A stretch of 64,000 nucleotides of DNA, taken from NCBI RefSeq assembly GCF_004786035.1, contig NZ_CP035088.1, forward strand, positions 3,942,001-4,006,000, written 5' to 3'. This DNA is from Pseudomonas viciae (lineage in GTDB: Bacteria; Pseudomonadota; Gammaproteobacteria; Pseudomonadales; Pseudomonadaceae). Shown in pieces: positions 1-64,000 of the stretch. Position 1 is the stretch's first letter, and each line of letters starts with the position of its first letter. A model generated the notes under the pieces. That model saw only the letters and a program-made list of their open reading frames with translations, was not told the DNA's origin and did not search any database. A program made the position numbers and the translations under genes.

Positions 1-374
1 GCTTTCTGGAAGGGCCGCTCATGGCCCTTCTGGTCGAAGCGTACTTTGAGGTGTTGCACGGTGGCCTGACTCTGGCCCGGGACCAACTCTCCGGCTTGAT
101 ATTCCGCGCTGACATAGTTGGGCCCAGCCGGGTTCGAGGTCTGGAACAAGGCCCAGTCTGAGTAGAACTTGAAGGCCAGCTTGAGCCAGGCACCGTCCGC
201 CAGGCCACTGCCACCGACCTCGTAGACCAAGGTAATTTCATCCCATTGACCGGCGATCAGCGTGTCTCGATCACAGTCGATGCTGCCCAGGAACGGGCGT
301 TTCTTGTTGCGTTCGTAGAGGCCTTGCGGGGCAATGTAATGCCCGGCTTCGCGGGGATCGAAAACGTTACTCAC
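1..374 (-). CDS. Partial protein of unknown function, 3' end outside window
   Basis: The frame opens with a GTG at 374; the ATG three bases upstream is followed at once by a stop. It runs open to the window edge, so only the first 124 residues are visible. They start MSNVFDPREAG and contain no signal peptide or membrane segment. The segment is soluble and rich in Trp, Tyr and Phe, with motifs GSIDCDRDTLIAGQW and LKLAFKFYSDWALFQT. It lies 52 bases downstream of the ABC permease on the same strand, so it probably is the fourth gene of that uptake operon. From memory the N-terminus resembles Pseudomonas DUF3604 proteins, which would make it a hydrolase-like enzyme for the imported compound, but I cannot confirm this from the fragment. 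Confidence 0.6.
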   Translation of the reverse strand, partial: MSNVFDPREAGHYIAPQGLYERNKKRPFLGSIDCDRDTLIAGQWDEITLVYEVGGSGLADGAWLKLAFKFYSDWALFQTSNPAGPNYVSAEYQAGELVPGQSQATVQHLKVRFDQKGHERPFQK

Positions 375-426
375 ATGACACCTCGTGCAGTGGTCCACTG
401 AAGGTTTTGGATACGGGGGGCGATGC

Positions 427-1176
427 TTATTGCAAGCGCCATTTCTGGTAGTGGCGCTCGATGCGCCGGAACACGAAGCTCTCCATCAGCCAGGCAATCA
501 GGCCGATCACGACAATGCCCAGCAACACCTGGCTGCTGTTGCCGATCTGCCCGCCCGTGGAGACCATCCAGCCGATGCCCTGGGACGCACCGATCATTTC
601 CGCCGCGACCAACGCCCTCCAGCCCTGGCTGAAACCGATGCGCAACGCTGCAGTCACAAAGGGCAACGAGGCCGGCAAGTAGACATGGGCCAACAGTTGC
701 CAGGAATTGGCCCCCAGGGTGCGCGCCGCGCGGACTTCACCACCGCGAATACTCTGCACGCCCTCCTGGATGGTCACGGCCATGGGGAACATCGCGGCGA
801 TGAAAATCACCAGCACGATGGAGACGTAGCCGAGGCCGAAAATGATCATGATCAGCGGCGCCCAAGCGATCGGCGGAATGGCCATGAACAGGCTGTTGAG
901 CGGCGAGATAAAGTCGCGAAATCGCAAAGACAAACCTGCGGCCGTGCCCAACAGGAGCGCAACGATCACCGCCGCGCAGAAACCACCCAACTCTTCCAGG
1001 ACACTGGCCCGCAGGTGCTGCCACAGCGAGCTATCGCCCAGCCAGCGCAGCGCCTCGCGGGCAACGTCCCAGGGCTGCGGCAGGATGTACGTGGGAAAGC
1101 GGCTGGCCAGGGCCACCCAGATCAACAATAGGAACGGCAGCGACGCCCATCCCCAATTCGGTTTTGGCAAGGACAT
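427..1176 (-). CDS. ABC transporter permease, SsuC/TauC type
   Basis: Inner-membrane permease of 249 residues, the usual length for the sulfonate/nitrate/taurine group. A first membrane segment lies near residues 11-28 and several more follow. The EAA loop that docks with the ATPase is visible as EMIGASQGIGWMVSTGG in the last third. The gene begins seven bases after the stop of the binding-protein gene, giving the operon order ATPase, binding protein, permease, unknown. The substrate cannot be read from the sequence. Aliphatic sulfonates, taurine and similar small organic anions are typical for this family. Confidence 0.9.
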   Translation of the reverse strand: MSLPKPNWGWASLPFLLLIWVALASRFPTYILPQPWDVAREALRWLGDSSLWQHLRASVLEELGGFCAAVIVALLLGTAAGLSLRFRDFISPLNSLFMAIPPIAWAPLIMIIFGLGYVSIVLVIFIAAMFPMAVTIQEGVQSIRGGEVRAARTLGANSWQLLAHVYLPASLPFVTAALRIGFSQGWRALVAAEMIGASQGIGWMVSTGGQIGNSSQVLLGIVVIGLIAWLMESFVFRRIERHYQKWRLQ

Positions 1177-1183
1177 GACGGAC

Positions 1184-2185
1184 TCAGTGCGCGGCTTTTT
1201 CCAGGTAGGAGGTATCCACGATCTGTTCGGTCTTGAGCGTGGTGTCGATAAAACCCAGATCGTGGGAATAGTTCATCAGGCGCTGGATGAACTGGATATC
1301 CGTTGCCTGCAAGTCCGCCGACCAGCCCAAGCGAGTACGTGCCTGGGCGACGATGTCTTCGGGTGCGATGGTCCGGCCGTCGGTGCCTTGCACCGCTTCA
1401 AGCTTGAACGCCTCGGCGATGAGCCGGTTCGCTTCAGCGGGATGCTCGTTGAGGAAGGCGATGGCCTTGCGATGGGCGCGCAGCAGTTTCACCACATCGT
1501 CCGGGCGCTCCTGCAAGGTCTTCGGCAAGGCGATCACCACGTACCACGGGTAATTGGGCAGCGCCTGGTTCACGTCCAGCAGGATCCGGCTCGAACCGCG
1601 CAACAGCGACTGGCTGACAAAGGGTTCCCAGGAAAACGCCGCGTCGACGATGCCGCGATCCAGGGCCGCGTTCATGTTGCCGGGCGGCATGTCGATGATG
1701 TCCAGATCCTTGTCAGGATTGAGCCCGGCCTTTTCTTTCAGGACATAACCGCGCAGCAACACATCCATGCCACTGCCCTTCTTGACCCCGGCGAGTCTTT
1801 TGTCCTTGAGTTGCTCCAGGCTGTTAATCGGACTTTTTGCGTCGACAATCACCGCAGCCTGACCGTAATTGACCTTCGCCAGGATCCGGCTTTGCAGCCC
1901 CCGGGAAAACCACTGGTACACCGGCGGGGTCCCGACATAGGCCACATCCAGCTCTCCGGCGGCCAGTGCTTGCTGGATCACCGGGCCATCGCCCAACGCC
2001 TTGAGGTCGACATTCAGGCCTTCCTCGCGGTAGTAACCCTGTTTGTCCGCGATCAGCGCCGGGGCATTGGCCATGGCGAAGACATACCCCACGCGCAAGG
2101 GTTTCTCCTCGCCCGCCACGGCGAATGCGCTGCTTGCCAGGGCGGCAACAGACAATGAAAGGGCAAGCAGCGAACGTTTGATCAT
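1184..2185 (-). CDS. ABC transporter substrate-binding protein, SsuA/TauA (NMT1-like) type
   Basis: Periplasmic solute-binding protein of 333 residues. It starts with a clear Sec signal peptide (MIKRSLLALSLSVAALASSAFA, cleavage near residue 24), followed by the mature start KPLRVGYVFAMANAP. The line DLDIIDMPPGNMNAALDRG and the pattern DAAFSWEPFVSQSL are typical of the SsuA/TauA/NrtA group. Its start codon overlaps the end of the ATPase gene by four bases, so translation is probably coupled. The ligand is unknown. The neighbouring GntR regulator suggests induction by the substrate rather than by general sulfur starvation, but that is inference. Confidence 0.9.
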   Translation of the reverse strand: MIKRSLLALSLSVAALASSAFAVAGEEKPLRVGYVFAMANAPALIADKQGYYREEGLNVDLKALGDGPVIQQALAAGELDVAYVGTPPVYQWFSRGLQSRILAKVNYGQAAVIVDAKSPINSLEQLKDKRLAGVKKGSGMDVLLRGYVLKEKAGLNPDKDLDIIDMPPGNMNAALDRGIVDAAFSWEPFVSQSLLRGSSRILLDVNQALPNYPWYVVIALPKTLQERPDDVVKLLRAHRKAIAFLNEHPAEANRLIAEAFKLEAVQGTDGRTIAPEDIVAQARTRLGWSADLQATDIQFIQRLMNYSHDLGFIDTTLKTEQIVDTSYLEKAAH

Positions 2186-3021
2186 GCTGTCAGCTCGAGT
2201 TGTGGGGTGAGGTAAGCAGTGGCTTGGGACGCATCCATGATCTGGGAAATGCGCTCCATCAGCTCATTGCGGTAATCGAGAAAGGCCGGCAGGCGACGGG
2301 TTTTCAGGTTGGAACGGGGACGCGGCAGATGGATGTCCAGTTCGCTGTGGATACCGCCAGGGGCGATATTGAGCACAATGACCCGATCCGCCAGGAACAC
2401 CGCTTCATCAATGTCATGGGTAATAAACAACACCGTCTGGCCCAGTTCGGCCCAGAGGCGCAACGTCTCTTCATTCATGCTGTTGCGGCTGATGGCATCC
2501 AGCGCGGCGAACGGCTCGTCCATCAGCAATACGCTGGGCTCCAAGGCCAGGGTCCTGGCCAGGGAAACGCGCTGTTGCATGCCACCGGAAAGCTGGTGCG
2601 GCAGCCGATGCGCCGCGCTCTCCAGGCCGACCAGGCGCAGGTACTGCAAGGCCTGCGCGCGCTGCTGCGCTTCGTTGGTCTGAGCGCTCATCCGCAGGCC
2701 GAAACGGACGTTCTCCAGAGCGCTCAACCAGGGAAACAATTGCGGTGCCTGGAACACATAACCCAGTTCCGAACGCTCCGGACGCACCGCCGTCTGATTG
2801 ATGGTGATAAGGCCACTTTGCGGTTGCACGAAACCTGACAACAAATTCAGCAGCGTGGTTTTCCCGCAGCCCGATGGCCCAAGGATCGCGACGAACTCGC
2901 CGGGCTTGGCGTTCAGGCTGAACGAGGAAAAAACCCGGTGCCCGTTGGGGTAACTGAAGCTGATGTCATCGACCGTCAGAGCATCGGCTTGCTGCTGGGG
3001 GTAGGGAACGGTTTTGAGCAT
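2182..3021 (-). CDS. ABC transporter ATP-binding protein, SsuB/TauB type
   Basis: Cytoplasmic ATPase of 279 residues from the ATG at 3021. It has Walker A GPSGCGKTTLL, Q-loop VFQAPQLFPW, signature LSGGMQQRVSLARTL, Walker B VLLMDEP, and the switch His in LFITHDIDEA. The frame is open upstream to an ATG at 3063, but that codon lies inside the proposed -10 element of the operon promoter, so I prefer 3021. No strong Shine-Dalgarno sequence precedes either start. The gene is the first of the leftward uptake operon and is divergent from a GntR regulator. Confidence 0.9.
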   Translation of the reverse strand: MLKTVPYPQQQADALTVDDISFSYPNGHRVFSSFSLNAKPGEFVAILGPSGCGKTTLLNLLSGFVQPQSGLITINQTAVRPERSELGYVFQAPQLFPWLSALENVRFGLRMSAQTNEAQQRAQALQYLRLVGLESAAHRLPHQLSGGMQQRVSLARTLALEPSVLLMDEPFAALDAISRNSMNEETLRLWAELGQTVLFITHDIDEAVFLADRVIVLNIAPGGIHSELDIHLPRPRSNLKTRRLPAFLDYRNELMERISQIMDASQATAYLTPQLELTA

Positions 3022-3061
3022 GGCAAGTGTCGTCAGGTCGTCTACAATGGGATTGCCTGAC

Positions 3062-3090
3062 ATAATACGTATTAATACAAGTAGTCCCAA
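3062..3090 (-). promoter_or_regulatory. Promoter of the ABC operon with embedded palindromic operator
   Basis: On the minus strand TTGGGA (3090-3085), a 17-base spacer and TATTAT (3067-3062) form a good sigma-70 promoter. Two overlapping perfect palindromes lie in the spacer and -10: GTATTAATAC at 3069-3078 and TAATACGTATTA at 3063-3074. HutC-type GntR regulators commonly bind short GTxTA..TAxAC-like palindromes, so this is the likely operator of the divergent regulator at 3156. Confidence 0.6.
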
Positions 3091-3155
3091 TAACCTATTT
3101 TTATAACCTTAGAAGTGAAGGCACCCTGCCCCACTCAAGGTCACGGAAGCTGACA

Positions 3156-3899
3156 GTGTCCACGCCCATTCTTCGCGACAGCAGCACCTCACTTTACGAA
3201 CAGATTGCCCATCAGTTACTGGAGGAAATCCAGCGCGGCGATTACCAACCCAACGGCAAGCTGCCGTCTGAAGCGGAATTGGGCGAGCGCTTTGGCGTGA
3301 GCCGCGTCACGGTGCGCCTGGCGGTGGGCAAGCTCAGCGAAGAAGGCGTGGTGGAACGCAAACAAGGCAAAGGCACCTTCGTCGCCGCCAAACAGGTCCG
3401 CCACGGCCTGGATGCGTTGCGCAGTTTTCATGAGGCGTTGTTGCTGCAAGGGCTGCAACCGAGCATGCGGGTGGTCAGTCACGCCCTGCAGCCGGTTCCC
3501 GAGGCATTGCGAGGCCTGTTTGAAGGCGCAGACGATTGCCTGCTGCTGGAGCGACTGCATTTCGTCGATGAAGAACCTATCGCGCTGGGACGCAGCCATT
3601 TACCGGCCGAGCTGGCCAGCGTGACTTGGGCTGACGTCGAACATCAACCGATCTATTCCATTCTCGAGTCAATCACCGGCCTGACAGTCACTCGCGCCGA
3701 CCTGGCCATCCGCGCGCAGGAAGCCGACAAACGCCTGGCCAGCGCGCTGCACGTCAAACGCGGCACCGCACTGCTGGTCATGGAGCGCACCTCCTGGTTT
3801 GCCGACGGCCGCTGCTGCGACCGCACGACGTTTTTCATTCGTCCGGAACGTTATGCCTTTGTACTCAGTGGAGTTTTCAAATCCCATCCAACCAGTTGA
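3156..3899 (+). CDS. GntR-family (HutC subfamily) transcriptional regulator
   Basis: A 247-residue regulator with a GTG start preceded by GGAAG at good spacing. Residues 1-75 form the winged helix, with recognition region SRVTVRLAVGKLSEEGVVER followed by the wing GKGTFVA. Residues 95-240 match the UTRA effector-binding domain, including the typical late pattern GTALLVMERTSWF. The gene is divergent from the SsuABC-like operon with 134 bases between start codons, and a double palindrome lies within that operon's promoter. A local, substrate-responsive repressor is the simplest reading. Confidence 0.9.
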   Translation: MSTPILRDSSTSLYEQIAHQLLEEIQRGDYQPNGKLPSEAELGERFGVSRVTVRLAVGKLSEEGVVERKQGKGTFVAAKQVRHGLDALRSFHEALLLQGLQPSMRVVSHALQPVPEALRGLFEGADDCLLLERLHFVDEEPIALGRSHLPAELASVTWADVEHQPIYSILESITGLTVTRADLAIRAQEADKRLASALHVKRGTALLVMERTSWFADGRCCDRTTFFIRPERYAFVLSGVFKSHPTS

Positions 3900-3945
3900 A
3901 AATCAGGCCCCGCGCGACCTCCCGGCTCACCGGCAACTGACCGCC

Positions 3946-4046
3946 GCTATCGCGAGCAAGCTCGCTCCCACAGAGGATGTGTGGTGAACGCTGGATCTGT
4001 GGACACTCAGGGACTCCTGTGGGAGCCGAGCTTGCTCGCGAGGGCG
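3946..4046. repeat. REP/REPIN inverted pair
   Basis: The sequence CGCGAGCAAGCTCGCTCCCACAG at 3951-3973 recurs in inverse orientation at 4017-4041 (CTGTGGGAGCCGAGCTTGCTCGCG), with one extra C. This is the well-known Pseudomonas REP core arranged as a facing pair. It lies between two convergent regulator genes and probably forms a hairpin in RNA. Confidence 0.85.
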
Positions 4047-4060
4047 GCGGCACATTCACA

Positions 4061-4852
4061 TCAATGCTCGGTATGAATGCTATTGACCCGGCTGTCCGCC
4101 AGCTTGAACACCACGCGCTGAGGATGGTTGATCGAGACCAGGTACTCCACCGGCCGTCCCTGGCGGTCGAAAATCACGCCCCGATAAACCAGCGCGGCCG
4201 TCCCCGGTTCGACTTCGAGCAGGCGCGCCTCCTGGTCGTTCATCGTGGCAATGCTCAACGTGCCCTCGTCGCTTTCTATTTCGATCTGGTACCGCGATAA
4301 CAGCAAGGCATACAACGATGCCCCCTCGATCAGGTCCCCGGCTACCAGCTCCGGCGCGCGTGCCGCGGGGATGTAGCTGGTCTCGATGCAGAAAGGTTTC
4401 TGGTCCACGGTGCGCAGACGCCGAATGGTCAGCAAAGCATCCCCTTCCTGAATCTTCAGTAATTTGGCGACGCGTGCGCTGGCCTGGGTTTGTTCGAAGT
4501 AGAGCAGCTTACTGCCAGGCCTCGCCCCGGCCTGCTCGACCACTTCAGCGATGCCTTTGCGCGCCACGGTATTAAGGGGACGCTCGACACCCGGGGCGGT
4601 GACGAAGGTCCCACGATTGCCCCGGCGCTCCAGAACCCCACGATCGATCAGCGTTTGCAGGGCCTTGCGCAACGTCATCCGACTGATGCCCAAATGCTCG
4701 GCCAGGTCCCGTTCCGCTGGAATACGTTCAGTCGGCCCGAACTCCGGGCGTTCGAGCATTTCGAGCAACGCCTGGACGGCCTGCCACGCCACCTGCTTGC
4801 GTTCGGGCGCCAGCAGCGCCACATCAGAGGACTTTGGAGGAACAACTTTCAT
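4061..4852 (-). CDS. HutC-type GntR regulator of the divergent Amadori-compound operon
   Basis: A 263-residue regulator. The winged helix spans residues 25-90, with recognition element HLGISRMTLRKALQTLIDRG and wing RRGNRGTFVT. A UTRA effector domain follows from about residue 110 to the end, with TIRRLRTVDQKPFCIETSYI and GVIFDRQGRPVEYL. It is divergent from the FrlB/FrlD-like genes, as frlR is in enterobacteria, with 249 bases between starts holding repeated TGGTCTA half-sites. It therefore probably senses a phosphorylated or free fructosyl-amino acid. The family call is secure; the effector is inference. Confidence 0.88.
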   Translation of the reverse strand: MKVVPPKSSDVALLAPERKQVAWQAVQALLEMLERPEFGPTERIPAERDLAEHLGISRMTLRKALQTLIDRGVLERRGNRGTFVTAPGVERPLNTVARKGIAEVVEQAGARPGSKLLYFEQTQASARVAKLLKIQEGDALLTIRRLRTVDQKPFCIETSYIPAARAPELVAGDLIEGASLYALLLSRYQIEIESDEGTLSIATMNDQEARLLEVEPGTAALVYRGVIFDRQGRPVEYLVSINHPQRVVFKLADSRVNSIHTEH

Positions 4853-4987
4853 GGTCTACATCCTGGATTATTTTTCTGACGCATCAATGTTGCGATAAAA
4901 ACCAAAAAAACCACCGCAACCCCGCCAGCTTGATGGCAATAAGCAAACTCACTTCAAATAACACGCTGAAAACTGCTGAACGGCTCA

Positions 4988-5046
4988 TTAGACCACGGAC
5001 AAAAAGCCTTGTAATGGTATTTTTCATGGTATAGCTTTTGGTCTAA
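4988..5046. promoter_or_regulatory. Candidate operator half-sites for the HutC-type regulator
   Basis: TTAGACCA (4988-4995) and its exact reverse complement TGGTCTAA (5039-5046) flank TGGTATAG (5027-5034). Another TGGTCTAC overlaps the regulator's own start (4852-4859). TGGTCTAGACCA-like sites are known for HutC-type sugar-phosphate regulators such as DasR and NagR, so these are plausible binding sites. Confidence 0.45.
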
Positions 5047-5101
5047 ATGGTGATCATGAACAGCAACATGAAGCACCGCAACAAGGCATCCAGGAGCTCA
5101 C

Positions 5102-6115
5102 ATGGCGATCCAGTTCAACCGGGAAGACTTCATCACTTCCTTGCAGCAATCCGTGCAAATCGTCGACGACGCCCAGCAGTTTGGCCAGGAGTTGGCGACG
5201 CGGATCGACCGTATCTATTTCGTCAGTTGCGGCGCGCCCAACCGCATCATGCTCGGCTTGCAGTACTGGCTTGAGCGCTACAGCCACACACTGGAAGTAC
5301 GCCGCTATTTCCCGGCCGATTTCATGGACATCGATCCGCCGCGCCTGGATGAACGCACTCTGGTGGTCCTCGCGTCCAAATCCGGAACGACCCGGGAAAC
5401 CATCGCCGCCGCACGCTTTCTGCAAGACAAGCCCTGCCTCACCGTAGGCGTGACACAAACCGCCGAGCTGCCACTGGCCCAGGCCGTGCAACATTGCTTT
5501 CTGCTGGGGCGTACCGATGAGGCGTACTTCGGGTGCTTCATGATCCTCCAGGCCTTGATCGGTGGCATCTTGGCCAAGCGCGAAGGCTGGCCACTGCTGG
5601 ACAAGCTCACGCGCTCGCTCAAAGCATTGCCACAGGCACTGGCCGACGCGGCGATCAATAACGACCAACGGGCAACCGAAGAAGCACGCCTCTACAAAGA
5701 TGACCGCGTCATGTACTTCCTCGCCTCGGGTCCGATGTTCACCACTGCCTATGTGTTTGGCGTCTGCGTGGTGATGGAAAGCCAATGGCTGCATTGCCTG
5801 CCGGTGGAGGCTGCCGAGTTTTTCCATGGTCCGTTCGAAGCCATCGACGCGACCACCCCGCTGCTGTTGCTGGTGGGCGAAGATCCCAGCCGGGCGCAGA
5901 TGGAGCGGGTCGTGCGCTTCTGCCAGCGGTACACCGAGCGGGTCATGGTCTATGACTCCAAGGACTTCCCGATGGAGGGCATCGATCCGGAAATCCGCGC
6001 GATTGTCGCCCCCTACATCGTCGGTATCGCCGCGGAACGCATCGCCGCCCACCTGGCGGTCTGGCACCAGCAGCCGCTGACGACGCGTCGCTACATGTGG
6101 AAAACGGAGTACTGA
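5102..6115 (+). CDS. frlB: SIS-domain sugar isomerase, FrlB-like fructosyl-amino acid 6-phosphate deglycase
   Basis: A 337-residue cytoplasmic protein with two SIS domains. The first (about residues 30-170) contains IDRIYFVSCGAPN and the phosphosugar-binding stretch SKSGTTRET; the second (about 195-330) contains AEFFHGPFEAID. The C-terminus RRYMWKTEY parallels the end of E. coli FrlB, and overall layout and length agree with that deglycase, which splits fructoselysine 6-phosphate into glucose 6-phosphate and the amino acid. AGGAGCT precedes the ATG. It is the first gene of an operon with an FrlD-like kinase and an amino-acid ABC transporter. The exact amino acid is unknown. Glucosamine-type deaminase activity is a less likely alternative because of the kinase partner. 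Confidence 0.8.
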   Translation: MAIQFNREDFITSLQQSVQIVDDAQQFGQELATRIDRIYFVSCGAPNRIMLGLQYWLERYSHTLEVRRYFPADFMDIDPPRLDERTLVVLASKSGTTRETIAAARFLQDKPCLTVGVTQTAELPLAQAVQHCFLLGRTDEAYFGCFMILQALIGGILAKREGWPLLDKLTRSLKALPQALADAAINNDQRATEEARLYKDDRVMYFLASGPMFTTAYVFGVCVVMESQWLHCLPVEAAEFFHGPFEAIDATTPLLLLVGEDPSRAQMERVVRFCQRYTERVMVYDSKDFPMEGIDPEIRAIVAPYIVGIAAERIAAHLAVWHQQPLTTRRYMWKTEY

Positions 6116-6117
6116 GC

Positions 6118-6972
6118 ATGGCCAGCCTGATCGCAGTCGGCGACAACACCCTGGATGTGTACCTGGACCGAAACCTCGAATACCCCGGCGGAAATGCGCT
6201 CAACGTGGCGGTATTCGCGTCCCGGCTGGGCACTCGCAGCGCCTACCTGGGCTGTGTTGGCGATGATCGATACGGCCAGCGCCTGCTCGATTGCCTGCAA
6301 CAGGAAGCCGTCGATGTTTCACGCTGCCAAACGTTGCCGGGCGCCAACGGCTGGGCATGCGTCAACAGCATCGATAGCGAGCGAGTGTTTCTCGGCAGCG
6401 ATCCTGGAGTATGTCGTCAACTGCGACTCAATGCCGACGACCTGGCCTATGTCGCGACATTCCCGCTGGCACACAGCAGCCTCTACAGCGGCCTGGAAAG
6501 CCAATTGGCGCAGATCCGCCAGGCCTGCGGCTGCCTGTCATTCGACTTCTCGGACAACTGGGTCGAGTTCGATTGGCCGGCCTTGTTGGAGCATGTCGAC
6601 ATTGCGTTTTTCTCGGCGGCCGACCTGTCGTCGAACGAAGCCCATGAGTTGGCGAACTCGATGCGCGCCATGGGCCCGGCGGTTGTGGTCGTCACTCGCG
6701 GTGCCCAGGGCGCACTCGCGATCGATGCACAGGGCGTCCATGAGCAACCGGCACTGCCCTGCACGTTCGTCGACAGCATGGGCGCCGGCGACGGCTTCAT
6801 CGCGGCGTTTTTGCTGGCGTGGCAAGACGGGCACAGCCTCGCCCAATGCCTTTTACGCGGCGTCGATTATGCCGGCCAGGTGTGCGGCTGGGCCGGTGGC
6901 TTTGGCCATGGTCACGCGGTGGACGCCGAACGCGCCCGGCAATTGAAACAAGCCTTGAACATTCAAGGCTGA
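6118..6972 (+). CDS. frlD: PfkB-family kinase, FrlD-like fructosyl-amino acid 6-kinase
   Basis: A 284-residue ribokinase-fold enzyme starting at the ATG three bases after the deglycase stop, with GGAG upstream. The N-terminal sugar-binding motif is PGGNALNVAVFASRLG. The C-terminal catalytic motif DSMGAGDGFIAAFLLA carries the anion-hole GAGD with the base Asp. The line GDNTLDVY and the internal LSFDFSDNW match E. coli FrlD closely in pattern. Its expected reaction is ATP-dependent 6-phosphorylation of an imported fructosyl-amino acid, giving the deglycase its substrate. It is distinct from the second PfkB kinase in this window (kdgK at 52660). Confidence 0.8.
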   Translation: MASLIAVGDNTLDVYLDRNLEYPGGNALNVAVFASRLGTRSAYLGCVGDDRYGQRLLDCLQQEAVDVSRCQTLPGANGWACVNSIDSERVFLGSDPGVCRQLRLNADDLAYVATFPLAHSSLYSGLESQLAQIRQACGCLSFDFSDNWVEFDWPALLEHVDIAFFSAADLSSNEAHELANSMRAMGPAVVVVTRGAQGALAIDAQGVHEQPALPCTFVDSMGAGDGFIAAFLLAWQDGHSLAQCLLRGVDYAGQVCGWAGGFGHGHAVDAERARQLKQALNIQG

Positions 6973-7032
6973 TGCGTGCTGCCCCGGGCCATTCCGGGGC
7001 GGTTCTACCAACCTGTCGTGGATACCCTGTCG

Positions 7033-7803
7033 ATGAAAAAATGTCTGATCGGTTTGATGCTCGTGGCCAGCCCGTTGATGACCTGGGGCGCCAGTGAAGA
7101 GTTGCGTTTCGGGGTCGATCCCACCTACCCGCCCTTCGAGTCCAAGCGACCGGACGGCTCGCTGACAGGTTTCGACATCGAGTTGGGGGAAAGCCTGTGC
7201 GCCGAGTTGCAGCGGCGTTGCGTCTGGGTGGAGAACGCCTTCGACGGCATGGTCTCGGCCCTCAAGGGCAGGAAGTTCGACGGGATACTCTCGGCGCTGT
7301 CGATTACCGAAGAACGCAAAGCTGAAATCGCTTTTTCCAACACCCTCTACGACACCCCGGCGCGCCTGGTGGCCCCGAAAGGCAGCCCTTTGCAACCCAC
7401 GGCCGAATCCCTGCGCGGCAAGCGCGTCGGCGTGCAGCAAGGCAGTGTGTTCGAGGTCTATGCCAAGCGGATGTGGGGGCTCAAAGGTGTGGAAGTGGTG
7501 CCTTACCAGAGCAGTGACCTGACCTACTCGGACTTGATCAACGGCCGCCTGGATGCCGCGTTCGACGATGCCATCGCAGTTTCCGAAGGCCTGCTGAAAA
7601 AGCCGATGGGCAAAGACTTCGGCTACGCCGGAGAAGTGGTGAAATCAGCGGAAATCTTCGGGCCGGGCACCGGGATCGGCTTGCGCAAAAGCGATACGGC
7701 CCTTGCCGGTGAAATCAATCAGGCGCTCGAGCGGATCCACCAGAACGGCACCTACGAACGCATTGCCAAAAAATACTTCGACTTCGACATCTCGCCCAAG
7801 TAA
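7033..7803 (+). CDS. Polar amino-acid-type ABC substrate-binding protein
   Basis: A 256-residue periplasmic binding protein of the SBP_bac_3 family. The ATG at 7033 gives an ideal signal peptide (MKKCLIGLMLVASPLMTWGA) and is preferred to the longer upstream frame. The mature N-terminus EELRFGVDPTYPPFESKRPDG and the GFDIELGESLCAEL line are typical of HisJ/ArgT-like proteins. GKRVGVQQGSVFE marks the hinge region. Context with deglycase and kinase suggests a fructosyl-amino acid ligand rather than a free amino acid. It is followed by two permease genes. Confidence 0.88.
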   Translation: MKKCLIGLMLVASPLMTWGASEELRFGVDPTYPPFESKRPDGSLTGFDIELGESLCAELQRRCVWVENAFDGMVSALKGRKFDGILSALSITEERKAEIAFSNTLYDTPARLVAPKGSPLQPTAESLRGKRVGVQQGSVFEVYAKRMWGLKGVEVVPYQSSDLTYSDLINGRLDAAFDDAIAVSEGLLKKPMGKDFGYAGEVVKSAEIFGPGTGIGLRKSDTALAGEINQALERIHQNGTYERIAKKYFDFDISPK

Positions 7804-7827
7804 ACCAGCCGCGCGGAGCCTGAAAGC

Positions 7828-8517
7828 ATGTTTCTCGAAGGGTACGGCTATCTCATCTTCCAGGGCGCATGGTTGACCGTCCAGGTGGCCACGTGGGCCG
7901 CCTGCGTAGCCCTCGTCCTTGGCCTGTTCGGGGCCTTGGCCAAGCTTTCGTCGCTGGCGCCGCTACGGATAGTGGCGACGGTCTATACCACGCTGGTGCG
8001 CAGCGTGCCGGACCTGGTCCTGATGCTGCTCATCTACTACAGCGCGCAAATCGGGCTCAACCAGATGGCGGACGCGCTCAGCCAGGAATCGTTCCAGTTG
8101 AACCCTTACGGCACTGCCATCGGCACCCTGGGTTTCATCTACGGTGCCTATTGCACCGAGACCTTTCGCGGCGCCTTCCAGGCCATCCCATCCGGGCAGC
8201 TGGAAGCGGCCCGGGCCTATGGCATGAGTCACTGGCAAGTCCTGCGGCGTATCCGTCTCCCGCAGATGATACGGTTCGCACTGCCCGGCATCGGCAATAT
8301 CTGGCAGGTGTTGTTGAAAAGCGCCGGCCTGATTTCATTGCTGGGCCTCAATGACATGGTTCAGGTCGCCAAACAGGCGGGCAATGCGACCTCCAGGCAG
8401 ATGTTTTTCTACCTGGTGATCGCCGCGATATTTCTTGCCTTTGCGATCCTTTCAAGCCTTGCACTCAAACACCTTGAGCGGCGCTACAGCATCGAACCGC
8501 AGCGGAGCGTGTCATGA
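7828..8517 (+). CDS. Polar amino-acid ABC transporter permease, HisQ type
   Basis: A 229-residue inner-membrane permease with about five membrane segments. The ATPase-docking EAA loop reads EAARAYGMSHWQVLRRIRLPQ near residues 130-150, and VRSVPDLVLMLLIYY is the classic early segment of the HisM/GlnP family. The gene overlaps the next permease by four bases (ATGA), consistent with coupled translation of a heterodimeric channel. Confidence 0.9.
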   Translation: MFLEGYGYLIFQGAWLTVQVATWAACVALVLGLFGALAKLSSLAPLRIVATVYTTLVRSVPDLVLMLLIYYSAQIGLNQMADALSQESFQLNPYGTAIGTLGFIYGAYCTETFRGAFQAIPSGQLEAARAYGMSHWQVLRRIRLPQMIRFALPGIGNIWQVLLKSAGLISLLGLNDMVQVAKQAGNATSRQMFFYLVIAAIFLAFAILSSLALKHLERRYSIEPQRSVS

Positions 8518-9224
8518 TCGAGATATTGAAGGAGTTCGGACCGAACTTCCTGTGGTCCGACGGCTACCGCTGGAGCGGCCTGTCCGTGACACTATGGCTG
8601 TTGGTGACATCCGCCGTCACCGGTTTGTGTGCGGCGATACCACTGGCACTGATTCGCACCTACGGCAGCCGCTGGGTGGCACTGCCGATCCAGCTCTACA
8701 CCCTGGTGTTTCGCGGCACGCCATTGTTCGTGCAGTTGCTGATCATCTACAGCGGCCTGGCCAGCCTGAGCCTCATCAGAGCATCACCAGGCCTGTGGTG
8801 GTTCTTCCGCGACGGCATGCACTGCGTCATCCTCGCGCTGGCCTTGAACACCTGCGCCTACACCATCGAAATTCTCGCCGGTGTACTGCGCACCACCCCA
8901 CGCGGCGAGATCGAAGCAGCCCTGGCCCTGGGCATGACTCGCAGCCAATTGATCATGCTGGTGCTGATACCGAGCATGCTGCGCCGGGCACTCCCCGCCT
9001 ACAGCAACGAAGTGATTTTTGTCTTGCATGCCACGGCCATTGCCTTTACCGCCACCGTGCCCGACGTCCTGAAAATCGCGGCGGATGTTAACGCGGCCAC
9101 GTTCAAGACTTTTCAAGCCTATGGGATCGCCGCCCTGCTCTATATGTTGGTGGCGTTTGCGCTGGTGGGTGTATTCCGACTGGCAGAGCGTCGGTTGCTG
9201 GCCTATGGGCAATTAAGCCGATAA
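8514..9224 (+). CDS. Polar amino-acid ABC transporter permease, HisM type
   Basis: A 236-residue partner permease with the segment VFRGTPLFVQLLIIYSG and the EAA loop EAALALGMTRSQLIMLVLIPS. It is the last gene of the operon that begins with the deglycase. The next gene is a polyphosphate kinase with its own start region, and no ATP-binding subunit lies anywhere between 5.1 and 10.2 kb. The transporter must therefore borrow an ATPase encoded elsewhere, as some histidine-type transporters do, or be incomplete. Confidence 0.9.
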   Translation: MIEILKEFGPNFLWSDGYRWSGLSVTLWLLVTSAVTGLCAAIPLALIRTYGSRWVALPIQLYTLVFRGTPLFVQLLIIYSGLASLSLIRASPGLWWFFRDGMHCVILALALNTCAYTIEILAGVLRTTPRGEIEAALALGMTRSQLIMLVLIPSMLRRALPAYSNEVIFVLHATAIAFTATVPDVLKIAADVNAATFKTFQAYGIAALLYMLVAFALVGVFRLAERRLLAYGQLSR

Positions 9225-9305
9225 AAACCTGTGGGTCGTGAGGCGTAGCGAAGTTGTCATAAATTGCGAATAGCGTTTGCCGCACCCACGACGCGAGCGC
9301 CCACC

Positions 9306-10223
9306 ATGTCAGCCATCCAAGACACCTTGATACAGCGTATCCACCGTGAACTGCTCGATCACAGCGACGAAGAACTGGAGCTGGAATTGGCCGAAGACGG
9401 GCACGGCTTGAATGCATTGTTCGATGAACACGACCAGGACGCCAGCGAGAAGGAAATCCGCCGACTGTATTTCAGCGAACTATTTCGCCTGCAAGGCGAA
9501 TTGGTGAAGCTGCAAAGTTGGGTAGTCAAGACCGGGCACAAGGTCGTGATCCTGTTCGAAGGCCGCGATGCCGCCGGCAAAGGGGGCGTGATCAAGCGCA
9601 TTACCCAGCGCCTCAATCCCCGGGTATGTCGGGTTGCCGCCCTGCCCGCCCCCAATGACCGCGAACGCACTCAGTGGTACTTCCAGCGCTACGTCTCACA
9701 CCTGCCGGCGGCGGGTGAAATCGTGCTGTTCGACCGTAGCTGGTACAACCGCGCCGGGGTCGAACAAGTCATGGGGTTTTGCAACGCCGACCAGTACGAA
9801 GAGTTCTTCCGCACGGTGCCTGAGTTTGAACGGATGCTCGCCCGTTCCGGCATTCAGCTGATCAAATACTGGTTCTCCATTTCCGACCAGGAACAGCACC
9901 TGCGCTTCCTCAGTCGCATTCATGATCCGCTCAAGCAATGGAAACTCAGCCCCATGGACCTGGAGTCCCGGCGGCGCTGGGAGGCCTACACCAAGGCCAA
10001 GGAAATCATGCTCGAGCGCACCCACATCGCCGAAGCCCCCTGGTGGGTGGTGCAAGCCGACGACAAGAAAAAAGCCCGCCTCAATTGCATCCATCACCTG
10101 CTCGGGCAGATGCCCTATGAAGAGGTGGAGCTACCGGTGATTGAACTGCCACAGCGCGTGCGTCAGGAGGACTACTCCCGCAGCCCGACGCCACCGGAGC
10201 TCATCGTGCCTCAGGTCTATTAA
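9306..10223 (+). CDS. ppk2: Polyphosphate kinase 2
   Basis: A 305-residue cytoplasmic enzyme of the PPK2 family, which transfers phosphate between polyphosphate and nucleotides. The Walker A motif is EGRDAAGKGG (about residue 87) and the Walker B/lid region reads FDRSWYNRAGVE. A lid segment with conserved Arg residues (LNPRVCRVAALPAPNDRERTQWYFQRY) lies between them. One PPK2 domain is present, so it is the short class. The ATG at 9306 is chosen because the N-terminus MSAIQDTLIQRIHREL is a natural helix start; the frame stays open to 9264. It stands alone with no operon partner. Confidence 0.93.
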   Translation: MSAIQDTLIQRIHRELLDHSDEELELELAEDGHGLNALFDEHDQDASEKEIRRLYFSELFRLQGELVKLQSWVVKTGHKVVILFEGRDAAGKGGVIKRITQRLNPRVCRVAALPAPNDRERTQWYFQRYVSHLPAAGEIVLFDRSWYNRAGVEQVMGFCNADQYEEFFRTVPEFERMLARSGIQLIKYWFSISDQEQHLRFLSRIHDPLKQWKLSPMDLESRRRWEAYTKAKEIMLERTHIAEAPWWVVQADDKKKARLNCIHHLLGQMPYEEVELPVIELPQRVRQEDYSRSPTPPELIVPQVY

Positions 10224-10503
10224 GGCAGACCCGGCTCGAACCGATCCCCCTGCCCGCCCGGGTCAAAACTCTCCAGATAGGTTCGAGTACCGACCCAATA
10301 CCTCCTGTTGCCCGCCACCGGTAAGCAGGTCCTCATTGGCGCCATGGCCACTGCGGACCTGCGCAACAACAGCAGCCGTTTGCTCGAAGTTCGCCGGCGT
10401 CGTTCGACGGGCGATGCTCAAGCTGACGCTCGCCCGGTCGATAACCATTAAGTCAATGGCTCGTAGACCCGCCAGGTTCTGCTGGTTGCACAGGATAATT
10501 TCG

Positions 10504-11277
10504 ATGGCTCTGGCGCTTAACCGCTTTCTAATATTCGGCATTCTGGTGCTTCTGGCTGCCTGCGGATCCCCGCCAAGCGTTGCAGCAGAGACCGCGCTGC
10601 GTATCGTTACGGAGGAATTGCCGCCCTACAACATGACGCAGAATGGGCGGGTGACCGGCATGGCCACCGAGGTGGTGCAGGCCGTATTCAAGGAAGCCGG
10701 CGTCGAATCGCCTCCTATCCAGCCCATGCCTTGGGCCCGTGCGTATGAACTGGCACTCAATGAAAGTAATGTGCTGATCTATTCAATCGTCCGCACACCT
10801 GCCCGCGAATCGCTTTTCCAATGGATCGGCGCCATTGCCCCTACGCAGTGGTACATATATTCGCTGGCCGTCCGCCCGGTAAAACTCAACTCGCTGGCCG
10901 ATGCCCATGGTCACCAGATCGCCACGGTCAATCAGGATGTGGGGGAGCAGTATCTGATCTCAAAGGGCTTCCGCATCGGTGAAGAGTTGCAGTCGAGCAC
11001 CAAGTACGAGCACAACTACCGCAAGCTCAAGGTCGACCATGTGGAGCTATGGATTTCCAATGAACTCAACGCGCTGTACCTGACTCGCCAGAATGGCGAG
11101 GACCCGGAAAAAGTGCTGATCCGCTCGCTGCCGCTTCCCGAGTTGAGCAACGCAGAGGGCTTCTACATGGCGTTCAGCCGCAAGACGCCGACCGAAACGG
11201 TCGACAAATTCCGTACAGGCCTCGAGGCCATCCGTCGCAATGGTGTTTTCGATGCCATCGTGCGCAAATGGTTATGA
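10504..11277 (+). CDS. SBP_bac_3-like periplasmic binding protein, probable lipoprotein
   Basis: A 257-residue exported protein. The ATG at 10504 starts a hydrophobic leader ending in LLAAC, a good lipobox, so it is probably a lipoprotein. The mature part reads LRIVTEELPPYNMTQNGRV, typical for small amino-acid-type binding folds, and has PMPWARAYELALNESNVLIY, shared with the paralogous protein encoded at 12647. No transporter subunits are adjacent. Instead the stop is followed one base later by the start of a diguanylate cyclase, suggesting a sensory rather than transport role. Confidence 0.8.
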   Translation: MALALNRFLIFGILVLLAACGSPPSVAAETALRIVTEELPPYNMTQNGRVTGMATEVVQAVFKEAGVESPPIQPMPWARAYELALNESNVLIYSIVRTPARESLFQWIGAIAPTQWYIYSLAVRPVKLNSLADAHGHQIATVNQDVGEQYLISKGFRIGEELQSSTKYEHNYRKLKVDHVELWISNELNALYLTRQNGEDPEKVLIRSLPLPELSNAEGFYMAFSRKTPTETVDKFRTGLEAIRRNGVFDAIVRKWL

Positions 11278-11278
11278 C

Positions 11279-12622
11279 ATGGGAGACCACTTGCCGGCGC
11301 CGTCCTCCCCACAGCCGAAGACCAGGACGTTCAGTTCATTGGGTCGGCGCCTGGTGCTCGCAACATTGGTGTTCTGTCTGCTCTTTACCCTGGCCATGGT
11401 CACTCTCCGGACCTGGATGGCTTGGGAGAGCAACCTGACGGAGATGAACTCGGAGCTTGCCCTGATCGATCAAGTGTTCCAGAACACCTTGGCTCACGCC
11501 ATCTGGGAAATGGACCGCGAATCGCTGGACAAGCAGCTCAGCAGCGTCGCGAAGGCTGCGCCGGTGGGGCGCGTGGCGCTGAATATTTTACGACCAGGCC
11601 AGTCGCCTGAAACTATCGAATTCAATCGATATCCCCTCGGCCCCTCAGGTGTGGTGCCAGTGCTGCATCGCCAGCTCGTCGCGCAACCCTACATCGGCGC
11701 CAACGAAAAAGTCGGCGAGCTGACCATTGAAGGCGACAATCACCTGCTTTGGGAGCGTCTCTGGAAGGAAGCCCGCAGCATCGTCATCACTCAGATTATC
11801 CAATCGTTGCTGCTGGCCGGCTTGGTCATGACCATGTTCAACCGCCTGGTGACCGTGCACGTGGTACAGATCGCCCGACATCTGAGCGGTCTCGCCCCGC
11901 AGACACTCAAGCATCACCTCAAGCTGCAACGCTCGGTGCACGGCCAAGATGAGCTGAGTCTGCTCGAATTCCAAGTCAATGCTCTTCAAGACAATCTCCA
12001 CGCCCACTTGGAGCGCCAGCATTCGGATGAACTGGCGATTGCCGCCAGCCGCGATCAACTGGCCGAACTGGTCGAGGCGCGTACCGCCGAACTCAAGGCG
12101 GCCAACCAGTCCCTGGAAGCCCTGTCACGTCACGATGCCTTGACCGGCCTGGCCAACCGTCGCTATTTCGACGAACTGAAGGAAGTCGAATTTCGCCGCG
12201 CGATCCGCCACAGGACCCCGCTGGCCGTGCTCATGTGCGATGTCGATTTTTTCAAGATCTACAACGACACCTACGGCCACATACAGGGGGATCAGTGCTT
12301 GAAGCAGATCGCTGAAACCCTGAGCAGCGTTTTCGGGCGCTCTGGCGAACTGACCGCCCGCGTCGGGGGTGAGGAGTTCGTCGTGGTGCTGCCCAACATC
12401 GATGCAAACCAGGCTTACGACGCTGCCCAGCGACTTCGTGCAAGCCTGGCCGAACGTGAGCTTCCCCACAGCGGCTCAGCGGTCTCCTCCTTCGTCACCC
12501 TGAGCATCGGCGTCGCCGAGCTGGACCCGGAGACCATGGATCATTTCGATCAACTGTTGCAACGCGCCGACCAGGCGCTGTACCGGGCCAAACACCAAGG
12601 GCGCGACCGCGTCGTTATATAA
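11279..12622 (+). CDS. Membrane diguanylate cyclase
   Basis: A 447-residue inner-membrane protein. A first membrane helix near residues 22-45 is followed by a periplasmic sensor of roughly 130 residues and a second helix near 168-190. Then come a HAMP-like stretch, a coiled coil (RDQLAELVEARTAELKAANQ) and a C-terminal GGDEF domain from about residue 285. The active-site motif reads GGEEF (about 362), which is catalytically competent. The inhibitory site is RSGE instead of RxxD, so product feedback may be weakened. The ATG lies one base after the preceding binding-protein stop, so the two are surely cotranscribed. Confidence 0.9.
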   Translation: MGDHLPAPSSPQPKTRTFSSLGRRLVLATLVFCLLFTLAMVTLRTWMAWESNLTEMNSELALIDQVFQNTLAHAIWEMDRESLDKQLSSVAKAAPVGRVALNILRPGQSPETIEFNRYPLGPSGVVPVLHRQLVAQPYIGANEKVGELTIEGDNHLLWERLWKEARSIVITQIIQSLLLAGLVMTMFNRLVTVHVVQIARHLSGLAPQTLKHHLKLQRSVHGQDELSLLEFQVNALQDNLHAHLERQHSDELAIAASRDQLAELVEARTAELKAANQSLEALSRHDALTGLANRRYFDELKEVEFRRAIRHRTPLAVLMCDVDFFKIYNDTYGHIQGDQCLKQIAETLSSVFGRSGELTARVGGEEFVVVLPNIDANQAYDAAQRLRASLAERELPHSGSAVSSFVTLSIGVAELDPETMDHFDQLLQRADQALYRAKHQGRDRVVI

Positions 12623-12646
12623 ACCATCGCATGTAATGAGGTCTGT

Positions 12647-13381
12647 ATGCATTCTCGTCTGACGCTCTGTTCATGTTTGCTCCTGGCCTTGATCAGCTTC
12701 AAAAGCCATGCCGAGGCGATTGAAGTCGTGACCGAAGACTCCTTGTACGCTTACGCCCGTGAAGGCCAGCTCGTCGGGCCAGGCACTCGCATAGCCGAAG
12801 AAACATTGAAACGCGCAGAACTCACTGACTTTCGGATGGGGCTGTATCCGTGGGCACGGGCTTACGAAAAGGCCTTGCATGAGCCTAATGTGCTGATCTT
12901 CCCATTGGATCGTACGCCGGCCCGCGAAGAGCTATTCAAGTGGGTGGGTGAAATACATCAGTCGACCACCAAGCTCTACAAAATGCGCGGGGGCGAGGCC
13001 ATCACCATAAACAGCCTTGAAGAGGCCAAGCAGTACGACATAGGCGTGGTTCGCAATGACGCCAAGCAAGTTTACCTGCAGCAGCAAGGCTTTACCCGGC
13101 TGGTGGTGTCGGTCGATAACCACGATAACTTTCAGAAGCTGCTGAATCATCAGATCCAGTTGCTACCGATGCCCGAAAATACGGCGCGCCTGATGAGCAA
13201 GGATGCCGCTGTGGATTTCACTTCACTGGAGGAAGTCTACTCCCTTGATGAGCGGCCCCATCGGGTACACCTGGCCTTCAGTCTGAGCACTTCGAACGAA
13301 GTCGTCGCCAAGGCCCAGCGGGCTTTCGAGCAGCTCAAGGCATCAGGCGAAGTAGCGCGGATCATGCGCGAAGAGCCGTAG
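12647..13381 (+). CDS. SBP_bac_3-like periplasmic binding protein
   Basis: A 244-residue secreted protein with a Sec signal (MHSRLTLCSCLLLALISFKSHA). The mature part starts IEVVTEDSLYAYAREGQLVG and includes LYPWARAYEKALHEPNVLIF, clearly paralogous to the protein encoded at 10504. Conserved TPAREELFKWVGEI recurs as TPARESLFQWIGAI in that paralogue. It lies 24 bases after the cyclase, giving the unusual order binding protein, cyclase, binding protein. It probably presents a small ligand to a membrane sensor. Confidence 0.8.
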   Translation: MHSRLTLCSCLLLALISFKSHAEAIEVVTEDSLYAYAREGQLVGPGTRIAEETLKRAELTDFRMGLYPWARAYEKALHEPNVLIFPLDRTPAREELFKWVGEIHQSTTKLYKMRGGEAITINSLEEAKQYDIGVVRNDAKQVYLQQQGFTRLVVSVDNHDNFQKLLNHQIQLLPMPENTARLMSKDAAVDFTSLEEVYSLDERPHRVHLAFSLSTSNEVVAKAQRAFEQLKASGEVARIMREEP

Positions 13382-13437
13382 GTAACGGTCGCCTGCCAGT
13401 CCCCCCCTGAAACGGGCAAGGCAATAGCGGGTACGGT

Positions 13438-13540
13438 TTGTGGTCTATAGTTCTTTCAGGTCCGATTTTTTTGCTCGGGCAATCAGGAGCGTCCCCCCCT
13501 CCTCGAGCGATTATCGCGCCGCATAACCGCAAGCCTTCAG
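13438..13540 (+). promoter_or_regulatory. Upstream region shared with the GGDEF-EAL gene on the other strand
   Basis: The elements GTCTATAGTT (13442-13451) and ATCAGGAGC (13480-13488) recur in the same order upstream of the GGDEF-EAL gene (minus strand, about 19715-19670). TATAGT is a plausible -10 element. Similarity continues through the 5' coding region, so the promoter was probably duplicated along with the sensor. Confidence 0.5.
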
Positions 13541-13566
13541 TATTGAAACGATGCAGGGAGCACATC

Positions 13567-15429
13567 ATGCTGATCCAACAGCCGAATACCGCGAGGTCGG
13601 CCCCTGGCATCGAGAATTCCCCGGGCGCCATTTCTGTTACCACGGATAAACTGTTTCGGCGCGTCTTCGACCAGACTAAAGAAGCCTACATTTTATTCCC
13701 GCTATTAGCCGTGCTCCTGTTACTGGCCATCTGGACGGCCACCCTGTACCTGATCAAGGTCGAACAGATTCGCGCCCAGCAGGGAGCAGCGACAGCGAGC
13801 ATGGAAATCGGCGCCACGTACGAAGCACAAATGTTGCGCGCCATTCATGAGATTGATCAGACCCTCAAGCTGGTCAAATACACCTACGAGACTGAGGGTG
13901 AGCGCAATCCCCTGCCCCGACTCAAGGAACGCGCATTGTTGCCGCCGGCCCTGGTGTTTGACGTCAGTGTGGTCAATCCGCGCGGAGAGCTGGTGGCGAG
14001 CACACGGGGGCACGAGAGTGAAAAAAACGCCGACCCGGACGAGCAGCAGGCACTGCAGAACAACGATTCACTGTTGATCAGTCGTCCTTGGAAAAGCCCT
14101 GAGACAGGCGAATGGCGATTACGCTTCAGTCGCCGGCTGAATGCAGCGGGTGGCGCGTTTTCCGGAATCGCCAGGGTTGAGGTCGATGCCGCCTATTTCG
14201 TCAGCAGCTACGACGCCTCGAAGCTCGGCGACCAGGGCGCACTCGGACTCCTGGGCACTGACGGCATCTTCCGCGTACGACGCACCGGGGAGGCAGTATT
14301 GGCCGGTGATGCGGTCGATTACGCGGCGGTGGTGCCAGACACCGAAAATACCGAGGCGGTACTCTCGGTCAATGCATGGGACGGTGTACGGCGCTACACC
14401 AGCGCCCGCCAACTCTACGATTTGCCGCTGGCGGTGATTGTCGGTTTGTCCGAGAAGGAACAATTGGCCGCAGTGACTCGACAAGCGCACACCTACCTCT
14501 GGCGGGCGGCGGGCGGCAGCCTGGTGCTGGTGTTGTTGGTGGGGCTGCTCGCCCGGATGAGTTGGCAACTGGCGCAAAGCCGCTTGCGCGCCGCCGAAAC
14601 CCAGACTCAACTCGCCGCGGTAGCCCGCCAGGCCGGCATGGCAGAAATCGCCACCAACGTGCTGCATAACGTCGGCAACGTGCTTAATAGCGTGAATATC
14701 TCCGCAGAGCTGGTCACCCGTAAGCTGCGCAACAGCAAGGCCTTGGGGCTTGGCAAGGCGGTGCAATTGATGAACCAGCATGCCGAAGATCTGGGTGATT
14801 ACATCTCCCATGACGAGAAAGGCAAGCTTCTGCCTGGTTACCTGAACCAACTGGTGGAGGCCCTGGCGGTCGAGCAACAAAGCATGACCAACGAACTTGA
14901 GCAACTGAGCAAAAGCGTTGATCACATCAAGGAAATCGTCTCCGCGCAGCAATCCTATGCAGGCGCTTCCAGCATCGCCGAGGCCGTACAAATAAAGGAA
15001 CTGATCGAGGACGCCCTGCGCATGAACGCCGGAATAATCGCGGCACGCCAGATAACCGTGGTGCGAGACTTCGCAGAAACGCCCTTGCTGCAGCTGGACA
15101 AACACCGGGTACTGCTGATCCTGGTCAACCTGATAAAAAATGCCAGCAGTGCGATGGATGACAGACTGGAACGTAGCCCTCAGATCACCCTTCACAGTGA
15201 AGTCCAGCAAGAAAACACCTTGGCTATCAAGGTGATCGACAACGGTGAAGGTATTGCGTCAGAGAACCTGACGCGGATTTTTGCCCATGGCTTCACCACG
15301 CGCAAAGATGGCCACGGGTTTGGCTTGCACAGCTGCGTCCTGGCAGCCATGGAGATGGGAGGCTCACTGGAGGCGCACAGCGATGGGCCAGGAAAAGGGG
15401 CGACCTTTACGCTCAAGCTGGCGATCTAG
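13567..15429 (+). CDS. dCache-type sensor histidine kinase
   Basis: A 620-residue inner-membrane kinase starting at 13567 behind AGGGAG. A membrane helix lies near 42-65, a periplasmic double-Cache-like sensor spans about 66-310 (with FDVSVVNPRGELVAST and YDASKLGDQGALGLLG), and a second helix lies near 312-332. The dimerisation helix has the phospho-acceptor His in TNVLHNVGNVLNSV (about 366). The ATPase domain shows N box LVNLIKNASSAM, DNGEGI, and GHGFGLH. No receiver domain is attached and no response regulator is adjacent. The sensor half is almost the same as that of the GGDEF-EAL protein at 17217-19589. Confidence 0.92.
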   Translation: MLIQQPNTARSAPGIENSPGAISVTTDKLFRRVFDQTKEAYILFPLLAVLLLLAIWTATLYLIKVEQIRAQQGAATASMEIGATYEAQMLRAIHEIDQTLKLVKYTYETEGERNPLPRLKERALLPPALVFDVSVVNPRGELVASTRGHESEKNADPDEQQALQNNDSLLISRPWKSPETGEWRLRFSRRLNAAGGAFSGIARVEVDAAYFVSSYDASKLGDQGALGLLGTDGIFRVRRTGEAVLAGDAVDYAAVVPDTENTEAVLSVNAWDGVRRYTSARQLYDLPLAVIVGLSEKEQLAAVTRQAHTYLWRAAGGSLVLVLLVGLLARMSWQLAQSRLRAAETQTQLAAVARQAGMAEIATNVLHNVGNVLNSVNISAELVTRKLRNSKALGLGKAVQLMNQHAEDLGDYISHDEKGKLLPGYLNQLVEALAVEQQSMTNELEQLSKSVDHIKEIVSAQQSYAGASSIAEAVQIKELIEDALRMNAGIIAARQITVVRDFAETPLLQLDKHRVLLILVNLIKNASSAMDDRLERSPQITLHSEVQQENTLAIKVIDNGEGIASENLTRIFAHGFTTRKDGHGFGLHSCVLAAMEMGGSLEAHSDGPGKGATFTLKLAI

Positions 15430-15501
15430 GCTACTCTTCGGTTCGTGCCTCACGCAGTTTCAGCCAACGTTACAAGGAACAGAACGAATGGCGGCAGACC
15501 C

Positions 15502-16737
15502 GTGGCAAAACTAAATACCCTGGCGCTGGCAGTGGTGACCTTGCAGGCCAGCGCCGTCAACGCCGGCGCCCCAGACACGTCGATGTTTTCGCTAAGCACT
15601 TTCGGCACAGTGGGGATAGTCCATTCCAGCGAGAGAAAAGCTGACTTCACCTCCACTATCTTCAAACCCAACGGTGCAGGTCACTCACGCAGTTGGAGCG
15701 CCGACGTCGACAGTTTGATGGGTGCCCAGGTGATCGCCACGTTCACTCCCCAGCTTTCCGCCGTGGTACAAGTCATTTCAGAGCAGCGTTACGACAACAG
15801 CTATCGGCCCTTCGTCGAGTGGGCCAACATCAAATATCAGTTCACGCCGGATTTCAGCGCACGTGTCGGCCGCACCGTTTTGCCGGTTTTCTTGCTCTCC
15901 GACACCCGAAAAGTGGGGTACACCCTGCCCTGGGTGCGTCCACCGATGGAGGTTTACAGCCTGATTCCCATCACCAGCAGCGACGGCGTGGACCTCAGCT
16001 ACAGATTTCATGTCGATGAACTCACCAATACCGTGCAGGGTAACTACGGCCAGCACGACAGCCGCCAGCCCGACGGTGCCGGCAAGGCGATGGCAAGGAA
16101 TCTGTGGGGCATTACCAACACCACCGAGTTCGGCGCCCTGACCACGCGCATCACCTATATGAAAACCGACCTGACCGTGGAGCAATTCAATTCACTCTTC
16201 GATACGTTCAGGGCGTTCGGTGCAGAAGGCAACGCTATTGCCAAACGTTACGACTCCAATGACACACCCGTCGGTTTTTTCGGGATAGGCGCCAGCTACG
16301 ATCCGGGCGACTGGTTCGTCATGAGCGAGTGGGGGCGTCTCGATAGTCGCTCCGCGTTAGGCACCACAAGCGCCTGGTATGTCAGCGGTGGCTACCGGGT
16401 CGAGGCATTCACCCCCTACATCACTTACGCGCGATCCAGGACGGAATCTGAAACCTCCGCCTCGGGTTTGACGGTGTCGACTTTACCCCCCGCCTTCGCT
16501 GAGGCTGCTGTCGGCCTCAACGGCGCCCTCAACACCATCCTGGGATCTGGTGAAGGCCGCCAAACACTTTCCCTTGGCGTGCGCTGGGACTTCACGAAGA
16601 ACATGGACGCCAAATTGCAGTACGACCACACACGTCTCAAGGGCAACTCTGTCGGTCCGTTGATCAACCCCCAACCAGACTTTGAGCCGGGAGGGTCATT
16701 CAGCGTGATCAGCCTAGCTGTCGATTTTGTGTTCTGA
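15502..16737 (+). CDS. Outer-membrane porin-like beta-barrel protein
   Basis: About 411 residues from a GTG at 15502 that gives a signal peptide (AKLNTLALAVVTLQASAVNA). No ATG in this frame gives a better leader. The mature protein alternates polar and hydrophobic residues and is rich in Tyr, Gly and Asp. It contains VEWANIKYQFTPDFSARVGR, a typical barrel strand-turn-strand, and ends in Phe (AVDFVF), the usual outer-membrane assembly signal. It lies between a sensor kinase and a small PstS-like protein, which suggests that the three form a sensing or uptake set. Substrate unknown. Confidence 0.8.
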   Translation: MAKLNTLALAVVTLQASAVNAGAPDTSMFSLSTFGTVGIVHSSERKADFTSTIFKPNGAGHSRSWSADVDSLMGAQVIATFTPQLSAVVQVISEQRYDNSYRPFVEWANIKYQFTPDFSARVGRTVLPVFLLSDTRKVGYTLPWVRPPMEVYSLIPITSSDGVDLSYRFHVDELTNTVQGNYGQHDSRQPDGAGKAMARNLWGITNTTEFGALTTRITYMKTDLTVEQFNSLFDTFRAFGAEGNAIAKRYDSNDTPVGFFGIGASYDPGDWFVMSEWGRLDSRSALGTTSAWYVSGGYRVEAFTPYITYARSRTESETSASGLTVSTLPPAFAEAAVGLNGALNTILGSGEGRQTLSLGVRWDFTKNMDAKLQYDHTRLKGNSVGPLINPQPDFEPGGSFSVISLAVDFVF

Positions 16738-16748
16738 TGGAGCAGGCC

Positions 16749-17186
16749 ATGAGGTTTGTGAGGCTCATCGGATTTGCTCTAGCGGGGCTTGCCATGTGCA
16801 CAGCCAGCGCTGCCATCAAGGCCGATGTGGTCGTGGTCGTTGCCACCTCCAATCCGGTAAAAACCCTGGCGCGCAATCAGGTTGCGGATATCTTCCTGGG
16901 CAAAACCAGCCGTTTTCCCGACGGCGGACAGGCCGTCCCGATTGATCAGACCGAAGATTCAACGACCCGCGATGAGTTTTACTCAACCTTCACCGGCAAG
17001 TCTGCGTCCCAGCTCAAGGCGCACTGGTCGAAAATCATTTTTACCGGCAGAGGACAGCCTCCGCAGGCTGTTTCAAGCAGCGCGGAAGTCAAGAAACGTA
17101 TCGCGGAGAATCCCGAAACCATTGGCTACATCGACGCACGCGATGTGGACAGCAGCGTCAAGGCGCTACCGCTTGCCCCCCAATGA
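16749..17186 (+). CDS. Small PstS-like phosphate/anion-binding periplasmic protein
   Basis: A 145-residue exported protein with signal peptide MRFVRLIGFALAGLAMCTASA. The ATG at 16749 is preferred to one at 16737 because GGAG lies just upstream of it. The mature part reads VVVVVATSNPVKTLARNQVADIFLGK and later AVSSSAEVKKRIAENPETIGYID. This is the one-lobe PstS-like family that is about half the length of true PstS. Such short proteins often neighbour signalling genes and porins, so a ligand-presenting role for the neighbouring sensors is possible. It starts right after the porin stop, so they are cotranscribed. Confidence 0.85.
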   Translation: MRFVRLIGFALAGLAMCTASAAIKADVVVVVATSNPVKTLARNQVADIFLGKTSRFPDGGQAVPIDQTEDSTTRDEFYSTFTGKSASQLKAHWSKIIFTGRGQPPQAVSSSAEVKKRIAENPETIGYIDARDVDSSVKALPLAPQ

Positions 17187-17216
17187 GTACCCGTTGTTCA
17201 TCAGCCCGTTGGACCT

Positions 17217-19589
17217 CTACCTATCGGCCCCCGGATGAGCCGTCTGTGCTTGCAGCAATGCCTTGAACTGGTCGGCAGGCACCGGCCGGTTAAAGTAAAA
17301 ACCCTGGAATTCGTCGCAGGCATTGTCCCGTAGAAAGTCGGCCTGTTCCTTGGTTTCCACGCCTTGGGCAACCACGGTCAGGCTGAGGGTCCTACCCATC
17401 GCAATAATGGCCTCGGTCAAGGCTTTGTCTTCCGAGACATCGCAGATATCACGAATAAACGAACGATCGATCTTGATGACGTCGAGGGGAAATTGCTTGA
17501 GTGCCGAGAGCGAAGAATAGCCGATACCGAAGTCATCGATGGCAATCCGGACCTTCAAGTCTTTAAGACCGATCAATACCTTCAATGCTCTTTTGGCATC
17601 TTGCATGAGCAGGCTTTCGGCAATTTCGAGTTCCAGCAGACCGGCGTCCATACCAGTTTCTGCCAGTATCGCGGCGAGATCCGTGAGTAAGTTCTCATCG
17701 GCAAACTGCCGCGCGGTCAGGTTCACGGCCATCCCCAAATGCGGCAGCCCCTGTTGTTGCCAGGTAACGTTTTGTCGGCAGGCGGTCTTGAGCACCCACT
17801 TGCCGATCGACACGATTAAGCCGGTCTCTTCCGCGACCGGAATAAATTGCATGGGCGCCACCACACCCAAATCGGGATGTTCCCAACGCAAGAGCGCTTC
17901 CATGCCCGTGATCTGGCCGCTGCGCACATCTCGCTTGGCCTGGTAGTGAAGTTGGAACTCCTCGCGCTCCAGGGCGTGGCGCAAACTCAACTCCAGCGTC
18001 AGCCGTTCCAGCGAGTCCGCATTCAGTTTCTCGGAATAGAATTGGAAGTTGTTCTTGCCTTGTTGCTTGGCCTGGTACATCGCAATATCGGCGTTTTTCT
18101 TGAGTGTCTGCTCGTCCAGGCCATCGCGAGGATAAACACTGATGCCGACACTGGCGGTGATACGGAACTCCTGACCGTGGAGGTTAAAGGGCCGGGCAAT
18201 GGTCGACAGGATTTTCTGCGCGGTGACCGCCACGTACGAGTCCTCCGACAGCTCCGGCAGCAAGATCACGAATTCGTCGCCGCCTAATCGAGCTACGGTG
18301 TCACTGGCGCGCAGACAGGCCCGAAGGCGCAGTGCAACGGCTTGCAGCAGTTGGTCACCGGCATCATGCCCAAGCGTGTCATTGATTTGCTTGAAACGAT
18401 CAAGGTCCAGGAAGAGCACCGCCAACTGCCGATCATATCGGCTTGCCTCGCGGATACTCTGAGCCAACATCTTGCTGAACAAACTACGATTAGGCAGCGA
18501 CGTAAGACCGTCGTGATAGGCGAGATACTCGACACGTTCGGCGTAGGCTACTTTGGCTTCGGCGGCCCGCAAACGGCTTTGCACCAGTTGCCAGCTCATC
18601 CGACTCAGCAGACTGACCAACAACACCAGCAACAGGCTACCGCCCGCCGCCCGCCACAGGTAGGTATGCGCCTGCCGCGTCACCGCAGCCAGTTGCTCCT
18701 CCTCGGACAAGCCGACAATCACTGCCAATGGATAGTCGTAGAGTTGACGGGCGCTGGTGTAGCGCCGTACCCCGTCCCATCCATTGGTCGAGAGTAGCGC
18801 TTCAGTGTTTTCAGTGTCCGGCACCACCGCCGCGTAATCGACCGTATCGCCGGCTATTACCGCCTCCCCGGTACGCCGAACCCGGAAGATGCCATCGGTC
18901 CCCAGCAGCCCGAGCGTGCCCTGATCGCCGAGCTTCGAGGCGTCGTAGCTGCTGACGAAATACGCCGCGTCGACCTCGACCATTGCGATCCCAGAGAATG
19001 CGCCCCCCGCCGAATTGAGACGCCGGCTGAAGCGCAGCGTCCACTCGCCCGTCGCAGGATTTTTCCAGGGACGACTGATCGACAGGGTATTGTCGCGCCA
19101 CCGCGTTTGCGCCTCATCCTGGGCGACGACAATGCCCACTTCACTCGCCTGCGTACTGGCGACCACCACACCGCTGGCGTCCACCACGCTGACGTCAAAC
19201 AGGAAAGGGGGTGGCAATAACGCCCGCTCCTTGAGTTTTGGCAGCGGGTTTTGTTCCCCCTCGGACTCGTAAGTGTATTTGACGAGTTTGAGGGTCTGAT
19301 CAATTTCACGCACGGCCCGCAGAATTTGCGCCTCGTACGTGGCGCCGATTTCCAGGCTTGCCGTGGCGGCGCCCTGTTGCGCGCGAACCTGTTCGACCTT
19401 GATCAGGTACAGGGTGCCCGCCCAGATGGCCAGCAACAGGAGCACCGTTAGCAGCGGAAATAAAATGTAGATTTCTTTGGCTTGGTCGAACCCGCGCCGA
19501 AACAGGCTATGGGTGGTAGCGGAAACGGAGTTTGCAGCATTGGCAATATCAGAGGCCGATCCCAATATATTCGACCGTTGGACCGGCAT
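17217..19589 (-). CDS. dCache-GGDEF-EAL protein (c-di-GMP cyclase/phosphodiesterase)
   Basis: A 790-residue inner-membrane protein starting at 19589 behind AGGGAG. Membrane helices near 42-65 and 315-335 bracket a double-Cache-like periplasmic sensor. A GGDEF domain follows with GGDEF near residue 434 and an intact inhibitory site RASD five residues before it. The EAL domain shows MEALLRW (about 563), DDFGIGYSSL, IKIDRSFI and GVETKEQ, so the phosphodiesterase residues look intact. It is convergent with the PstS-like gene. Its first roughly 350 residues and its upstream DNA closely match the histidine kinase at 13567, while the output domains are unrelated. Confidence 0.93.
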   Translation of the reverse strand: MPVQRSNILGSASDIANAANSVSATTHSLFRRGFDQAKEIYILFPLLTVLLLLAIWAGTLYLIKVEQVRAQQGAATASLEIGATYEAQILRAVREIDQTLKLVKYTYESEGEQNPLPKLKERALLPPPFLFDVSVVDASGVVVASTQASEVGIVVAQDEAQTRWRDNTLSISRPWKNPATGEWTLRFSRRLNSAGGAFSGIAMVEVDAAYFVSSYDASKLGDQGTLGLLGTDGIFRVRRTGEAVIAGDTVDYAAVVPDTENTEALLSTNGWDGVRRYTSARQLYDYPLAVIVGLSEEEQLAAVTRQAHTYLWRAAGGSLLLVLLVSLLSRMSWQLVQSRLRAAEAKVAYAERVEYLAYHDGLTSLPNRSLFSKMLAQSIREASRYDRQLAVLFLDLDRFKQINDTLGHDAGDQLLQAVALRLRACLRASDTVARLGGDEFVILLPELSEDSYVAVTAQKILSTIARPFNLHGQEFRITASVGISVYPRDGLDEQTLKKNADIAMYQAKQQGKNNFQFYSEKLNADSLERLTLELSLRHALEREEFQLHYQAKRDVRSGQITGMEALLRWEHPDLGVVAPMQFIPVAEETGLIVSIGKWVLKTACRQNVTWQQQGLPHLGMAVNLTARQFADENLLTDLAAILAETGMDAGLLELEIAESLLMQDAKRALKVLIGLKDLKVRIAIDDFGIGYSSLSALKQFPLDVIKIDRSFIRDICDVSEDKALTEAIIAMGRTLSLTVVAQGVETKEQADFLRDNACDEFQGFYFNRPVPADQFKALLQAQTAHPGADR

Positions 19590-19806
19590 GATGTGCTCCC
19601 TGCATCGTTTCACTGCTGACGGCTTGCGGGCCTTTGACGCGGTAACGGCTCCTGGAGTTAATTGCTCCTGATCGGCCACGCGAAAGGATTCCGGCTCTGG
19701 TGAAAACTATAGACTACAAAGAGCGCCTGTCAGGCGAGAGCCTATTGGTTTGAGGTCAAAATCAGTATCCAAAGGCAAGATCAAGCAACCGCCTGCGCCA
19801 CCTCAG

Positions 19807-20763
19807 TCATCCAATCACTTTCGCATACACCGATCTATCGACATTCCCACCCGACAGAATCACCCCCACCTTCCTCCCCTTCATCGCTTCACGCTCCTGC
19901 ATGAGCGCTGCCAAAGCGGCCGCGCCAGCCCCTTCAGCGAGGTTATGGGTATCGGTGTAATACACACGCATGGCTTCGGTAATTTCCTGGTCGCTGACCG
20001 ATACGATCCGTGTCGCAGCGGCCCCGTAGATGGCGAAGGCCTCGGCAATTGGCCTGCGCACGGCAAGGCCGTCAGCAAAGGTGTTGGCCGAGGCGGTTTC
20101 GCACAGGTCTCCCGTTTCAAACGATAACTTTGCCGCCATCGCCTCAGTGGACACCACACCCACTACCTGGGTTTTCAGGCCCAAGGCATCACGGGCGGCA
20201 ATCACCGCACAAATCCCCGAGCCACAGCCAATCGGCACATAGACAGTGTCCAGGTCCGGCGCGGCCTTGAACAATTCAAAGGCATAAGTGGCCACGCCTT
20301 TGACCAACTCCATATGAAACGGTGGCACCAGGTAGAGGCCATGCACTTGCGCCAGGCGCGCAGCCTCCTCACGGGCCTCATCGAAATCGCGGCCGTACTC
20401 AATCACCTCGCCGCCAAAGCCGCGCATGGCGTTGTTCTTTTCGACGGAATTACGCTCCGGCACCACGATCAACGCCCGCAAACCCTGCGCCGTTGCCGAC
20501 AGCGCCAGGCTCTGGCCATGGTTGCCACGGGTGGCGGTGACCACGCCTTTCACGTCCGGGTGGGTGCGTTTGAGCCAGTGCATGAAGGTGATACCACCGC
20601 GCACCTTGAAAGCACCGGTCGGGGTGTGGTTTTCGTGCTTGACCCACACCGTGCAACCCAGCCGTTCAGCCAGCAACGGCCAGGCGTATTGGGCGGTTGC
20701 CGGCATGACTTGATAGACATGATGCGCAGCTTGTTCAAGATCGTCGCGAGTCAGTGTGTGCAT
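19807..20763 (-). CDS. Threonine dehydratase-like PLP enzyme
   Basis: A 318-residue fold-type II PLP enzyme starting at 20763 with GGAGG upstream. The PLP lysine lies in TPTGAFKVRGG and the phosphate-binding loop is GCGSGIC. ATRGNHGQSLALSA is the typical substrate loop of threonine/serine dehydratases, and the C-terminal SGGNVD motif is present. There is no ACT-type regulatory domain, so it is the short catabolic form (318 residues) rather than biosynthetic IlvA. Divergent from an AraC regulator with 102 bases between. Likely reaction: threonine or serine to the 2-oxo acid and ammonia; serine racemase or hydroxyaspartate dehydratase activity is possible. Confidence 0.85.
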   Translation of the reverse strand: MHTLTRDDLEQAAHHVYQVMPATAQYAWPLLAERLGCTVWVKHENHTPTGAFKVRGGITFMHWLKRTHPDVKGVVTATRGNHGQSLALSATAQGLRALIVVPERNSVEKNNAMRGFGGEVIEYGRDFDEAREEAARLAQVHGLYLVPPFHMELVKGVATYAFELFKAAPDLDTVYVPIGCGSGICAVIAARDALGLKTQVVGVVSTEAMAAKLSFETGDLCETASANTFADGLAVRRPIAEAFAIYGAAATRIVSVSDQEITEAMRVYYTDTHNLAEGAGAAALAALMQEREAMKGRKVGVILSGGNVDRSVYAKVIG

Positions 20764-20865
20764 GAGTGACCTCCAGGTTTTGCCCAGTCTAGGCATGGGC
20801 GCCAGACGGCGGCTTTCAGAAAACTGACCTGACTTTTGTGCTCGCTCTTCTCTACTATGGTGTTC

Positions 20866-21675
20866 ATGAGCCATCGAAACCGCCTGCCGCCATCGCGTCC
20901 ATCCGAACCGGTCCGTCGTATCGAGGCTGGCCCATGGGCGATCGAATTGTTACCCGGCTGCGCCTACGCGGCCCGTTATGTCGCGACCCAGGCGGCGATT
21001 GGCTTTGCCTTTGACAGCCAGCGAGGCGTGCATGCCATTGGCAGCGACCGCGTGCAGCCCTTCGAGGCCATGCCCAATGGCCTGGCGTTCGTCCCGGCCG
21101 AGTGTGACGTGTTCTCCGAATCACCGGGGGGCGGTGAATACCTGCGGGTCATGCGTACAGACGGTTTTCCATTGGTAGGCGATCGGGCCTTCAACAATCG
21201 CATTGATCAACAGGCCATCGCCCTCGCCCGACGAATGCGCGGGGCACTGTTGCGGGCCTCCATCGAGGACGATTGGGAGGCCTGGGCACTCGGGCTGGCT
21301 GAACGGACGATGGATAACCTGGCGTTGTCGACCCCGCCCCCAGGGTCTATCACCGGCAACCGCATGCGTCTGCTCGATGAGTTCATCGACGCTGGCCTCG
21401 ACGGCCCACTGAGTGTACCGGCCATGGCGGGATTGCTCGGATTGTCCGAAGGCTATTTCATGCGCGCCTTCAAGCATGCGACGGGCAAAAGCCCCCATAG
21501 CTACCTGATCGACCGACGCCTGGCCAAGGCCCGCGCCCTGATGCGTGATTCAACAGCCGGGTTGGCGCAGATCGCCCACACCTGCGGCTTTAACTCCCAG
21601 GCGCACATGGCGACTGTCTTCAGGCAGCGCCTTGGCGTCAGCCCGGGGCAGTTGCGTAGAAGTTCGAGGGACTAG
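20866..21675 (+). CDS. AraC-family transcriptional regulator
   Basis: A 269-residue regulator with an N-terminal cupin-like effector region and a C-terminal double helix-turn-helix. The latter spans about 170-265 with MAGLLGLSEGYFMRAFKHAT and IAHTCGFNSQAHMATVFRQR, ending LGVSPGQLRR. The ATG at 20866 is one of several possible starts (20836 GTG, 20857 ATG); none has a strong ribosome site. It is divergent from the threonine dehydratase-like gene and probably controls it. Confidence 0.85.
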   Translation: MSHRNRLPPSRPSEPVRRIEAGPWAIELLPGCAYAARYVATQAAIGFAFDSQRGVHAIGSDRVQPFEAMPNGLAFVPAECDVFSESPGGGEYLRVMRTDGFPLVGDRAFNNRIDQQAIALARRMRGALLRASIEDDWEAWALGLAERTMDNLALSTPPPGSITGNRMRLLDEFIDAGLDGPLSVPAMAGLLGLSEGYFMRAFKHATGKSPHSYLIDRRLAKARALMRDSTAGLAQIAHTCGFNSQAHMATVFRQRLGVSPGQLRRSSRD

Positions 21676-21861
21676 GTGAGCAGCTGGCTTACGCAGGACC
21701 GGTTAACAACCCTCTACCTGTTTATTTTTTGATCGTCTGTTGAAACGCTCCAACCGCCTGGCCGCGACGCGGTTATCCACAGACATACTCACGGTTTTTC
21801 TGGATAACTATGGATGAGTGCAGCGACGCAAGTGCTTGAGCGTTCACTGTTTCCGGGTAGA

Positions 21862-22773
21862 TTAAACCACCGTCGGAATGCATCGCTCCGGCCGGGGGCC
21901 GACGCTGGCTTGGGCCCTGTCCACCAGCCATTGCACCCACCTGGCATCCTGGTCATTGACCACGGCAAAACGGTTCGGCGGGAAAAAGGTCCAGTGATGG
22001 GCAATCTCTACAAGGCGCTTGAGTTCATCGGCGGACATCCAATACGGCGTCTGCGTCAACGGCATTGGCGCCCCGTCGAAACGCCGCCCCAGAGGTAGGT
22101 TGGTACCGGGGGCAAAGGCAAACGCCAGTTGTTGGCGGGGTTGCATCTGTTTGTCCAGCGCAGGCATTCGCCCGACCCGCTCGTAGGTGAAACTGCCCGG
22201 ATATCCCTCCTTGAGCGCGAGCCAGTGGCCCGCAGCGGTCTTGGCCAGGACCCATTGCGACACACCGGAGTCTTGCATACGCTCAAGTTTGCCATTGGTC
22301 CACTGCATGAGGGCGTTGCAATCCGGGTCATAGTCACAAGACCATAGGCTGATGCCAGAGACCAGGGTATGGCGCTCAAGCTCGACCAGTCCTTGGTCCG
22401 GCATCGACTGCCAGTAGCGTCTGGTCGGGGCGCGGGTATCGCGCAAAAAGTTGTGCAGCGCCCAACCGGCCATGAACAGCAACGTCGCCAGCGCAAGCCA
22501 GCCAAGGGAGTCACCGACGATCCGGTCAACGTCCAGACCTGGGGCGACTAGCGCTCGATACAGCCACAGGCCGAGTAAAAACGCGATGCCCGGCAGCACA
22601 GGGCCAAAGCACAACGGCGGCACGAGCACCGCGATCCAGCTGAAGCGGTGCATGGCAGCGTGCTCATGCGCCCAGGCCAGCTCCTGGGCGAGCATCGGCA
22701 CCTGTTCCCGTGGAGCAATTGCAGGGTCGGGGGTCTTGAAGCGCGTGAACAGTGTGTAGGAGTCATCGCTCAT
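21862..22773 (-). CDS. Membrane protein of unknown function
   Basis: A 303-residue protein I do not recognise. It has a cytoplasmic N-terminal stretch, then about three membrane segments between residues 44 and 110 (FSWIAVLVPPLCFGPVLPG; SLGWLALATLLFMAGWAL), followed by a 190-residue soluble C-terminal part. That part is rich in Trp, with WSCDYDPDC and ALKEGYPGSFTYERVG. The gene is isolated, with about 190 and 310 noncoding bases on its two sides. No enzyme motif is visible. Confidence 0.8.
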   Translation of the reverse strand: MSDDSYTLFTRFKTPDPAIAPREQVPMLAQELAWAHEHAAMHRFSWIAVLVPPLCFGPVLPGIAFLLGLWLYRALVAPGLDVDRIVGDSLGWLALATLLFMAGWALHNFLRDTRAPTRRYWQSMPDQGLVELERHTLVSGISLWSCDYDPDCNALMQWTNGKLERMQDSGVSQWVLAKTAAGHWLALKEGYPGSFTYERVGRMPALDKQMQPRQQLAFAFAPGTNLPLGRRFDGAPMPLTQTPYWMSADELKRLVEIAHHWTFFPPNRFAVVNDQDARWVQWLVDRAQASVGPRPERCIPTVV

Positions 22774-23087
22774 GGATCGAATCAGGCTCTTGCGTCATCG
22801 TTCATCGGATCGTCGATCATGCCAGGCTCAGCTTGCTTCTGCTGACTGCGACAATGAGTGCAGGTGATTTCAATCAAGCCTGGTCCGGCGCGATATTTAG
22901 ATCAAGAACTGCTTGCATCGCCAGTTTGAGCTTGTAGGATCCCGGCAATGCTGCCAACAGCGATCCACCGGGGCAGCCAAAAAACGGTCATCGGGCTCCC
23001 GCTCGTCTACCCTCACAAAGCGCCGTGCCTTTAACAACCTGTGGCTAGCGCTTAAACATTCTTGCGTTAATGTACCGGAGATCTTCC
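22774..23087. other. Noncoding stretch upstream of the PhnD-type operon
   Basis: The 314 bases hold no credible reading frame. The only clear element is CCGGAG just upstream of the start at 23088. The operon promoter must be in here, but I see no convincing -35/-10 pair, dyad or riboswitch-like fold. Confidence 0.5.
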
Positions 23088-23939
23088 ATGTTCAAGCGTT
23101 CCCTGGCACTGGCTGCAGGCTTGACCCTGTCTTTTTGCACCCTGCTGACGCAGGCCGCCGACACACTCAAGGTCAGCGCGATTCCCGATGAAGCCCCTAC
23201 CGAGCTGCTGCGCAAGTTCAAGCCACTTGGCGCTTACCTGGAACAGCAAACCGGCATGAAAGTCGAGTTCGTGCCCGTGAGCGACTACCCGGCCGTGGTC
23301 GAGGCACTGGCCACCGACCGGATCGACATGGCCTGGCTGGGTGGCTTCACGTTCGTACAAGCCCGCCTGAAAACCGGGAATGCCATTCCGTTGGTACAGC
23401 GCGAGCAGGACGCCCAATTCACCAGCAAATTCATCACCGCCGACCCCGCCGTCAAGTCCCTGGCCGACCTCAAGGGCAAGACCTTCGCATTCGGCTCGGT
23501 GTCGTCGACTTCCGGCAGTTTGATGCCGCGTTATTTCATGCTCCAGGACGGCATCAAGCCGGAAACCTACTTCAGCCGCGTCGGCTACTCGGGCGCCCAT
23601 GACGCCACCGTCGCCTGGGTCCAGGCCGGTAAGGTCGATGCCGGGGTGCTGAATGCCAGTGTCTGGGAAAAACTGGTCGCCGCCGGCAAGGTCGACACCA
23701 CCAAGGTCAAGGTGTTTGCTACCACACCGGCCTACTTCGACTACAACTGGACGGTGCGCGGCACCCTCGATCCCGCCCTGGCCGCCAAGATAAAAGCCGC
23801 CTTCCTGGCACTCGATCCGGCGAACCCGAAAGACAAGGAAATCCTCGACCTGCAGGCCGCCAGCCGCTTCATCGAAACCAAGCCTGAGAACTACAAGGGC
23901 ATCGAGGAAGCCGCACGCGCCGCCGAACTGCTCAAATGA
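23088..23939 (+). CDS. PhnD-type ABC binding protein, putative selenate transporter class
   Basis: A 283-residue periplasmic binding protein with signal peptide [23 protein letters not shown]. The mature part shows [32 protein letters not shown] and [13 protein letters not shown], the pattern of the PhnD/PtxB fold. The early [13 protein letters not shown] line is what I remember for the subgroup annotated as putative selenate binding proteins; that substrate was predicted from genome context and is not certain. It is followed, with four-base overlaps, by ATPase and two permease genes. Phosphonate or phosphite import is the main alternative, but no C-P lyase or phosphite dehydrogenase gene is near. 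Confidence 0.85.
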
Positions 23940-24733
23940 CATTGCACCTGACCCAGGTCAGCCTGGTCCACGGCAACGGTGTCCAGGCACTGCGTGACGT
24001 GGACCTGCACATCGGCGCCAACGAACAGGTCGCCATCATCGGCCCGTCCGGTGCGGGCAAGTCGAGCCTGCTCAACGTGTTGGGCACCGCCCTGCGCCCG
24101 GGCAGCGGTGAAATGCAAGTGCTCGGCGTGCGAGCCTGGCAGTTGTCGGCGCGCCAGCGTCAACGCCTGCGCGCGCGCATCGGCCTGATCCATCAAGCGC
24201 CCCCGCTGCCGCCGCGCCAGCGCGTGGTCACTGCGGTTCTGGCTGGCAAGCTGGGCCAGTGGGGGATTGGCAAGAGCCTGCTGAACCTGCTGCATCCGCT
24301 GGATATTCCCGGTGCTCGCGCGGCATTGGCCAGGCTGGACCTGGGCGACAAGCTGTTCGCCCAATGCCAGCAACTGTCCGGCGGCCAGCTCCAGCGCGTG
24401 GGCATCGCTCGCGTGCTGTATCAAGCGCCCGAGGTGTTGCTGGCCGACGAGCCGGTATCGGCCATGGACCCGGTCTTGGCCGAGCACACACTGTCGGTGC
24501 TTTGCCACCATGCCCGGGAGCACAACGTCACCCTGGTCGCCAGCCTGCATGCGGTGGAGCTGGCCCTGGCGCATTTTTCGCGGATCGTTGGCCTGCGCGA
24601 TGGCCAGATCCTGTTCGACTTGCCAACCGATGCGGTCGACCGTGGGCTGCTCGACACGCTCTACGCCAATGAACAATTGCAGTCCACACCGATCCCGGCG
24701 CCGCCCTTGAGCGTACAGATTCCCCGATGCTGA
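23936..24733 (+). CDS. PhnC-type ABC ATPase
   Basis: A 265-residue ATPase with Walker [13 protein letters not shown]-loop [12 protein letters not shown], signature [15 protein letters not shown], and Walker B VLLADEP. Its ATG overlaps the stop of the binding-protein gene. It energises the two permeases encoded next. It is PhnC-like in length and in the short loop after Walker A. Confidence 0.9.
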
Positions 24734-25554
24734 CACGCGATACCCGAGACCCCGCCACCCGCCCTCGCCTGCTGCTCAGTTTGCTGGCACTGGTTCTGCT
24801 GTGGCCGGGCATTCGATTCAGTGAGTTGGACCTCAGTGTGTTGGTGGCCAGTGACAGTCAGAGCGAAATGGGCCGCTTTGTCTCAGCCTTCTGGCCTCCA
24901 GCCCATGGCGAGGAATTCATTGAGCTGCTGTTGCAAGCCACCTTGCAAACGCTGGCGATCGCCACGGCGGGCATGGCCCTGGCGTTGCTGTTGGCCGTTC
25001 CCGCCAGCCTGCTGGCCAGCCGTGCCCTGTCGCTGTCTGCGGCCTCCCATGCCGGCATTCCAGGCTATTGGGGCCAACTGTTGCGGTGGCCCGTACGCGG
25101 TTTACTGATCTTCCTGCGCAGCGTGCCGGAAATCGTCTGGGCCCTGCTCTTCGTGCGCGCCGTCGGCCTCGGCCCGACCGCCGGGGTATTGGCCATTGCC
25201 ATTACCTACAGCGGCATGTTGGGCAAGGTCTACGCGGAAATCTACGAGTCAGTCGACCAGCGTCCGGCCCACGCGTTGCTGCAGGCCGGCAGCAGCCGGC
25301 TCGCGGCCTTCGGCTATGGGATCCTGCCCAATGTCGCGGCAGAGCTGTTGTCCTACACGGTGTACCGCTGGGAGTGCGCCATCCGCGCTTCGGTGGTAAT
25401 GGGCTTCGTCGGTGCCGGTGGCCTGGGCCAGCAAATGGACCTGTCGTTGCGCATGTTCGCCGGCGGTGAAGTGGCCAGCCTGCTGCTGACGTTCCTCGTC
25501 CTGGTGTTGCTCGCCGATCACCTCAGCCGCCTGCTGCGCTGGAGGCTGGCATGA
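24727..25554 (+). CDS. PhnE-type ABC permease 1
   Basis: A 275-residue inner-membrane permease with about six membrane segments. It carries the PhnE signature lines [15 protein letters not shown] and [16 protein letters not shown]. The EAA-like loop region reads [21 protein letters not shown]. It overlaps the ATPase gene by seven bases and the next permease by four. The two permeases are similar in pattern and probably form a heterodimer. Confidence 0.9.
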
Positions 25555-26318
25555 ATCGTCTGTTCAACGCGCTCATTGTCCTGGGTATCGGCGCGGCGGT
25601 CGTCGCCTCGTTCGCCTATCTGGGCATCGACCTCGGCGAGCTCAACGACAGCGGCAACCTGACCCGGATGGGCGCTTATGCCCAGCGTTTTCTCAGCCCG
25701 GACCTGAGCCTGGGCCACCTGCGCGCGATTGGCCAGGGCGCCGTGGAAACCCTTGCGATGTCCGCCATCGGCACGCTGCTGGCGGCGGTCTTCGGCCTGT
25801 TATTGGCATTGCCCGCGGCCGGGCGCTACGGCTGGCCGTTCCAGAGCGCCTCGCGCCTTGTGCTCAATGCCTTGCGCGCGGTTCCGGAACTGGTGTGGGC
25901 CGCGCTGATGGTCTTGGCCGCAGGGCTCGGGCCCAATGCCGGCACCCTGGCGTTAGCCCTGCACACCACCGGCGTACTCGGCCGGCTGTTCGCCGAAGCG
26001 CTGGAAAACACCCCGGCAGAACCGGCCAATGCCATCCGCCTGCAGGGTGGCAATGCTGTCGTGGCGTTCTGTTACGGCACACTGCCCAATCTGTTGCCCC
26101 AGTTGCTGGCCTATACCCTGTACCGCTGGGAAAACAATATCCGCATGGCCAGCGTGCTCGGCTTCGTCGGTGCCGGGGGGTTGGGCCAGATGCTCTATGT
26201 CAGCCTCAGCCTGTTCCAGGAGGCCCAGGGCAGCACAGTGATCCTGGCGATGCTGCTACTGGTGTTCGTGGTCGATACGTTGAGTAGCTGGAGTCGTCAG
26301 CGTTGGGTCCAGGCTTGA
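25551..26318 (+). CDS. PhnE-type ABC permease 2
   Basis: A 255-residue partner permease, with ALRAVPELVWAALMVLAAGLG and GAGGLGQMLYVSLSLF matching its neighbour. It ends the operon, and the next gene, LysR, is convergent 15 bases away. Two separate PhnE-like subunits instead of one are usual for the putative selenate subgroup, which mildly supports that assignment. Confidence 0.9.
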   Translation: MNRLFNALIVLGIGAAVVASFAYLGIDLGELNDSGNLTRMGAYAQRFLSPDLSLGHLRAIGQGAVETLAMSAIGTLLAAVFGLLLALPAAGRYGWPFQSASRLVLNALRAVPELVWAALMVLAAGLGPNAGTLALALHTTGVLGRLFAEALENTPAEPANAIRLQGGNAVVAFCYGTLPNLLPQLLAYTLYRWENNIRMASVLGFVGAGGLGQMLYVSLSLFQEAQGSTVILAMLLLVFVVDTLSSWSRQRWVQA

Positions 26319-26333
26319 CGTGGTCGCGCGCCT

Positions 26334-27257
26334 CTAGACCCTCACCATCAACTCCCGCTGCGTATCCGCCACCCCGTGCAACAACTCGATCACCCAGTCG
26401 ATAAAGACCCGCACCCGAGGCGATAACTGTCGATGCGGTGGGTACACCGCTGAGATCGGCCACAACGGCACGGCGTATTCATCCAGCACTTGCACCAGGC
26501 GCCCCTCGGCCAATTGCCGCTGGACGTGGTAACGCGGTACTTGAATCAAGCCCAAGCCGGCCTCACAGGCCATTACGTAGGCGTCGGCATTGTTGACGGT
26601 CAGCTCGCCCGGCAATTGCACTTCGCGCACCTGCCCTGCCACCTCGAACTCAAACGGGAAAAATCGTCCATTGCCCGAGGCAAAGTTGATGGCCCGATGC
26701 GCCGGCAAATCCTCCAACCGTTGGGGCGTGCCCGAGCGGGCCAGGTAGTCGGGGCTGGCGCAGGTCAGTTGCTGCAGCCGCACAATGGGCCGTGCCACCA
26801 ATGCCTGGTCGACGACGTTGCCGGCCCGAATCGCACAATCCACGCCCTCGCGCTGCAGATGGACCTGCCGGTCGTGGAAGCCGATGTCCAGTTGCAACCC
26901 TGGGTAGCGCCGATAGAAATCCGGCAGATGCGGCAGGATCCAGGTGCAGCCGAAGGCGATGGGCATGTCCACCCTCAAGGTGCCGCGCGGTTGGCTGCGC
27001 TGCACCGACAACGCGCTCTCGAGGTCATCGAGGTCGTCGAGCAGTTGGCCGCAGCGCTGGTAATAGGCCTCACCATCGAGTGTCGCGCGCACCTGCCGTG
27101 TGGTGCGCTGCAGCAGTTGCACGCCCAGATGGGTTTCCAGCTGCTGTATCAACAGGCTGACGCTCGCCCGGGGCAGTCCAAGGTCATCGGCCGCCTTGCC
27201 AAAACCGCCCAGCTCGACGATGCGCCTGAACACCTGCATGGCCTGTAATCGATCCAT
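26334..27257 (-). CDS. LysR-family transcriptional regulator
   Basis: A 307-residue regulator. The helix-turn-helix lies within residues 1-60 (MDRLQAMQVFRRIVELGGFG, then LGLPRASVSLLIQQLETHLG). The substrate-binding domain follows from about 90. I use the ATG at 27257; a GTG at 27269 would add four residues without a better ribosome site. It is divergent from an aldo-keto reductase and a dyad lies between them, so it most likely controls that gene. Confidence 0.9.
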   Translation of the reverse strand: MDRLQAMQVFRRIVELGGFGKAADDLGLPRASVSLLIQQLETHLGVQLLQRTTRQVRATLDGEAYYQRCGQLLDDLDDLESALSVQRSQPRGTLRVDMPIAFGCTWILPHLPDFYRRYPGLQLDIGFHDRQVHLQREGVDCAIRAGNVVDQALVARPIVRLQQLTCASPDYLARSGTPQRLEDLPAHRAINFASGNGRFFPFEFEVAGQVREVQLPGELTVNNADAYVMACEAGLGLIQVPRYHVQRQLAEGRLVQVLDEYAVPLWPISAVYPPHRQLSPRVRVFIDWVIELLHGVADTQRELMVRV

Positions 27258-27266
27258 TCTCGGGCT

Positions 27267-27282
27267 CACTATTTAGATAGTG
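27267..27282. promoter_or_regulatory. Dyad in the LysR / aldo-keto reductase intergenic region
   Basis: CACTAT (27267-27272), four bases, ATAGTG (27277-27282): perfect six-base arms. A further ATAGT follows at 27286-27290. Position directly upstream of the regulator start fits a LysR autoregulatory site. Confidence 0.5.
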
Positions 27283-27369
27283 CGAATAGTTAAACCAAAA
27301 ATCACGGGTTTATCCAGAAAACAGCTTGCTGGAGACTGAACGAGTCATTCACCGCCAGGAGCAATCATC

Positions 27370-28365
27370 ATGATGACCCGCCAACTCGGCCATCACGGCC
27401 CCCACGTTTCAGCCATCGGCCTGGGCTGCATGGGCATGTCGGACTTCTACACCACCGGGGTGGATGAGCGAGAGGCCATTGCCACGCTGCACCGCGCCGT
27501 GGAACTGGGCGTGACCCTGTTCGACACCGCTGACATGTATGGCCCGCACACCAACGAAGAACTGCTCGGACGCGCCTTGCACGGCAAGCGTGAAAGCATC
27601 TACCTGGCCACCAAGTTCGGCCTGGTGCGCAGCAGCGACCCCCACGCCCGAGGCGTCAATGGCCGCCCTGAATACGTCAGGCAATCGGTCGAGGGTAGCC
27701 TCAAACGCCTCAAGACCGACTACCTCGACCTCTACTACCAGCACCGCGTTGACCCCCTCGTCCCCATCGAAGAGACCATCGGGGCCATGGCCGAGCTGGT
27801 CAAGGCGGGCAAGGTCCGCCACATTGGCATCTCAGAAGCCAGCGCCGAGACCATCCAACGCGCCCATGCGATTCATCCACTGGCAGCGGTCCAGAGCGAA
27901 TACTCGTTGTGGTCCCGTGACCCTGAACACAACAGTGTGCTCGATACCTGTCGACGCCTGGACATTGCCTTCGTCGCCTACAGCCCCCTGGGTCGCGGGT
28001 TTCTGACGGGTGAACTGAAGAGTCCGGACGATTTTGCCGCCGATGATTATCGCCGTTTCAACCCACGCTTCCAGGCCGACAACTTCACTCGCAACCTGAT
28101 ACTGGTGGAACGGGTCAAAGCATTGGCCGCAGATAAGGGCATCAGCGCTTCGCAACTGGCCCTGGCGTGGGTATTGGCCCAGGGCAACCATGTCATCCCG
28201 ATCCCGGGCACCAAACAGCGCAAATATCTGGAGAGCAATGTCGCGGCCACGGCCGTTACATTGAGCGCCGACGAACGGGTTCATCTGGATGACATTTTCG
28301 GCGCCGAAGGTGTGGTAGCGGGCGATAGATACGCCGCTCAGACGATGACCCTATTGAACGGCTGA
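27370..28365 (+). CDS. Aldo/keto reductase
   Basis: A 331-residue NADPH-dependent reductase with a TIM-barrel fold. The catalytic tetrad is visible as Asp and Tyr in FDTADMYGP, Lys in YLATKFG, and His in YYQHRVDP. The cofactor-binding end reads [15 protein letters not shown]. It belongs to the YajO/AKR13-like group with the opening [23 protein letters not shown] lies ahead of a tandem ATG ATG. The substrate is unknown; reactive aldehydes are typical. Confidence 0.92.
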
Positions 28366-28748
28366 TCGATCGGTCGAGCGGCTGTGCCGTTTTGCACCCG
28401 CAGCCAATCGTCCGATTTACATGGCGAAGAAGGACCTTCGCAAACGGTGTGGAGGGGACGCCGGGCAGCTTTGCTGTGTTTCTGCGCAGATGTGTACGAA
28501 AGTCGTTGATCGATAGACGCAGTAAAAGCCAACGAAAAGACAATGTGGAGCGGGAAAGCAAATAGATAGTTTGAGACTGGGCAATACACAGGGGTCATCC
28601 ACCGTTGGTGGTCCCTGTATATAGCCTGAGCGCCGCCGGGCGCCTCTGCGTAACCAACTCTAACAAGCTCGCTTTCGCAGAAGAGGACAGAGGAAGGCCC
28701 CGCGCGTATGCCGCGTATGCATCACGTCGCACTCAAACGAGTCCAGCC
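28366..28748. other. Noncoding leader region of the FIST chemoreceptor gene
   Basis: The 383 bases contain no convincing gene. The frame of the downstream protein stays open to 28605, but that extension has low-complexity composition and no known domain. A two-part hairpin lies at 28588-28618: ACAGGG/CCCTGT outer and CCACC/GGTGG inner stem. I see no flagellar-type sigma-28 promoter. Confidence 0.5.
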
Positions 28749-30776
28749 ATGAACCTACTGAATCTCTTCAAAAAGGCCCGCGCCCACGCACAAGGTGCTG
28801 TCAGCGTGGTCTGCACCGCCAGTGAGCTTGACCAGGCGCTGGCCAGCGTGCGCGTAGACCCGGTGTTGGTCACCGGCTTTGTCTCTCCTCACCTGGACAT
28901 CGACCAGATCGCCGCCAAAATCAAAAAGCGCTTTGGCCACAGTGCAATCAGCCTGTGCACGACGTCGGGAGAGCTGTGCAACGGCGCGAGCACGCTGTAC
29001 TGCCAGACCGGCGAGACGTGGGACCGGGTGGTGCTGCAACTGTTTGATTCCAGTGTGATTGCTTCGGCCGAGGTGGTGATGGTGCCGCTGGAGTGCGAAG
29101 ACATTCGCAGCGGGGGCAAACGTCTGGCCATGCGCGAGCGAATCGCCAAACTGGTGAACAATATCAAGCAGGCGCAGGTGAGCACGCCCATTGACCACCG
29201 CGACACCTTGGCCTACGTGGTGTTCGATGGTCTTTCGGCGTCCGAGTCGTTCTTTATGGAGGCGCTCTACGAGTCCGGGCGCTTCCCTTGCCTGTTCGTC
29301 GGCGGCTCTGCCGGGGGCAAGACGGATTTCAAGAAAACCCTGATCAGCGATGGCCAGCGCAGTTACCAGAACCATGCGCAAATTGTTTTTCTGAAAACCG
29401 CGGCGGATGTGCGCTTCGGGGTATTCAAAAGCCAGAACTTCCAACCCGCCGGATTAAGCCTCAACGTGCTGACCGCGTCGGTGGAAGACCGCACCATCGA
29501 CCAGGTCATCGACAGCCGCGGCAATATCAAGAGCATGGTGCAGGCCCTGTGCGACGCATTCGAGTGCACGGCCCAAACGCTGGAAAAGAAGCTGGCCGAC
29601 TACTCATTCGCCATCCGGGTGGGTGAAGAACTGTTCGTGCGCTCCATTGCTCGCATCGACTATCAACAACAAATCATCCAGTTGTTCTGCGACGTTGCGC
29701 CCGGCGAAGAGCTGGTGATGGTCAAGCGCACGCCTCTTCGCGAAGCGACCCGCATCGACTACGAGAAATTCCTCAGAGGTAAAGGTGGCCGGCCGGTAGC
29801 GGCCATTCTCAACGACTGCATCCTGCGCCGGCTCAACAACGGCTGTGACCTGGGCAGCATGGCCGGTATTTTCGGCGACGTGCCTTTGGCCGGTTTCTCG
29901 ACTTTTGGTGAAATCCTGGGCCTGAACCTGAACCAGACGCTCACGGCGATTTTCTTCTTTCGAATCACCAAGGGCGCCCGTTTTGCCGATGAATACGTCG
30001 ACAACTTCATCGCCCACTATGGCGAGTTCAAGGCCTTCTTCCTGCGTCGTCAGATCAAGAAACTGGCCGGCCTGAACCATGTAGTGGTCAAGCAGATCAT
30101 GGCGTTCAAGATGAATGACTTCAACAGCGCCTTGGACACCCGCGGCCTGGATAACACGGTCCTGCCGGTGTTCAACGGCCTGACGGACCTGGGCCAGGTA
30201 TTGGCACAGGCCAGCCAGCAGCAAGAGGAAATGGCCACGCAAATCAAGCATTACTCCGGTGAGCTGCACCTGTCGATGGATGACCTGACGGGCACGATAG
30301 ATCGGCAAAATAGCGTTGCCGAGCAGGCGGGCACAACCGTGGAACAACTGGCCACGCAAGCCGGTGAAGCGGTGGTCGGCGCGCGTGCGCTCGCCAGCTC
30401 AAGCCTGCGTATCCAGTCGATCGTGCAGGTAATTCAGCAAATCGCCGGGCAGACCAACCTGTTGGCGCTCAACGCCGCCATCGAAGCCGCCCGGGCGGGT
30501 GAAATGGGCAGAGGTTTCGCCGTGGTGGCTGACGAGGTGCGTAAGCTGGCGGAAATCACCCGCAAGAATGCGGCTGAAATCGGCGTGGATATCGACCTGC
30601 TGTCAAAGGAGATCCAAGGCGTCGCCCAACAGATCGAAGATCAGTCCGTGGCCGTGGGCGCACTGCGCGAAATGCTCGATGTCCTGGAGGACTCCAGCCG
30701 CACCACTGAAGGCACAGCGCAACGCACCAAGACCATCGCCGACACCTTGACCGGGCTGACCCATGCCAGTGCTTGA
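28749..30776 (+). CDS. FIST-domain soluble methyl-accepting chemotaxis protein
   Basis: A 675-residue cytoplasmic chemoreceptor without membrane segments. Residues about 30-390 form the FIST N and C sensor domains ([41 protein letters not shown]), believed to bind small ligands such as amino acids. A linker leads to a short signalling domain from about 500 to the end, with the hairpin tip motif [20 protein letters not shown] near 567. The signalling helices are shorter than in full receptors, and no C-terminal CheR-docking pentapeptide is seen. The start at 28749 is chosen because [15 protein letters not shown] is a natural beginning. Confidence 0.9.
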
Positions 30777-30813
30777 GCCCTTCAGGGCACAAAACCGGCG
30801 GCCACCTTCGAAG

Positions 30814-30827
30814 ATGACATAAATCAA
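30814..30827 (+). promoter_or_regulatory. ANR/FNR-like box
   Basis: ATGACATAAATCAA differs from the consensus TTGAC-N4-ATCAA at one position. It lies 159 bases ahead of the methionine-rich protein gene. A start point about 41 bases downstream of its centre would fall near 30862. Confidence 0.5.
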
Positions 30828-30985
30828 GGTTGTCCCGGGGATATCTACTCATCATTTGGGGGCGTTAGTAAGCGACTGTCATGCTGAAGTCCATGAGTTC
30901 CGGCGAATGCGGCTGACTCCACTCTCCACAATCGTGTGAAACCTGTGATTTTGGTTCGGCTCCTCCCCCACATAGGTAGCTCGAC

Positions 30986-31498
30986 ATGAAAAATACCCGA
31001 CTGGCCATGCTTTTCCTTCTTGCATCGCTTTCCCCCCTATGGACGTCAGCAGCCGAGCAATCTGAAGTGCCGTCGACGCAGCAACAAACCCCCAATGTTG
31101 CAGAGTTCGATACGCAGATGGCCCAGGCGCAAGAGACCTTCCAGAAAATGCAGGAGCAGATGGAGAAAATCCAGCAGACCCAGGATCCCCAGGAGCGGCA
31201 GAAGCTCCTTCAGGAACATTGGAATACGATGCAAAGTGGCATGGCCATGATGAATGGGATGGGGGGGCCGGGAATGATGGGATGCTGCCGAGGCCCCGGC
31301 ATGATGGGCAAAGGAAAGATGATGGGCGGTGGTCATATGATGGGCTGGCAGGACTACTCCAAGCTGCCCCCGGAGCAAAGAAGTCAACGCCAGTACATGA
31401 TGGATAGATTCACCGGCATGCAACAGATGATGATGGACCAGATGATGCGGCATCAAAACTACATGCAGGGGCAACCACCGGCCAAGCCTGGCGCATAA
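30986..31498 (+). CDS. Exported methionine-rich protein, possible metal binder
   Basis: A 170-residue protein with signal peptide MKNTRLAMLFLLASLSPLWTSA. The mature half has a coiled coil (TQMAQAQETFQKMQEQMEKI), then a Met/Gly/His-rich stretch with repeated MMGxG units, a CC pair, and MMMDQMMRHQNYM. Such Met and His clusters are typical for periplasmic copper-handling proteins, but no defined family comes to mind. An ANR-like box upstream suggests induction at low oxygen, which would suit cuprous copper or respiratory oxidase metal supply; that is inference. Isolated gene. Confidence 0.85.
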   Translation: MKNTRLAMLFLLASLSPLWTSAAEQSEVPSTQQQTPNVAEFDTQMAQAQETFQKMQEQMEKIQQTQDPQERQKLLQEHWNTMQSGMAMMNGMGGPGMMGCCRGPGMMGKGKMMGGGHMMGWQDYSKLPPEQRSQRQYMMDRFTGMQQMMMDQMMRHQNYMQGQPPAKPGA

Positions 31499-31555
31499 GT
31501 TATCGCCAGTGGTGCGGTGGCCGCCGACATGGATCGGGGAGGATATTGCGCTCAT

Positions 31556-31578
31556 AGGCGGCCCAAACCGGGCCGCCT
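31556..31578. terminator. Strong hairpin between convergent genes
   Basis: AGGCGGCCC (31556-31564), loop AAACC, GGGCCGCCT (31570-31578): a perfect nine-pair GC-rich stem between two convergent genes. There is no U tract on either side, so it is an atypical or bidirectional terminator. Confidence 0.55.
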
Positions 31579-31589
31579 CCTGCGACGGC

Positions 31590-32282
31590 TCAGGCCGTCT
31601 GTTCCTGCGCCAGCCGCTTGAGCAACGCTTTGGCGGTGGCTTCGGATGAAGCCGGATTCTGACCGGTGATCAAATGCCCGTCCTCGACCACATAGCTGGC
31701 CCAGTCCGCGGCCTTGGAATACTCGCCGCCTTTGGCTTTGAGCATGTCCTCCACCAGAAACGGCACCACTTGCGTCAGTCCCACGGCGTCTTCCTCAGAG
31801 TTGGTGAAACCGGTGACTTTTTTGCCTTTCACCACCGACTGGCCATCCGGGGCTTGAACGTTCTTGAACACGCCAGGGGCGTGGCAAACCGCGGCCACGG
31901 GCTTATTTGCGGCATAAAAGGCTTCGAGGAGGGTCTTCGAATCCGTGTCCTCGGCCAGGTCCCAGAGCGGCCCATGACCGCCGGGGTAGAACACGGCATC
32001 GAAGTCATAAGGGTCAATCTCGCCCAGCGGCACCGTGTTGGCCAGGGCCGCTTGGGCGATCGTATCGGTACGAAAACGGTGGGTAGCCTCAGTCTGGGCG
32101 TCCTCTTCATCACTTTTGGGGTCTAGCGGCGGCTGTCCACCCTTGGGAGAGGCAAGCGTGACTGTCGCCTTGGCGTCGACAAACACGTAATAGGGAGCGA
32201 CGAACTCTTCCAGCCAAAACCCTGTTTTCTTGCCGGTATCGCCCAACTGATCGTGGGATGTAAGGACCATTAGAATGTTCAT
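31590..32282 (-). CDS. DJ-1/PfpI family protein (class I glutamine amidotransferase-like)
   Basis: A 230-residue cytoplasmic protein starting at 32282 behind AGGAAAGG. The nucleophile elbow is AAVCHAPG with Cys-His, and the early Glu is in FWLEEF. GGHGPLWDL forms the preceding loop. Length and layout match the Hsp31/YhbO-like group of glyoxalase III or chaperone proteins. It is divergent from glcD. Protection against glyoxal-type carbonyls next to glycolate oxidation is an attractive but unproven link. Confidence 0.88.
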   Translation of the reverse strand: MNILMVLTSHDQLGDTGKKTGFWLEEFVAPYYVFVDAKATVTLASPKGGQPPLDPKSDEEDAQTEATHRFRTDTIAQAALANTVPLGEIDPYDFDAVFYPGGHGPLWDLAEDTDSKTLLEAFYAANKPVAAVCHAPGVFKNVQAPDGQSVVKGKKVTGFTNSEEDAVGLTQVVPFLVEDMLKAKGGEYSKAADWASYVVEDGHLITGQNPASSEATAKALLKRLAQEQTA

Positions 32283-32483
32283 GTGAGCCTTTCCTCCTGG
32301 TGTCAACGGGCGGCACGAGGTCGCCGCCCTGCTTTAGGTTCAGAGGCCACGCGGGCGCAGACGTTCAGTGGGCCGTCGCGATACTTTCCCGACTGGCAGG
32401 ACCGGATGAATGTGCTTGGCTCAATCATCGAGCGCTACACTGTCAAATGCCCTTCCGCCTGGCATGAAGAACAATAGAAGCCT

Positions 32484-33983
32484 ATGAACATTCTCTACGA
32501 TGAGCGCGTCGATGGCGTATTACCTCGGGTCGACAAGTCCGCGCTGATTTCAGAACTGCGTGAGGCCCTGCCCGACCTGGCGCTGCTGCACAGCGCGGAG
32601 GACCTGAGGCCGTATGAGTGCGACGGGCTTTCGGCCTACCGCGTCATGCCGTTGCTGGTCGTCCTGCCCGAGCGCATCGAGCAGGTACAAGCGCTGCTGC
32701 GCATCTGCCATGCCCGTCAGGTACCGGTGGTGGCCCGGGGCGCCGGTACCGGGTTGTCGGGGGGCGCCTTGCCGCTGGAACAGGGAGTCCTGTTGGTGAT
32801 GGCACGCTTCAACCGCATCCTTGAAATCAATCCCCAAGGCCGCTATGCGCGAGTCCAGCCCGGGGTGCGCAACCTGGCGATCTCCCAGGCGGCCGCGCCA
32901 CATGGCTTGTACTACGCACCCGATCCGTCCTCCCAGATCGCCTGTTCCATCGGTGGCAACGTGGCGGAAAATGCCGGCGGCGTGCATTGCCTGAAGTACG
33001 GCCTGACCGTGCACAATCTGCTCAAGGTCGACATCCTCACCGTCGAGGGCGAAAGCATGACCCTGGGCAGCGACGCCCTGGACGCGCCAGGATTTGATTT
33101 ACTCGCCCTGTTCACGGGCTCGGAAGGGATGCTTGGCATCATCACCGAAGTGACGGTCAAGTTGCTGCCCAAGCCCCAGGTGGCGCGCGTGCTGCTCGCC
33201 AGTTTCGACTCGGTGGAAAAGGCCGGTCGCGCCGTCGGCGACATCATTGCCGCCGGGATCATCCCCGGTGGGTTGGAGATGATGGACAATCTGTCGATTC
33301 GGGCCACTGAAGACTTTATCCACGCCGGCTACCCAGTCGATGCCGCCGCCATCCTGTTGTGCGAACTCGACGGTGTGGAGGCCGACGTGCAGGACGATTG
33401 CCAACGGGTCGAGGCGGTCTTGAAGGCTGCTGGCGCCGTGCATGTGCGGGTGGCCTGCGACGAGGCCGAACGGGCGCGTTTCTGGGCCGGGCGCAAAAAT
33501 GCGTTCCCTGCCGTAGGGCGCATCTCCCCTGATTATTACTGCATGGACGGCACCATCCCACGACGCGAGTTGCCACGGGTGCTAAAAGGCATCAGCGACC
33601 TGTCGGACGAACATGGCTTGCGCGTGGCCAACGTGTTCCATGCGGGGGACGGCAACATGCACCCGCTCATTCTGTTCGACGCCAACCAGCCCGGCGAACT
33701 GGAGCGCGCCGAGACGCTGGGGGGCAAAATCCTGGAACTGTGCGTGCAAGTCGGCGGCAGCATTACCGGGGAGCATGGCGTCGGGCGCGAGAAGATCAAC
33801 CAAATGTGCGCGCAGTTCAACAGCGACGAGTTGACCGTGTTTCACGCGGTGAAAAAGGCCTTTGATCCGCAAGGCCTGCTCAACCCCGGCAAGAACATCC
33901 CGACCCTGCAGCGTTGCGCGGAGTTCGGCTCGATGCACGTGCACCTCGGCAAACTGCCGTTCCCGGAACTGGAGCGCTTTTGA
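32484..33983 (+). CDS. glcD: Glycolate oxidase FAD subunit GlcD
   Basis: A 499-residue FAD-linked oxidase, the usual GlcD length. The PCMH-type FAD-binding region has ARGAGTGLSGGALPL and CSIGGNVAENAGGVHCLKYG. The C-terminal cap carries NVFHAGDGNMHPLILFD and GSITGEHGVGREK. It oxidises glycolate to glyoxylate together with GlcE and GlcF at the membrane. The stop overlaps the glcE start (TGATG). No GlcC-type regulator or glcG is adjacent, so control must come from elsewhere. Confidence 0.95.
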   Translation: MNILYDERVDGVLPRVDKSALISELREALPDLALLHSAEDLRPYECDGLSAYRVMPLLVVLPERIEQVQALLRICHARQVPVVARGAGTGLSGGALPLEQGVLLVMARFNRILEINPQGRYARVQPGVRNLAISQAAAPHGLYYAPDPSSQIACSIGGNVAENAGGVHCLKYGLTVHNLLKVDILTVEGESMTLGSDALDAPGFDLLALFTGSEGMLGIITEVTVKLLPKPQVARVLLASFDSVEKAGRAVGDIIAAGIIPGGLEMMDNLSIRATEDFIHAGYPVDAAAILLCELDGVEADVQDDCQRVEAVLKAAGAVHVRVACDEAERARFWAGRKNAFPAVGRISPDYYCMDGTIPRRELPRVLKGISDLSDEHGLRVANVFHAGDGNMHPLILFDANQPGELERAETLGGKILELCVQVGGSITGEHGVGREKINQMCAQFNSDELTVFHAVKKAFDPQGLLNPGKNIPTLQRCAEFGSMHVHLGKLPFPELERF

Positions 33984-35035
33984 TGCCCTACGATCATGAC
34001 GCCAGCGCCGCGCTGTTGGAACAGGTCAACCATGCCCTCAACCAACGCACGGCGCTGCGCATCCAGGGCGGCAACAGCAAAGCCATGCTGGGCCGCCCGG
34101 TCTGCGCTGAAGTACTCGATACCCGTCAGCACCGCGGCATCGTCAGCTACGACCCCACCGAGCTGGTGCTGACCGCACGCGCCGGTACTCCCCTGGTGGA
34201 GATCGAAGCGGCGCTCAACGAGGCCGGGCAATTTCTACCGTTCGAGCCCCCGCACCTGGGCCCAGGGGCTACCTTGGGCGGTATGGTCGCCACGGGCCTG
34301 TCCGGGCCACGGCGCCCCTGGGCCGGCTCGGTGCGGGATTACGTGCTGGGCACTCGGGTCATCACCGGCCAGGGCAAGTTGCTGCGTTTTGGTGGCGAAG
34401 TCATGAAGAACGTCGCCGGTTATGACCTGTCGCGCCTCATGACCGGCAGCTTCGGCTGCCTGGGGCTACTCACGGAAGTGTCCTTGAAGGTCCTGCCCAA
34501 GCCACGCCAGTGCCTGAGCGTGCGACTGGCAATGGATGTTCGCCAGGCGTTGGCTGAACTGGCCGAATGGGGCCAGCAGCCGATCCCGATCAGCGCGGCC
34601 TGTCATGACGGCGAGGCACTGCACTTGCGCCTGGAAGGTGGTGAGGGCTCGGTGGCCTCGGCCATCGACCGTTTCGGTGGCGACGCCCTCGACAACAGTT
34701 ATTGGGCTGACCTGCGGGAGCAGCGCCTGGGGTTCTTTGCCACACCCGAGCCGCTGTGGCGGCTTTCGTTGCCGAACAACACCGGGCCTCTCGACCTGCC
34801 CGGTCGGCAACTGCTGGACTGGGGCGGCGCCCAGCGCTGGCTGAAATCCGCGGCCCTGCCGCAAATCATTCGCCAGACGGCGTCCAGCGTTGGTGGTCAC
34901 GCCACCCTCTATGCCGTCGACGAAGCGCCTTTCCACCCGCTGGCCGAGCCGTTGTTGCGTTATCACCAGAACCTGAAGAAACAGCTCGACCCCCAGGGGA
35001 TCTTCAATCCGGGCCGTATGTACGCCGACGTCTGA
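33983..35035 (+). CDS. glcE: Glycolate oxidase FAD subunit GlcE
   Basis: A 350-residue subunit with an incomplete FAD-binding fold, as normal for GlcE. It has RAGTPLVEIEAALNEAGQ, GATLGGMVATGLSGPRRPW and GEVMKNVAGYDLSRLMTGS. The C-terminus FNPGRMYADV is typical. The ATG overlaps the glcD stop; the frame remains open further upstream but inside glcD. It partners GlcD in the complex. Confidence 0.95.
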   Translation: MPYDHDASAALLEQVNHALNQRTALRIQGGNSKAMLGRPVCAEVLDTRQHRGIVSYDPTELVLTARAGTPLVEIEAALNEAGQFLPFEPPHLGPGATLGGMVATGLSGPRRPWAGSVRDYVLGTRVITGQGKLLRFGGEVMKNVAGYDLSRLMTGSFGCLGLLTEVSLKVLPKPRQCLSVRLAMDVRQALAELAEWGQQPIPISAACHDGEALHLRLEGGEGSVASAIDRFGGDALDNSYWADLREQRLGFFATPEPLWRLSLPNNTGPLDLPGRQLLDWGGAQRWLKSAALPQIIRQTASSVGGHATLYAVDEAPFHPLAEPLLRYHQNLKKQLDPQGIFNPGRMYADV

Positions 35036-35044
35036 GGACGAGCC

Positions 35045-36268
35045 ATGCAAACCCATCTGAGCGAACAAGCCAAAAGCCTTCCCCGTGCCGAGGAGGCCGA
35101 GCGCATCCTGCGCTCATGTGTGCACTGTGGATTCTGTACGGCCACCTGCCCCACCTACCAATTGCTGGGCGATGAGCTGGACGGCCCCCGCGGGCGCATC
35201 TACCTGATCAAGCAGGTGCTTGAAGGCCAGGCAGTCACCGCGAAGACTCAGCTACATCTGGACCGTTGCCTGACCTGCCGCAGCTGCGAGACCACCTGTC
35301 CATCCGGCGTGCAGTACCACAACCTGCTGGACATCGGCCGCGCTGTCGTTGAGCAGAAAGTGCCCCGTCCCCTCGCCCAGCGCGCGTTTCGCCAGGCCCT
35401 GCGGGCAGTACTGCCACGGCCTGCACTCTTCCAAGCGTTGATCCAGGCCGCGAAGGTTTTCCGTCCGCTGCTGCCCCACGCCCTGCAAACCAAGCTGCCG
35501 CGCCAGCACCCTCCGGCCAAGCCACGCCCGCCAGTGCGGCATCCGCGCCATGTACTGATGCTCGAAGGTTGTGTGCAACCAACCCTGGCGCCCAACACCA
35601 ACGCCGCTGCTGCTCGCGTCCTGGATCGCCTGGGCATTTCGGTGGTATCGGCCCGCGAGGCCGGTTGTTGCGGGGCAATCGACTACCACCTCAATGCCCA
35701 GGAAAAAGGCCTTGAGCGGGCCAGGGGCAACATCGACGCCTGGTGGCCGGCCATCGAGACCGGGGTCGAAGCCATTGTCCAGACGGCCAGCGGTTGCGGC
35801 GCCTTCGTGCGCGAATATGGTCAGTTGCTCAAGGATGACCCGGCCTACGCGGCCAAGGCCGAACGCGTCAGCGCCTTGGCCAGCGACCTGGTGCAAGTGC
35901 TAGGCGCCGAACCCTTGGAAGCCCTCGGCATGCGCGGTGATCGGCGCCTGGCCTTCCATTGCCCCTGCACCCTGCAGCATGCCCAGAAACTCGGTGGCGC
36001 CGTCGAGGGAGTGCTCGAGCGCCTGGGTTTCAGCCTCACGGCGGTGCCCGACAGTCACCTGTGTTGCGGCTCGGCAGGCACGTATTCGCTGACCCAACCC
36101 GAGCTGTCCCGGCAGTTGCGCGATAACAAACTCAATGCCTTGGAGAGCGGTAATCCGCAAGTGATCGTAACGGCCAACATCGGCTGCCAGACCCACCTCG
36201 ACGGTGCCGCACGCACACCCGTGCGCCACTGGATCGAGCTTGTCGAAGAAGCCCTGCCCCAGACGTAA
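35045..36268 (+). CDS. glcF: Glycolate oxidase iron-sulfur subunit GlcF
   Basis: A 407-residue iron-sulfur protein. Two 4Fe-4S motifs are visible: [12 protein letters not shown] (near residue 20) and [12 protein letters not shown] (near 75). Two CCG domains follow with [12 protein letters not shown] and [11 protein letters not shown], which bind further cofactors and pass electrons to the quinone pool. It begins nine bases after glcE and ends the operon. Confidence 0.95.
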
Positions 36269-36372
36269 CCCCCCGCAACGCAAAGCTGTACGCGAAAACA
36301 CCGATGCCACCTGTCTTCGCGCCGGTGCTCGTAAAGTGCATGCTGAGTGATGTTGGGGGGACCGGGGTACAG

Positions 36373-36642
36373 CTACTCCTCGGCAGGCTTCATATGAAAA
36401 ATCGTATAAGGCAGGATCAACGTATCGGCGATAATACTGAAAGGGAGGTCGATTATTGCAAGCGGTGCCAATACCCGCAGGGCTCCAGCGTTTTCCGCGG
36501 TCGTGGCCTTGATCACCTCGATATCAGTAGCAGCGCCGCAGTAGGGATGAAGGCCGCAGAGTTGTCCATTGCCAAAGGTTTCGTTGGCCGTTGCGCATCC
36601 TCCGAGCAGTGTCATTACCAAAGCCGTTACTACGATCCGCAT
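36373..36642 (-). CDS. YceK/YidQ-family lipoprotein
   Basis: A small 89-residue lipoprotein. The ATG at 36642 follows a very strong ribosome site (GGAGGGG) and gives a signal peptide with lipobox LLGGC. The longer upstream frame is not credible. The mature part has CGLHPYCGAATD and the hydrophobic LAPLAIIDLPFSIIADTLILPYTI, the mark of the YceK/YidQ (DUF1375) family of unknown function. Convergent with glcF. Confidence 0.8.
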   Translation of the reverse strand: MRIVVTALVMTLLGGCATANETFGNGQLCGLHPYCGAATDIEVIKATTAENAGALRVLAPLAIIDLPFSIIADTLILPYTIFHMKPAEE

Positions 36643-36816
36643 GACGTCCCCTCCCCCCTGAAAGCGCGGGACTGTAGCATTGATGGCAAGCGGCCTACAG
36701 GGGCGAATCCTGATGTGTCGCTGGACAAACTTTTTGGCGCATTTTTGGAGCGCTTCCACCACGGACGTTTGCAGGCTCAGCGCAACGCTCAACGATTCAC
36801 CCATGGATAACGCAGC

Positions 36817-38295
36817 ATGATCGACAACACACGACCGCACGCCCCGCCCATGCCTTCGCTCTCTTTCACACGGCGCAATCTACTCCAGGCCGGCATGGCT
36901 GGGATGGCCCTCGGTGTGCTGTCGCCCTGGTCGGCATGGGCCGCCTCTTCAGGCGTCCTGGTTAACGATGTGACGCTACTCAACCCGATTTGGGTGAGCC
37001 GCGTGCTCGCCCCACGTACCACGAACGAAATCCGCCAGGCCCTCACTCTGTGGTCAGGCCCAATCAGTATCGGGGGCGCCCGCTATAGCATGGGCGGACA
37101 GATTGCCGCCGAAGACAGCCTGCACCTCGATATGCGTCAGTTCAATCAGGTCATTCGTTACTCACCGGAGCACAGGGTCATACGTGTGCAAACAGGGATA
37201 CGCTGGCGCGACCTGCAGTCGGTGATCGATCCGCATGACCTCTCGGTAAAGATCATGCAGAGCTATGCCAACTTCACCGTTGGCGGAGCGCTGTCAGTCA
37301 ATGCGCATGGGCGTTATGTCGGTGCTGGCCCGGTGAGTAACTCAGTCCGAGCCCTGCAATTGGTGCTCGCCGACGGCTCGGTAGTAGAAGCGTCCCGCAC
37401 CGCCAATACCGACTTGTTCCACGCGGCCATCGGCAGCTACGGCGCGTTGGGGGTTATCACTGAGGTCGAGTTGGACCTCGCGCCAAACGTCTCGATGGAA
37501 CGTCAGGTACACCGCATGCCCGTTGCCGATTACACCAGGTTTTTCAATGAACAGATCCGCGACAACGAACAGGCTATCCTGCATAACGCCGATCTGGCGC
37601 CTCCTTACTTTGACCAAGCGACGGCCGTCACCTGGCGCACGACGGACAAAGAGCTGACAGTTGCGCAGAGGCTGGTCGCTCCGGGGCAATCCTACACATT
37701 CGATCGGACCCTCATGTGGGGTGTGACGAGGCTTCCCGGTGGTCCATTGATTCGCAAGGATGTAATCGACCCGTTGCGCTACCTCAGCCAACCGGTTGTA
37801 CGGCGCAATTACGAAGCCAGCCGGGACGTTGCCTCGCTCGGGCCTCTCGCGACACAGGACAGCACCTACGCGCTGCAGGAATATTTTGTGCCGGTCGCCC
37901 AGCTCAACGGGTTTGTCGAACACATGGCGAGCATCCTGCGGGCGCACAACGTGAACGCCGTGAACATCTCCATCCGGCATGCACCAGCCGCGCCTGATTC
38001 GTGCCTGTCCTGGGCCCGTGAAGAGGTGTTCTCGTTCGTACTCTATTATTGGCAACACGTCAGCGCGGCCGACCGCGAGAAAGTCGGCACGTGGACGCGC
38101 GAACTCATCGACGCCGCACTGTCGTTCGGCGGAACCTATTATCTGCCCTACCAGTTGCATGCCACCCGGGCACAATTCGCCCGCGCCTACCCCCACGCGC
38201 AACGCCTGTTCGCACTCAAGGCGCAATTCGATCCGGACAACCGGTTTCGGAACAAGCTTTGGGACAAGTATTACGGGGCTGGGCACATGGTGTAA
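36817..38295 (+). CDS. Tat-exported FAD-binding oxidase
   Basis: A 492-residue oxidase with a twin-arginine signal (FTRRNLLQAG followed by a hydrophobic run to about residue 42). The FAD-binding PCMH region reads ISIGGARYSMGGQ and FTVGGALSVNAHGRYVG, and GSYGALGVITEVELDLA is standard for this flavin group. The C-terminal NRFRNKLWDKYY fits berberine-bridge or alditol-oxidase-like members. It works in the periplasm after folding in the cytoplasm. Substrate unknown; sugars or polyols are plausible. Isolated gene. Confidence 0.87.
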   Translation: MIDNTRPHAPPMPSLSFTRRNLLQAGMAGMALGVLSPWSAWAASSGVLVNDVTLLNPIWVSRVLAPRTTNEIRQALTLWSGPISIGGARYSMGGQIAAEDSLHLDMRQFNQVIRYSPEHRVIRVQTGIRWRDLQSVIDPHDLSVKIMQSYANFTVGGALSVNAHGRYVGAGPVSNSVRALQLVLADGSVVEASRTANTDLFHAAIGSYGALGVITEVELDLAPNVSMERQVHRMPVADYTRFFNEQIRDNEQAILHNADLAPPYFDQATAVTWRTTDKELTVAQRLVAPGQSYTFDRTLMWGVTRLPGGPLIRKDVIDPLRYLSQPVVRRNYEASRDVASLGPLATQDSTYALQEYFVPVAQLNGFVEHMASILRAHNVNAVNISIRHAPAAPDSCLSWAREEVFSFVLYYWQHVSAADREKVGTWTRELIDAALSFGGTYYLPYQLHATRAQFARAYPHAQRLFALKAQFDPDNRFRNKLWDKYYGAGHMV

Positions 38296-38424
38296 GCGCC
38301 CAACCGGCCTCGCCATTCTGGATGGATCCCTCGATAAACCCTATGCATTAGGTGCTCTTTGCTACCCTATGGCATGATGCATCTAAGTGTTTCCCTGATA
38401 TCCATCCACCTATGAGAGCCTTCT

Positions 38425-39423
38425 GTGTCAGTGATTCCCCTAGTGGTGTGTGACGACTCCAACATGGCCCGTAAACAGGTGTTACGCGCGCTGCCCGCGG
38501 ACTGGCCGGTTTCGGTCACCGAGGCCGTCAATGGTCGCCAGGCCATGGACGCGATACGCCAGGGCCTGGGCCAAGTGGTGTTGCTCGACCTGACCATGCC
38601 GGAGATGGACGGTTACCAGGTGTTGAGCGCGTTGCGCGCCGAAGGGTTGCAGGCGCAAGTCATCGTGATCTCCGGTGACGTCCAGGAGGAAGCGGTGCGC
38701 CGCGTGCATGAGCTGGGTGCGCTGGCGTTCCTGAAAAAGCCTTTCGACGAAAATGAACTGCGCCAGACCCTAAGTCGCTTGGGACTCTTGGCGAAACCCG
38801 GCCAGGCACCGCTACAGCATCGTCCAGTATCGAACACAACCATCAGCTTCAACGATGTATTCCGCGAAACGGTCAACGTAGCCATCGGCCAGGCAGCCGC
38901 CCTGATCGCCAAGGTATTGGGCGTTTTTGTGCAGTTGCCCGTCCCCAATGTGAACATCCTCGAAGTCGGCGAGTTGCACATGGCGCTGAACGATGCCAGC
39001 AGCTCACAGCAACTCACGGCTATCTGCCAGGGCTTTATTGGCAGCGGCATCGCTGGCGAAGCCCTGCTGATGTTTCACGACTCGGAAATCAGCGACATCG
39101 CGCAATTGATGCAACGTCAGAGCAGCGACTATTCGGACCTGGAAATGTTGCTGGACCTCTCCAGCGTACTGATCGGTGCGTGCCTGACCAGCATTGCCGA
39201 ACAGATCGACGTAGGATTCTCTCAAGGCCACCCACAGATCCTCGGCCAGCACGCGGCCATTGATGAGCTGATCCGGGTCAACCGCACGCGCTGGAAAAAG
39301 ACCCTGGCGGTGGAAATCAGCTACAGCCTGGAAGGGCACGATATTCGTTTCGACCTATTGCTGTTGTTCACGGAAGACTCCATCGAGCGGTTGACCCACA
39401 AACTCGCCTACCTGATGAACTGA
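38425..39423 (+). CDS. Response regulator with CheC/CheX-like phosphatase domain
   Basis: A 332-residue soluble protein with a GTG start. The receiver domain (residues 1-120) has the acidic pair in VVCDDS, phospho-acceptor Asp in VVLLDLTMPEMDG (about residue 53), and Lys in FLKKPF. Residues about 140-320 form a CheC/CheX-type domain (FNDVFRETVNVAIGQAAALI and LLDLSSVLIGACLTSIAEQI), usually a phosphatase for receiver proteins. It is three bases ahead of a PAS-GGDEF cyclase and the two clearly form one operon, a coupling of two-component and c-di-GMP output. Confidence 0.88.
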   Translation: MSVIPLVVCDDSNMARKQVLRALPADWPVSVTEAVNGRQAMDAIRQGLGQVVLLDLTMPEMDGYQVLSALRAEGLQAQVIVISGDVQEEAVRRVHELGALAFLKKPFDENELRQTLSRLGLLAKPGQAPLQHRPVSNTTISFNDVFRETVNVAIGQAAALIAKVLGVFVQLPVPNVNILEVGELHMALNDASSSQQLTAICQGFIGSGIAGEALLMFHDSEISDIAQLMQRQSSDYSDLEMLLDLSSVLIGACLTSIAEQIDVGFSQGHPQILGQHAAIDELIRVNRTRWKKTLAVEISYSLEGHDIRFDLLLLFTEDSIERLTHKLAYLMN

Positions 39424-39426
39424 GCC

Positions 39427-40380
39427 ATGAACGATTCTATTGATCTGAACGAATTTCACTGGTTGCTTGCCGTGGTTCAGAGCATCGACGTCGGCGTGGT
39501 GGTGCTCGACCGCGACTACCGCGTGCAGGTCTGGAACACCTTCATGGAGAACCGCTCGGGGGTGCAGCCAAAGGACGCCCACAATCAGTCCTTCTTCAGC
39601 CTGTTCCCCGAAATCGATCGCCAATGGTTCAGCCGCAAAGTGGAAAGCGTCGCCACCCTGGGCACTCCAGCGTTTACGGTCTGGGAGCAGCGGCCGTATC
39701 TGGTGCGGTTCGAGAACTATCAGCCGATCACCGGCAGCGAAGAGTTCATGTACCAGAACACTACCCTGCTACCGCTGCGCTCCCCTGACAGCAAAATCAA
39801 CCATATTTGCCTGGTGATCTATGACGTCACCGACGTCGCCACCAACCGGCATCAGCTTCAGGCCGCCAATGCGCAACTGCAACAGCTCTCCAGCACCGAT
39901 CGACTGACGGGGCTGTACAACCGCGGTCATTGGGAAGAAAGCCTCAGGGCCGCCTATGCCCGACATCACCGCTATGGCAATACGTTGAGCCTGGTGATGC
40001 TCGATATCGACCACTTCAAACGAGTCAACGACGCCTATGGGCACCAGGCGGGCGACAAGGTCATCGAGCATGTCGCCAGGCTGCTGCGCGAACATGCGCG
40101 CGACTCCGATGTGGTCGGGCGGTATGGCGGTGAAGAGTTTGGTGTGGTGCTTTCGGATACCGACAGCAGCGGCGCCCAAACTTTCGCCGAACGCATGCGC
40201 CACTCCGTGGAAGCGCTGGAGGTGGTGTACAACGACCAGCACATCCGTTTCACCATCAGCCTGGGCGTGGCCGACCTGAGCCAGCCCTCGAACAGCCACG
40301 CCGATCTGATCGCCCGGGCGGACCAGGCGTTGTATACGTCGAAGAAGACCGGGCGTAACCGGGTGACGGTGCATGAGTAG
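39427..40380 (+). CDS. PAS-GGDEF diguanylate cyclase
   Basis: A 317-residue soluble cyclase. Residues about 10-130 form a PAS domain (SIDVGVVVLDRDYRVQVWNT). A coiled coil (NRHQLQAANAQLQQLSS) links to the GGDEF domain with active-site GGEEF near residue 233. The inhibitory site RDSD lies exactly five residues before it, so the enzyme looks active and product-regulated. It has no membrane segment. Located three bases after the receiver-CheC gene. Confidence 0.92.
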   Translation: MNDSIDLNEFHWLLAVVQSIDVGVVVLDRDYRVQVWNTFMENRSGVQPKDAHNQSFFSLFPEIDRQWFSRKVESVATLGTPAFTVWEQRPYLVRFENYQPITGSEEFMYQNTTLLPLRSPDSKINHICLVIYDVTDVATNRHQLQAANAQLQQLSSTDRLTGLYNRGHWEESLRAAYARHHRYGNTLSLVMLDIDHFKRVNDAYGHQAGDKVIEHVARLLREHARDSDVVGRYGGEEFGVVLSDTDSSGAQTFAERMRHSVEALEVVYNDQHIRFTISLGVADLSQPSNSHADLIARADQALYTSKKTGRNRVTVHE

Positions 40381-40425
40381 ATAATGCCGCAACAGCCCAT
40401 GCCTGATGGGCAATGCCCGCCGTGA

Positions 40426-40440
40426 GAGCTTGCTCGCGAT
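40426..40440. repeat. Single REP core remnant
   Basis: GAGCTTGCTCGCGAT matches the REP core seen at 4030-4043. No facing partner is present here. Confidence 0.5.
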
Positions 40441-40484
40441 GTCGGTGGCGCATTCAGCATTCATAGGCGAACAAAGGCTGCACT

Positions 40485-42128
40485 TCATTCACCAATGGGA
40501 GTTGGCGAGATTGCGCCATATTTGCTCATCAGCTTGAGTGTCACCCCGTTGGTCCAGCCGAAGCCGTCCTGCAACTCATACTCGCCGCCTCCACCGCCAT
40601 TTCCCTGGCCCGATAAATCGTATTTCTCTACCAGCTTGTTCTCTTTGCTGTAGAGGTTCTGAACCTGCTGCAAAAAGCGACTGCCAATCTGTTGGGCCAG
40701 TGCACTGTGCTGGTAGCGGTCCAGCCCCTCCACTGCCACCCATTGCAACGGTGCCCAGCCATTGGGTTCATCCCACTGTTGGCCGTTACTGACCTGGGTG
40801 GTGGCAATGCCACCGGGACGCAACAAGCCTTCACGTACCGCATCGGCGGTGCGATTGGCGTGCTCGGTGGAGGCCAGGCCGGTAAACAGCGGAAAAAGCG
40901 CAGCGGCGGTGAGTGGCTGGCGTTGTTGGTTTTGCTGCCAGTCGTAGTCCACGTAGAAGCCTTTTTCAGCATCCCACAAGTGCTGCTCGATGGCCCGCTG
41001 ACGCAATTCGGCGCGCTGCCCATAAGCCTGGACGCATGGCCTGTTCTGCACGGTTTCGCAGGCTTTGGCGATGGTGCGTTCCAGGTGATAGATCAGGCTG
41101 TTCAGGTCCACCGGCACAATGGATGTGGTGCGGATGGTCGCCAGGTCCTGGCCATCGCCCAACCAGCGAGAGCTGAAGTCCCAGCCGCTTTCGGCGCCAG
41201 CACGCAAGTCACGCCAGACCTCCTCCTTGGGCCTGTCCGGCGCCTGCTCGGCAGTCTTGACGTCTTGCAACCAGGATTCCTGGCGAGGCGTCGGGCTGGC
41301 ATCCCAATAGCGATTGAGCACACTGCCATCGGCCAGTTTGACCACGTGCTTGGCGGCCGTCCCAGATTTGAGCGTCTGGGCTCCGTCCATCCAATAGGCA
41401 TATTCCTTCTGCAATTGTGGCAGGTAGCGCCCATAGGCCTGGTCACCTTCGATGTGCGCCTGCAACTCCACCATGTAGGCAAAGAACGGCGGCTGCGACC
41501 GGCTCAGGTAGTAGGTGCGATTGCCGTTGGGGATGTGGCCGTAGGTGTCAATCATGTAGGCGAAATTGTCGGTCATCTGGCGAACCCGGGCCTTCTCACC
41601 GCTTTGCTCAAGTCCCAGCATGGTGAAATAGGAATCCCAGTAATACATCTCGCGAAAGCGCCCGCCCGGCACCACATAGGGCTGCGGCAAGGGCAGCAAG
41701 CTGCTGTATTGCGGCACCTGGCTATAGCTGCGGCTCAACACCGGCCAAAGGCTGTCGATGTGTTCTTCGATCGAAGCGTCAGGTTTAGACGCCGGGCTTT
41801 GCGCCTCGCCGGATTCGATGAAATTGTCGTGCACAAAAGCTTTGGGATCGAAGCCATCACTGTCCCGACGGGCCAGGTAATCGGCGCGAATTTTCGCCGG
41901 GTCACGCTTGGGCAGCGCGTCCACGAAGTGTTTCTGGTCAGTGAAAAGCTGCCCGCGCTGAACCGCTTCAAACAGTTCGGGGTAGGCCTGGTCGGGCGGC
42001 AGATTGGCTCGCCCCTGGGCATCTTCGTAGCTCCATGTCGCGGGCGGTTGGCTTGAGCAAGCCGCGCAGAGCAGCGCGGCGAGGGATAGGCTGGTGAAAT
42101 CCATTGGTCGCATAGGCAACTCCATCAT
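40485..42128 (-). CDS. treA: Periplasmic trehalase TreA
   Basis: A GH37 trehalase of about 547 residues. Both family signatures are present: PGGRFREMYYWDSYF and QWDEPNGWAPLQW. The catalytic Asp lies in ESGWDFSSRW, and a Gly-rich stretch (GQGNGGGGGEYELQDGFGWT) precedes the general-base Glu region near the C-terminus. The leader ends LLCAAC, so it may be lipid-anchored in the periplasm. Starts at 42128, 42113 and 42104 are possible. It hydrolyses external trehalose to glucose. No transporter or regulator is adjacent. Confidence 0.93.
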   Translation of the reverse strand: MMELPMRPMDFTSLSLAALLCAACSSQPPATWSYEDAQGRANLPPDQAYPELFEAVQRGQLFTDQKHFVDALPKRDPAKIRADYLARRDSDGFDPKAFVHDNFIESGEAQSPASKPDASIEEHIDSLWPVLSRSYSQVPQYSSLLPLPQPYVVPGGRFREMYYWDSYFTMLGLEQSGEKARVRQMTDNFAYMIDTYGHIPNGNRTYYLSRSQPPFFAYMVELQAHIEGDQAYGRYLPQLQKEYAYWMDGAQTLKSGTAAKHVVKLADGSVLNRYWDASPTPRQESWLQDVKTAEQAPDRPKEEVWRDLRAGAESGWDFSSRWLGDGQDLATIRTTSIVPVDLNSLIYHLERTIAKACETVQNRPCVQAYGQRAELRQRAIEQHLWDAEKGFYVDYDWQQNQQRQPLTAAALFPLFTGLASTEHANRTADAVREGLLRPGGIATTQVSNGQQWDEPNGWAPLQWVAVEGLDRYQHSALAQQIGSRFLQQVQNLYSKENKLVEKYDLSGQGNGGGGGEYELQDGFGWTNGVTLKLMSKYGAISPTPIGE

Positions 42129-42176
42129 GTTGTCGTTCCTGACAGACGAATGACATGAGGGAATCGCCTGGGTTCA

Positions 42177-42401
42177 TTAAAAGCCCTCCGACTTGAAGAC
42201 CTCGGGATACAACTCCCGCGCCTGCTGCTCACCAATGACATCGGCATAACGCTCAAGCTGCTCCCAGAACGCGCCGCAGGATGAACATCGATGCAAGCGG
42301 GAATGGAGAACGACGCTCACCGCAAGCTCTGGAGGACGCTGGCCGGACTCCCATAGCGCCCGGCAAACATCGCAGCCTTTTTTGGTCCATTCAGTGTTCA
42401 T
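42177..42401 (-). CDS. Small protein with two CxxC motifs
   Basis: A 74-residue soluble protein starting at 42401 (MNTEWTKKGCDVCRAL). It has CDVC near residue 10 and CSSC near residue 41, the layout of a one-site zinc ribbon, followed by WEQLERYADVIGEQQA. I do not recognise a family. It lies 48 bases upstream of treA on the same strand and could be cotranscribed with it. Its base composition is like its neighbours, so it looks like a real gene. Confidence 0.65.
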   Translation of the reverse strand: MNTEWTKKGCDVCRALWESGQRPPELAVSVVLHSRLHRCSSCGAFWEQLERYADVIGEQQARELYPEVFKSEGF

Positions 42402-42497
42402 TGAAACGTCCCCACAGGATTCCACCCGCCGTTTGGTCCGACATCAACCCCATTTTGCCTTTTACCCCTGGGCCTGGCGATGCCCGTAGAGAGGCCT

Positions 42498-42566
42498 CAA
42501 AATTGGTCTGTCCAATTTTGTTATTTATTAATTGGTCTTGCCAATATTTTTTTTGGCGTGTAGTTT
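42498..42566 (+). promoter_or_regulatory. Promoter with paired FadR/UxuR-type operators
   Basis: CAAAATTGG (42498-42506), TCTGT, CCAATTTTG (42512-42520) is a perfect nine-base dyad. A second, ATTGG-TCTTG-CCAAT (42531-42545), follows 29 bases later. TTGCCA (42538-42543) and TAGTTT (42561-42566), 17 apart, form a promoter whose -35 sits in the second dyad. The layout suggests repression by the FCD-GntR protein encoded at the end of this operon. UxuR/ExuR sites are of AATTGGTnnnCCAATT type. Confidence 0.6.
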
Positions 42567-42715
42567 CGACCCAAGATCACCCCAGCGGACGCCCGTCCGC
42601 CTACAACAAAAAAAGAGATCCTCGGAATGTGCAGATCCCTCGCCAACCGGGCGCTCAACGCCCTCCCCTCGTTAGCTGGCATTCGTCGCCTGTGTGCCCG
42701 CCAAGGAGCATCATC

Positions 42716-43726
42716 ATGCTGACTGTCATCTGTAACGAACCCGGCTTGTTAACCGCCATCGAGCGCGAAAAACCCCTCAGGAAACCGGGCGAGGTCCTCA
42801 TCCAGGTCCGACGGGTCGGGGTCTGCGGCACCGACCTGCATATCTTCACCGGCAATCAGCCCTACCTCGAATACCCGCGCGTCATGGGCCATGAGTTTTC
42901 CGGGGTTGTAGACGAGACGGACGGCGCCAGCGACCTCGCCATCGGCGATGTGGTCTATGTGATGCCCTACCTTTCCTGCGGCGCATGTATCGCCTGCCGC
43001 CAGGGCAAGACCAACTGCTGCACCCGCATTCAAGTGCTGGGGGTTCATTGCGATGGGGCGTTCACGGAGTACCTGAGCGTTCCCCACCAATTCGTACACA
43101 AAGCCGTGGGGGTTTCCCTTGATCAGGCGGCGATGATCGAGTTCCTGTCCATCGGCGCTCACGCCGTGCGGCGTTCAAATGTCCAGGAGGATAAACGCGC
43201 GCTGGTGGTCGGCACCGGACCGATCGGCATGGCGGCGGCGATCTTCGCCAGCCTGCGTGGGGCGCAAGTCACCGTCCTGGATACCCGTGAGGATCGTCTT
43301 GCGTTCTGTAAGCAACACTTGGATATCCACGCCGCCGTGCAAATCGGCCAAGGCGACAAGCAGACCCTGGCTGAACTGACAGAGGGTGATTTTTTCGACG
43401 TGGTGTTCGATGCCACCGGCAACGCACGGGCCATGGAGCGCGGGTTCGAGTTCATCGCCCACGGCGGCACCTATGTGATGATTTCAGTGGTGCGGGACTC
43501 CATCACCTTCTCCGACCCGGAGTTTCACAAGCGTGAAGCCACGCTGATGGGCAGCCGCAACGCCACCCAGGAAGACTTCCGTCATGTAGAGGAATGCCTG
43601 CGCAACGGATTGATTCCGGACGCGGCCCTGAATACCCATCGTCTGACGCTCAGCGATGTTGCCCATTCGTTCAGCACCTTGCTCGACCCCAAGCAAGGTG
43701 TCGTCAAGGCAATCATCGAGTGCTAG
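42716..43726 (+). CDS. Zinc-dependent sugar-acid dehydrogenase, L-galactonate 5-dehydrogenase-like
   Basis: A 336-residue medium-chain dehydrogenase. Catalytic zinc ligands lie in GVCGTDLHIF and GHEFSGVV; structural zinc cysteines are in CGACIACRQGKTNCC. The Rossmann loop is VVGTGPIGMAAAIFA. The ATG at 42716 follows AAGGAGC. The pairing with altronate dehydratase suggests oxidation of L-galactonate (as LgoD does) or a related aldonate to tagaturonate. A second, distant paralogue is encoded at 50358. Substrate not provable from sequence. Confidence 0.85.
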   Translation: MLTVICNEPGLLTAIEREKPLRKPGEVLIQVRRVGVCGTDLHIFTGNQPYLEYPRVMGHEFSGVVDETDGASDLAIGDVVYVMPYLSCGACIACRQGKTNCCTRIQVLGVHCDGAFTEYLSVPHQFVHKAVGVSLDQAAMIEFLSIGAHAVRRSNVQEDKRALVVGTGPIGMAAAIFASLRGAQVTVLDTREDRLAFCKQHLDIHAAVQIGQGDKQTLAELTEGDFFDVVFDATGNARAMERGFEFIAHGGTYVMISVVRDSITFSDPEFHKREATLMGSRNATQEDFRHVEECLRNGLIPDAALNTHRLTLSDVAHSFSTLLDPKQGVVKAIIEC

Positions 43727-43740
43727 GAGGAAGACGCACC

Positions 43741-45267
43741 ATGAACCCGCCGTCTTCTTTGCTTGTTTTAACCCCCGGTGATGATGTTGCCGTGGCCCGA
43801 GGCGATATTGCCCAAGGGCAACAGCTGAGCGCCGACGGCATCGTGCTGGTCGCCCGGCAACCCATCCCGTCCGGCCACAAGATCGCCCTGCGCAGGGTGC
43901 TGGCCGGCCAACGGGTGCTCAAGTATGGCCAGACCATCGGCCAGGCGACCCGGGACATCGAGCCCGGCGATTACGTCCATGTGCACAACCTGGACATGCC
44001 CACGACCAATGCCGAACACAGCGTGCGCAACATTTATGCCCCCACGGTGCCCAGCACTACTGCGGCGACGTTCGAGGGTTTCGTCCGCGATGATGGCCGC
44101 GTCGGCACCCGCAACTACATCGGCGTTATTTCCAGCGTCAATTGCTCGGCAACCGTGTGCAAACACATCGCCAACGCCTTTTCTTCGGGGCGCCTGAAAG
44201 ACTTCCCCAACGTCGATGGCGTCGTGGCGATTACTCATGGCAGTGGCTGCGGCATGGGGGCCAAAGGCGAAGGCATCGATATTCTCAAACGCACCTTACG
44301 CGGGTATGCCGATCATCCCAATTTCGCCGGAATCGTGTTGATCGGCCTGGGTTGCGAAGTCAACCAGCTCGTCCCGCTGATGGAAGAGCTCGGCGATCGC
44401 CCAGCGCCGCTCAAGGCCAGCCTGATCATCCAGGACGCCGGCGGTACTCGTGAAACCGTGCAACGGGGCATCGCCCATATCGAACAGATGCTGCCAATCA
44501 TCAACGACCTCCAGCGTACCGTCGTTGCGGCCAGCCACCTGAGTGTCGGCTTGCAATGTGGCGGTTCGGATGGTTATTCAGGCATCAGCGCCAATCCAGC
44601 ACTCGGCGCCGCTGTAGACCTGCTGGTGCGAAATGGCGGCACCGCCATTCTGTCGGAAACACCGGAAATTTATGGCGCCGAACACCTGCTGACGGCCCGC
44701 GCGGCATCCGCTGACATCTCGGCAAAATTGATGCAGCGGATCCGTTGGTGGGAAGCCTACGTGCACCACAACGATGGGGACATGAACAACAATCCCTCGC
44801 CTGGCAACAAGGCCGGGGGCATCACCACCATTCTGGAGAAATCCCTCGGCGCCGTGGCGAAGGCAGGCGCCAGCGGGTTAATGGGCGTTTACCAATACGC
44901 TGAAACGGTCGATGCCAAGGGACTGGTGTTCATGGACACCCCCGGCTACGACCCGGTGTCCGCGACCGGTCAGGTCGCGGGAGGCGCAAACCTCATCTGC
45001 TTCACCACGGGTCGCGGTTCGACCTATGGTTGCAAACCCACGCCATCCTTGAAGATCGCCACCAACACCCGCCTGTTCCAACGCATGGAGCTGGACATGG
45101 ACTTCAACGCCGGGGGTATTGTCGATGGCCTGGAGTCGGTGGCCGAGGCCGGTGAGCGGTTGTTCCGATTGATGCTCGATACCGCTTCCGGGCGTCGCAC
45201 CTGCAGTGAAGAAAACGGTTTGGGTGATAACGAGTTTGTGCCTTGGCAGATTGGCGCGGTGATGTGA
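43741..45267 (+). CDS. uxaA: Altronate dehydratase family protein UxaA
   Basis: A 508-residue dehydratase of full UxaA length. The N-terminal SAF domain (about 1-95; GHKIALRRVLAGQRVLKYGQ) is followed by the catalytic domain with GFVRDDGRVGTRNYIGV and HGSGCGMGAKGEG. GLQCGGSDGYSGISANPALG holds the iron-binding Cys region. It converts D-altronate to 2-keto-3-deoxygluconate. Related GarD/galactarate dehydratases share the fold and remain possible. It starts 14 bases after the dehydrogenase gene. Confidence 0.88.
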   Translation: MNPPSSLLVLTPGDDVAVARGDIAQGQQLSADGIVLVARQPIPSGHKIALRRVLAGQRVLKYGQTIGQATRDIEPGDYVHVHNLDMPTTNAEHSVRNIYAPTVPSTTAATFEGFVRDDGRVGTRNYIGVISSVNCSATVCKHIANAFSSGRLKDFPNVDGVVAITHGSGCGMGAKGEGIDILKRTLRGYADHPNFAGIVLIGLGCEVNQLVPLMEELGDRPAPLKASLIIQDAGGTRETVQRGIAHIEQMLPIINDLQRTVVAASHLSVGLQCGGSDGYSGISANPALGAAVDLLVRNGGTAILSETPEIYGAEHLLTARAASADISAKLMQRIRWWEAYVHHNDGDMNNNPSPGNKAGGITTILEKSLGAVAKAGASGLMGVYQYAETVDAKGLVFMDTPGYDPVSATGQVAGGANLICFTTGRGSTYGCKPTPSLKIATNTRLFQRMELDMDFNAGGIVDGLESVAEAGERLFRLMLDTASGRRTCSEENGLGDNEFVPWQIGAVM

Positions 45268-45336
45268 TTGCCGCACCACCGCTCCCACATAAATGAACAG
45301 CACCAAGCGCCTATGGTAGCCTTCGCAGACTATCTG

Positions 45337-46065
45337 ATGGACACCGTTGCCATGGTCTCACCGATCAACGCCGCCGAGCGAAAGCCGTACCAGAAAATCG
45401 CTGACCAACTGCGAAACTACATCGTCCAGGGGGATTTCAAGGCAGGCTCCAGGCTTCCTCCCGAGCGTGATTTGACCCAACTGCTGGGGGTTTCCCGGCC
45501 TTCGCTGCGCGAGGCGCTCATCGCCCTGGAAATCGAGGGCGAAATTGAAATCAAGATGGGCTCGGGCGTGTATGTCCGCGCCAGGCCCACAGATGGAAAA
45601 AATCCTGCCGGCACCTTGGGCGAAAGCCCCTCGGAACTGATGCAGGCGCGCGCCTTGATCGAAGGTGAGTCAGTGGTCCTGGCCTGTTTGCATGGCAAAA
45701 AAAGCGACTACCGCTATCTGCAGGAATGCATCGACGCCATGCGCGCCAGCATTGCCAACGGCCTGCCCCCGCTGGAAGACGACCGTAGATTTCATCAGCG
45801 TCTGGCCAAAATGAGTGGCAACTCTGCCTTGGTCCGGATCATCACTGCGCTGTTTGATGAACGACACAACCCGATTTCGGCGCACTTGAGCAAGCATTCA
45901 GAAAATGCTCTGACATGGGAAGCCGCGGTGGCCGAGCATGAAGCGATCCTGCATGCCGTCGCCAACAAAGATGTGCTCGGTGCACAAACCTGCATGCGCC
46001 AGCACTTGAGCCGTTCGGAGAACCGTTGGCTGCAAGCGCTGGAACCAGAAGACATGAGTGGCTAG
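45337..46065 (+). CDS. FCD-type GntR regulator, UxuR/ExuR-like
   Basis: About 242 residues from the ATG at 45337. ATGs at 45313 and 45352 are also possible and none has a good ribosome site. The winged helix reads KPYQKIADQLRNYIVQGDFK and LGVSRPSLREALIALEIEGE, with wing MGSGVYV. The FCD effector domain follows (ELMQARALIEGESVVLA, DDRRFHQRLAKMSGN, HEAILHAV). The opening resembles E. coli UxuR. It very likely binds the paired dyads at 42498-42545 and responds to a hexuronate or its catabolite. Confidence 0.85.
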   Translation: MDTVAMVSPINAAERKPYQKIADQLRNYIVQGDFKAGSRLPPERDLTQLLGVSRPSLREALIALEIEGEIEIKMGSGVYVRARPTDGKNPAGTLGESPSELMQARALIEGESVVLACLHGKKSDYRYLQECIDAMRASIANGLPPLEDDRRFHQRLAKMSGNSALVRIITALFDERHNPISAHLSKHSENALTWEAAVAEHEAILHAVANKDVLGAQTCMRQHLSRSENRWLQALEPEDMSG

Positions 46066-46125
46066 ACCTGCGGTGGATGGGCGCTTGTGTGGATCACTCA
46101 AACTCAATCAACTGCACACCGAACC

Positions 46126-46258
46126 TGTGGCGAGGGAGCTTGCTCCCGCTGGGGTGCGCAGCGCCCCCAGGCAGGTTGTATGTAGTCTGCCTGATACACC
46201 GAGGTGTCCGGTTTGGGGGCTGCTGCGCAGCCCAACGGGGATAAATCCCCTCGCCACA
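46126..46258. repeat. REP/REPIN-like inverted element
   Basis: The element begins TGTGGCGAGGGAGCTTGCTC and ends GGGATAAATCCCCTCGCCACA, with inverted ends TGTGGCGAGGG. Internal GCGCAGCGCCCC and GGGGGCTGCTGCGCAGCCC form further stems. It fills the gap between convergent genes. Confidence 0.75.
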
Positions 46259-46330
46259 AATGCCCTCGGCAACTGATACATCGCCACAGGTTTTTTGGCC
46301 TGACGGATTTCCCCTGTTTATCTTCAAGCC

Positions 46331-47506
46331 TCAGCCCAACTGTTGCCGCACGGCCAGTTCCACACCGCGGATTTCGGCGAGGCCCTTGAGGCGGCCGATC
46401 AGCGAGTAGCCGGGATTGCTTTTGCGGTGTTGATCATCGAGCAGTTGATGCCCATGGTCCGGCCGTAGCGGCAAGCGCGGGCCGCCTTCGCGTTCACGCC
46501 TGCGCTCCTCGGCCACCAAGGCACTGATAACCCCGACCATGTCAACGTCGCCATCCAGGTGATGGGCCTCGTGGAAGCTGCGCGGATCCGCTTCCCTGCG
46601 GGTTGAACGCAGGTGGGTGAAGTAGATGAACGGCGCAAACTGCTTGGCCATCGCCACCAGGTCGTTGTCTTCGCGCACGCCATAGGAACCGGTGCAGAAC
46701 GTCAGGCCATTGGCCGGGCTCGGAGCGGCGTCCAGCAACCATTGGGCGTCTTCGGCGGTGGACAGAATGCGTGGCAGGCCGAGCAGCGCCCGGGGTGGAT
46801 CGTCCGGGTGGATCGCCATGCGCACTCCCACTTCCTCTGCTACCGGGATCATCGCGCGCAAGAAATACCCCAGGTGTTCACGCAATTTCACCTCGTCGAT
46901 GTCGGCGTAGGTGCGCAGCAAGGCCCGGAAGTTCTCCAGGCTGTAGTGTTCCTCGGCGCCGGGCAGGCCGGCGATCAAAGTATTGACCAAGGTCTCGCTC
47001 TGGGCTGGCGTCAGTTGCTCGAAGTAGGCCTTGGCCTGTTGGATATCCTCGGCACGGTATTCGGCCTGCGCACCCGGACGCTGGAGGATGAACAGGTCGA
47101 AGGCGGCAAACGCGGTTTGATCGAAACGCAGCGCCCAGCCGCCATCCGCCAGCTCAAAGGTCAGGTCGGTGCGGGTCCAGTCCAATACCGGCATGAAGTT
47201 GTAGCACACGATATCGATGCCGCAGCTCGCCAGGTTGCGTACGCTTTGCTGGTAGTTGGCGATGTACTCGTCACGCCGCCCGCAGCCGCGCTTGATGTCC
47301 TCGTGCACCGGAATGCTTTCCACCACTGACCAGCTCAAGCCAGCGGCTTCGATCATCGCTTTACGCGCCGCGATGGCGTCCACCGGCCACACTTGGCCAT
47401 TGGGGATTTCGTGCAACGCGGTGACGATGCCGGTCGCACCGGTTTGGCGAACGTCCGCCAGGGAGATCGGGTCTTTGGGGCCAAACCAACGCCATGTCGG
47501 TTCCAT
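46331..47506 (-). CDS. uxuA: Mannonate dehydratase UxuA
   Basis: A 391-residue TIM-barrel, metal-dependent dehydratase. The N-terminus [20 protein letters not shown] is the standard UxuA opening, and it follows AGGAGA. Conserved [54 protein letters not shown], and DHGH near the end carry the metal and active-site residues. It converts D-mannonate to 2-keto-3-deoxygluconate. It is the last gene of the six-gene operon starting with kdgK, and the second mannonate dehydratase there, unrelated in fold to ManD. Confidence 0.94.
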
Positions 47507-47522
47507 GTTGTTCTCCTTTTTG

Positions 47523-48977
47523 TTAGTTGGGTGCGGCAAAGGTCTGCAAAAGGCTGCCGATGCCGTCGCGGGTCAGCGCGGTATAAGCATGTTGCACGGC
47601 CTCGCGAAGCGCCGGGCGCTCCGACAACGCGGCCGGGAAGACTTCGCCTAATTCGAGAAAGGCCTCCACCAACGATACGCCGTCGAAGCGCCCCGCCAGA
47701 TCGGCAAACGTTGCACTCAAAGGGTCGTCAACCACGTGCATCGGATGACCAGGCAACGGTTGCGTGCAGTAGTGAATCCATGCCGCAATGCCCAGCGCGG
47801 TACAGCCGATGCCTCGCCCTTGATCGAGCAAGTGCCGGGCGCCGAGCAACCAGCGTTGCGGCAGTTTCTGCGAACCGTCCATGGCGATCTGGCGCAGGCG
47901 ATGTTGCAGGCTGTCATTGGCAAAGCGCGCCTTCAGATCGCGGGCATACAGCGAAAGATCGATGCCCGCCGGCATGTCCAGGGTGGGCGCCGCTTCCTCG
48001 GCCATGTAGCGCTCGAAGAGCCGTGCCAGATTCGCGTCACTGACGGCGTCGAACACCGACTCATGGCCCGCCAGCAACCCCACATAGGCCAGCAACGAAT
48101 GGCTGCCATTGAGCATGCGCAGTTTCATCGTCTCGAACGGGCGCACGTCCTCCACCATTTGCACACCCTCCACTTCCCAATCCGGGCGTCCGAGGGGAAA
48201 GTGATCCTCGATCACCCACTGGCTGAAGCTTTCACAGACCACTGCCGCCGGGTCGTGACAGTCCAATTGTTCCAGCCGTCGAAAGGACTCGCCGTCCATC
48301 GCGGGCACAATGCGATCGACCATGCAGCTGGGAAACGCCACCTGTTGGTCGATCCACTGCGCCAGCGCCTCATCCTGCCTCGCCGCCAACGTGCTGACCG
48401 CCTGGCGGGTGCGTTGACCGTTGTCGGGCATGTTGTCACAGCACAACACGGTGAAGGCCGGGATGCCGGCGGCGCGGCGACGGCGCAGGGCCTCAAGGAC
48501 AATACCGGGGGCCGAGCGCGGCGCTTGTGGATGAGCGATGTCATGGGCAATCAGCGGATCTTCACTGCGCAGTTGCCCGGAGGATGGGCTCAGGCAATAG
48601 CCTTTTTCGGTGACGGTGAGGGTGACGATCTTCGTCTGCGGCGCAGCCATGCGCTGCAACAGCAGTTCCAGGTCGTGGCCGCCCTCGCCCACATACAAGG
48701 CCTGACGCAAGACCGCGATCTCGCGCAGCGTCACCTGCTCGCGGTCGCGGTACTCGGCCACATGGTAGCGACCATCCTGCTCGCGCAATTGATCGACCAA
48801 GGTGCGATTGGAGCGCAGGTTGGCGCTGCAAAGCCCCCAGTCACTTTCACCATGACGATTGAGATGGCGCTGCAGGTAGACCGCCTGGTGGGCGCGATGA
48901 AACGCGCCCAAACCCAGATGGACGATACCGATCTGCGCTGCAGCCCCGGTGGAGGGCGCTCGTTTCACAACAGGCAT
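47523..48977 (-). CDS. uxuB: Mannitol dehydrogenase family, fructuronate reductase UxuB-like
   Basis: A 484-residue NAD-dependent long-chain dehydrogenase. The Rossmann region reads [17 protein letters not shown]. The catalytic Lys is in the family signature [17 protein letters not shown] 48977 follows AAGGAG. In this operon it should reduce D-fructuronate to D-mannonate. Tagaturonate reductase (UxaB) is the same superfamily, and the window lacks another candidate, so it may serve both arms. Sixteen bases separate it from uxuA. Confidence 0.88.
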
Positions 48978-48994
48978 CAATACACTCCTTCTGT

Positions 48995-50287
48995 TCAGGG
49001 ATGGCTCAGGGCCGAAGCCGGTTGCGAGCCTTGTGCCGCCGAGTCACCGGTATTGACCACCACCAGGGGTTTTACATAGCGCGCCACACACACCGCACCG
49101 ATCACGGTCAACAGCCCTGCCAGCAGGAACGCACTGGTGAACGAACCGGTGAACTGCACCAGGAAACCGGTCAAGGTCGGGCCAACAATGCCCGAGGTGT
49201 TCGCCAGAAAGTGCATGAAGCCACTGACCCCACCCACCCGCGCCGCCGGGACGGTGTCCTGGATGATCGCCCAGTAAATAGCGCCGGTGAGGTAAAGGAA
49301 GAACACCGCCAAGGCCACAAGGGCGACCGCCGGATACAAGGTCTTGACCATACCGGCACAAGCGATACAGACAGCGCAGGCCAACAGGCACGTCACCAGC
49401 ACCACTTTGCGCGAGAACATCATCCGCCCGGTTTTCTTGAACACGAAGTCGGAAATGAAACCGCCCAAGGCCAGGCCGAGGAAACCCAGGACCCAGGGAA
49501 TGACCGTGGCAATGCTCATGTCCTTGACGTTCAGGCCGTGGGCCATGGTCAGGTAGCTGGGGAACCAGGTCAGGAAGAAGAACAACGTGTAGTTATAGGA
49601 AAAGAACGCCAGGGAGGTGAACAGCACCGTCGGTTGCTTGAGGTAATAGCGCAGCGGGAACACCGGTTGTGCCGCCAGCTCGCTTTGCCCCTCGGCTCGA
49701 AGAATCTCCTCGGCGCCCTCACCTTCTGGCCTTTCCTTGACGAACTTGAACCACACCGCCGCCCAGACCAGGCCAATCAGCATGATGATAATGAACGACA
49801 TTTTCCAGCCGTAGGTGACGGCGATAAAGCCCACCACGGGGCCGGAAATCGCCCCGCCCAGCGGCGTGCCGGACATCGACGTGCCAATCGCCCGCGCCCT
49901 GCGCTTGGGGGTGTACCAGTTGTTCACCATCTTGCTGGTGGTGACACTCAGCGGTCCTTCACCCATGCCGAACAGAATCCGGATGAGCACCAGCGAAGCG
50001 AAGCCCACTGTTAGCACGGTCAGGCCGCTGAACAACGACCACAACACCATGGCCAGCAGCAACGTGGTCTTGGCGCCGTAACGGTCGGCAGCCCAGCCCC
50101 CGATGAAGTTGAAGGCGGCATAGCCGACGAAAAAACTACTGAAAATCATGCCCATCTCACCCGTACTCAAACCGTAGTCCTTCTGGATGAAAGGGGCTGC
50201 CACAGACAATGCCGACCGGTCGAGGTAATTGATGACCCCTGCCAGGAACAGCATGATGATGATTAAGCTACGTCCTTGACCAAACAT
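48995..50287 (-). CDS. MFS hexuronate/aldonate transporter (ACS family)
   Basis: A 430-residue transporter with twelve predicted membrane helices. The first cytoplasmic loop GGWAADRYGAKTT is the MFS signature. The opening LAGVINYLDRSALSVAAPFI is typical for the anion:cation symporter group with ExuT, GudP and DgoT. GGGAGG precedes the ATG. It lies inside the operon between the dehydrogenase and uxuB, so glucuronate, gulonate or a related acid is the likely substrate. Confidence 0.9.
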   Translation of the reverse strand: MFGQGRSLIIIMLFLAGVINYLDRSALSVAAPFIQKDYGLSTGEMGMIFSSFFVGYAAFNFIGGWAADRYGAKTTLLLAMVLWSLFSGLTVLTVGFASLVLIRILFGMGEGPLSVTTSKMVNNWYTPKRRARAIGTSMSGTPLGGAISGPVVGFIAVTYGWKMSFIIIMLIGLVWAAVWFKFVKERPEGEGAEEILRAEGQSELAAQPVFPLRYYLKQPTVLFTSLAFFSYNYTLFFFLTWFPSYLTMAHGLNVKDMSIATVIPWVLGFLGLALGGFISDFVFKKTGRMMFSRKVVLVTCLLACAVCIACAGMVKTLYPAVALVALAVFFLYLTGAIYWAIIQDTVPAARVGGVSGFMHFLANTSGIVGPTLTGFLVQFTGSFTSAFLLAGLLTVIGAVCVARYVKPLVVVNTGDSAAQGSQPASALSHP

Positions 50288-50357
50288 GGTGGAGCCTCCC
50301 GCTTGTTGTGTTTATTCGGTGAGGGTGCCCGCACTCGGGCACGATAAGGTCGGAAGA

Positions 50358-51389
50358 TCAGTGGTGGGCGTTCGTCAGTTCCACCAGTACCTTTCGGGTT
50401 TGCTCGGGGTGTTTTTCGATCAGGTCGATGGCGCCAGGCATCTCGTCGAACGTGACGCGATGGCTGATCAGGTCCTGGACCTGCAACTGGCCGCTGGCGA
50501 TCAGTTCAATCACCCTGGGGAACTTGCGGTTGTTGAGCCGCGAGCCCACCAGGGTCAACTCCTTCTTGATCATTTCCAACTGCACCAGATCACTGGGCGT
50601 GGCATTGAAACCCAGCAGGCCGATGCGTCCGGCTGGCGAAGCGAGGCGCACCATCTGTGGCATCAGTGCCGGGATGCAGGCGGCGTCGACAATCAACGGC
50701 ACGCCTTCACCCTGGGTGAGTTCACGCATTGTGCTTTCGACATCGACTTGCTGGCCGTTGAGAGTCCGGCTCGCACCCAGTGCCCGCGCCGTCTCCAGGC
50801 GACTGTCGATGACATCGGTCACGGTGATGTCGGTCAGCCCCAGCGCCCGGGCCATCTGCACCAGGGTCAGGCCAATGACACCGGCGCCATAGATCAGCAC
50901 GCTGTCGCCCGGATGGGGCTGCATGCGATCGAGCACATTCAGGGCAATGGAATAAGGCTCTACCAGGGCCCCGTGGCTGAGGGACATCGAGTCGGGCAAG
51001 CGATGGGCATTCTCGGCCGGTACGCAGACCTGTTCACTGAAGCCACCGTCGCGATGCACGCCGATCACTTGCAGCCGTGTGCAGACATTCGGTCGGCCGA
51101 TGCGGCAGGGATAACAGGTGCCGCAACTGATCACCGGATCGACGCACACCCGGTCGCCCACCTGCAGGTGTTCGACGCCTTCGCCGACTTGCCGGATCAC
51201 CCCGGAGAATTCATGGCCGGTGACACGAGGGAAACGCACGAATGCGTTCTGCCCATGAATGATGTGCATGTCCGAGCCGCAGATGCCGGCGTAAGCCACA
51301 TCGACCTGGACTTCACCACGAGCCACCTGCGGTCCGTCGACCTCGGCCAGCCCGAACTCAAAAGGTGCTCTTACCTGGAACGCTTTCAT
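50358..51389 (-). CDS. Zinc-dependent aldonate 5-dehydrogenase, RspB-like
   Basis: A 343-residue medium-chain zinc dehydrogenase. Catalytic zinc ligands are in GICGSDMH and GHEFSGVI, structural zinc cysteines in [15 protein letters not shown], and the Rossmann loop is [15 protein letters not shown]. It directly follows the ManD gene, the same pairing as rspA-rspB. RspB-like enzymes are known to oxidise L-gulonate or L-idonate at C5, which would give D-fructuronate for UxuB here. The specific substrate is inference from context. Confidence 0.87.
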
Positions 51390-51443
51390 CGGGTCACTCC
51401 TGGCGAGGACATCCGCCCCGCCGCTTGATGGGTTGGAAACGCT

Positions 51444-52655
51444 TCACCAATGCCAGAGCGTGCCGTCTTCAAGACGGTTGACCGGCAGACTGGCACGCTT
51501 GTAGGGGTACTGACGGGCGAGGTCTTCATCAATGTCGACGCCATGCCCCGGCGCATCGCCGGGCGTGAAATGACCGTCCTCGAAGCGATAGGCATGGGGG
51601 AAGACTTCTTCGATACGGTCTTCATGAGGCATGTGTTCCTGGATGCCGAAATTGGGCACCCACGTATCGAAATGCAGGGCCGCGCCCATGCACACCGGTG
51701 ACAGGTCGGTGGCGCCATGGAAACCAGTACGCACTTGGAACAGCGCGGCGAAATCGGCAATGCGCCGCACATGGGTGATGCCGCCGGCATGCACCAGCGT
51801 CGTGCGGATGTAGTCGATCAACTGTTCCTGGATCAACTCGCGACAGTCATGGATGGAGTTGAACACCTCGCCAACGGCCAGGGGCGTGGTGGTGTGCTGG
51901 CGGATCAGGCGAAAGCTCTGCTGGTTTTCGGCCGGCGTACAGTCTTCGAGCCAGAACAGGTTGTACGGCTCCACGGCCTTGCCCAGGCGCCCCGCTTCGA
52001 TGGGGGTCAGGCGATGGTGAACGTCATGGAGGATATGCAGGTCATCGCCAAAGCGCTCGCGCACGGCGGCAAACAGCTTGGGCACATAGTTGAGGTATTT
52101 GGCGGTGTCCCAGACGTGCTCGGCGGGCAGGTCGCTGTCGGCCGGCTCATAACGTTCGCCGCTGCGCTTGGCAACACCGTAGGTGGTGGCAATACCTGGT
52201 ACACCACATTGCACGCGCACGGCTTTGTAGCCCAACTCGACGTGGCGAGCGACTTCGTCCAGGCAGCCTTCGATGTCCTTGCCGGTGGCATGCCCGTAGA
52301 CCATCACCCGCTCACGGCTCTTGCCGCCCAGCAACTGATACAGCGGCATGTTCGCCGCCTTGGCCTTGATGTCCCAGAGTGCGACGTCAACGGCGGCGAT
52401 GGCGGTCATGGTCACCGGGCCACGGCGCCAATACGCACCGCGATACAGGTACTGCCAGATGTCCTCGATGCGGTGGGCATCGCGGCCGATCAGCGCGGGA
52501 AGGACGTGCTCTTCCAGATATGCGACCACCGCCAGTTCGCGGCCATTGAGCGTCGCATCGCCAATGCCATAAATGCCCTCATCGGTGACAATCTTCAGGG
52601 TGACCAGGTTGCGACCCGGGCAGGTAACAATGACGCGCGCTTCAAGAATTTTCAT
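51444..52655 (-). CDS. manD: ManD/RspA D-mannonate (or D-gluconate) dehydratase, enolase superfamily
   Basis: A 403-residue enolase-superfamily dehydratase. The ATG at 52655 gives the characteristic opening [16 protein letters not shown]. Metal ligands are visible as Asp in [11 protein letters not shown], Glu in WLEDCTPAE and Glu in [20 protein letters not shown] and [11 protein letters not shown] are conserved active-site regions. The family includes efficient mannonate dehydratases and low-efficiency members acting on D-gluconate or D-mannonate. A UxuA in the same operon suggests that this one may have a side function. It lies four bases after kdgK. Confidence 0.92.
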
Positions 52656-52659
52656 AAGG

Positions 52660-53652
52660 TCAAACCTGTGCAACAGAAGGAAATGAGGGCGTCCCCATGC
52701 TCGGCATCGCCGCTTGGGGGATCAGCGCACCTCGGTACTGGACAACCTGGGCCGCCAGGCGGTGGCCCCAGCGAGCGGCCTGCTCCGGGTCGCCGCCCTG
52801 CAGGCGGCAGGCCAGGTAAGCGGCGCTGAACGAGTCGCCGGCAGCGGTGGTATCGAGGACACGGGCAACGTGCTGGGCAGGCACTTCGAAACGGCCCGCC
52901 GGGCATTGGATCAAGCAGGAATCGGCACCGCGCTTGAGGGCAACTTCGCCGATGCCCTCTTGCGCGTAAGCACTGAACAAGGCCTCGGTGTCGCGGTAGC
53001 CGAACAGGATGGCGTCATCTTCCCAGGTGATCAGGGCCAGGTCGGTCAGGCGCAACAGTTCGCGATAGGCCTGCCGGGCCGCTTCAGGATTGGGCCAAAG
53101 GTGGGGACGGTAGTTGTTGTCGAAGACGATGCGCGTGCCGCCTTGCCTGGCCAGGTGCAAGGCCTGCATCAGGCGTTCACGGCCTTCGCCGCTGAGGATC
53201 GCCAGGCTGATACCACTCAGATAGATGTAGTCGTACTCGGCCAGCGCAGCCAGCATGGCGTCGGCCTCAGGCCCGTCGAACATGCGCCGCGCCGCCGCTT
53301 CCCCGCGCCAGTAGAGAAAACGTCGCTCACCGTGCAGATCGGTCTGGATGAAATACAGCCCCGGCAGCGCGTCTTCGATCACCCGTACATGAGCGTCCGC
53401 GATCCCTTCGGTTCGCCAGGAGCGGCGCATGGCCACGCTAAACGCATCGCCCCCCACGGCCGTCATGTAGTCCACGACCACTGCGCCACGGCTGCTCAAT
53501 CGCGCCAGATACACCGCCGTGTTGAGCGTATCGCCGCCGAAGGTCTGGGAGATCGAGGCGCCCGGTTCACCGCGCATCTCAATCATGCACTCCCCCACCA
53601 ACGCCACCTTCAACGGGCGGGCATGGGAGCCATGCACAAGTGTCATATCCAT
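52660..53652 (-). CDS. kdgK: 2-dehydro-3-deoxygluconate kinase KdgK
   Basis: A 330-residue PfkB-type kinase. The sugar-binding motif is [15 protein letters not shown] and the catalytic motif [15 protein letters not shown]. The opening [16 protein letters not shown] is the KdgK pattern (GECMIE). The ATG at 53652 is chosen over a GTG at 53658 and an ATG at 53646. It phosphorylates KDG made by UxuA, ManD and UxaA. It is the first gene of the six-gene operon, immediately downstream of a KdgR-type box. Confidence 0.93.
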
Positions 53653-53677
53653 TGTCACGCGCCTTTTTTATGTTTTT

Positions 53678-53758
53678 AAAACGGCGTTTCATTTTTCTTT
53701 CAAGGCCCGAGTCTAGTCAGATTTATCGCCTCGTCAAGCAAAAATGAAACAGCGTTTT
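53678..53758. promoter_or_regulatory. Two KdgR-type operators, inverted
   Basis: AAAAATGAAACGCCGTTTT on the minus strand (53696-53678) and AAAAATGAAACAGCGTTTT on the plus strand (53740-53758) agree at 17 of 19 positions. Each is oriented toward its own gene, kdgK leftward and kdgR rightward. The TGAAACnnnGTTTT pattern is that of known KdgR boxes. Repression of both promoters and release by KDG is expected. Confidence 0.75.
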
Positions 53759-53807
53759 GTTCTGCTTGCGTATATCCTTGGGTTTTACTTTTCACGTTGG
53801 AGCCTTC

Positions 53808-54590
53808 ATGGACAACAGCGTCATCCCAAACAACGAGCTGGTGTCGGCGGTGGGCCGGACCATGGCCGTACTCGAGGCCCTGGCCGAGCATCCGGAAGAA
53901 AGCGGCGTCTCGGAAATCGCCAACAAACTGGACATGTCCAAGGCCACGGTTTATCGCTTTTTGCAGTCGCTCAAGGCGCGCGGATATGTGGTGCAGGATG
54001 CCGAGGATCGCTATCGTCTCAGCGTCCGTCTATTTGAGCTGGGCGCCCAGGCCCTACCCCACCTGGACATCGTCCGGGAAGCGGAGCCGGGCATGCGGCG
54101 GATCAACGAGCTGACGGGGGAGACGGTTCACCTGGGGATTCTTGATGAGGGCAGCATCGTCTACGTGCACAAGATCGACTCCAAGTACAACCTGCGCATG
54201 TACTCGCGCATTGGCCGGCGAGCGCCGCTGTACTGCACCGGCATCGGCAAGGTGCTGATGGCCTGGCTTGAAGAAGATGAGTTGCTCGCGCACCTCAAGG
54301 AAGAAAGCTTCGAGCGCCGCACAGCCAACACACTGACCAGCATCGAAGCCTATCTGGAAGAATTGGAAACCGTCCGCCGGCAAGGCTATGCCGAAGACCA
54401 TGAAGAGTTCGAAGACAACATGCGCTGCCTGGCGGCGCCGATTCGTGACCGCTTTGGTCACGTGATCGGCGGCATGAGCGTTTCATTCCCGTGTTTTCGC
54501 TTCCGGGAAGAACTGAAGCAGGATTACGTCAAGCAGCTGATGGAAGCCACGCAGCAGATTTCAGCTCAGTTGGGCTGGCACTCGCGTTGA
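53808..54590 (+). CDS. kdgR: IclR-family regulator KdgR
   Basis: A 260-residue IclR-type repressor starting at 53808 behind GGAG. The winged helix covers residues 10-80 (ALAEHPEESGVSEIANKLDM, SKATVYRFLQSLKARGYV). The effector domain follows with GETVHLGILDEGSIVYVHKI, YNLRMYSRIGRRAPLYCTG, and the C-terminal EEFEDNMRCLAAPIRDRFG. The YNLRMYSRIGRR line is nearly that of E. coli KdgR. It should sense 2-keto-3-deoxygluconate. Its 3' end overlaps the luxI 3' end by 25 bases on the opposite strand. Confidence 0.92.
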   Translation: MDNSVIPNNELVSAVGRTMAVLEALAEHPEESGVSEIANKLDMSKATVYRFLQSLKARGYVVQDAEDRYRLSVRLFELGAQALPHLDIVREAEPGMRRINELTGETVHLGILDEGSIVYVHKIDSKYNLRMYSRIGRRAPLYCTGIGKVLMAWLEEDELLAHLKEESFERRTANTLTSIEAYLEELETVRRQGYAEDHEEFEDNMRCLAAPIRDRFGHVIGGMSVSFPCFRFREELKQDYVKQLMEATQQISAQLGWHSR

Positions 54591-55171
54591 GTCTTACCAG
54601 CCACTGCACGGTGACGATAACCCGCCACATTGATCCAGAAAGGCACCACTGGAAACTCATTGACCATCTGCGGCCCCGCAATCCTGTGGGTGCTGACACC
54701 CATGCGCCTGAGCAGGCGCTCGTTTCCCGGCGCACTGAACGCAATCAACCGACGTGCGCCAAGGGTCTGCGCGACGCCGATGACCTTGCTCATCAACCAT
54801 GTAGTGTCGTGCCAGGCCCGCATGACCTGGGCCCGTCGCGACAGTGGACGCCGGCTGGCAAACCGGGACAGCTCCCAGACGGTGCTTGAGGACGGCAACG
54901 GCGTGTCACCCATCAACTGGGGAAACACCTCCCCCAACAGAAAGGGGCGATCGGTAGGAATCAAGCGTGCACACCCGACGATTTCCTGCCTGCTGTCGCG
55001 GGCCAGGACATACACCGTGTCCGGCCGATCGAAAGCATCCACCTCGAAGCCCTCGGCGCAGGGCAATGCCCAGCCGAGGCCCTTGACGAACACATCATAC
55101 CGATAGCGCGCCAGTGCCTTGAACAGGGCCGGGGACATCTCACTGCGGGTGCTGGCAATCACTTCGAGCAT
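54566..55171 (-). CDS. LuxI-family acyl-homoserine-lactone synthase
   Basis: A 201-residue synthase making an N-acyl-homoserine lactone from S-adenosylmethionine and an acyl carrier. All eight residues invariant in LuxI proteins can be placed: R24, F28, W34, D45, D48, R69, E100 and R103 (YRYDVF, GLGW, DAFD, CARLIPT, WELSRFA). The spacing is that of TraI/PhzI. The N-terminus overlaps the hydrolase gene upstream by 13 bases, so it is the last gene of a seven-gene leftward operon. The partner LuxR is encoded 7.8 kb away at 62960. Confidence 0.92.
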   Translation of the reverse strand: MLEVIASTRSEMSPALFKALARYRYDVFVKGLGWALPCAEGFEVDAFDRPDTVYVLARDSRQEIVGCARLIPTDRPFLLGEVFPQLMGDTPLPSSSTVWELSRFASRRPLSRRAQVMRAWHDTTWLMSKVIGVAQTLGARRLIAFSAPGNERLLRRMGVSTHRIAGPQMVNEFPVVPFWINVAGYRHRAVAGKTQRECQPN

Positions 55172-56067
55172 GGTCGAGCCTCCCCGGCACCGGAGGTTGA
55201 TATGAACCCGGTGATGGCCGCAACGACCTCCGCCCCCCGCTCAAGATAGGGCACATGCCCAGAGTCCTCGATGACCTGGCCACGGGCGTCGGGCAGTTGT
55301 TGGAGCAGGTCCTCCAGGGCGGCAGGCAGGAAGACCTGGTCATGCTGCCCCCAGATCACCAGCGTCCTCGAAGCGATCTGTGGAAGCCGCACGAGAAGTA
55401 CGTCCAGGCCTTCGCGGCGGAAATCCTCAATGGCCCGCTGCACCGCAGCAAACCGCGACCTGCCGCTGGCCGCCATGGCCTGCGCCAGGCGTCCTCGCAC
55501 TTGGGGTGGCCGCCTGAACACCAGGCTCCAGAAGCGCCTCATCTCCTCGACCGTACGATAGCCGAAGACATTTCCTTGCCCTTGCAGGCCGGCTTGCAAT
55601 GCCGGCCCCAGCACCGTCGGGCCGAGACCGGCAGGCGCCAGCAAGACCAGGTGACTGACGCGCCGGGGGTATTTCGCGGCATACAACCCGGCCACGCAAC
55701 CGCCCAAAGAGCTGCCGACCAGCACGAAGGGACCCTCGCCTACCGTTTCCAACAAATTCTCCAGCGCTGCCAGCAAGGCCTGCGGTCCGAAGCCCGCAGG
55801 CGGCTCGTACAAAGATTGGCCATGTCCCGGCAAATCGACAAAGACGCAAGGGTGATGGCGTGCCAAGCCCAGGATCGCAGGCCCCCACTGGTCCTTGCTG
55901 GCCCCCAAGCCATGAAGGATGACCAATGTCGGCCCCTTCTGACGCGCAGCGCTTTGCAGATAGGCCAAGCGCCCTTGCGCACTGGTGTGCCAGCGCAGTT
56001 TCAAACCGAACCGCCAGCGCTGAACCAGGCGCAAGGTGCTGAGCAACAGGCGATCAACGCTGTTCAT
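55159..56067 (-). CDS. Alpha/beta hydrolase
   Basis: A 302-residue alpha/beta-fold hydrolase. The oxyanion region is LHGLGASKDQWG, the nucleophile elbow GSSLGG, the acid GQHDQVF, and the His in EDSGHVPYLE. A lid with RRFWSLVFRRPP lies between. It has no signal peptide. It overlaps the exporter gene by 14 bases and luxI by 13, so it belongs to the biosynthetic operon. Release or hydrolysis of a thioester or ester intermediate is plausible. Confidence 0.88.
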   Translation of the reverse strand: MNSVDRLLLSTLRLVQRWRFGLKLRWHTSAQGRLAYLQSAARQKGPTLVILHGLGASKDQWGPAILGLARHHPCVFVDLPGHGQSLYEPPAGFGPQALLAALENLLETVGEGPFVLVGSSLGGCVAGLYAAKYPRRVSHLVLLAPAGLGPTVLGPALQAGLQGQGNVFGYRTVEEMRRFWSLVFRRPPQVRGRLAQAMAASGRSRFAAVQRAIEDFRREGLDVLLVRLPQIASRTLVIWGQHDQVFLPAALEDLLQQLPDARGQVIEDSGHVPYLERGAEVVAAITGFISTSGAGEARPCSK

Positions 56068-56959
56068 CCGCCACTCCTTGCCCTTTGCTGCCGCCTTTGA
56101 GAAAGAACTTTGCGGGCAGGCGCAGTTGGCAGAGCGCCACGCCGGACAGCGTCAACGCGGCGCCGATCAGCAGGCGCTGGCTGATGCCTTCGGCGAGCAT
56201 GATCTGGCTGACGGCGATCGCGAACAACGGCACCAGGAGCAGGTACGGGCTCAGTTGCTGCATCGAATTGCGTCCGAGCAACCAGAACCACAGGCCGAAC
56301 CCCAGCAGACCGCCGCTGAGTGCCGTGTAGAGGACCGCCCACCATGCCTGGGCGCTGGCCGTGTGGACGCTTGCCCATTGCCCGCCTTCCTGGATGAAGG
56401 ACCACAACAACAGTTGCGGCGCGGCGATGACAGCCGTCCAGGCACTCAAGGCCAGCGGATCCAGCGGCCCGAGACGCTTGGTCAACACCGATCCGACCGC
56501 GAATGCCAAGGCCGCCAGCGCCACCAGCAGCATGCCGACAAAAGTCCCGCTCGCCGACGGTTTGGCCAGCAATACCAGGACCCCGGCGAACGCCAGCAGG
56601 ATGCCCACCAGCACCCGCACTTTCAGGACTTCACCCAATACCGCAAACGCCAGAACGAGGGTGAGGGGTGCCGCCAGCTGATAGATGATTGCCGAGGTAG
56701 AAGCGTCTACCCGGGCGATACCGCAGTACAGCAAACCAAAATGCAAAGTGCCGGTAATCGTCGCGATCACGACCATCGGCCCGAACTGCTCGCGCTTGAC
56801 CCGCTTGAGCAATGGCATGAGAAACAGCGCCATGATCGCGTAACGCATGGCGACCATGAGGATAGGTGGCAGCTCGGCGCCACCCATCTTCACGGCAGTG
56901 ACCTGGGCGCCCCAGAGAAACGCGACCAGCAGCGCCAGCAATGAATCTTTCAATGGCAT
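56054..56959 (-). CDS. EamA/DMT-family exporter
   Basis: A 301-residue membrane protein with ten predicted helices in two EamA repeats. The first opens LLALLVAFLWGAQVTAVKMGG, and the second begins near residue 145 (GMLLVALAALAFAVGSVLTK). Family members export amino acids and metabolites. Its place inside the biosynthetic operon makes it the likely exporter of the product. It starts six bases after the flavoprotein gene. Confidence 0.9.
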   Translation of the reverse strand: MPLKDSLLALLVAFLWGAQVTAVKMGGAELPPILMVAMRYAIMALFLMPLLKRVKREQFGPMVVIATITGTLHFGLLYCGIARVDASTSAIIYQLAAPLTLVLAFAVLGEVLKVRVLVGILLAFAGVLVLLAKPSASGTFVGMLLVALAALAFAVGSVLTKRLGPLDPLALSAWTAVIAAPQLLLWSFIQEGGQWASVHTASAQAWWAVLYTALSGGLLGFGLWFWLLGRNSMQQLSPYLLLVPLFAIAVSQIMLAEGISQRLLIGAALTLSGVALCQLRLPAKFFLKGGSKGQGVADEQR

Positions 56960-56964
56960 GACAG

Positions 56965-57576
56965 TTATCCCTTCTGAAATTGAATGGGCCGCAGGATTCT
57001 TTCCGGCTTGCCCGTGGCAACCCCTGTGGGATTAAGACGACGGTAGTGCTCACAGAGCCGGTCCAGCGTCTCGCACAAGGCCTGTTCCGCTTCAGGATCG
57101 TGGGCCAGCTGTGTCTGGAAGCACGGCGGGAATCCCGAGCCGACCAGAATCATCTTGTTGAGCAGTACGTTCAGCGCGACCTGGGAGAAAACAGCCGTGT
57201 GCCCATAGCGCCGACCGACCACCGCAATCGCCGCGAGCTTGTCGCGCAGGGGACGTTGGCGTGGACGCATGAAGCCATAGCCGACCCGCTCCAGGAACGC
57301 CTGGAAGCGGCTGTTGGTGCCGTAGGCATGCATGACGGGGAGATAGAGCACCGCATCGGCGCGGTCCAACCGCGCCACCAACTGCCCGACGTCGTCCTGC
57401 ACGGCGCAGTCCTGATCCGAACAGGCGTTATCGGCGTCGCAATAATCGATCCGGTAATCCTTGAGCCAGATGTCATCGATCTCAATCTCCTCGCCCAAGT
57501 GGCGGCGCACCAGCGCCACCACCCGTGCACTGACACCACAAGGTCGGCTAGAGCCAACAATGATGGTCAGATTCAT
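56965..57576 (-). CDS. NAD(P)H-dependent FMN reductase / flavodoxin-like protein
   Basis: A 203-residue flavodoxin-fold protein. The FMN phosphate loop is IVGSSRPCGVSARVV at residues 6-20. A Cys-rich stretch CDADNACSDQDCA near 45-58 recalls iron-sulfur flavoproteins but lacks the full tight cluster motif. YLPVMHAYGTNSRFQAFLER marks the flavin loop. It starts three bases after the di-metal oxidase gene and probably supplies it with reducing equivalents. Confidence 0.85.
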   Translation of the reverse strand: MNLTIIVGSSRPCGVSARVVALVRRHLGEEIEIDDIWLKDYRIDYCDADNACSDQDCAVQDDVGQLVARLDRADAVLYLPVMHAYGTNSRFQAFLERVGYGFMRPRQRPLRDKLAAIAVVGRRYGHTAVFSQVALNVLLNKMILVGSGFPPCFQTQLAHDPEAEQALCETLDRLCEHYRRLNPTGVATGKPERILRPIQFQKG

Positions 57577-57579
57577 GAT

Positions 57580-58263
57580 TCAGGACGCCTCTCGCAGCCC
57601 TTCTTCGCCAGCCAGATAGGCTCGCAGCGCTTCCTCCATCAACTGTCCGGTCAGCCACAACGTGACGCGTGCGACTTCCTTGATCTGGCGACGATCGTCC
57701 TCGGTCTTCACCGCACGTTGGATGGCCAGGCGCACTTCTTCGGCGTGCTTCTCATCGATGGTCGAGTGGGCGACGAAGAACGTCATCTGCTCATCCTTCA
57801 AGCCCAGGTCGGTGCGGAACCGGTCCAGGATCGGCTGGATGTGCTCGTAGACGTCCTCGGCCCAATAGCTGTAGCCCAACCTTGCGATCGGCCCCTTGCG
57901 GATAGCCACATCATTGAGGAAGGCGATCAGTGCCTGGGTTGGCGCCAGGGGTGCCGGCATGTCCTGTGGCAGCAGCCCGACCGACTCGAGGTCACGCAGT
58001 ACCATGCGCTCGTGACCCAGCTCTTCCAGGGCGTGCTTGTAGACGAAGCGCAGCAGCGTCGTTTCTTCCGGGTCGGCACTGTAGGCGCAGGCGGCCTGGT
58101 TGACCGAGTTGTAGCGGGTGTAGTGGTACACCTGCAGCATGAGCTGTTGGTAGAGGGCTGGCGGTGTAGGGTTGTCCAGGCTGAATTTCCAGTAGGCGCC
58201 CTGCTTGATCTGGGCCCAACCCGCGTCGACGATAGCGTCGAGTTCCTTGAAGAATGCTTGCAT
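57580..58263 (-). CDS. Haem-oxygenase-like di-metal oxidase (TenA/CADD-like)
   Basis: A 227-residue all-helical protein. The ATG at 58263 follows AAAGGAG; a longer frame to 58296 lies partly inside the acyltransferase gene. Candidate metal ligands are H77, E80/E81 and H84 in HALEELGHE, E136 in YWAEDVYEH, and H166, D170, H173 in HSTIDEKH. The H-x3-D-x2-H triad is the pattern of haem-oxygenase-like di-metal oxidases such as CADD, which carry out N-oxygenation, decarboxylation or C-C cleavage. It is not a thiaminase in context. Flanked by an acyltransferase and a flavoprotein. Confidence 0.85.
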   Translation of the reverse strand: MQAFFKELDAIVDAGWAQIKQGAYWKFSLDNPTPPALYQQLMLQVYHYTRYNSVNQAACAYSADPEETTLLRFVYKHALEELGHERMVLRDLESVGLLPQDMPAPLAPTQALIAFLNDVAIRKGPIARLGYSYWAEDVYEHIQPILDRFRTDLGLKDEQMTFFVAHSTIDEKHAEEVRLAIQRAVKTEDDRRQIKEVARVTLWLTGQLMEEALRAYLAGEEGLREAS

Positions 58264-58264
58264 T

Positions 58265-58810
58265 TCAATTGGCTCCTTTAACATTGTGGTAAACACTTTC
58301 GAGTTCCAGGTACACGAGGCTGTAGCGCCGCTCGACCTGTTCCCCCGTCCAGGTCACGTCTTCCTCCAGCACGCGCCCGCCCAGGCCGACATACAGCGCA
58401 GCCAGTTGGCCGCGACACAGTGCCGAGATGAATCGCAGGTGGGTGTTGGCTTTCAGCCAGATCGCCGCCTGCAGGAGAAACATGCGCAGGTGCCGCCCGC
58501 CGCGGTAACGCTCGTCCAGCACCAGCCGATTGGCATCGAAGGCATCCGTCGACTGCTGGAAATAGGCATGCACATTGACGGCCCGCTCGACGAAACTCAG
58601 GCCATGGCCCAGCGGTGTGACGCGCAGCGTCCCGACCACTTCGTCGTTGTCCAGATAGATCAGGTGGTAAGACATGGCGTCGCGCAGCTGCTCCCTTCGC
58701 TCGAAGTCATCCTCCTTCGCCGGGTTAGTCCCCAGGTAGCGACTGCGCAGTTGCCTGACGGACTCGAACAGATCACTGGCGCTGTCGATCACGCGAACAG
58801 ACAAGCTCAT
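58265..58810 (-). CDS. GNAT / FeeM-like N-acyltransferase
   Basis: A 181-residue protein of the GNAT fold starting at 58810 behind GAGG. The opening includes SVRQLRSRYLGTNPAKEDDFERR, then HLIYLDNDEVVGTLRVTPLG and the acyl-binding region EERYRGG-like VLDERYRGGRHLRMFLLQAA. The pattern RxRY...DDF recalls N-acyl amino acid synthases of the FeeM type, a relative of LuxI. It lies nine bases after the ligase gene and ends next to the oxidase start. N-acylation of the aromatic amine or another amine intermediate is likely. Confidence 0.75.
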   Translation of the reverse strand: MSLSVRVIDSASDLFESVRQLRSRYLGTNPAKEDDFERREQLRDAMSYHLIYLDNDEVVGTLRVTPLGHGLSFVERAVNVHAYFQQSTDAFDANRLVLDERYRGGRHLRMFLLQAAIWLKANTHLRFISALCRGQLAALYVGLGGRVLEEDVTWTGEQVERRYSLVYLELESVYHNVKGAN

Positions 58811-58818
58811 CGGTGACC

Positions 58819-60171
58819 TCACTGGCCTTCGCGTTGATCGACGATGCGGGCTTCTTTCCAACTGAACCAACTGCCCAGGTTCACGTGTTCGGCAAGATCG
58901 CCCACCACCATGACCGTGGCTTCGACGCCCAGCCGTTCACGCAGGCGCTCCTTGATCAGCAGCACCAGGCGTGCACGGTCGCCATCGAAGAAGCGCGACA
59001 TTTCCAGTTTGGCGATGACCGTGTCGCGATCATTGGCGCGGCTAAGGACGATCTGATAGCCCAGGCACTGTTCAACGCCTTCAAGCAGCGCCTGCTCGAT
59101 CTGCGCGGCCGAGAAGGCGCGATCGTTCAACTGCACGGCATCCTTCACTCGACCGACGACCTTGACGGTCTGGCGCATCGATTGGGGATAGCCCGGACGC
59201 GACTGGATCGAGACCAGGTCACCCGTGCGGTAGCGGATCAACGGCTTGCTACCAGGGATCAGCATGGTCACGCACAACTCGCCATCGCCGGTGCCGCCCA
59301 GGCTTTCGCCAGTTTTGGGATCAAGCACTTCGATGAGGTAGTTGAGGCGATGAGGCACCAGTTGGTCGTTGGCGTTGCAAGCCGCGATGATCATCGCTTC
59401 CTGGGAGCCATACAGGCTGTTGTAGGCTTGCGCCCCCCACAGGCTGAAGAGGTTGTTCTTCAACGCAGGGGTGCACAGCTCGCCACTCATCATGAAGGCA
59501 CGCAGGGCGAAGTCCTCGCGTGGGTTAAAGCCCTGGCGCTCGGCTTCCTTGGCCATGGCCAGCAAAAGCCCCGGTGCGGAAGCGAGCACCCCGATGCGCA
59601 GGTCCTTGAGCAGTTGCAGCGCCTTGGGCCAGCCGATCACCGGTGAGTGCGGCCAGATCTTGGCATTGCACACGTCGAGCTGAGTGCAGACGTCGCCCAG
59701 GGTGTCACCGAAGGAATGGACCTCGGTGGGGCCCATGATGCCGACCACGGTCTTCTCACCCGGAAAGTGCTTTTCGATCACCGCCTGATAGGCCATGGCC
59801 AGTTGGCGATTGCTCGCGTAGCTTTCCTTGCGATCCCGTGGGCATGGCGTAGCAGGCCCGGTGGTGCCCGTCGTCTCGTAATAGAAGATGCTGTCTTCCA
59901 GCGGGCCGGACAGAATGTCGAAGCCTGCCTCGCGCAAATCATCCTTGGTCGTGAATGGCAAGGTGACGAGGTCATCCAAGGTCAGCGAACGCTCGTCGAC
60001 CTGGGCAAGGTGCCTGGAATAGAACGGCGAAGAACGCTTCACGTGGCCGATCACTTCCCGCAACTGTTCCTGATGCCATGCCGCCAACGCGGTGTCGCTG
60101 AGGACGTCGGTCCAATAGGCATGATGAATCGGATCGTACCGTTTCTTGAATGTGTCTAAATGCTCTTTCAT
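58819..60171 (-). CDS. Phenylacetate-CoA-ligase-like adenylating enzyme
   Basis: A 450-residue ANL-superfamily enzyme of the PaaK type. The AMP-binding core motif is YYETTGTTGPATPCPRD, the region MMSGELCTPALKNN precedes A5-like YGSQEAMI, and RYRTGDLVSI is the hinge region. A small C-terminal domain ends with the lysine region WKEARIVDQ. It activates an aromatic carboxylate as acyl-AMP or CoA ester. Next to anthranilate synthase genes the natural guess is anthranilate. It is the first gene of the leftward operon, about 40 bases behind a predicted start point with a lux-box-like dyad. Confidence 0.88.
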   Translation of the reverse strand: MKEHLDTFKKRYDPIHHAYWTDVLSDTALAAWHQEQLREVIGHVKRSSPFYSRHLAQVDERSLTLDDLVTLPFTTKDDLREAGFDILSGPLEDSIFYYETTGTTGPATPCPRDRKESYASNRQLAMAYQAVIEKHFPGEKTVVGIMGPTEVHSFGDTLGDVCTQLDVCNAKIWPHSPVIGWPKALQLLKDLRIGVLASAPGLLLAMAKEAERQGFNPREDFALRAFMMSGELCTPALKNNLFSLWGAQAYNSLYGSQEAMIIAACNANDQLVPHRLNYLIEVLDPKTGESLGGTGDGELCVTMLIPGSKPLIRYRTGDLVSIQSRPGYPQSMRQTVKVVGRVKDAVQLNDRAFSAAQIEQALLEGVEQCLGYQIVLSRANDRDTVIAKLEMSRFFDGDRARLVLLIKERLRERLGVEATVMVVGDLAEHVNLGSWFSWKEARIVDQREGQ

Positions 60172-60216
60172 TTCAGCCGCTCAGGTTTGATGGGTTACTG
60201 GAACTCAACGGCCGCT

Positions 60217-60262
60217 ACGTTAGTGACAGAAGTTACAAATACCCAGCTGCGTTATCCCGCAG
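60217..60262 (-). promoter_or_regulatory. Lux-box-like dyad and promoter of the biosynthetic operon
   Basis: CTGCG (60247-60251), TTATCC, CGCAG (60258-60262) forms CTG-N10-CAG, the core of the lux-box consensus, with perfect five-base arms. On the minus strand TAACGT (60222-60217) can serve as -10, putting the start point near 60210 and the dyad centred near -44. This is the position expected for a LuxR-type activator overlapping -35. Confidence 0.6.
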
Positions 60263-60375
60263 TTGTGCGCGCACGAGTTTCTTGTTAAAAGCACGCGCGA
60301 TTACATATGCGCAGGAATAGTTGTTGTGCCTGACGACACTAAGAAATGAATGAAATATTAATATCCGCCCAACAG

Positions 60376-60404
60376 TTGACAGCCCCGGGGCACACTGGTA
60401 ATTT
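60376..60404 (+). promoter_or_regulatory. Near-consensus sigma-70 promoter for the TrpE/TrpG-like operon
   Basis: TTGACA (60376-60381), a 17-base spacer and TAATTT (60399-60404), preceded by TGG as an extended -10 element. The predicted start point lies near 60411, which gives a leader of about 400 bases before the coding region. Confidence 0.65.
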
Positions 60405-60448
60405 CGCCGCACTGCCGCTCGTTCCCGCAGTGCCTAGCCAAGACTGGG

Positions 60449-60559
60449 ATGTCTAAAATGTACTATCACCTTTCTGCTATCAGCTCTTCCCACAGCTACC
60501 CCGACAGCTGTTCCCGGGCCATTCTGGCCATCTTCAAAAGCAATATCTGGCGTCGCTAA
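60449..60559 (+). other. Possible leader peptide ORF in the TrpE-like gene leader
   Basis: A frame of 36 codons (or 33 from the ATG at 60458) lies just after the predicted start point. It ends AIFKSNIWRR, which recalls the end of TrpL, but with only one Trp codon. Its stop lies inside a hairpin TCGCTA-ATAATC-TAGCGA (60553-60570). The ribosome site is weak (GGGA, seven to ten bases upstream of the second ATG). Confidence 0.4.
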
Positions 60560-60767
60560 TAATCTAGCGAAGACCAGCGTCTGTCTGCTGCCTGCCAGCA
60601 ACGTCCTGCTCTCTCCCCAATGAAATTCTAAGGCGCTCGCGCCTTGTGCCCTGCGCATCGCTGGCTGCAATCCGTTGCAAGCCTGGTATTGCGCGCGACA
60701 TGAACAGCGTCCGCCCCGAATATTCAGGATATCCGTCAACACCTATTTAAAGTGCCTGTGCACTTTA
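60553..60767 (+). promoter_or_regulatory. Structured leader RNA, three hairpins
   Basis: Perfect stems: TCGCTA/TAGCGA (60553-60558, 60565-60570), AAGGCG/CGCCTT (60630-60635, 60640-60645) and TAAAGTGC/GCACTTTA (60748-60755, 60760-60767). None has a clear U tract. They may form alternative folds linked to leader translation. Confidence 0.45.
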
Positions 60768-60818
60768 TATTCCCGTGGCGCTCTCTTAATCGAGTGCCTG
60801 AATCGTTGCACCTTGAAA

Positions 60819-62300
60819 ATGGTATTAACCGTGAACAAACATTTAATTGGCGTCAATGTTCTTCGCCGCGAAGAACGTCGACCTACAGATGCACTTGGCA
60901 TATATGAAAATGCACTGGAGCAACTGGGTCGCGAGTCTGTCTTCATTCTTGAATCACTGTCCGGTCCAAGCCGTGATCGCCGGGCGACGATCATCGGGCT
61001 CGAGCCCCTTTTCGAAGTGTGTATCGATGAGGGCCAGGCACAACTGCGAGGCTGTCCTGCGCTGTGTGAACACTTGTCCGCCAGCCTGCGACAAGGGGGG
61101 GTACAGGTCGATCCCGAGCACAAGATCCATCTACCGGACAGCGAGGCAGCGTGGAACCTGCTCCGGGCCATCCAGGCTACGTTCCAGCCTGCACCCAATG
61201 CCCCTTCCAGCCTGGCGTTCTTCGGCTATTTCTCCTACGACTGCGTTCGCCTGATCGAGCGCCTTCCCGATGTCGCCGAACAGACCTACAGCTACCCGCT
61301 CATCGCCCTGTCGGTCTATCAGACACTGGTTTATTTCCACAGCAACGGCATTGTCGAAACCCTGATCAACAACCACCCTCTGTGGGCGCCCCGTACAGTG
61401 GAGGATTACCCCTTCCTGAGCGCGCCCCCGGCGTGCGAGGCAGTGGATCTGCCACCGTATCCAGAGACATTCGAGGAAAGCCGCACGGTCACCCCGGAGC
61501 AATTTTGCGAACGTGTCGAAGTCGCGATGGAGCACATCCGCGCGGGCGACGTCTACCAGATCCAGCTCGGCCATGAGATCCGCATTCGCTCGCAGGTTGC
61601 GCCGTTCGATGTGTACCAGAACCTGCGCCTGCGCAACCCCTCTCCTTACATGTACCTGGCCCATGTAGGCGGTATCGACCTGATCGGAGCCAGTCCTGAA
61701 CTGTTCGTCAGGATCAAGGACGATTTGATAGAGATGCGTCCTATCGCCGGCACTGTCGGCAAGAAGCCTGGCGTCGATCCGACCCAGCTGGTGCTGGAGT
61801 TGACCCGCTCGGAGAAGGAACGCGCCGAGCACCTGATGCTCATCGATCTGTGTCGCAATGATATCGGTCGCGTTTGCCAGGCCGGCTCGCTGGAAGTCGA
61901 CGAGTTCATGCTGGTGGAGGAGTACTCGCACCTCTATCACATGGTGTCGAACGTTCGCGGTCTGCTGCGCCCAGGCCTGGATGCCTACGACGTGATCAAG
62001 GCCTCGTTCCCCGCCGGAACCATGTCCGGCGCGCCCAAGGTCAGGGCGATGGAGTTGATCGAGGGAATGGAGAGCAACCGCCGCGGCATCTACGCCGGAG
62101 CCCTAGGTCTGGTAGGTTTTGATGGCAGCGTCAATACCGCCCTGTGCATTCGCTCGACCGTCTTCGACGAGGGCACCTACCACTTGCGGGCATCCGCCGG
62201 GGTGGTTGCCGACTCGGTTCCCGAGATGGAGTGGAAAGAGACGTTGTACAAAATGGGTTCTGTCTACCGGGCAGTGACCGGCAAGGAGATCGCACTGTGA
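60819..62300 (+). CDS. Anthranilate synthase component I-like (TrpE-type chorismate enzyme)
   Basis: A 493-residue chorismate-utilising enzyme (GTG at 60831 is an alternative start). The N-terminal Trp-site line is FILESLSGPS. The catalytic domain shows IGASPELFVRI, MRPIAGTVGKKPG, EKERAEHLMLIDLCRNDIGR, FPAGTMSGAPKVRAMELI, and GIYAGALGLVGFDG. The RPIAGT segment continues VGKK instead of the RPRG-type seen in housekeeping TrpE, so it is a specialised paralogue, as PhnA is. Product is probably anthranilate. Aminodeoxy(iso)chorismate is a possible alternative. The stop overlaps the next start. Confidence 0.88.
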   Translation: MVLTVNKHLIGVNVLRREERRPTDALGIYENALEQLGRESVFILESLSGPSRDRRATIIGLEPLFEVCIDEGQAQLRGCPALCEHLSASLRQGGVQVDPEHKIHLPDSEAAWNLLRAIQATFQPAPNAPSSLAFFGYFSYDCVRLIERLPDVAEQTYSYPLIALSVYQTLVYFHSNGIVETLINNHPLWAPRTVEDYPFLSAPPACEAVDLPPYPETFEESRTVTPEQFCERVEVAMEHIRAGDVYQIQLGHEIRIRSQVAPFDVYQNLRLRNPSPYMYLAHVGGIDLIGASPELFVRIKDDLIEMRPIAGTVGKKPGVDPTQLVLELTRSEKERAEHLMLIDLCRNDIGRVCQAGSLEVDEFMLVEEYSHLYHMVSNVRGLLRPGLDAYDVIKASFPAGTMSGAPKVRAMELIEGMESNRRGIYAGALGLVGFDGSVNTALCIRSTVFDEGTYHLRASAGVVADSVPEMEWKETLYKMGSVYRAVTGKEIAL

Positions 62301-62881
62301 AAGTATTCCTGATCGATGCCTACGACAGCTTCGTCTTTATCATCAGCCAGTACCTGGAACAACTGGGGCTGGAAACCCGCGTCGAGCGTCACGACGTGCC
62401 AGACCTCCTGCAACGCATCGAGGATTTTTCACCGGACTTCTGCGTGCTGGGCCCTGGGCCTGGGCATCCGGCCGACGTTGGCTACATCGAAGTCATCAAG
62501 CACTTTCAGGGGCGTTTGCCGCTGTTGGGCGTTTGCCTGGGTCATCAGGCCATCGGCCTGGCCTTCGGCGCCCAGGTTTGCCGCGCCCCGCACGTGATGC
62601 ACGGCAAGGTGAGCAAGATCGAGAATGATGGCAAGGGCGTCTACGACCATACGCAAGCACGTGCCATACAAGCCACCCGCTACCACTCGTTGATGGTCAG
62701 CGACCAGCAATTACCCGACTGTCTGGAAGTCACCTCGCGATCCACCGACGACGGCTATGTGATGGGCGTGCGGCATCGCCACCTGCCAGTGGAGGGGGTG
62801 CAGTTTCACCCTGAGAGCATCCTGACCGAAAACGGCTTGGACCTGTTCCGCAGTTTCATCAAGTGTTACGTGCACCAGTGA
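62297..62881 (+). CDS. Anthranilate synthase component II-like (TrpG-type amidotransferase)
   Basis: A 194-residue class I glutamine amidotransferase with a GTG start behind AAGGAGAT, overlapping the TrpE-like gene by four bases. The catalytic Cys lies in GVCLGHQAIG, and His and Glu in VQFHPES. The GPGPGHPADVG loop differs from the SPGPCTPNEAG of housekeeping TrpG. It delivers ammonia to the component I partner. An intrinsic terminator follows. Confidence 0.9.
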   Translation: MKVFLIDAYDSFVFIISQYLEQLGLETRVERHDVPDLLQRIEDFSPDFCVLGPGPGHPADVGYIEVIKHFQGRLPLLGVCLGHQAIGLAFGAQVCRAPHVMHGKVSKIENDGKGVYDHTQARAIQATRYHSLMVSDQQLPDCLEVTSRSTDDGYVMGVRHRHLPVEGVQFHPESILTENGLDLFRSFIKCYVHQ

Positions 62882-62890
62882 CCCACCAGG

Positions 62891-62912
62891 AGGGGCGCAC
62901 GCCCCTTCTTTT
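62891..62912 (+). terminator. Intrinsic terminator after the TrpG-like gene
   Basis: AGGGGC (62891-62896), loop GCAC, GCCCCT (62901-62906), then TCTTTT. It separates the synthase genes from luxR. Confidence 0.75.
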
Positions 62913-62959
62913 CCGTGCTCCGGCTGTTTCATTCCCGCTATAACAAGAGCGACTCGTTT

Positions 62960-63763
62960 ATGGACAAACTCAACTCTCCCGTCTGCGGCCGGACCCAGGC
63001 CGGGCGTACCGCACCGCTGACCGCCTTCATGAGTCTGGCCAAGGATGCCAACCGTTGCGATTGGGAGCGCCTGGTCAACAAAGTGCTGCGCCAACTCGGC
63101 TTTGGCAGCTACCTCATCAGTCTGGGACCGGCAGCGCCAAGGGACACCGACCCTCTCGCCGGCCTTATCACCACCTTTCCCAAACGCTGGCTGGAACACT
63201 ATCGCGGTGACGGGCTGATCGAGATCGACCCGATACTCAGGCACTGTCGGCGCGAACTGCTGCCTTTTTTCTGGGACAACGAGCGCAGGCGCGCCCGTGG
63301 ACGCTCCCGGCACTTCTGGCAGCAACGCGAGCAACACGGCCTGCGCAGCGGCCTGAGCATCCCGCTGCGCTACGAGATGCTCAGGGGAACACTGAGTGTG
63401 GCGTTCGATGACACCCAGATCACCGAGCGAGAAGGGCTTTCCAACCCCGCCGTCTATCAATTATTCATGCTCATCCCCTACCTGCTCGCCGGGATGCGCC
63501 ATCAGTTGCAGAGTCCAGCAACCCAGCCCCGCCAGAACCTCACGCCCAAAGAATTGGACTGCCTGTATTGGGCCAGCGCCGGCAAGACCACCTGGGAGAT
63601 CAGCCACATCCTGACCTGTTCCGAACGCACCATCGACTTCCACCTGCTCAATGCCCGACGCAAACTCGGTTCGGTGAGTCGCCAGCAGGCCGTCAGTGCT
63701 GCGGTGGCCTGCGGGCTCGTCACGCCGACGGTTGAACCAGCGGTCTACAGACGCCAGAAATGA
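62960..63763 (+). CDS. LuxR-family quorum-sensing regulator
   Basis: A 267-residue regulator. The autoinducer-binding domain holds the invariant residues W77, Y81, D90, P91, W105 and G131 (RWLEHYRGDGLIEIDP, FFWD, GLRSGLSIP). The C-terminal helix-turn-helix spans about 195-255 (LTPKELDCLYWASAGKTTWE, ERTIDFHLLNARRKLGSV). The ATG at 62960 gives about 30 residues more at the N-terminus than typical LuxR proteins; the methionine at residue 24 could be another start. It is the likely receptor for the LuxI product of 54566. Confidence 0.93.
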   Translation: MDKLNSPVCGRTQAGRTAPLTAFMSLAKDANRCDWERLVNKVLRQLGFGSYLISLGPAAPRDTDPLAGLITTFPKRWLEHYRGDGLIEIDPILRHCRRELLPFFWDNERRRARGRSRHFWQQREQHGLRSGLSIPLRYEMLRGTLSVAFDDTQITEREGLSNPAVYQLFMLIPYLLAGMRHQLQSPATQPRQNLTPKELDCLYWASAGKTTWEISHILTCSERTIDFHLLNARRKLGSVSRQQAVSAAVACGLVTPTVEPAVYRRQK

Positions 63764-64000
63764 TAACCCTCGGCCTCGTAGGACTCCCGATCCAGAACAG
63801 CCTTGACATCAATCACACAGGCCCCGGGCAATAACTTGGTGCGCATTTGCTGCAATGAGGTGCGCCGATAGGCCTCATGCGGCACAGCCACGATCATCGC
63901 ATCGCCTGCGGGCAGCTGTTCCCAACTGCTCAATGCGCAGTCGTACTCACGCATGACCGTCGCTGCGTCGGCCAGCGGGTCATGCACATGGACGTTGACG
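63745..64000 (-). CDS. Nucleotide-sugar dehydrogenase, C-terminal end (partial)
   Basis: Only the last 84 residues are in the window; the gene starts beyond the right edge. The visible part reads VHVHDPLADAATVMREYDC, then LPAGDAMIVAVPHEAYR, CVIDVKAVLDR and ends GYHFWRL. This is the C-terminal UDP-binding domain of the UDP-glucose/GDP-mannose dehydrogenase family, closest in pattern to UDP-N-acetylhexosamine dehydrogenases such as WbpO/TviB of surface polysaccharide synthesis. It overlaps luxR's 3' end by 19 bases, convergently. Confidence 0.85.
   Translation of the reverse strand, partial: VNVHVHDPLADAATVMREYDCALSSWEQLPAGDAMIVAVPHEAYRRTSLQQMRTKLLPGACVIDVKAVLDRESYEAEGYHFWRL

What the first reader, a model, noticed from the sequence alone, without database searches (positions are those of the whole stretch)
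54566..63763. Quorum-sensing-linked gene cluster for an anthranilate-type metabolite
Ten genes share one divergent regulatory region: adenylating ligase, FeeM-like acyltransferase, di-metal oxidase, flavoprotein, EamA exporter, hydrolase and LuxI to the left; TrpE-like, TrpG-like and LuxR to the right. Seen directly: domain motifs, gene overlaps, order. Known: anthranilate synthase paralogues feed special metabolites (PQS, phenazine-related routes), and LuxI/LuxR often control such clusters. Inference: chorismate becomes anthranilate, is activated by the ligase, is acylated and/or N-oxidised, and is exported. No PKS, NRPS or pqs/phz genes are present, and I do not recognise the set as a described pathway.
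Basis: partly seen in the sequence, partly recalled or inferred. Interest (0 to 1): 0.88.

Follow-up and report, generated by a model that had tools for sequence, protein, structure and literature searches.

The report
Quorum-regulated benzoxazolinate-like metabolite gene cluster
A Pseudomonas gene cluster that looks set up to turn chorismate into an unusual aromatic compound related to a part of the antitumour agent C-1027, probably under cell-to-cell signal control; a sister copy sits on plasmids of plant pathogens, where mutants in it were reported to infect kiwifruit less well and the product is still unknown.

Summary
The ten genes are real and rightly named. Nine (all but luxI) occur together in all 22 loci examined (loci found through the acyltransferase or the oxidase), in two arrangements, one of them on a conjugative plasmid of the kiwifruit pathogen P. 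syringae pv. actinidiae (Psa). The set is already in print there (2013, 2014, 2018) as an orphan aromatic pathway beside the LuxR solo PsaR3. Two corrections. (1) LuxI is optional (intact in 4 of 22); LuxR, its AHL-pocket residues and a lux-box-like site before the ligase are kept. (2) The chemistry is probably not plain anthranilate: TrpE (44%), TrpG (52%), flavoprotein (35%) and ligase (43%) all match the sgcD / TrpG-like / sgcG / ligase block of the C-1027 cluster, whose benzoxazolinate comes through ADIC and 3-O-enolpyruvoylanthranilate. NRPS and PKS are absent; a LuxI/FeeM-fold acyltransferase and a haem-oxygenase-fold oxidase stand in their place. A 33-codon leader ORF before trpE is under selection in the main group. 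Published Psa insertions in the trpG-like gene and the ligase lower virulence; ten paper searches showed no paper linking these facts. Every enzymatic step and the product remain inferred.

The parts
54566..55171 (-). LuxI-type AHL synthase; optional last gene of the left operon, overlaps the hydrolase gene by 13 bp
   Evidence: PF00765 84 bits, cut-off 24; intact in 4 of 22 loci
55159..56067 (-). alpha/beta hydrolase (core, most divergent biosynthetic gene: 43-44% in type B loci)
   Evidence: PF00561
56054..56959 (-). EamA-family exporter (core)
   Evidence: PF00892
56965..57576 (-). SgcG-like flavoprotein, candidate ADIC dehydrogenase (core)
   Evidence: PF03358; 35% over 148 aa to SgcG; three of SgcG's four clustered Cys kept; nearest other protein in own genome E 0.17
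57580..58269 (-). Haem-oxygenase-like di-metal oxidase, HDO (core)
58265..58813 (-). LuxI/FeeM-fold acyltransferase (core)
58819..60171 (-). PaaK-family adenylating ligase, first gene of the left operon (core)
   Evidence: PF00501/PF14535; 43% over 445 aa to the ligase next to sgcG and sgcD
60247..60265 (-). lux-box-like site CAACTG-N10-CAG before the ligase
   Evidence: exact in 10 of 14 type A loci, one base off in the other 4; CAACTG-N10-CAG in 8 of 8 type B loci; only match in the window, 0.71 expected by chance
60376..60404 (+). TTGACA-N17-TAATTT promoter-like site for trpEG
   Evidence: read from sequence; conserved in the type A alignment
60458..60559 (+). 33-codon leader ORF, MYYHLSAISSSHSYPDSCSRAILAIFKSNIWRR
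   Evidence: 33 codons in 13 of 14 type A loci and 4 of 8 type B loci; window versus Psa plasmid pS 0.42, pN 0.11
60831..62300 (+). SgcD-like chorismate-aminating enzyme, TrpE family (core)
   Evidence: PF00425/PF04715; 44% over 483 aa to SgcD
62297..62881 (+). TrpG-like glutamine amidotransferase (core)
   Evidence: PF00117; 52% over 191 aa to the TrpG-like protein next to sgcD
62963..63763 (+). LuxR-type regulator, relative of PsaR3 (core)
   Evidence: PF03472/PF00196; six pocket residues invariant in 9 of 9 aligned; 65% over 229 aa to the Psa plasmid LuxR

Best explanation
A LuxR-controlled, NRPS-free pathway for a secreted aromatic compound of the benzoxazolinate type. SgcD-like TrpE with TrpG aminates chorismate to 2-amino-2-deoxyisochorismate (ADIC); the SgcG-like flavoprotein oxidises ADIC to 3-O-enolpyruvoylanthranilate (OPA); the PaaK-family ligase adenylates OPA, giving benzoxazolinate or an activated aryl acyl group; the LuxI/FeeM-fold acyltransferase joins that group, or a fatty acyl group, to an amine or hydroxyl; the di-metal HDO adds an O2-dependent step; EamA exports the product. 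LuxR, with an AHL made by LuxI where present and coming from elsewhere where not, binds the lux-box-like site and switches on the ligase operon; trpEG has its own promoter and a leader ORF. Shown here: gene content, synteny, homology of four genes to the sgc block, LuxR pocket, conserved site, selection on the leader ORF in type A. Inferred: every reaction, their order, the LuxR-site contact and the product.
For: Nine-gene unit in 22 of 22 loci. Four genes match an adjacent four-gene block of the C-1027 cluster; a ten-sequence TrpE tree splits cluster TrpE + SgcD + a Streptomyces homologue from housekeeping TrpE, PabB and a Staphylococcus homologue with 98% support; TrpE is under the NCBIfam TrpE cut-off (375 of 518 bits). 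PMC10098953 (parts 1-2 of 5) gives the chemistry of SgcD, SgcG and a PaaK-family ligase. LuxI/FeeM fold. Lux-box-like site in both arrangements. Psa data: induction in planta (PMC6238374 passages) and reduced virulence of insertions in the TrpG-like and ligase genes (PMC9823363 passages; identity of the loci).
Confidence: 0.55

Rival explanations
1. One reading: TrpE/TrpG make anthranilate itself, the ligase makes anthraniloyl-AMP or -CoA, the acyltransferase and HDO acylate or N-oxidise it, and the flavoprotein only supplies reduced flavin.
For: TrpE family, with the PIAGT and GTMSGAPK stretches; PaaK-like ligases accept aryl acids; anthranilate proposed in PMC3723570 (passages).
Against: Closer over full length to the ADIC synthase SgcD than to the own housekeeping TrpE (44% versus 36%); a flavoprotein with SgcG-type sequence is a core gene; ligase homologue lies between sgcG and sgcD.
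Confidence: 0.25
2. A 3-hydroxyanthranilate route, benzoxazole-like: the ligase joins two aryl acids as NatL2-type enzymes do, with HDO hydroxylating anthranilate.
For: The ligase matches AjiA1 and a PaaK-like ligase of solved structure, which I recall as benzoxazole-pathway enzymes.
Against: Those matches (E about 1e-19) are weaker than to PaaK of Burkholderia-type entries (1e-27) and than the 43% to the C-1027 ligase; the zinc C-x-C pair is missing; no amidohydrolase of the benzoxazole type among the ten genes.
Confidence: 0.08
3. No joint pathway: neighbouring genes that merely sit together.
For: luxI is sporadic and the hydrolase is divergent; in three genomes trpEG stands without the rest.
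Against: Nine genes together in 22 of 22 loci in two arrangements and on plasmids; overlapping or abutting frames.
Confidence: 0.02

Closest known systems
Plasmid-borne orphan aromatic pathway of P. syringae pv. actinidiae with PsaR3 (PMC3723570, PMC3909224, PMC6238374; passages or sections seen)
   Same: The same nine core genes in the same divergent order, HDO 89%, ligase 87%, TrpE 83%, LuxR 65%, and the same leader ORF
   Different: On a 74-kb conjugative plasmid instead of the chromosome, no luxI; its product is unknown too
Benzoxazolinate part of the C-1027 cluster (sgcD, sgcG, PaaK-family ligase, TrpG-like)
   Same: All four genes have counterparts at 35-52% identity, adjacent in the sgc block
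   Different: The window has no enediyne PKS, NRPS or sugar genes among its ten; adds LuxI/FeeM-fold acyltransferase, HDO, EamA, LuxR; flavoprotein lacks one of four Cys
Benzobactin pathways (pbz, xvb, xsb; PMC10098953 parts 1-2 of 5)
   Same: ADIC synthase or TrpE-like enzyme, SgcG-type dehydrogenase, PaaK-family ligase
   Different: Benzobactins use NRPS modules and a serine hydroxymethyltransferase; none here. The zinc tetrad reported for XsbC is not kept
FeeM N-acyl amino acid synthase and LuxI AHL synthases
   Different: 8-17% sequence identity in these alignments, no Pfam profile match; substrates unknown
Haem-oxygenase-like di-metal oxidases (CADD, HrmI, UndA)
   Same: Fold and metal-ligand-like residues (the family's ligand pattern is recalled)
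   Different: The nearest solved relative, 3dde (36%), is described as of unknown function; the reaction cannot be inferred

Membership tests
Benzoxazolinate cassette (SgcD / SgcG / PaaK-family acyl-AMP ligase) | SgcD-type chorismate-aminating enzyme | tested here: inconclusive
   44% to SgcD and 98% split in a ten-sequence tree; activity not tested
Benzoxazolinate cassette (SgcD / SgcG / PaaK-family acyl-AMP ligase) | SgcG homologue | tested here: met
   35% over 148 aa, E 4e-29 in a 14- or 15-sequence test set; nearest other own-genome protein E 0.17
Benzoxazolinate cassette (SgcD / SgcG / PaaK-family acyl-AMP ligase) | Four clustered Cys of SgcG (taken here as its Fe-S site) | tested here: not met
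   Three of four aligned Cys in 6 of 6 cluster flavoproteins aligned
Benzoxazolinate cassette (SgcD / SgcG / PaaK-family acyl-AMP ligase) | PaaK-family ligase homologous to the one beside sgcG and sgcD | tested here: met
   43% over 445 aa
Benzoxazolinate cassette (SgcD / SgcG / PaaK-family acyl-AMP ligase) | Zinc tetrad reported for XsbC and NatL2 | tested here: not met
   No C-x-C pair in the window ligase; the C-1027 ligase also lacks it, so it may not define the family
Benzoxazolinate cassette (SgcD / SgcG / PaaK-family acyl-AMP ligase) | Product benzoxazolinate | not testable with these tools
   needs chemistry
LuxI/LuxR quorum-sensing pair | luxI next to the cluster with luxR | tested here: met
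   in the window; intact in only 4 of 22 loci
LuxI/LuxR quorum-sensing pair | AHL-pocket residues W, Y, D, P, W, G in LuxR | tested here: met
   invariant in 9 of 9 aligned sequences; residue list from PMC3909224, mapped by eye
LuxI/LuxR quorum-sensing pair | lux box in a target promoter | tested here: inconclusive
   conserved lux-box-like dyad before the ligase in 22 of 22 loci, 18 exact; binding not tested
FeeM N-acyl amino acid synthase | FeeM fold | tested here: inconclusive
FeeM N-acyl amino acid synthase | Pfam FeeM profile match | tested here: not met
   no Pfam family at 1e-3
Anthranilate synthase component I of tryptophan synthesis | NCBIfam TrpE equivalog cut-off | tested here: not met
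   375.4 bits against 517.7
Haem-oxygenase-like di-metal oxidase | Fold and six metal-ligand-like residues | tested here: met
   (ligand pattern recalled)

The most novel reading that the evidence does not exclude
The core LuxI-fold acyltransferase is itself the signal synthase: it couples an OPA- or benzoxazolinate-type aryl acyl group to homoserine lactone or an amino acid, and the conserved LuxR senses that product, so the cluster is a self-contained aryl-type autoinducer system made from chorismate. luxI would be a later add-on of one clade, and LuxR and its site would persist in genomes without any luxI because the signal is made by the core.
Probability: 0.13. Interest if true: 0.9.

Novelty: new variant of a known kind. 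Interest (0 to 1): 0.62.

Why it matters
It gives a testable chemical class to an orphan pathway that is induced during kiwifruit infection, whose published mutants are weaker, and whose HDO gene is on 23 Pseudomonas plasmid records. If true it also adds an NRPS- and PKS-free branch to the small group of benzoxazolinate pathways, with a LuxI-fold enzyme as joining step and an HDO as tailoring step, and it names a likely target operon for an AHL-type LuxR solo.

Tried and rejected
Chance neighbourhood: rejected by synteny. LuxI as a core gene: rejected. Leader ORF as a peptide precursor: disfavoured, since it was not found in L030, L031 and L045 and is decayed in L044, four type B loci with the full gene set, and it stays with trpEG in three genomes without the acyltransferase. 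It differs from the housekeeping trp leader of the own genome, read as MKVIKALARWRWRA, and no Rfam family matched the region up to E 10. HDO reaction from distant neighbourhoods: class, phylum and order searches (9 of 369, 20 of 398 and 2 of 341 genomes, own genome included in each) and plasmids show HDO relatives near LuxI/FeeM-like or T_hemolysin-type genes in several without naming a reaction. The HDO fold search does not single out one HDO function. Viral contigs: none. Guess that G827's family holds the Acinetobacter relatives: 0 of 119, uninformative. PDB sequence search with the acyltransferase: nothing below E 0.079. Paper searches. One search listed 40 of 617 papers, mostly on a human gene named SGCG, so a relevant paper can have been missed; the main text of PMC10098953 holds neither 'syringae' nor 'actinidiae'. 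MIBiG could not be searched.
Full report

2. The unit is nine genes. A search with the acyltransferase found it in 16 of 398 genus genomes, the window's own included. I fetched the other 15; all nine genes other than luxI are there in 15 of 15. A scan of GTDB genomes with the HDO gave 14 named loci; nine are the same contigs, and the five new ones (L033, L035, L036, L044, L045) have all nine genes, as has the one Psa plasmid that I fetched of 23 Pseudomonas plasmid records found (L078). With the window that is 22 of 22, all chosen through the acyltransferase or the HDO. Type A (14 loci) is divergent as in the window; type B (8 loci) has ligase to hydrolase, then trpE, trpG and luxR, on one strand. 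Order inside both blocks is the same.

3. LuxI is an add-on. It is intact in the window, L018, L020 and L033; in L019 (= L034) the C-terminal third no longer matches; it was not found in the other 17 loci. On a tree of nine concatenated proteins the five carriers fall in one group that also holds L021, which lacks it. Seven of 16 cluster genomes have no PF00765 match anywhere; several are drafts. LuxR's six pocket residues are invariant in 9 of 9 aligned sequences from both types. The window's genome has a second luxI with a luxR-like gene nearby.

4. Regulation. On the ligase strand CAACTG-N10-CAG occurs exactly in 10 of 14 type A loci, the other four (L019, L035, L036, L078) being one base off in the distal half, and exactly in 8 of 8 type B loci. 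In L028 the centre lies about 42 bp before the start implied by TTAATG, the classic lux-box place (recalled). The motif alone is not rare: one match in the window against 0.71 expected. Its keeping in both arrangements is the evidence. trpE has a TTGACA-N17-TAATTT promoter-like site (60376-60404) and a 33-codon ORF at 60458-60559. Between the window and the Psa plasmid the ORF has pS 0.42 and pN 0.11; between the window and type B (L028) 0.61 and 0.36, and over all 18 sequences variable columns are spread 20, 21, 28 over codon positions, against 8, 9, 19 in 13 type A sequences. So selection on the peptide is plain within type A and weaker across types, where the ends (MYY[HR]L, FKSNIWR) are kept and the middle is not. 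The ORF is 33 codons long in 13 of 14 type A loci (30 in L025) and in 4 of 8 type B loci; it was not found in L030, L031 and L045 and is decayed in L044. Its 3' end was found in 8 of 199 genus genomes; in three of these (G003, G039, G125), which lack the acyltransferase, it stands before what by its translation is the same trpE-trpG pair, and one keeps what looks like a hydrolase remnant (judged by eye on 9-9.5 kb). A leader peptide for trpEG is the simplest reading.

5. Chemistry. A plasmid search with the ligase brought up the C-1027 enediyne plasmid of Streptomyces globisporus, where the homologue stands in the order sgcG, ligase, sgcD, TrpG-like. All four window counterparts match: flavoprotein/SgcG 35% over 148 aa, ligase 43% over 445, TrpE/SgcD 44% over 483, TrpG 52% over 191 (small test set). 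A ten-sequence tree separates cluster TrpE, SgcD and one Streptomyces homologue from housekeeping TrpE, PabB and a Staphylococcus homologue with 98% support; the sample is small, and the Staphylococcus gene comes from what looks like a benzobactin-type cluster, so ADIC synthases need not form one group. The nearest other own-genome protein to the flavoprotein has E 0.17. According to PMC10098953 (parts 1-2 of 5 read) SgcD makes ADIC, SgcG oxidises it to OPA, and the PaaK-family ligase XsbC closes the ring to benzoxazolinate; an ADIC synthase, the dehydrogenase and XsbC sufficed in E. coli. Against a full equation: three of four SgcG Cys in 6 of 6 cluster flavoproteins, and no zinc C-x-C pair in the ligase, which the C-1027 ligase lacks as well. 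So I say that the cluster works like the cassette and leave membership open.

6. What joins and tailors. With no NRPS or PKS among the ten genes, the LuxI-fold enzyme is the only evident acyltransferase. HDO keeps E82, E83, H86, H168, D172 and H175 in all, and E138 in at least 90%, of 31 sequences, and has the fold of CADD, HrmI, UndA, PqqC and haem oxygenases, closest to 3dde of unknown function. Among relatives at 56% identity or less, HDO and ligase lists share seven longest-contig lengths, among them 3,828,888 (Acinetobacter baumannii) and 166,734 (Aquabacterium). This suggests that the pair occurs together outside Pseudomonas; I could not fetch those contigs. A Xylella fastidiosa ligase relative (52% over 81%) is listed, in line with remarks in PMC3723570 and PMC6238374.

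7. Print. McCann 2013 (PMC3723570, passages) described both operons on the Psa plasmid and suggested anthranilate as ligase substrate. Patel 2014 (PMC3909224: outline, passages, section 4 part 1, sections 8 and 10) studied PsaR3: all nine key residues, a 23-38% response to hydroxy-AHLs in E. coli, at least 100-fold fewer bacteria in planta in the mutant, not complemented. The review PMC10134790 (passages) lists psaR3 beside the TrpG-like gene, from which I identify it with the cluster's LuxR. PMC6238374 (passages) reports strong induction in planta and no known product. PMC9823363 (passages) lists IYO_RS29530 (score 3) and IYO_RS29540 (score 2) among 91 reduced-virulence mutants of 3000 (selected below 4; six seedlings scored), both growing on minimal medium; these are the TrpG-like gene and the ligase. 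By length alone 0.12 hits in the cluster would be expected (Poisson P of two or more about 0.007; genome size assumed, cluster chosen afterwards). In ten paper searches (listed under Tried and rejected) I saw no paper that ties these hits to the cluster or the cluster to benzoxazolinate.

8. Verdict. A new variant of a known kind: a conserved, LuxR-linked, NRPS-free pathway of probable ADIC/OPA type, known as an orphan in Psa. Confidence 0.55 in the route as stated, less in the exact product.

Noticed in passing
window 60458-60559 (+): Unannotated 33-codon ORF in the trpE leader, kept in most type A loci and on the Psa plasmid, retained with trpEG where the rest of the cluster is gone; resembles no Rfam family and is not the housekeeping trp leader.
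   Followed up: partly
L082, L089, L090: Distant HDO relatives sit in an operon with a T_hemolysin-family protein and an AMP-binding ligase (and, in L082 and L089, an SDR, a TPR protein and a two-component system), another GNAT-like plus ligase plus HDO grouping.
   Followed up: partly
L079, L080, L096: HDO relatives next to, or one gene from, LuxI/FeeM-like GNAT genes on an Agarilytica and a Deefgea plasmid and in genome G1193; in the last two with a DUF3419-like gene (the G1193 gene judged by eye).
   Followed up: partly
L116 (Staphylococcus epidermidis plasmid): NRPS, ACP, PaaK-like ligase, TrpE, TrpG, serine hydroxymethyltransferase and DAHP synthase together, resembling a benzobactin-type cluster on a 28-kb plasmid.
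   Followed up: no
L099 (own genome C1:3659500-3665500): A second luxI in the window's genome with a luxR-like gene about 1.2 kb away.
   Followed up: no
L113, L114: Ligase relatives (37-38%) in P. aeruginosa and Pantoea plasmid records lie in a conserved set with a BacA-like gene, a transaminase, an ornithine cyclodeaminase-like gene and a LysE exporter.
   Followed up: no
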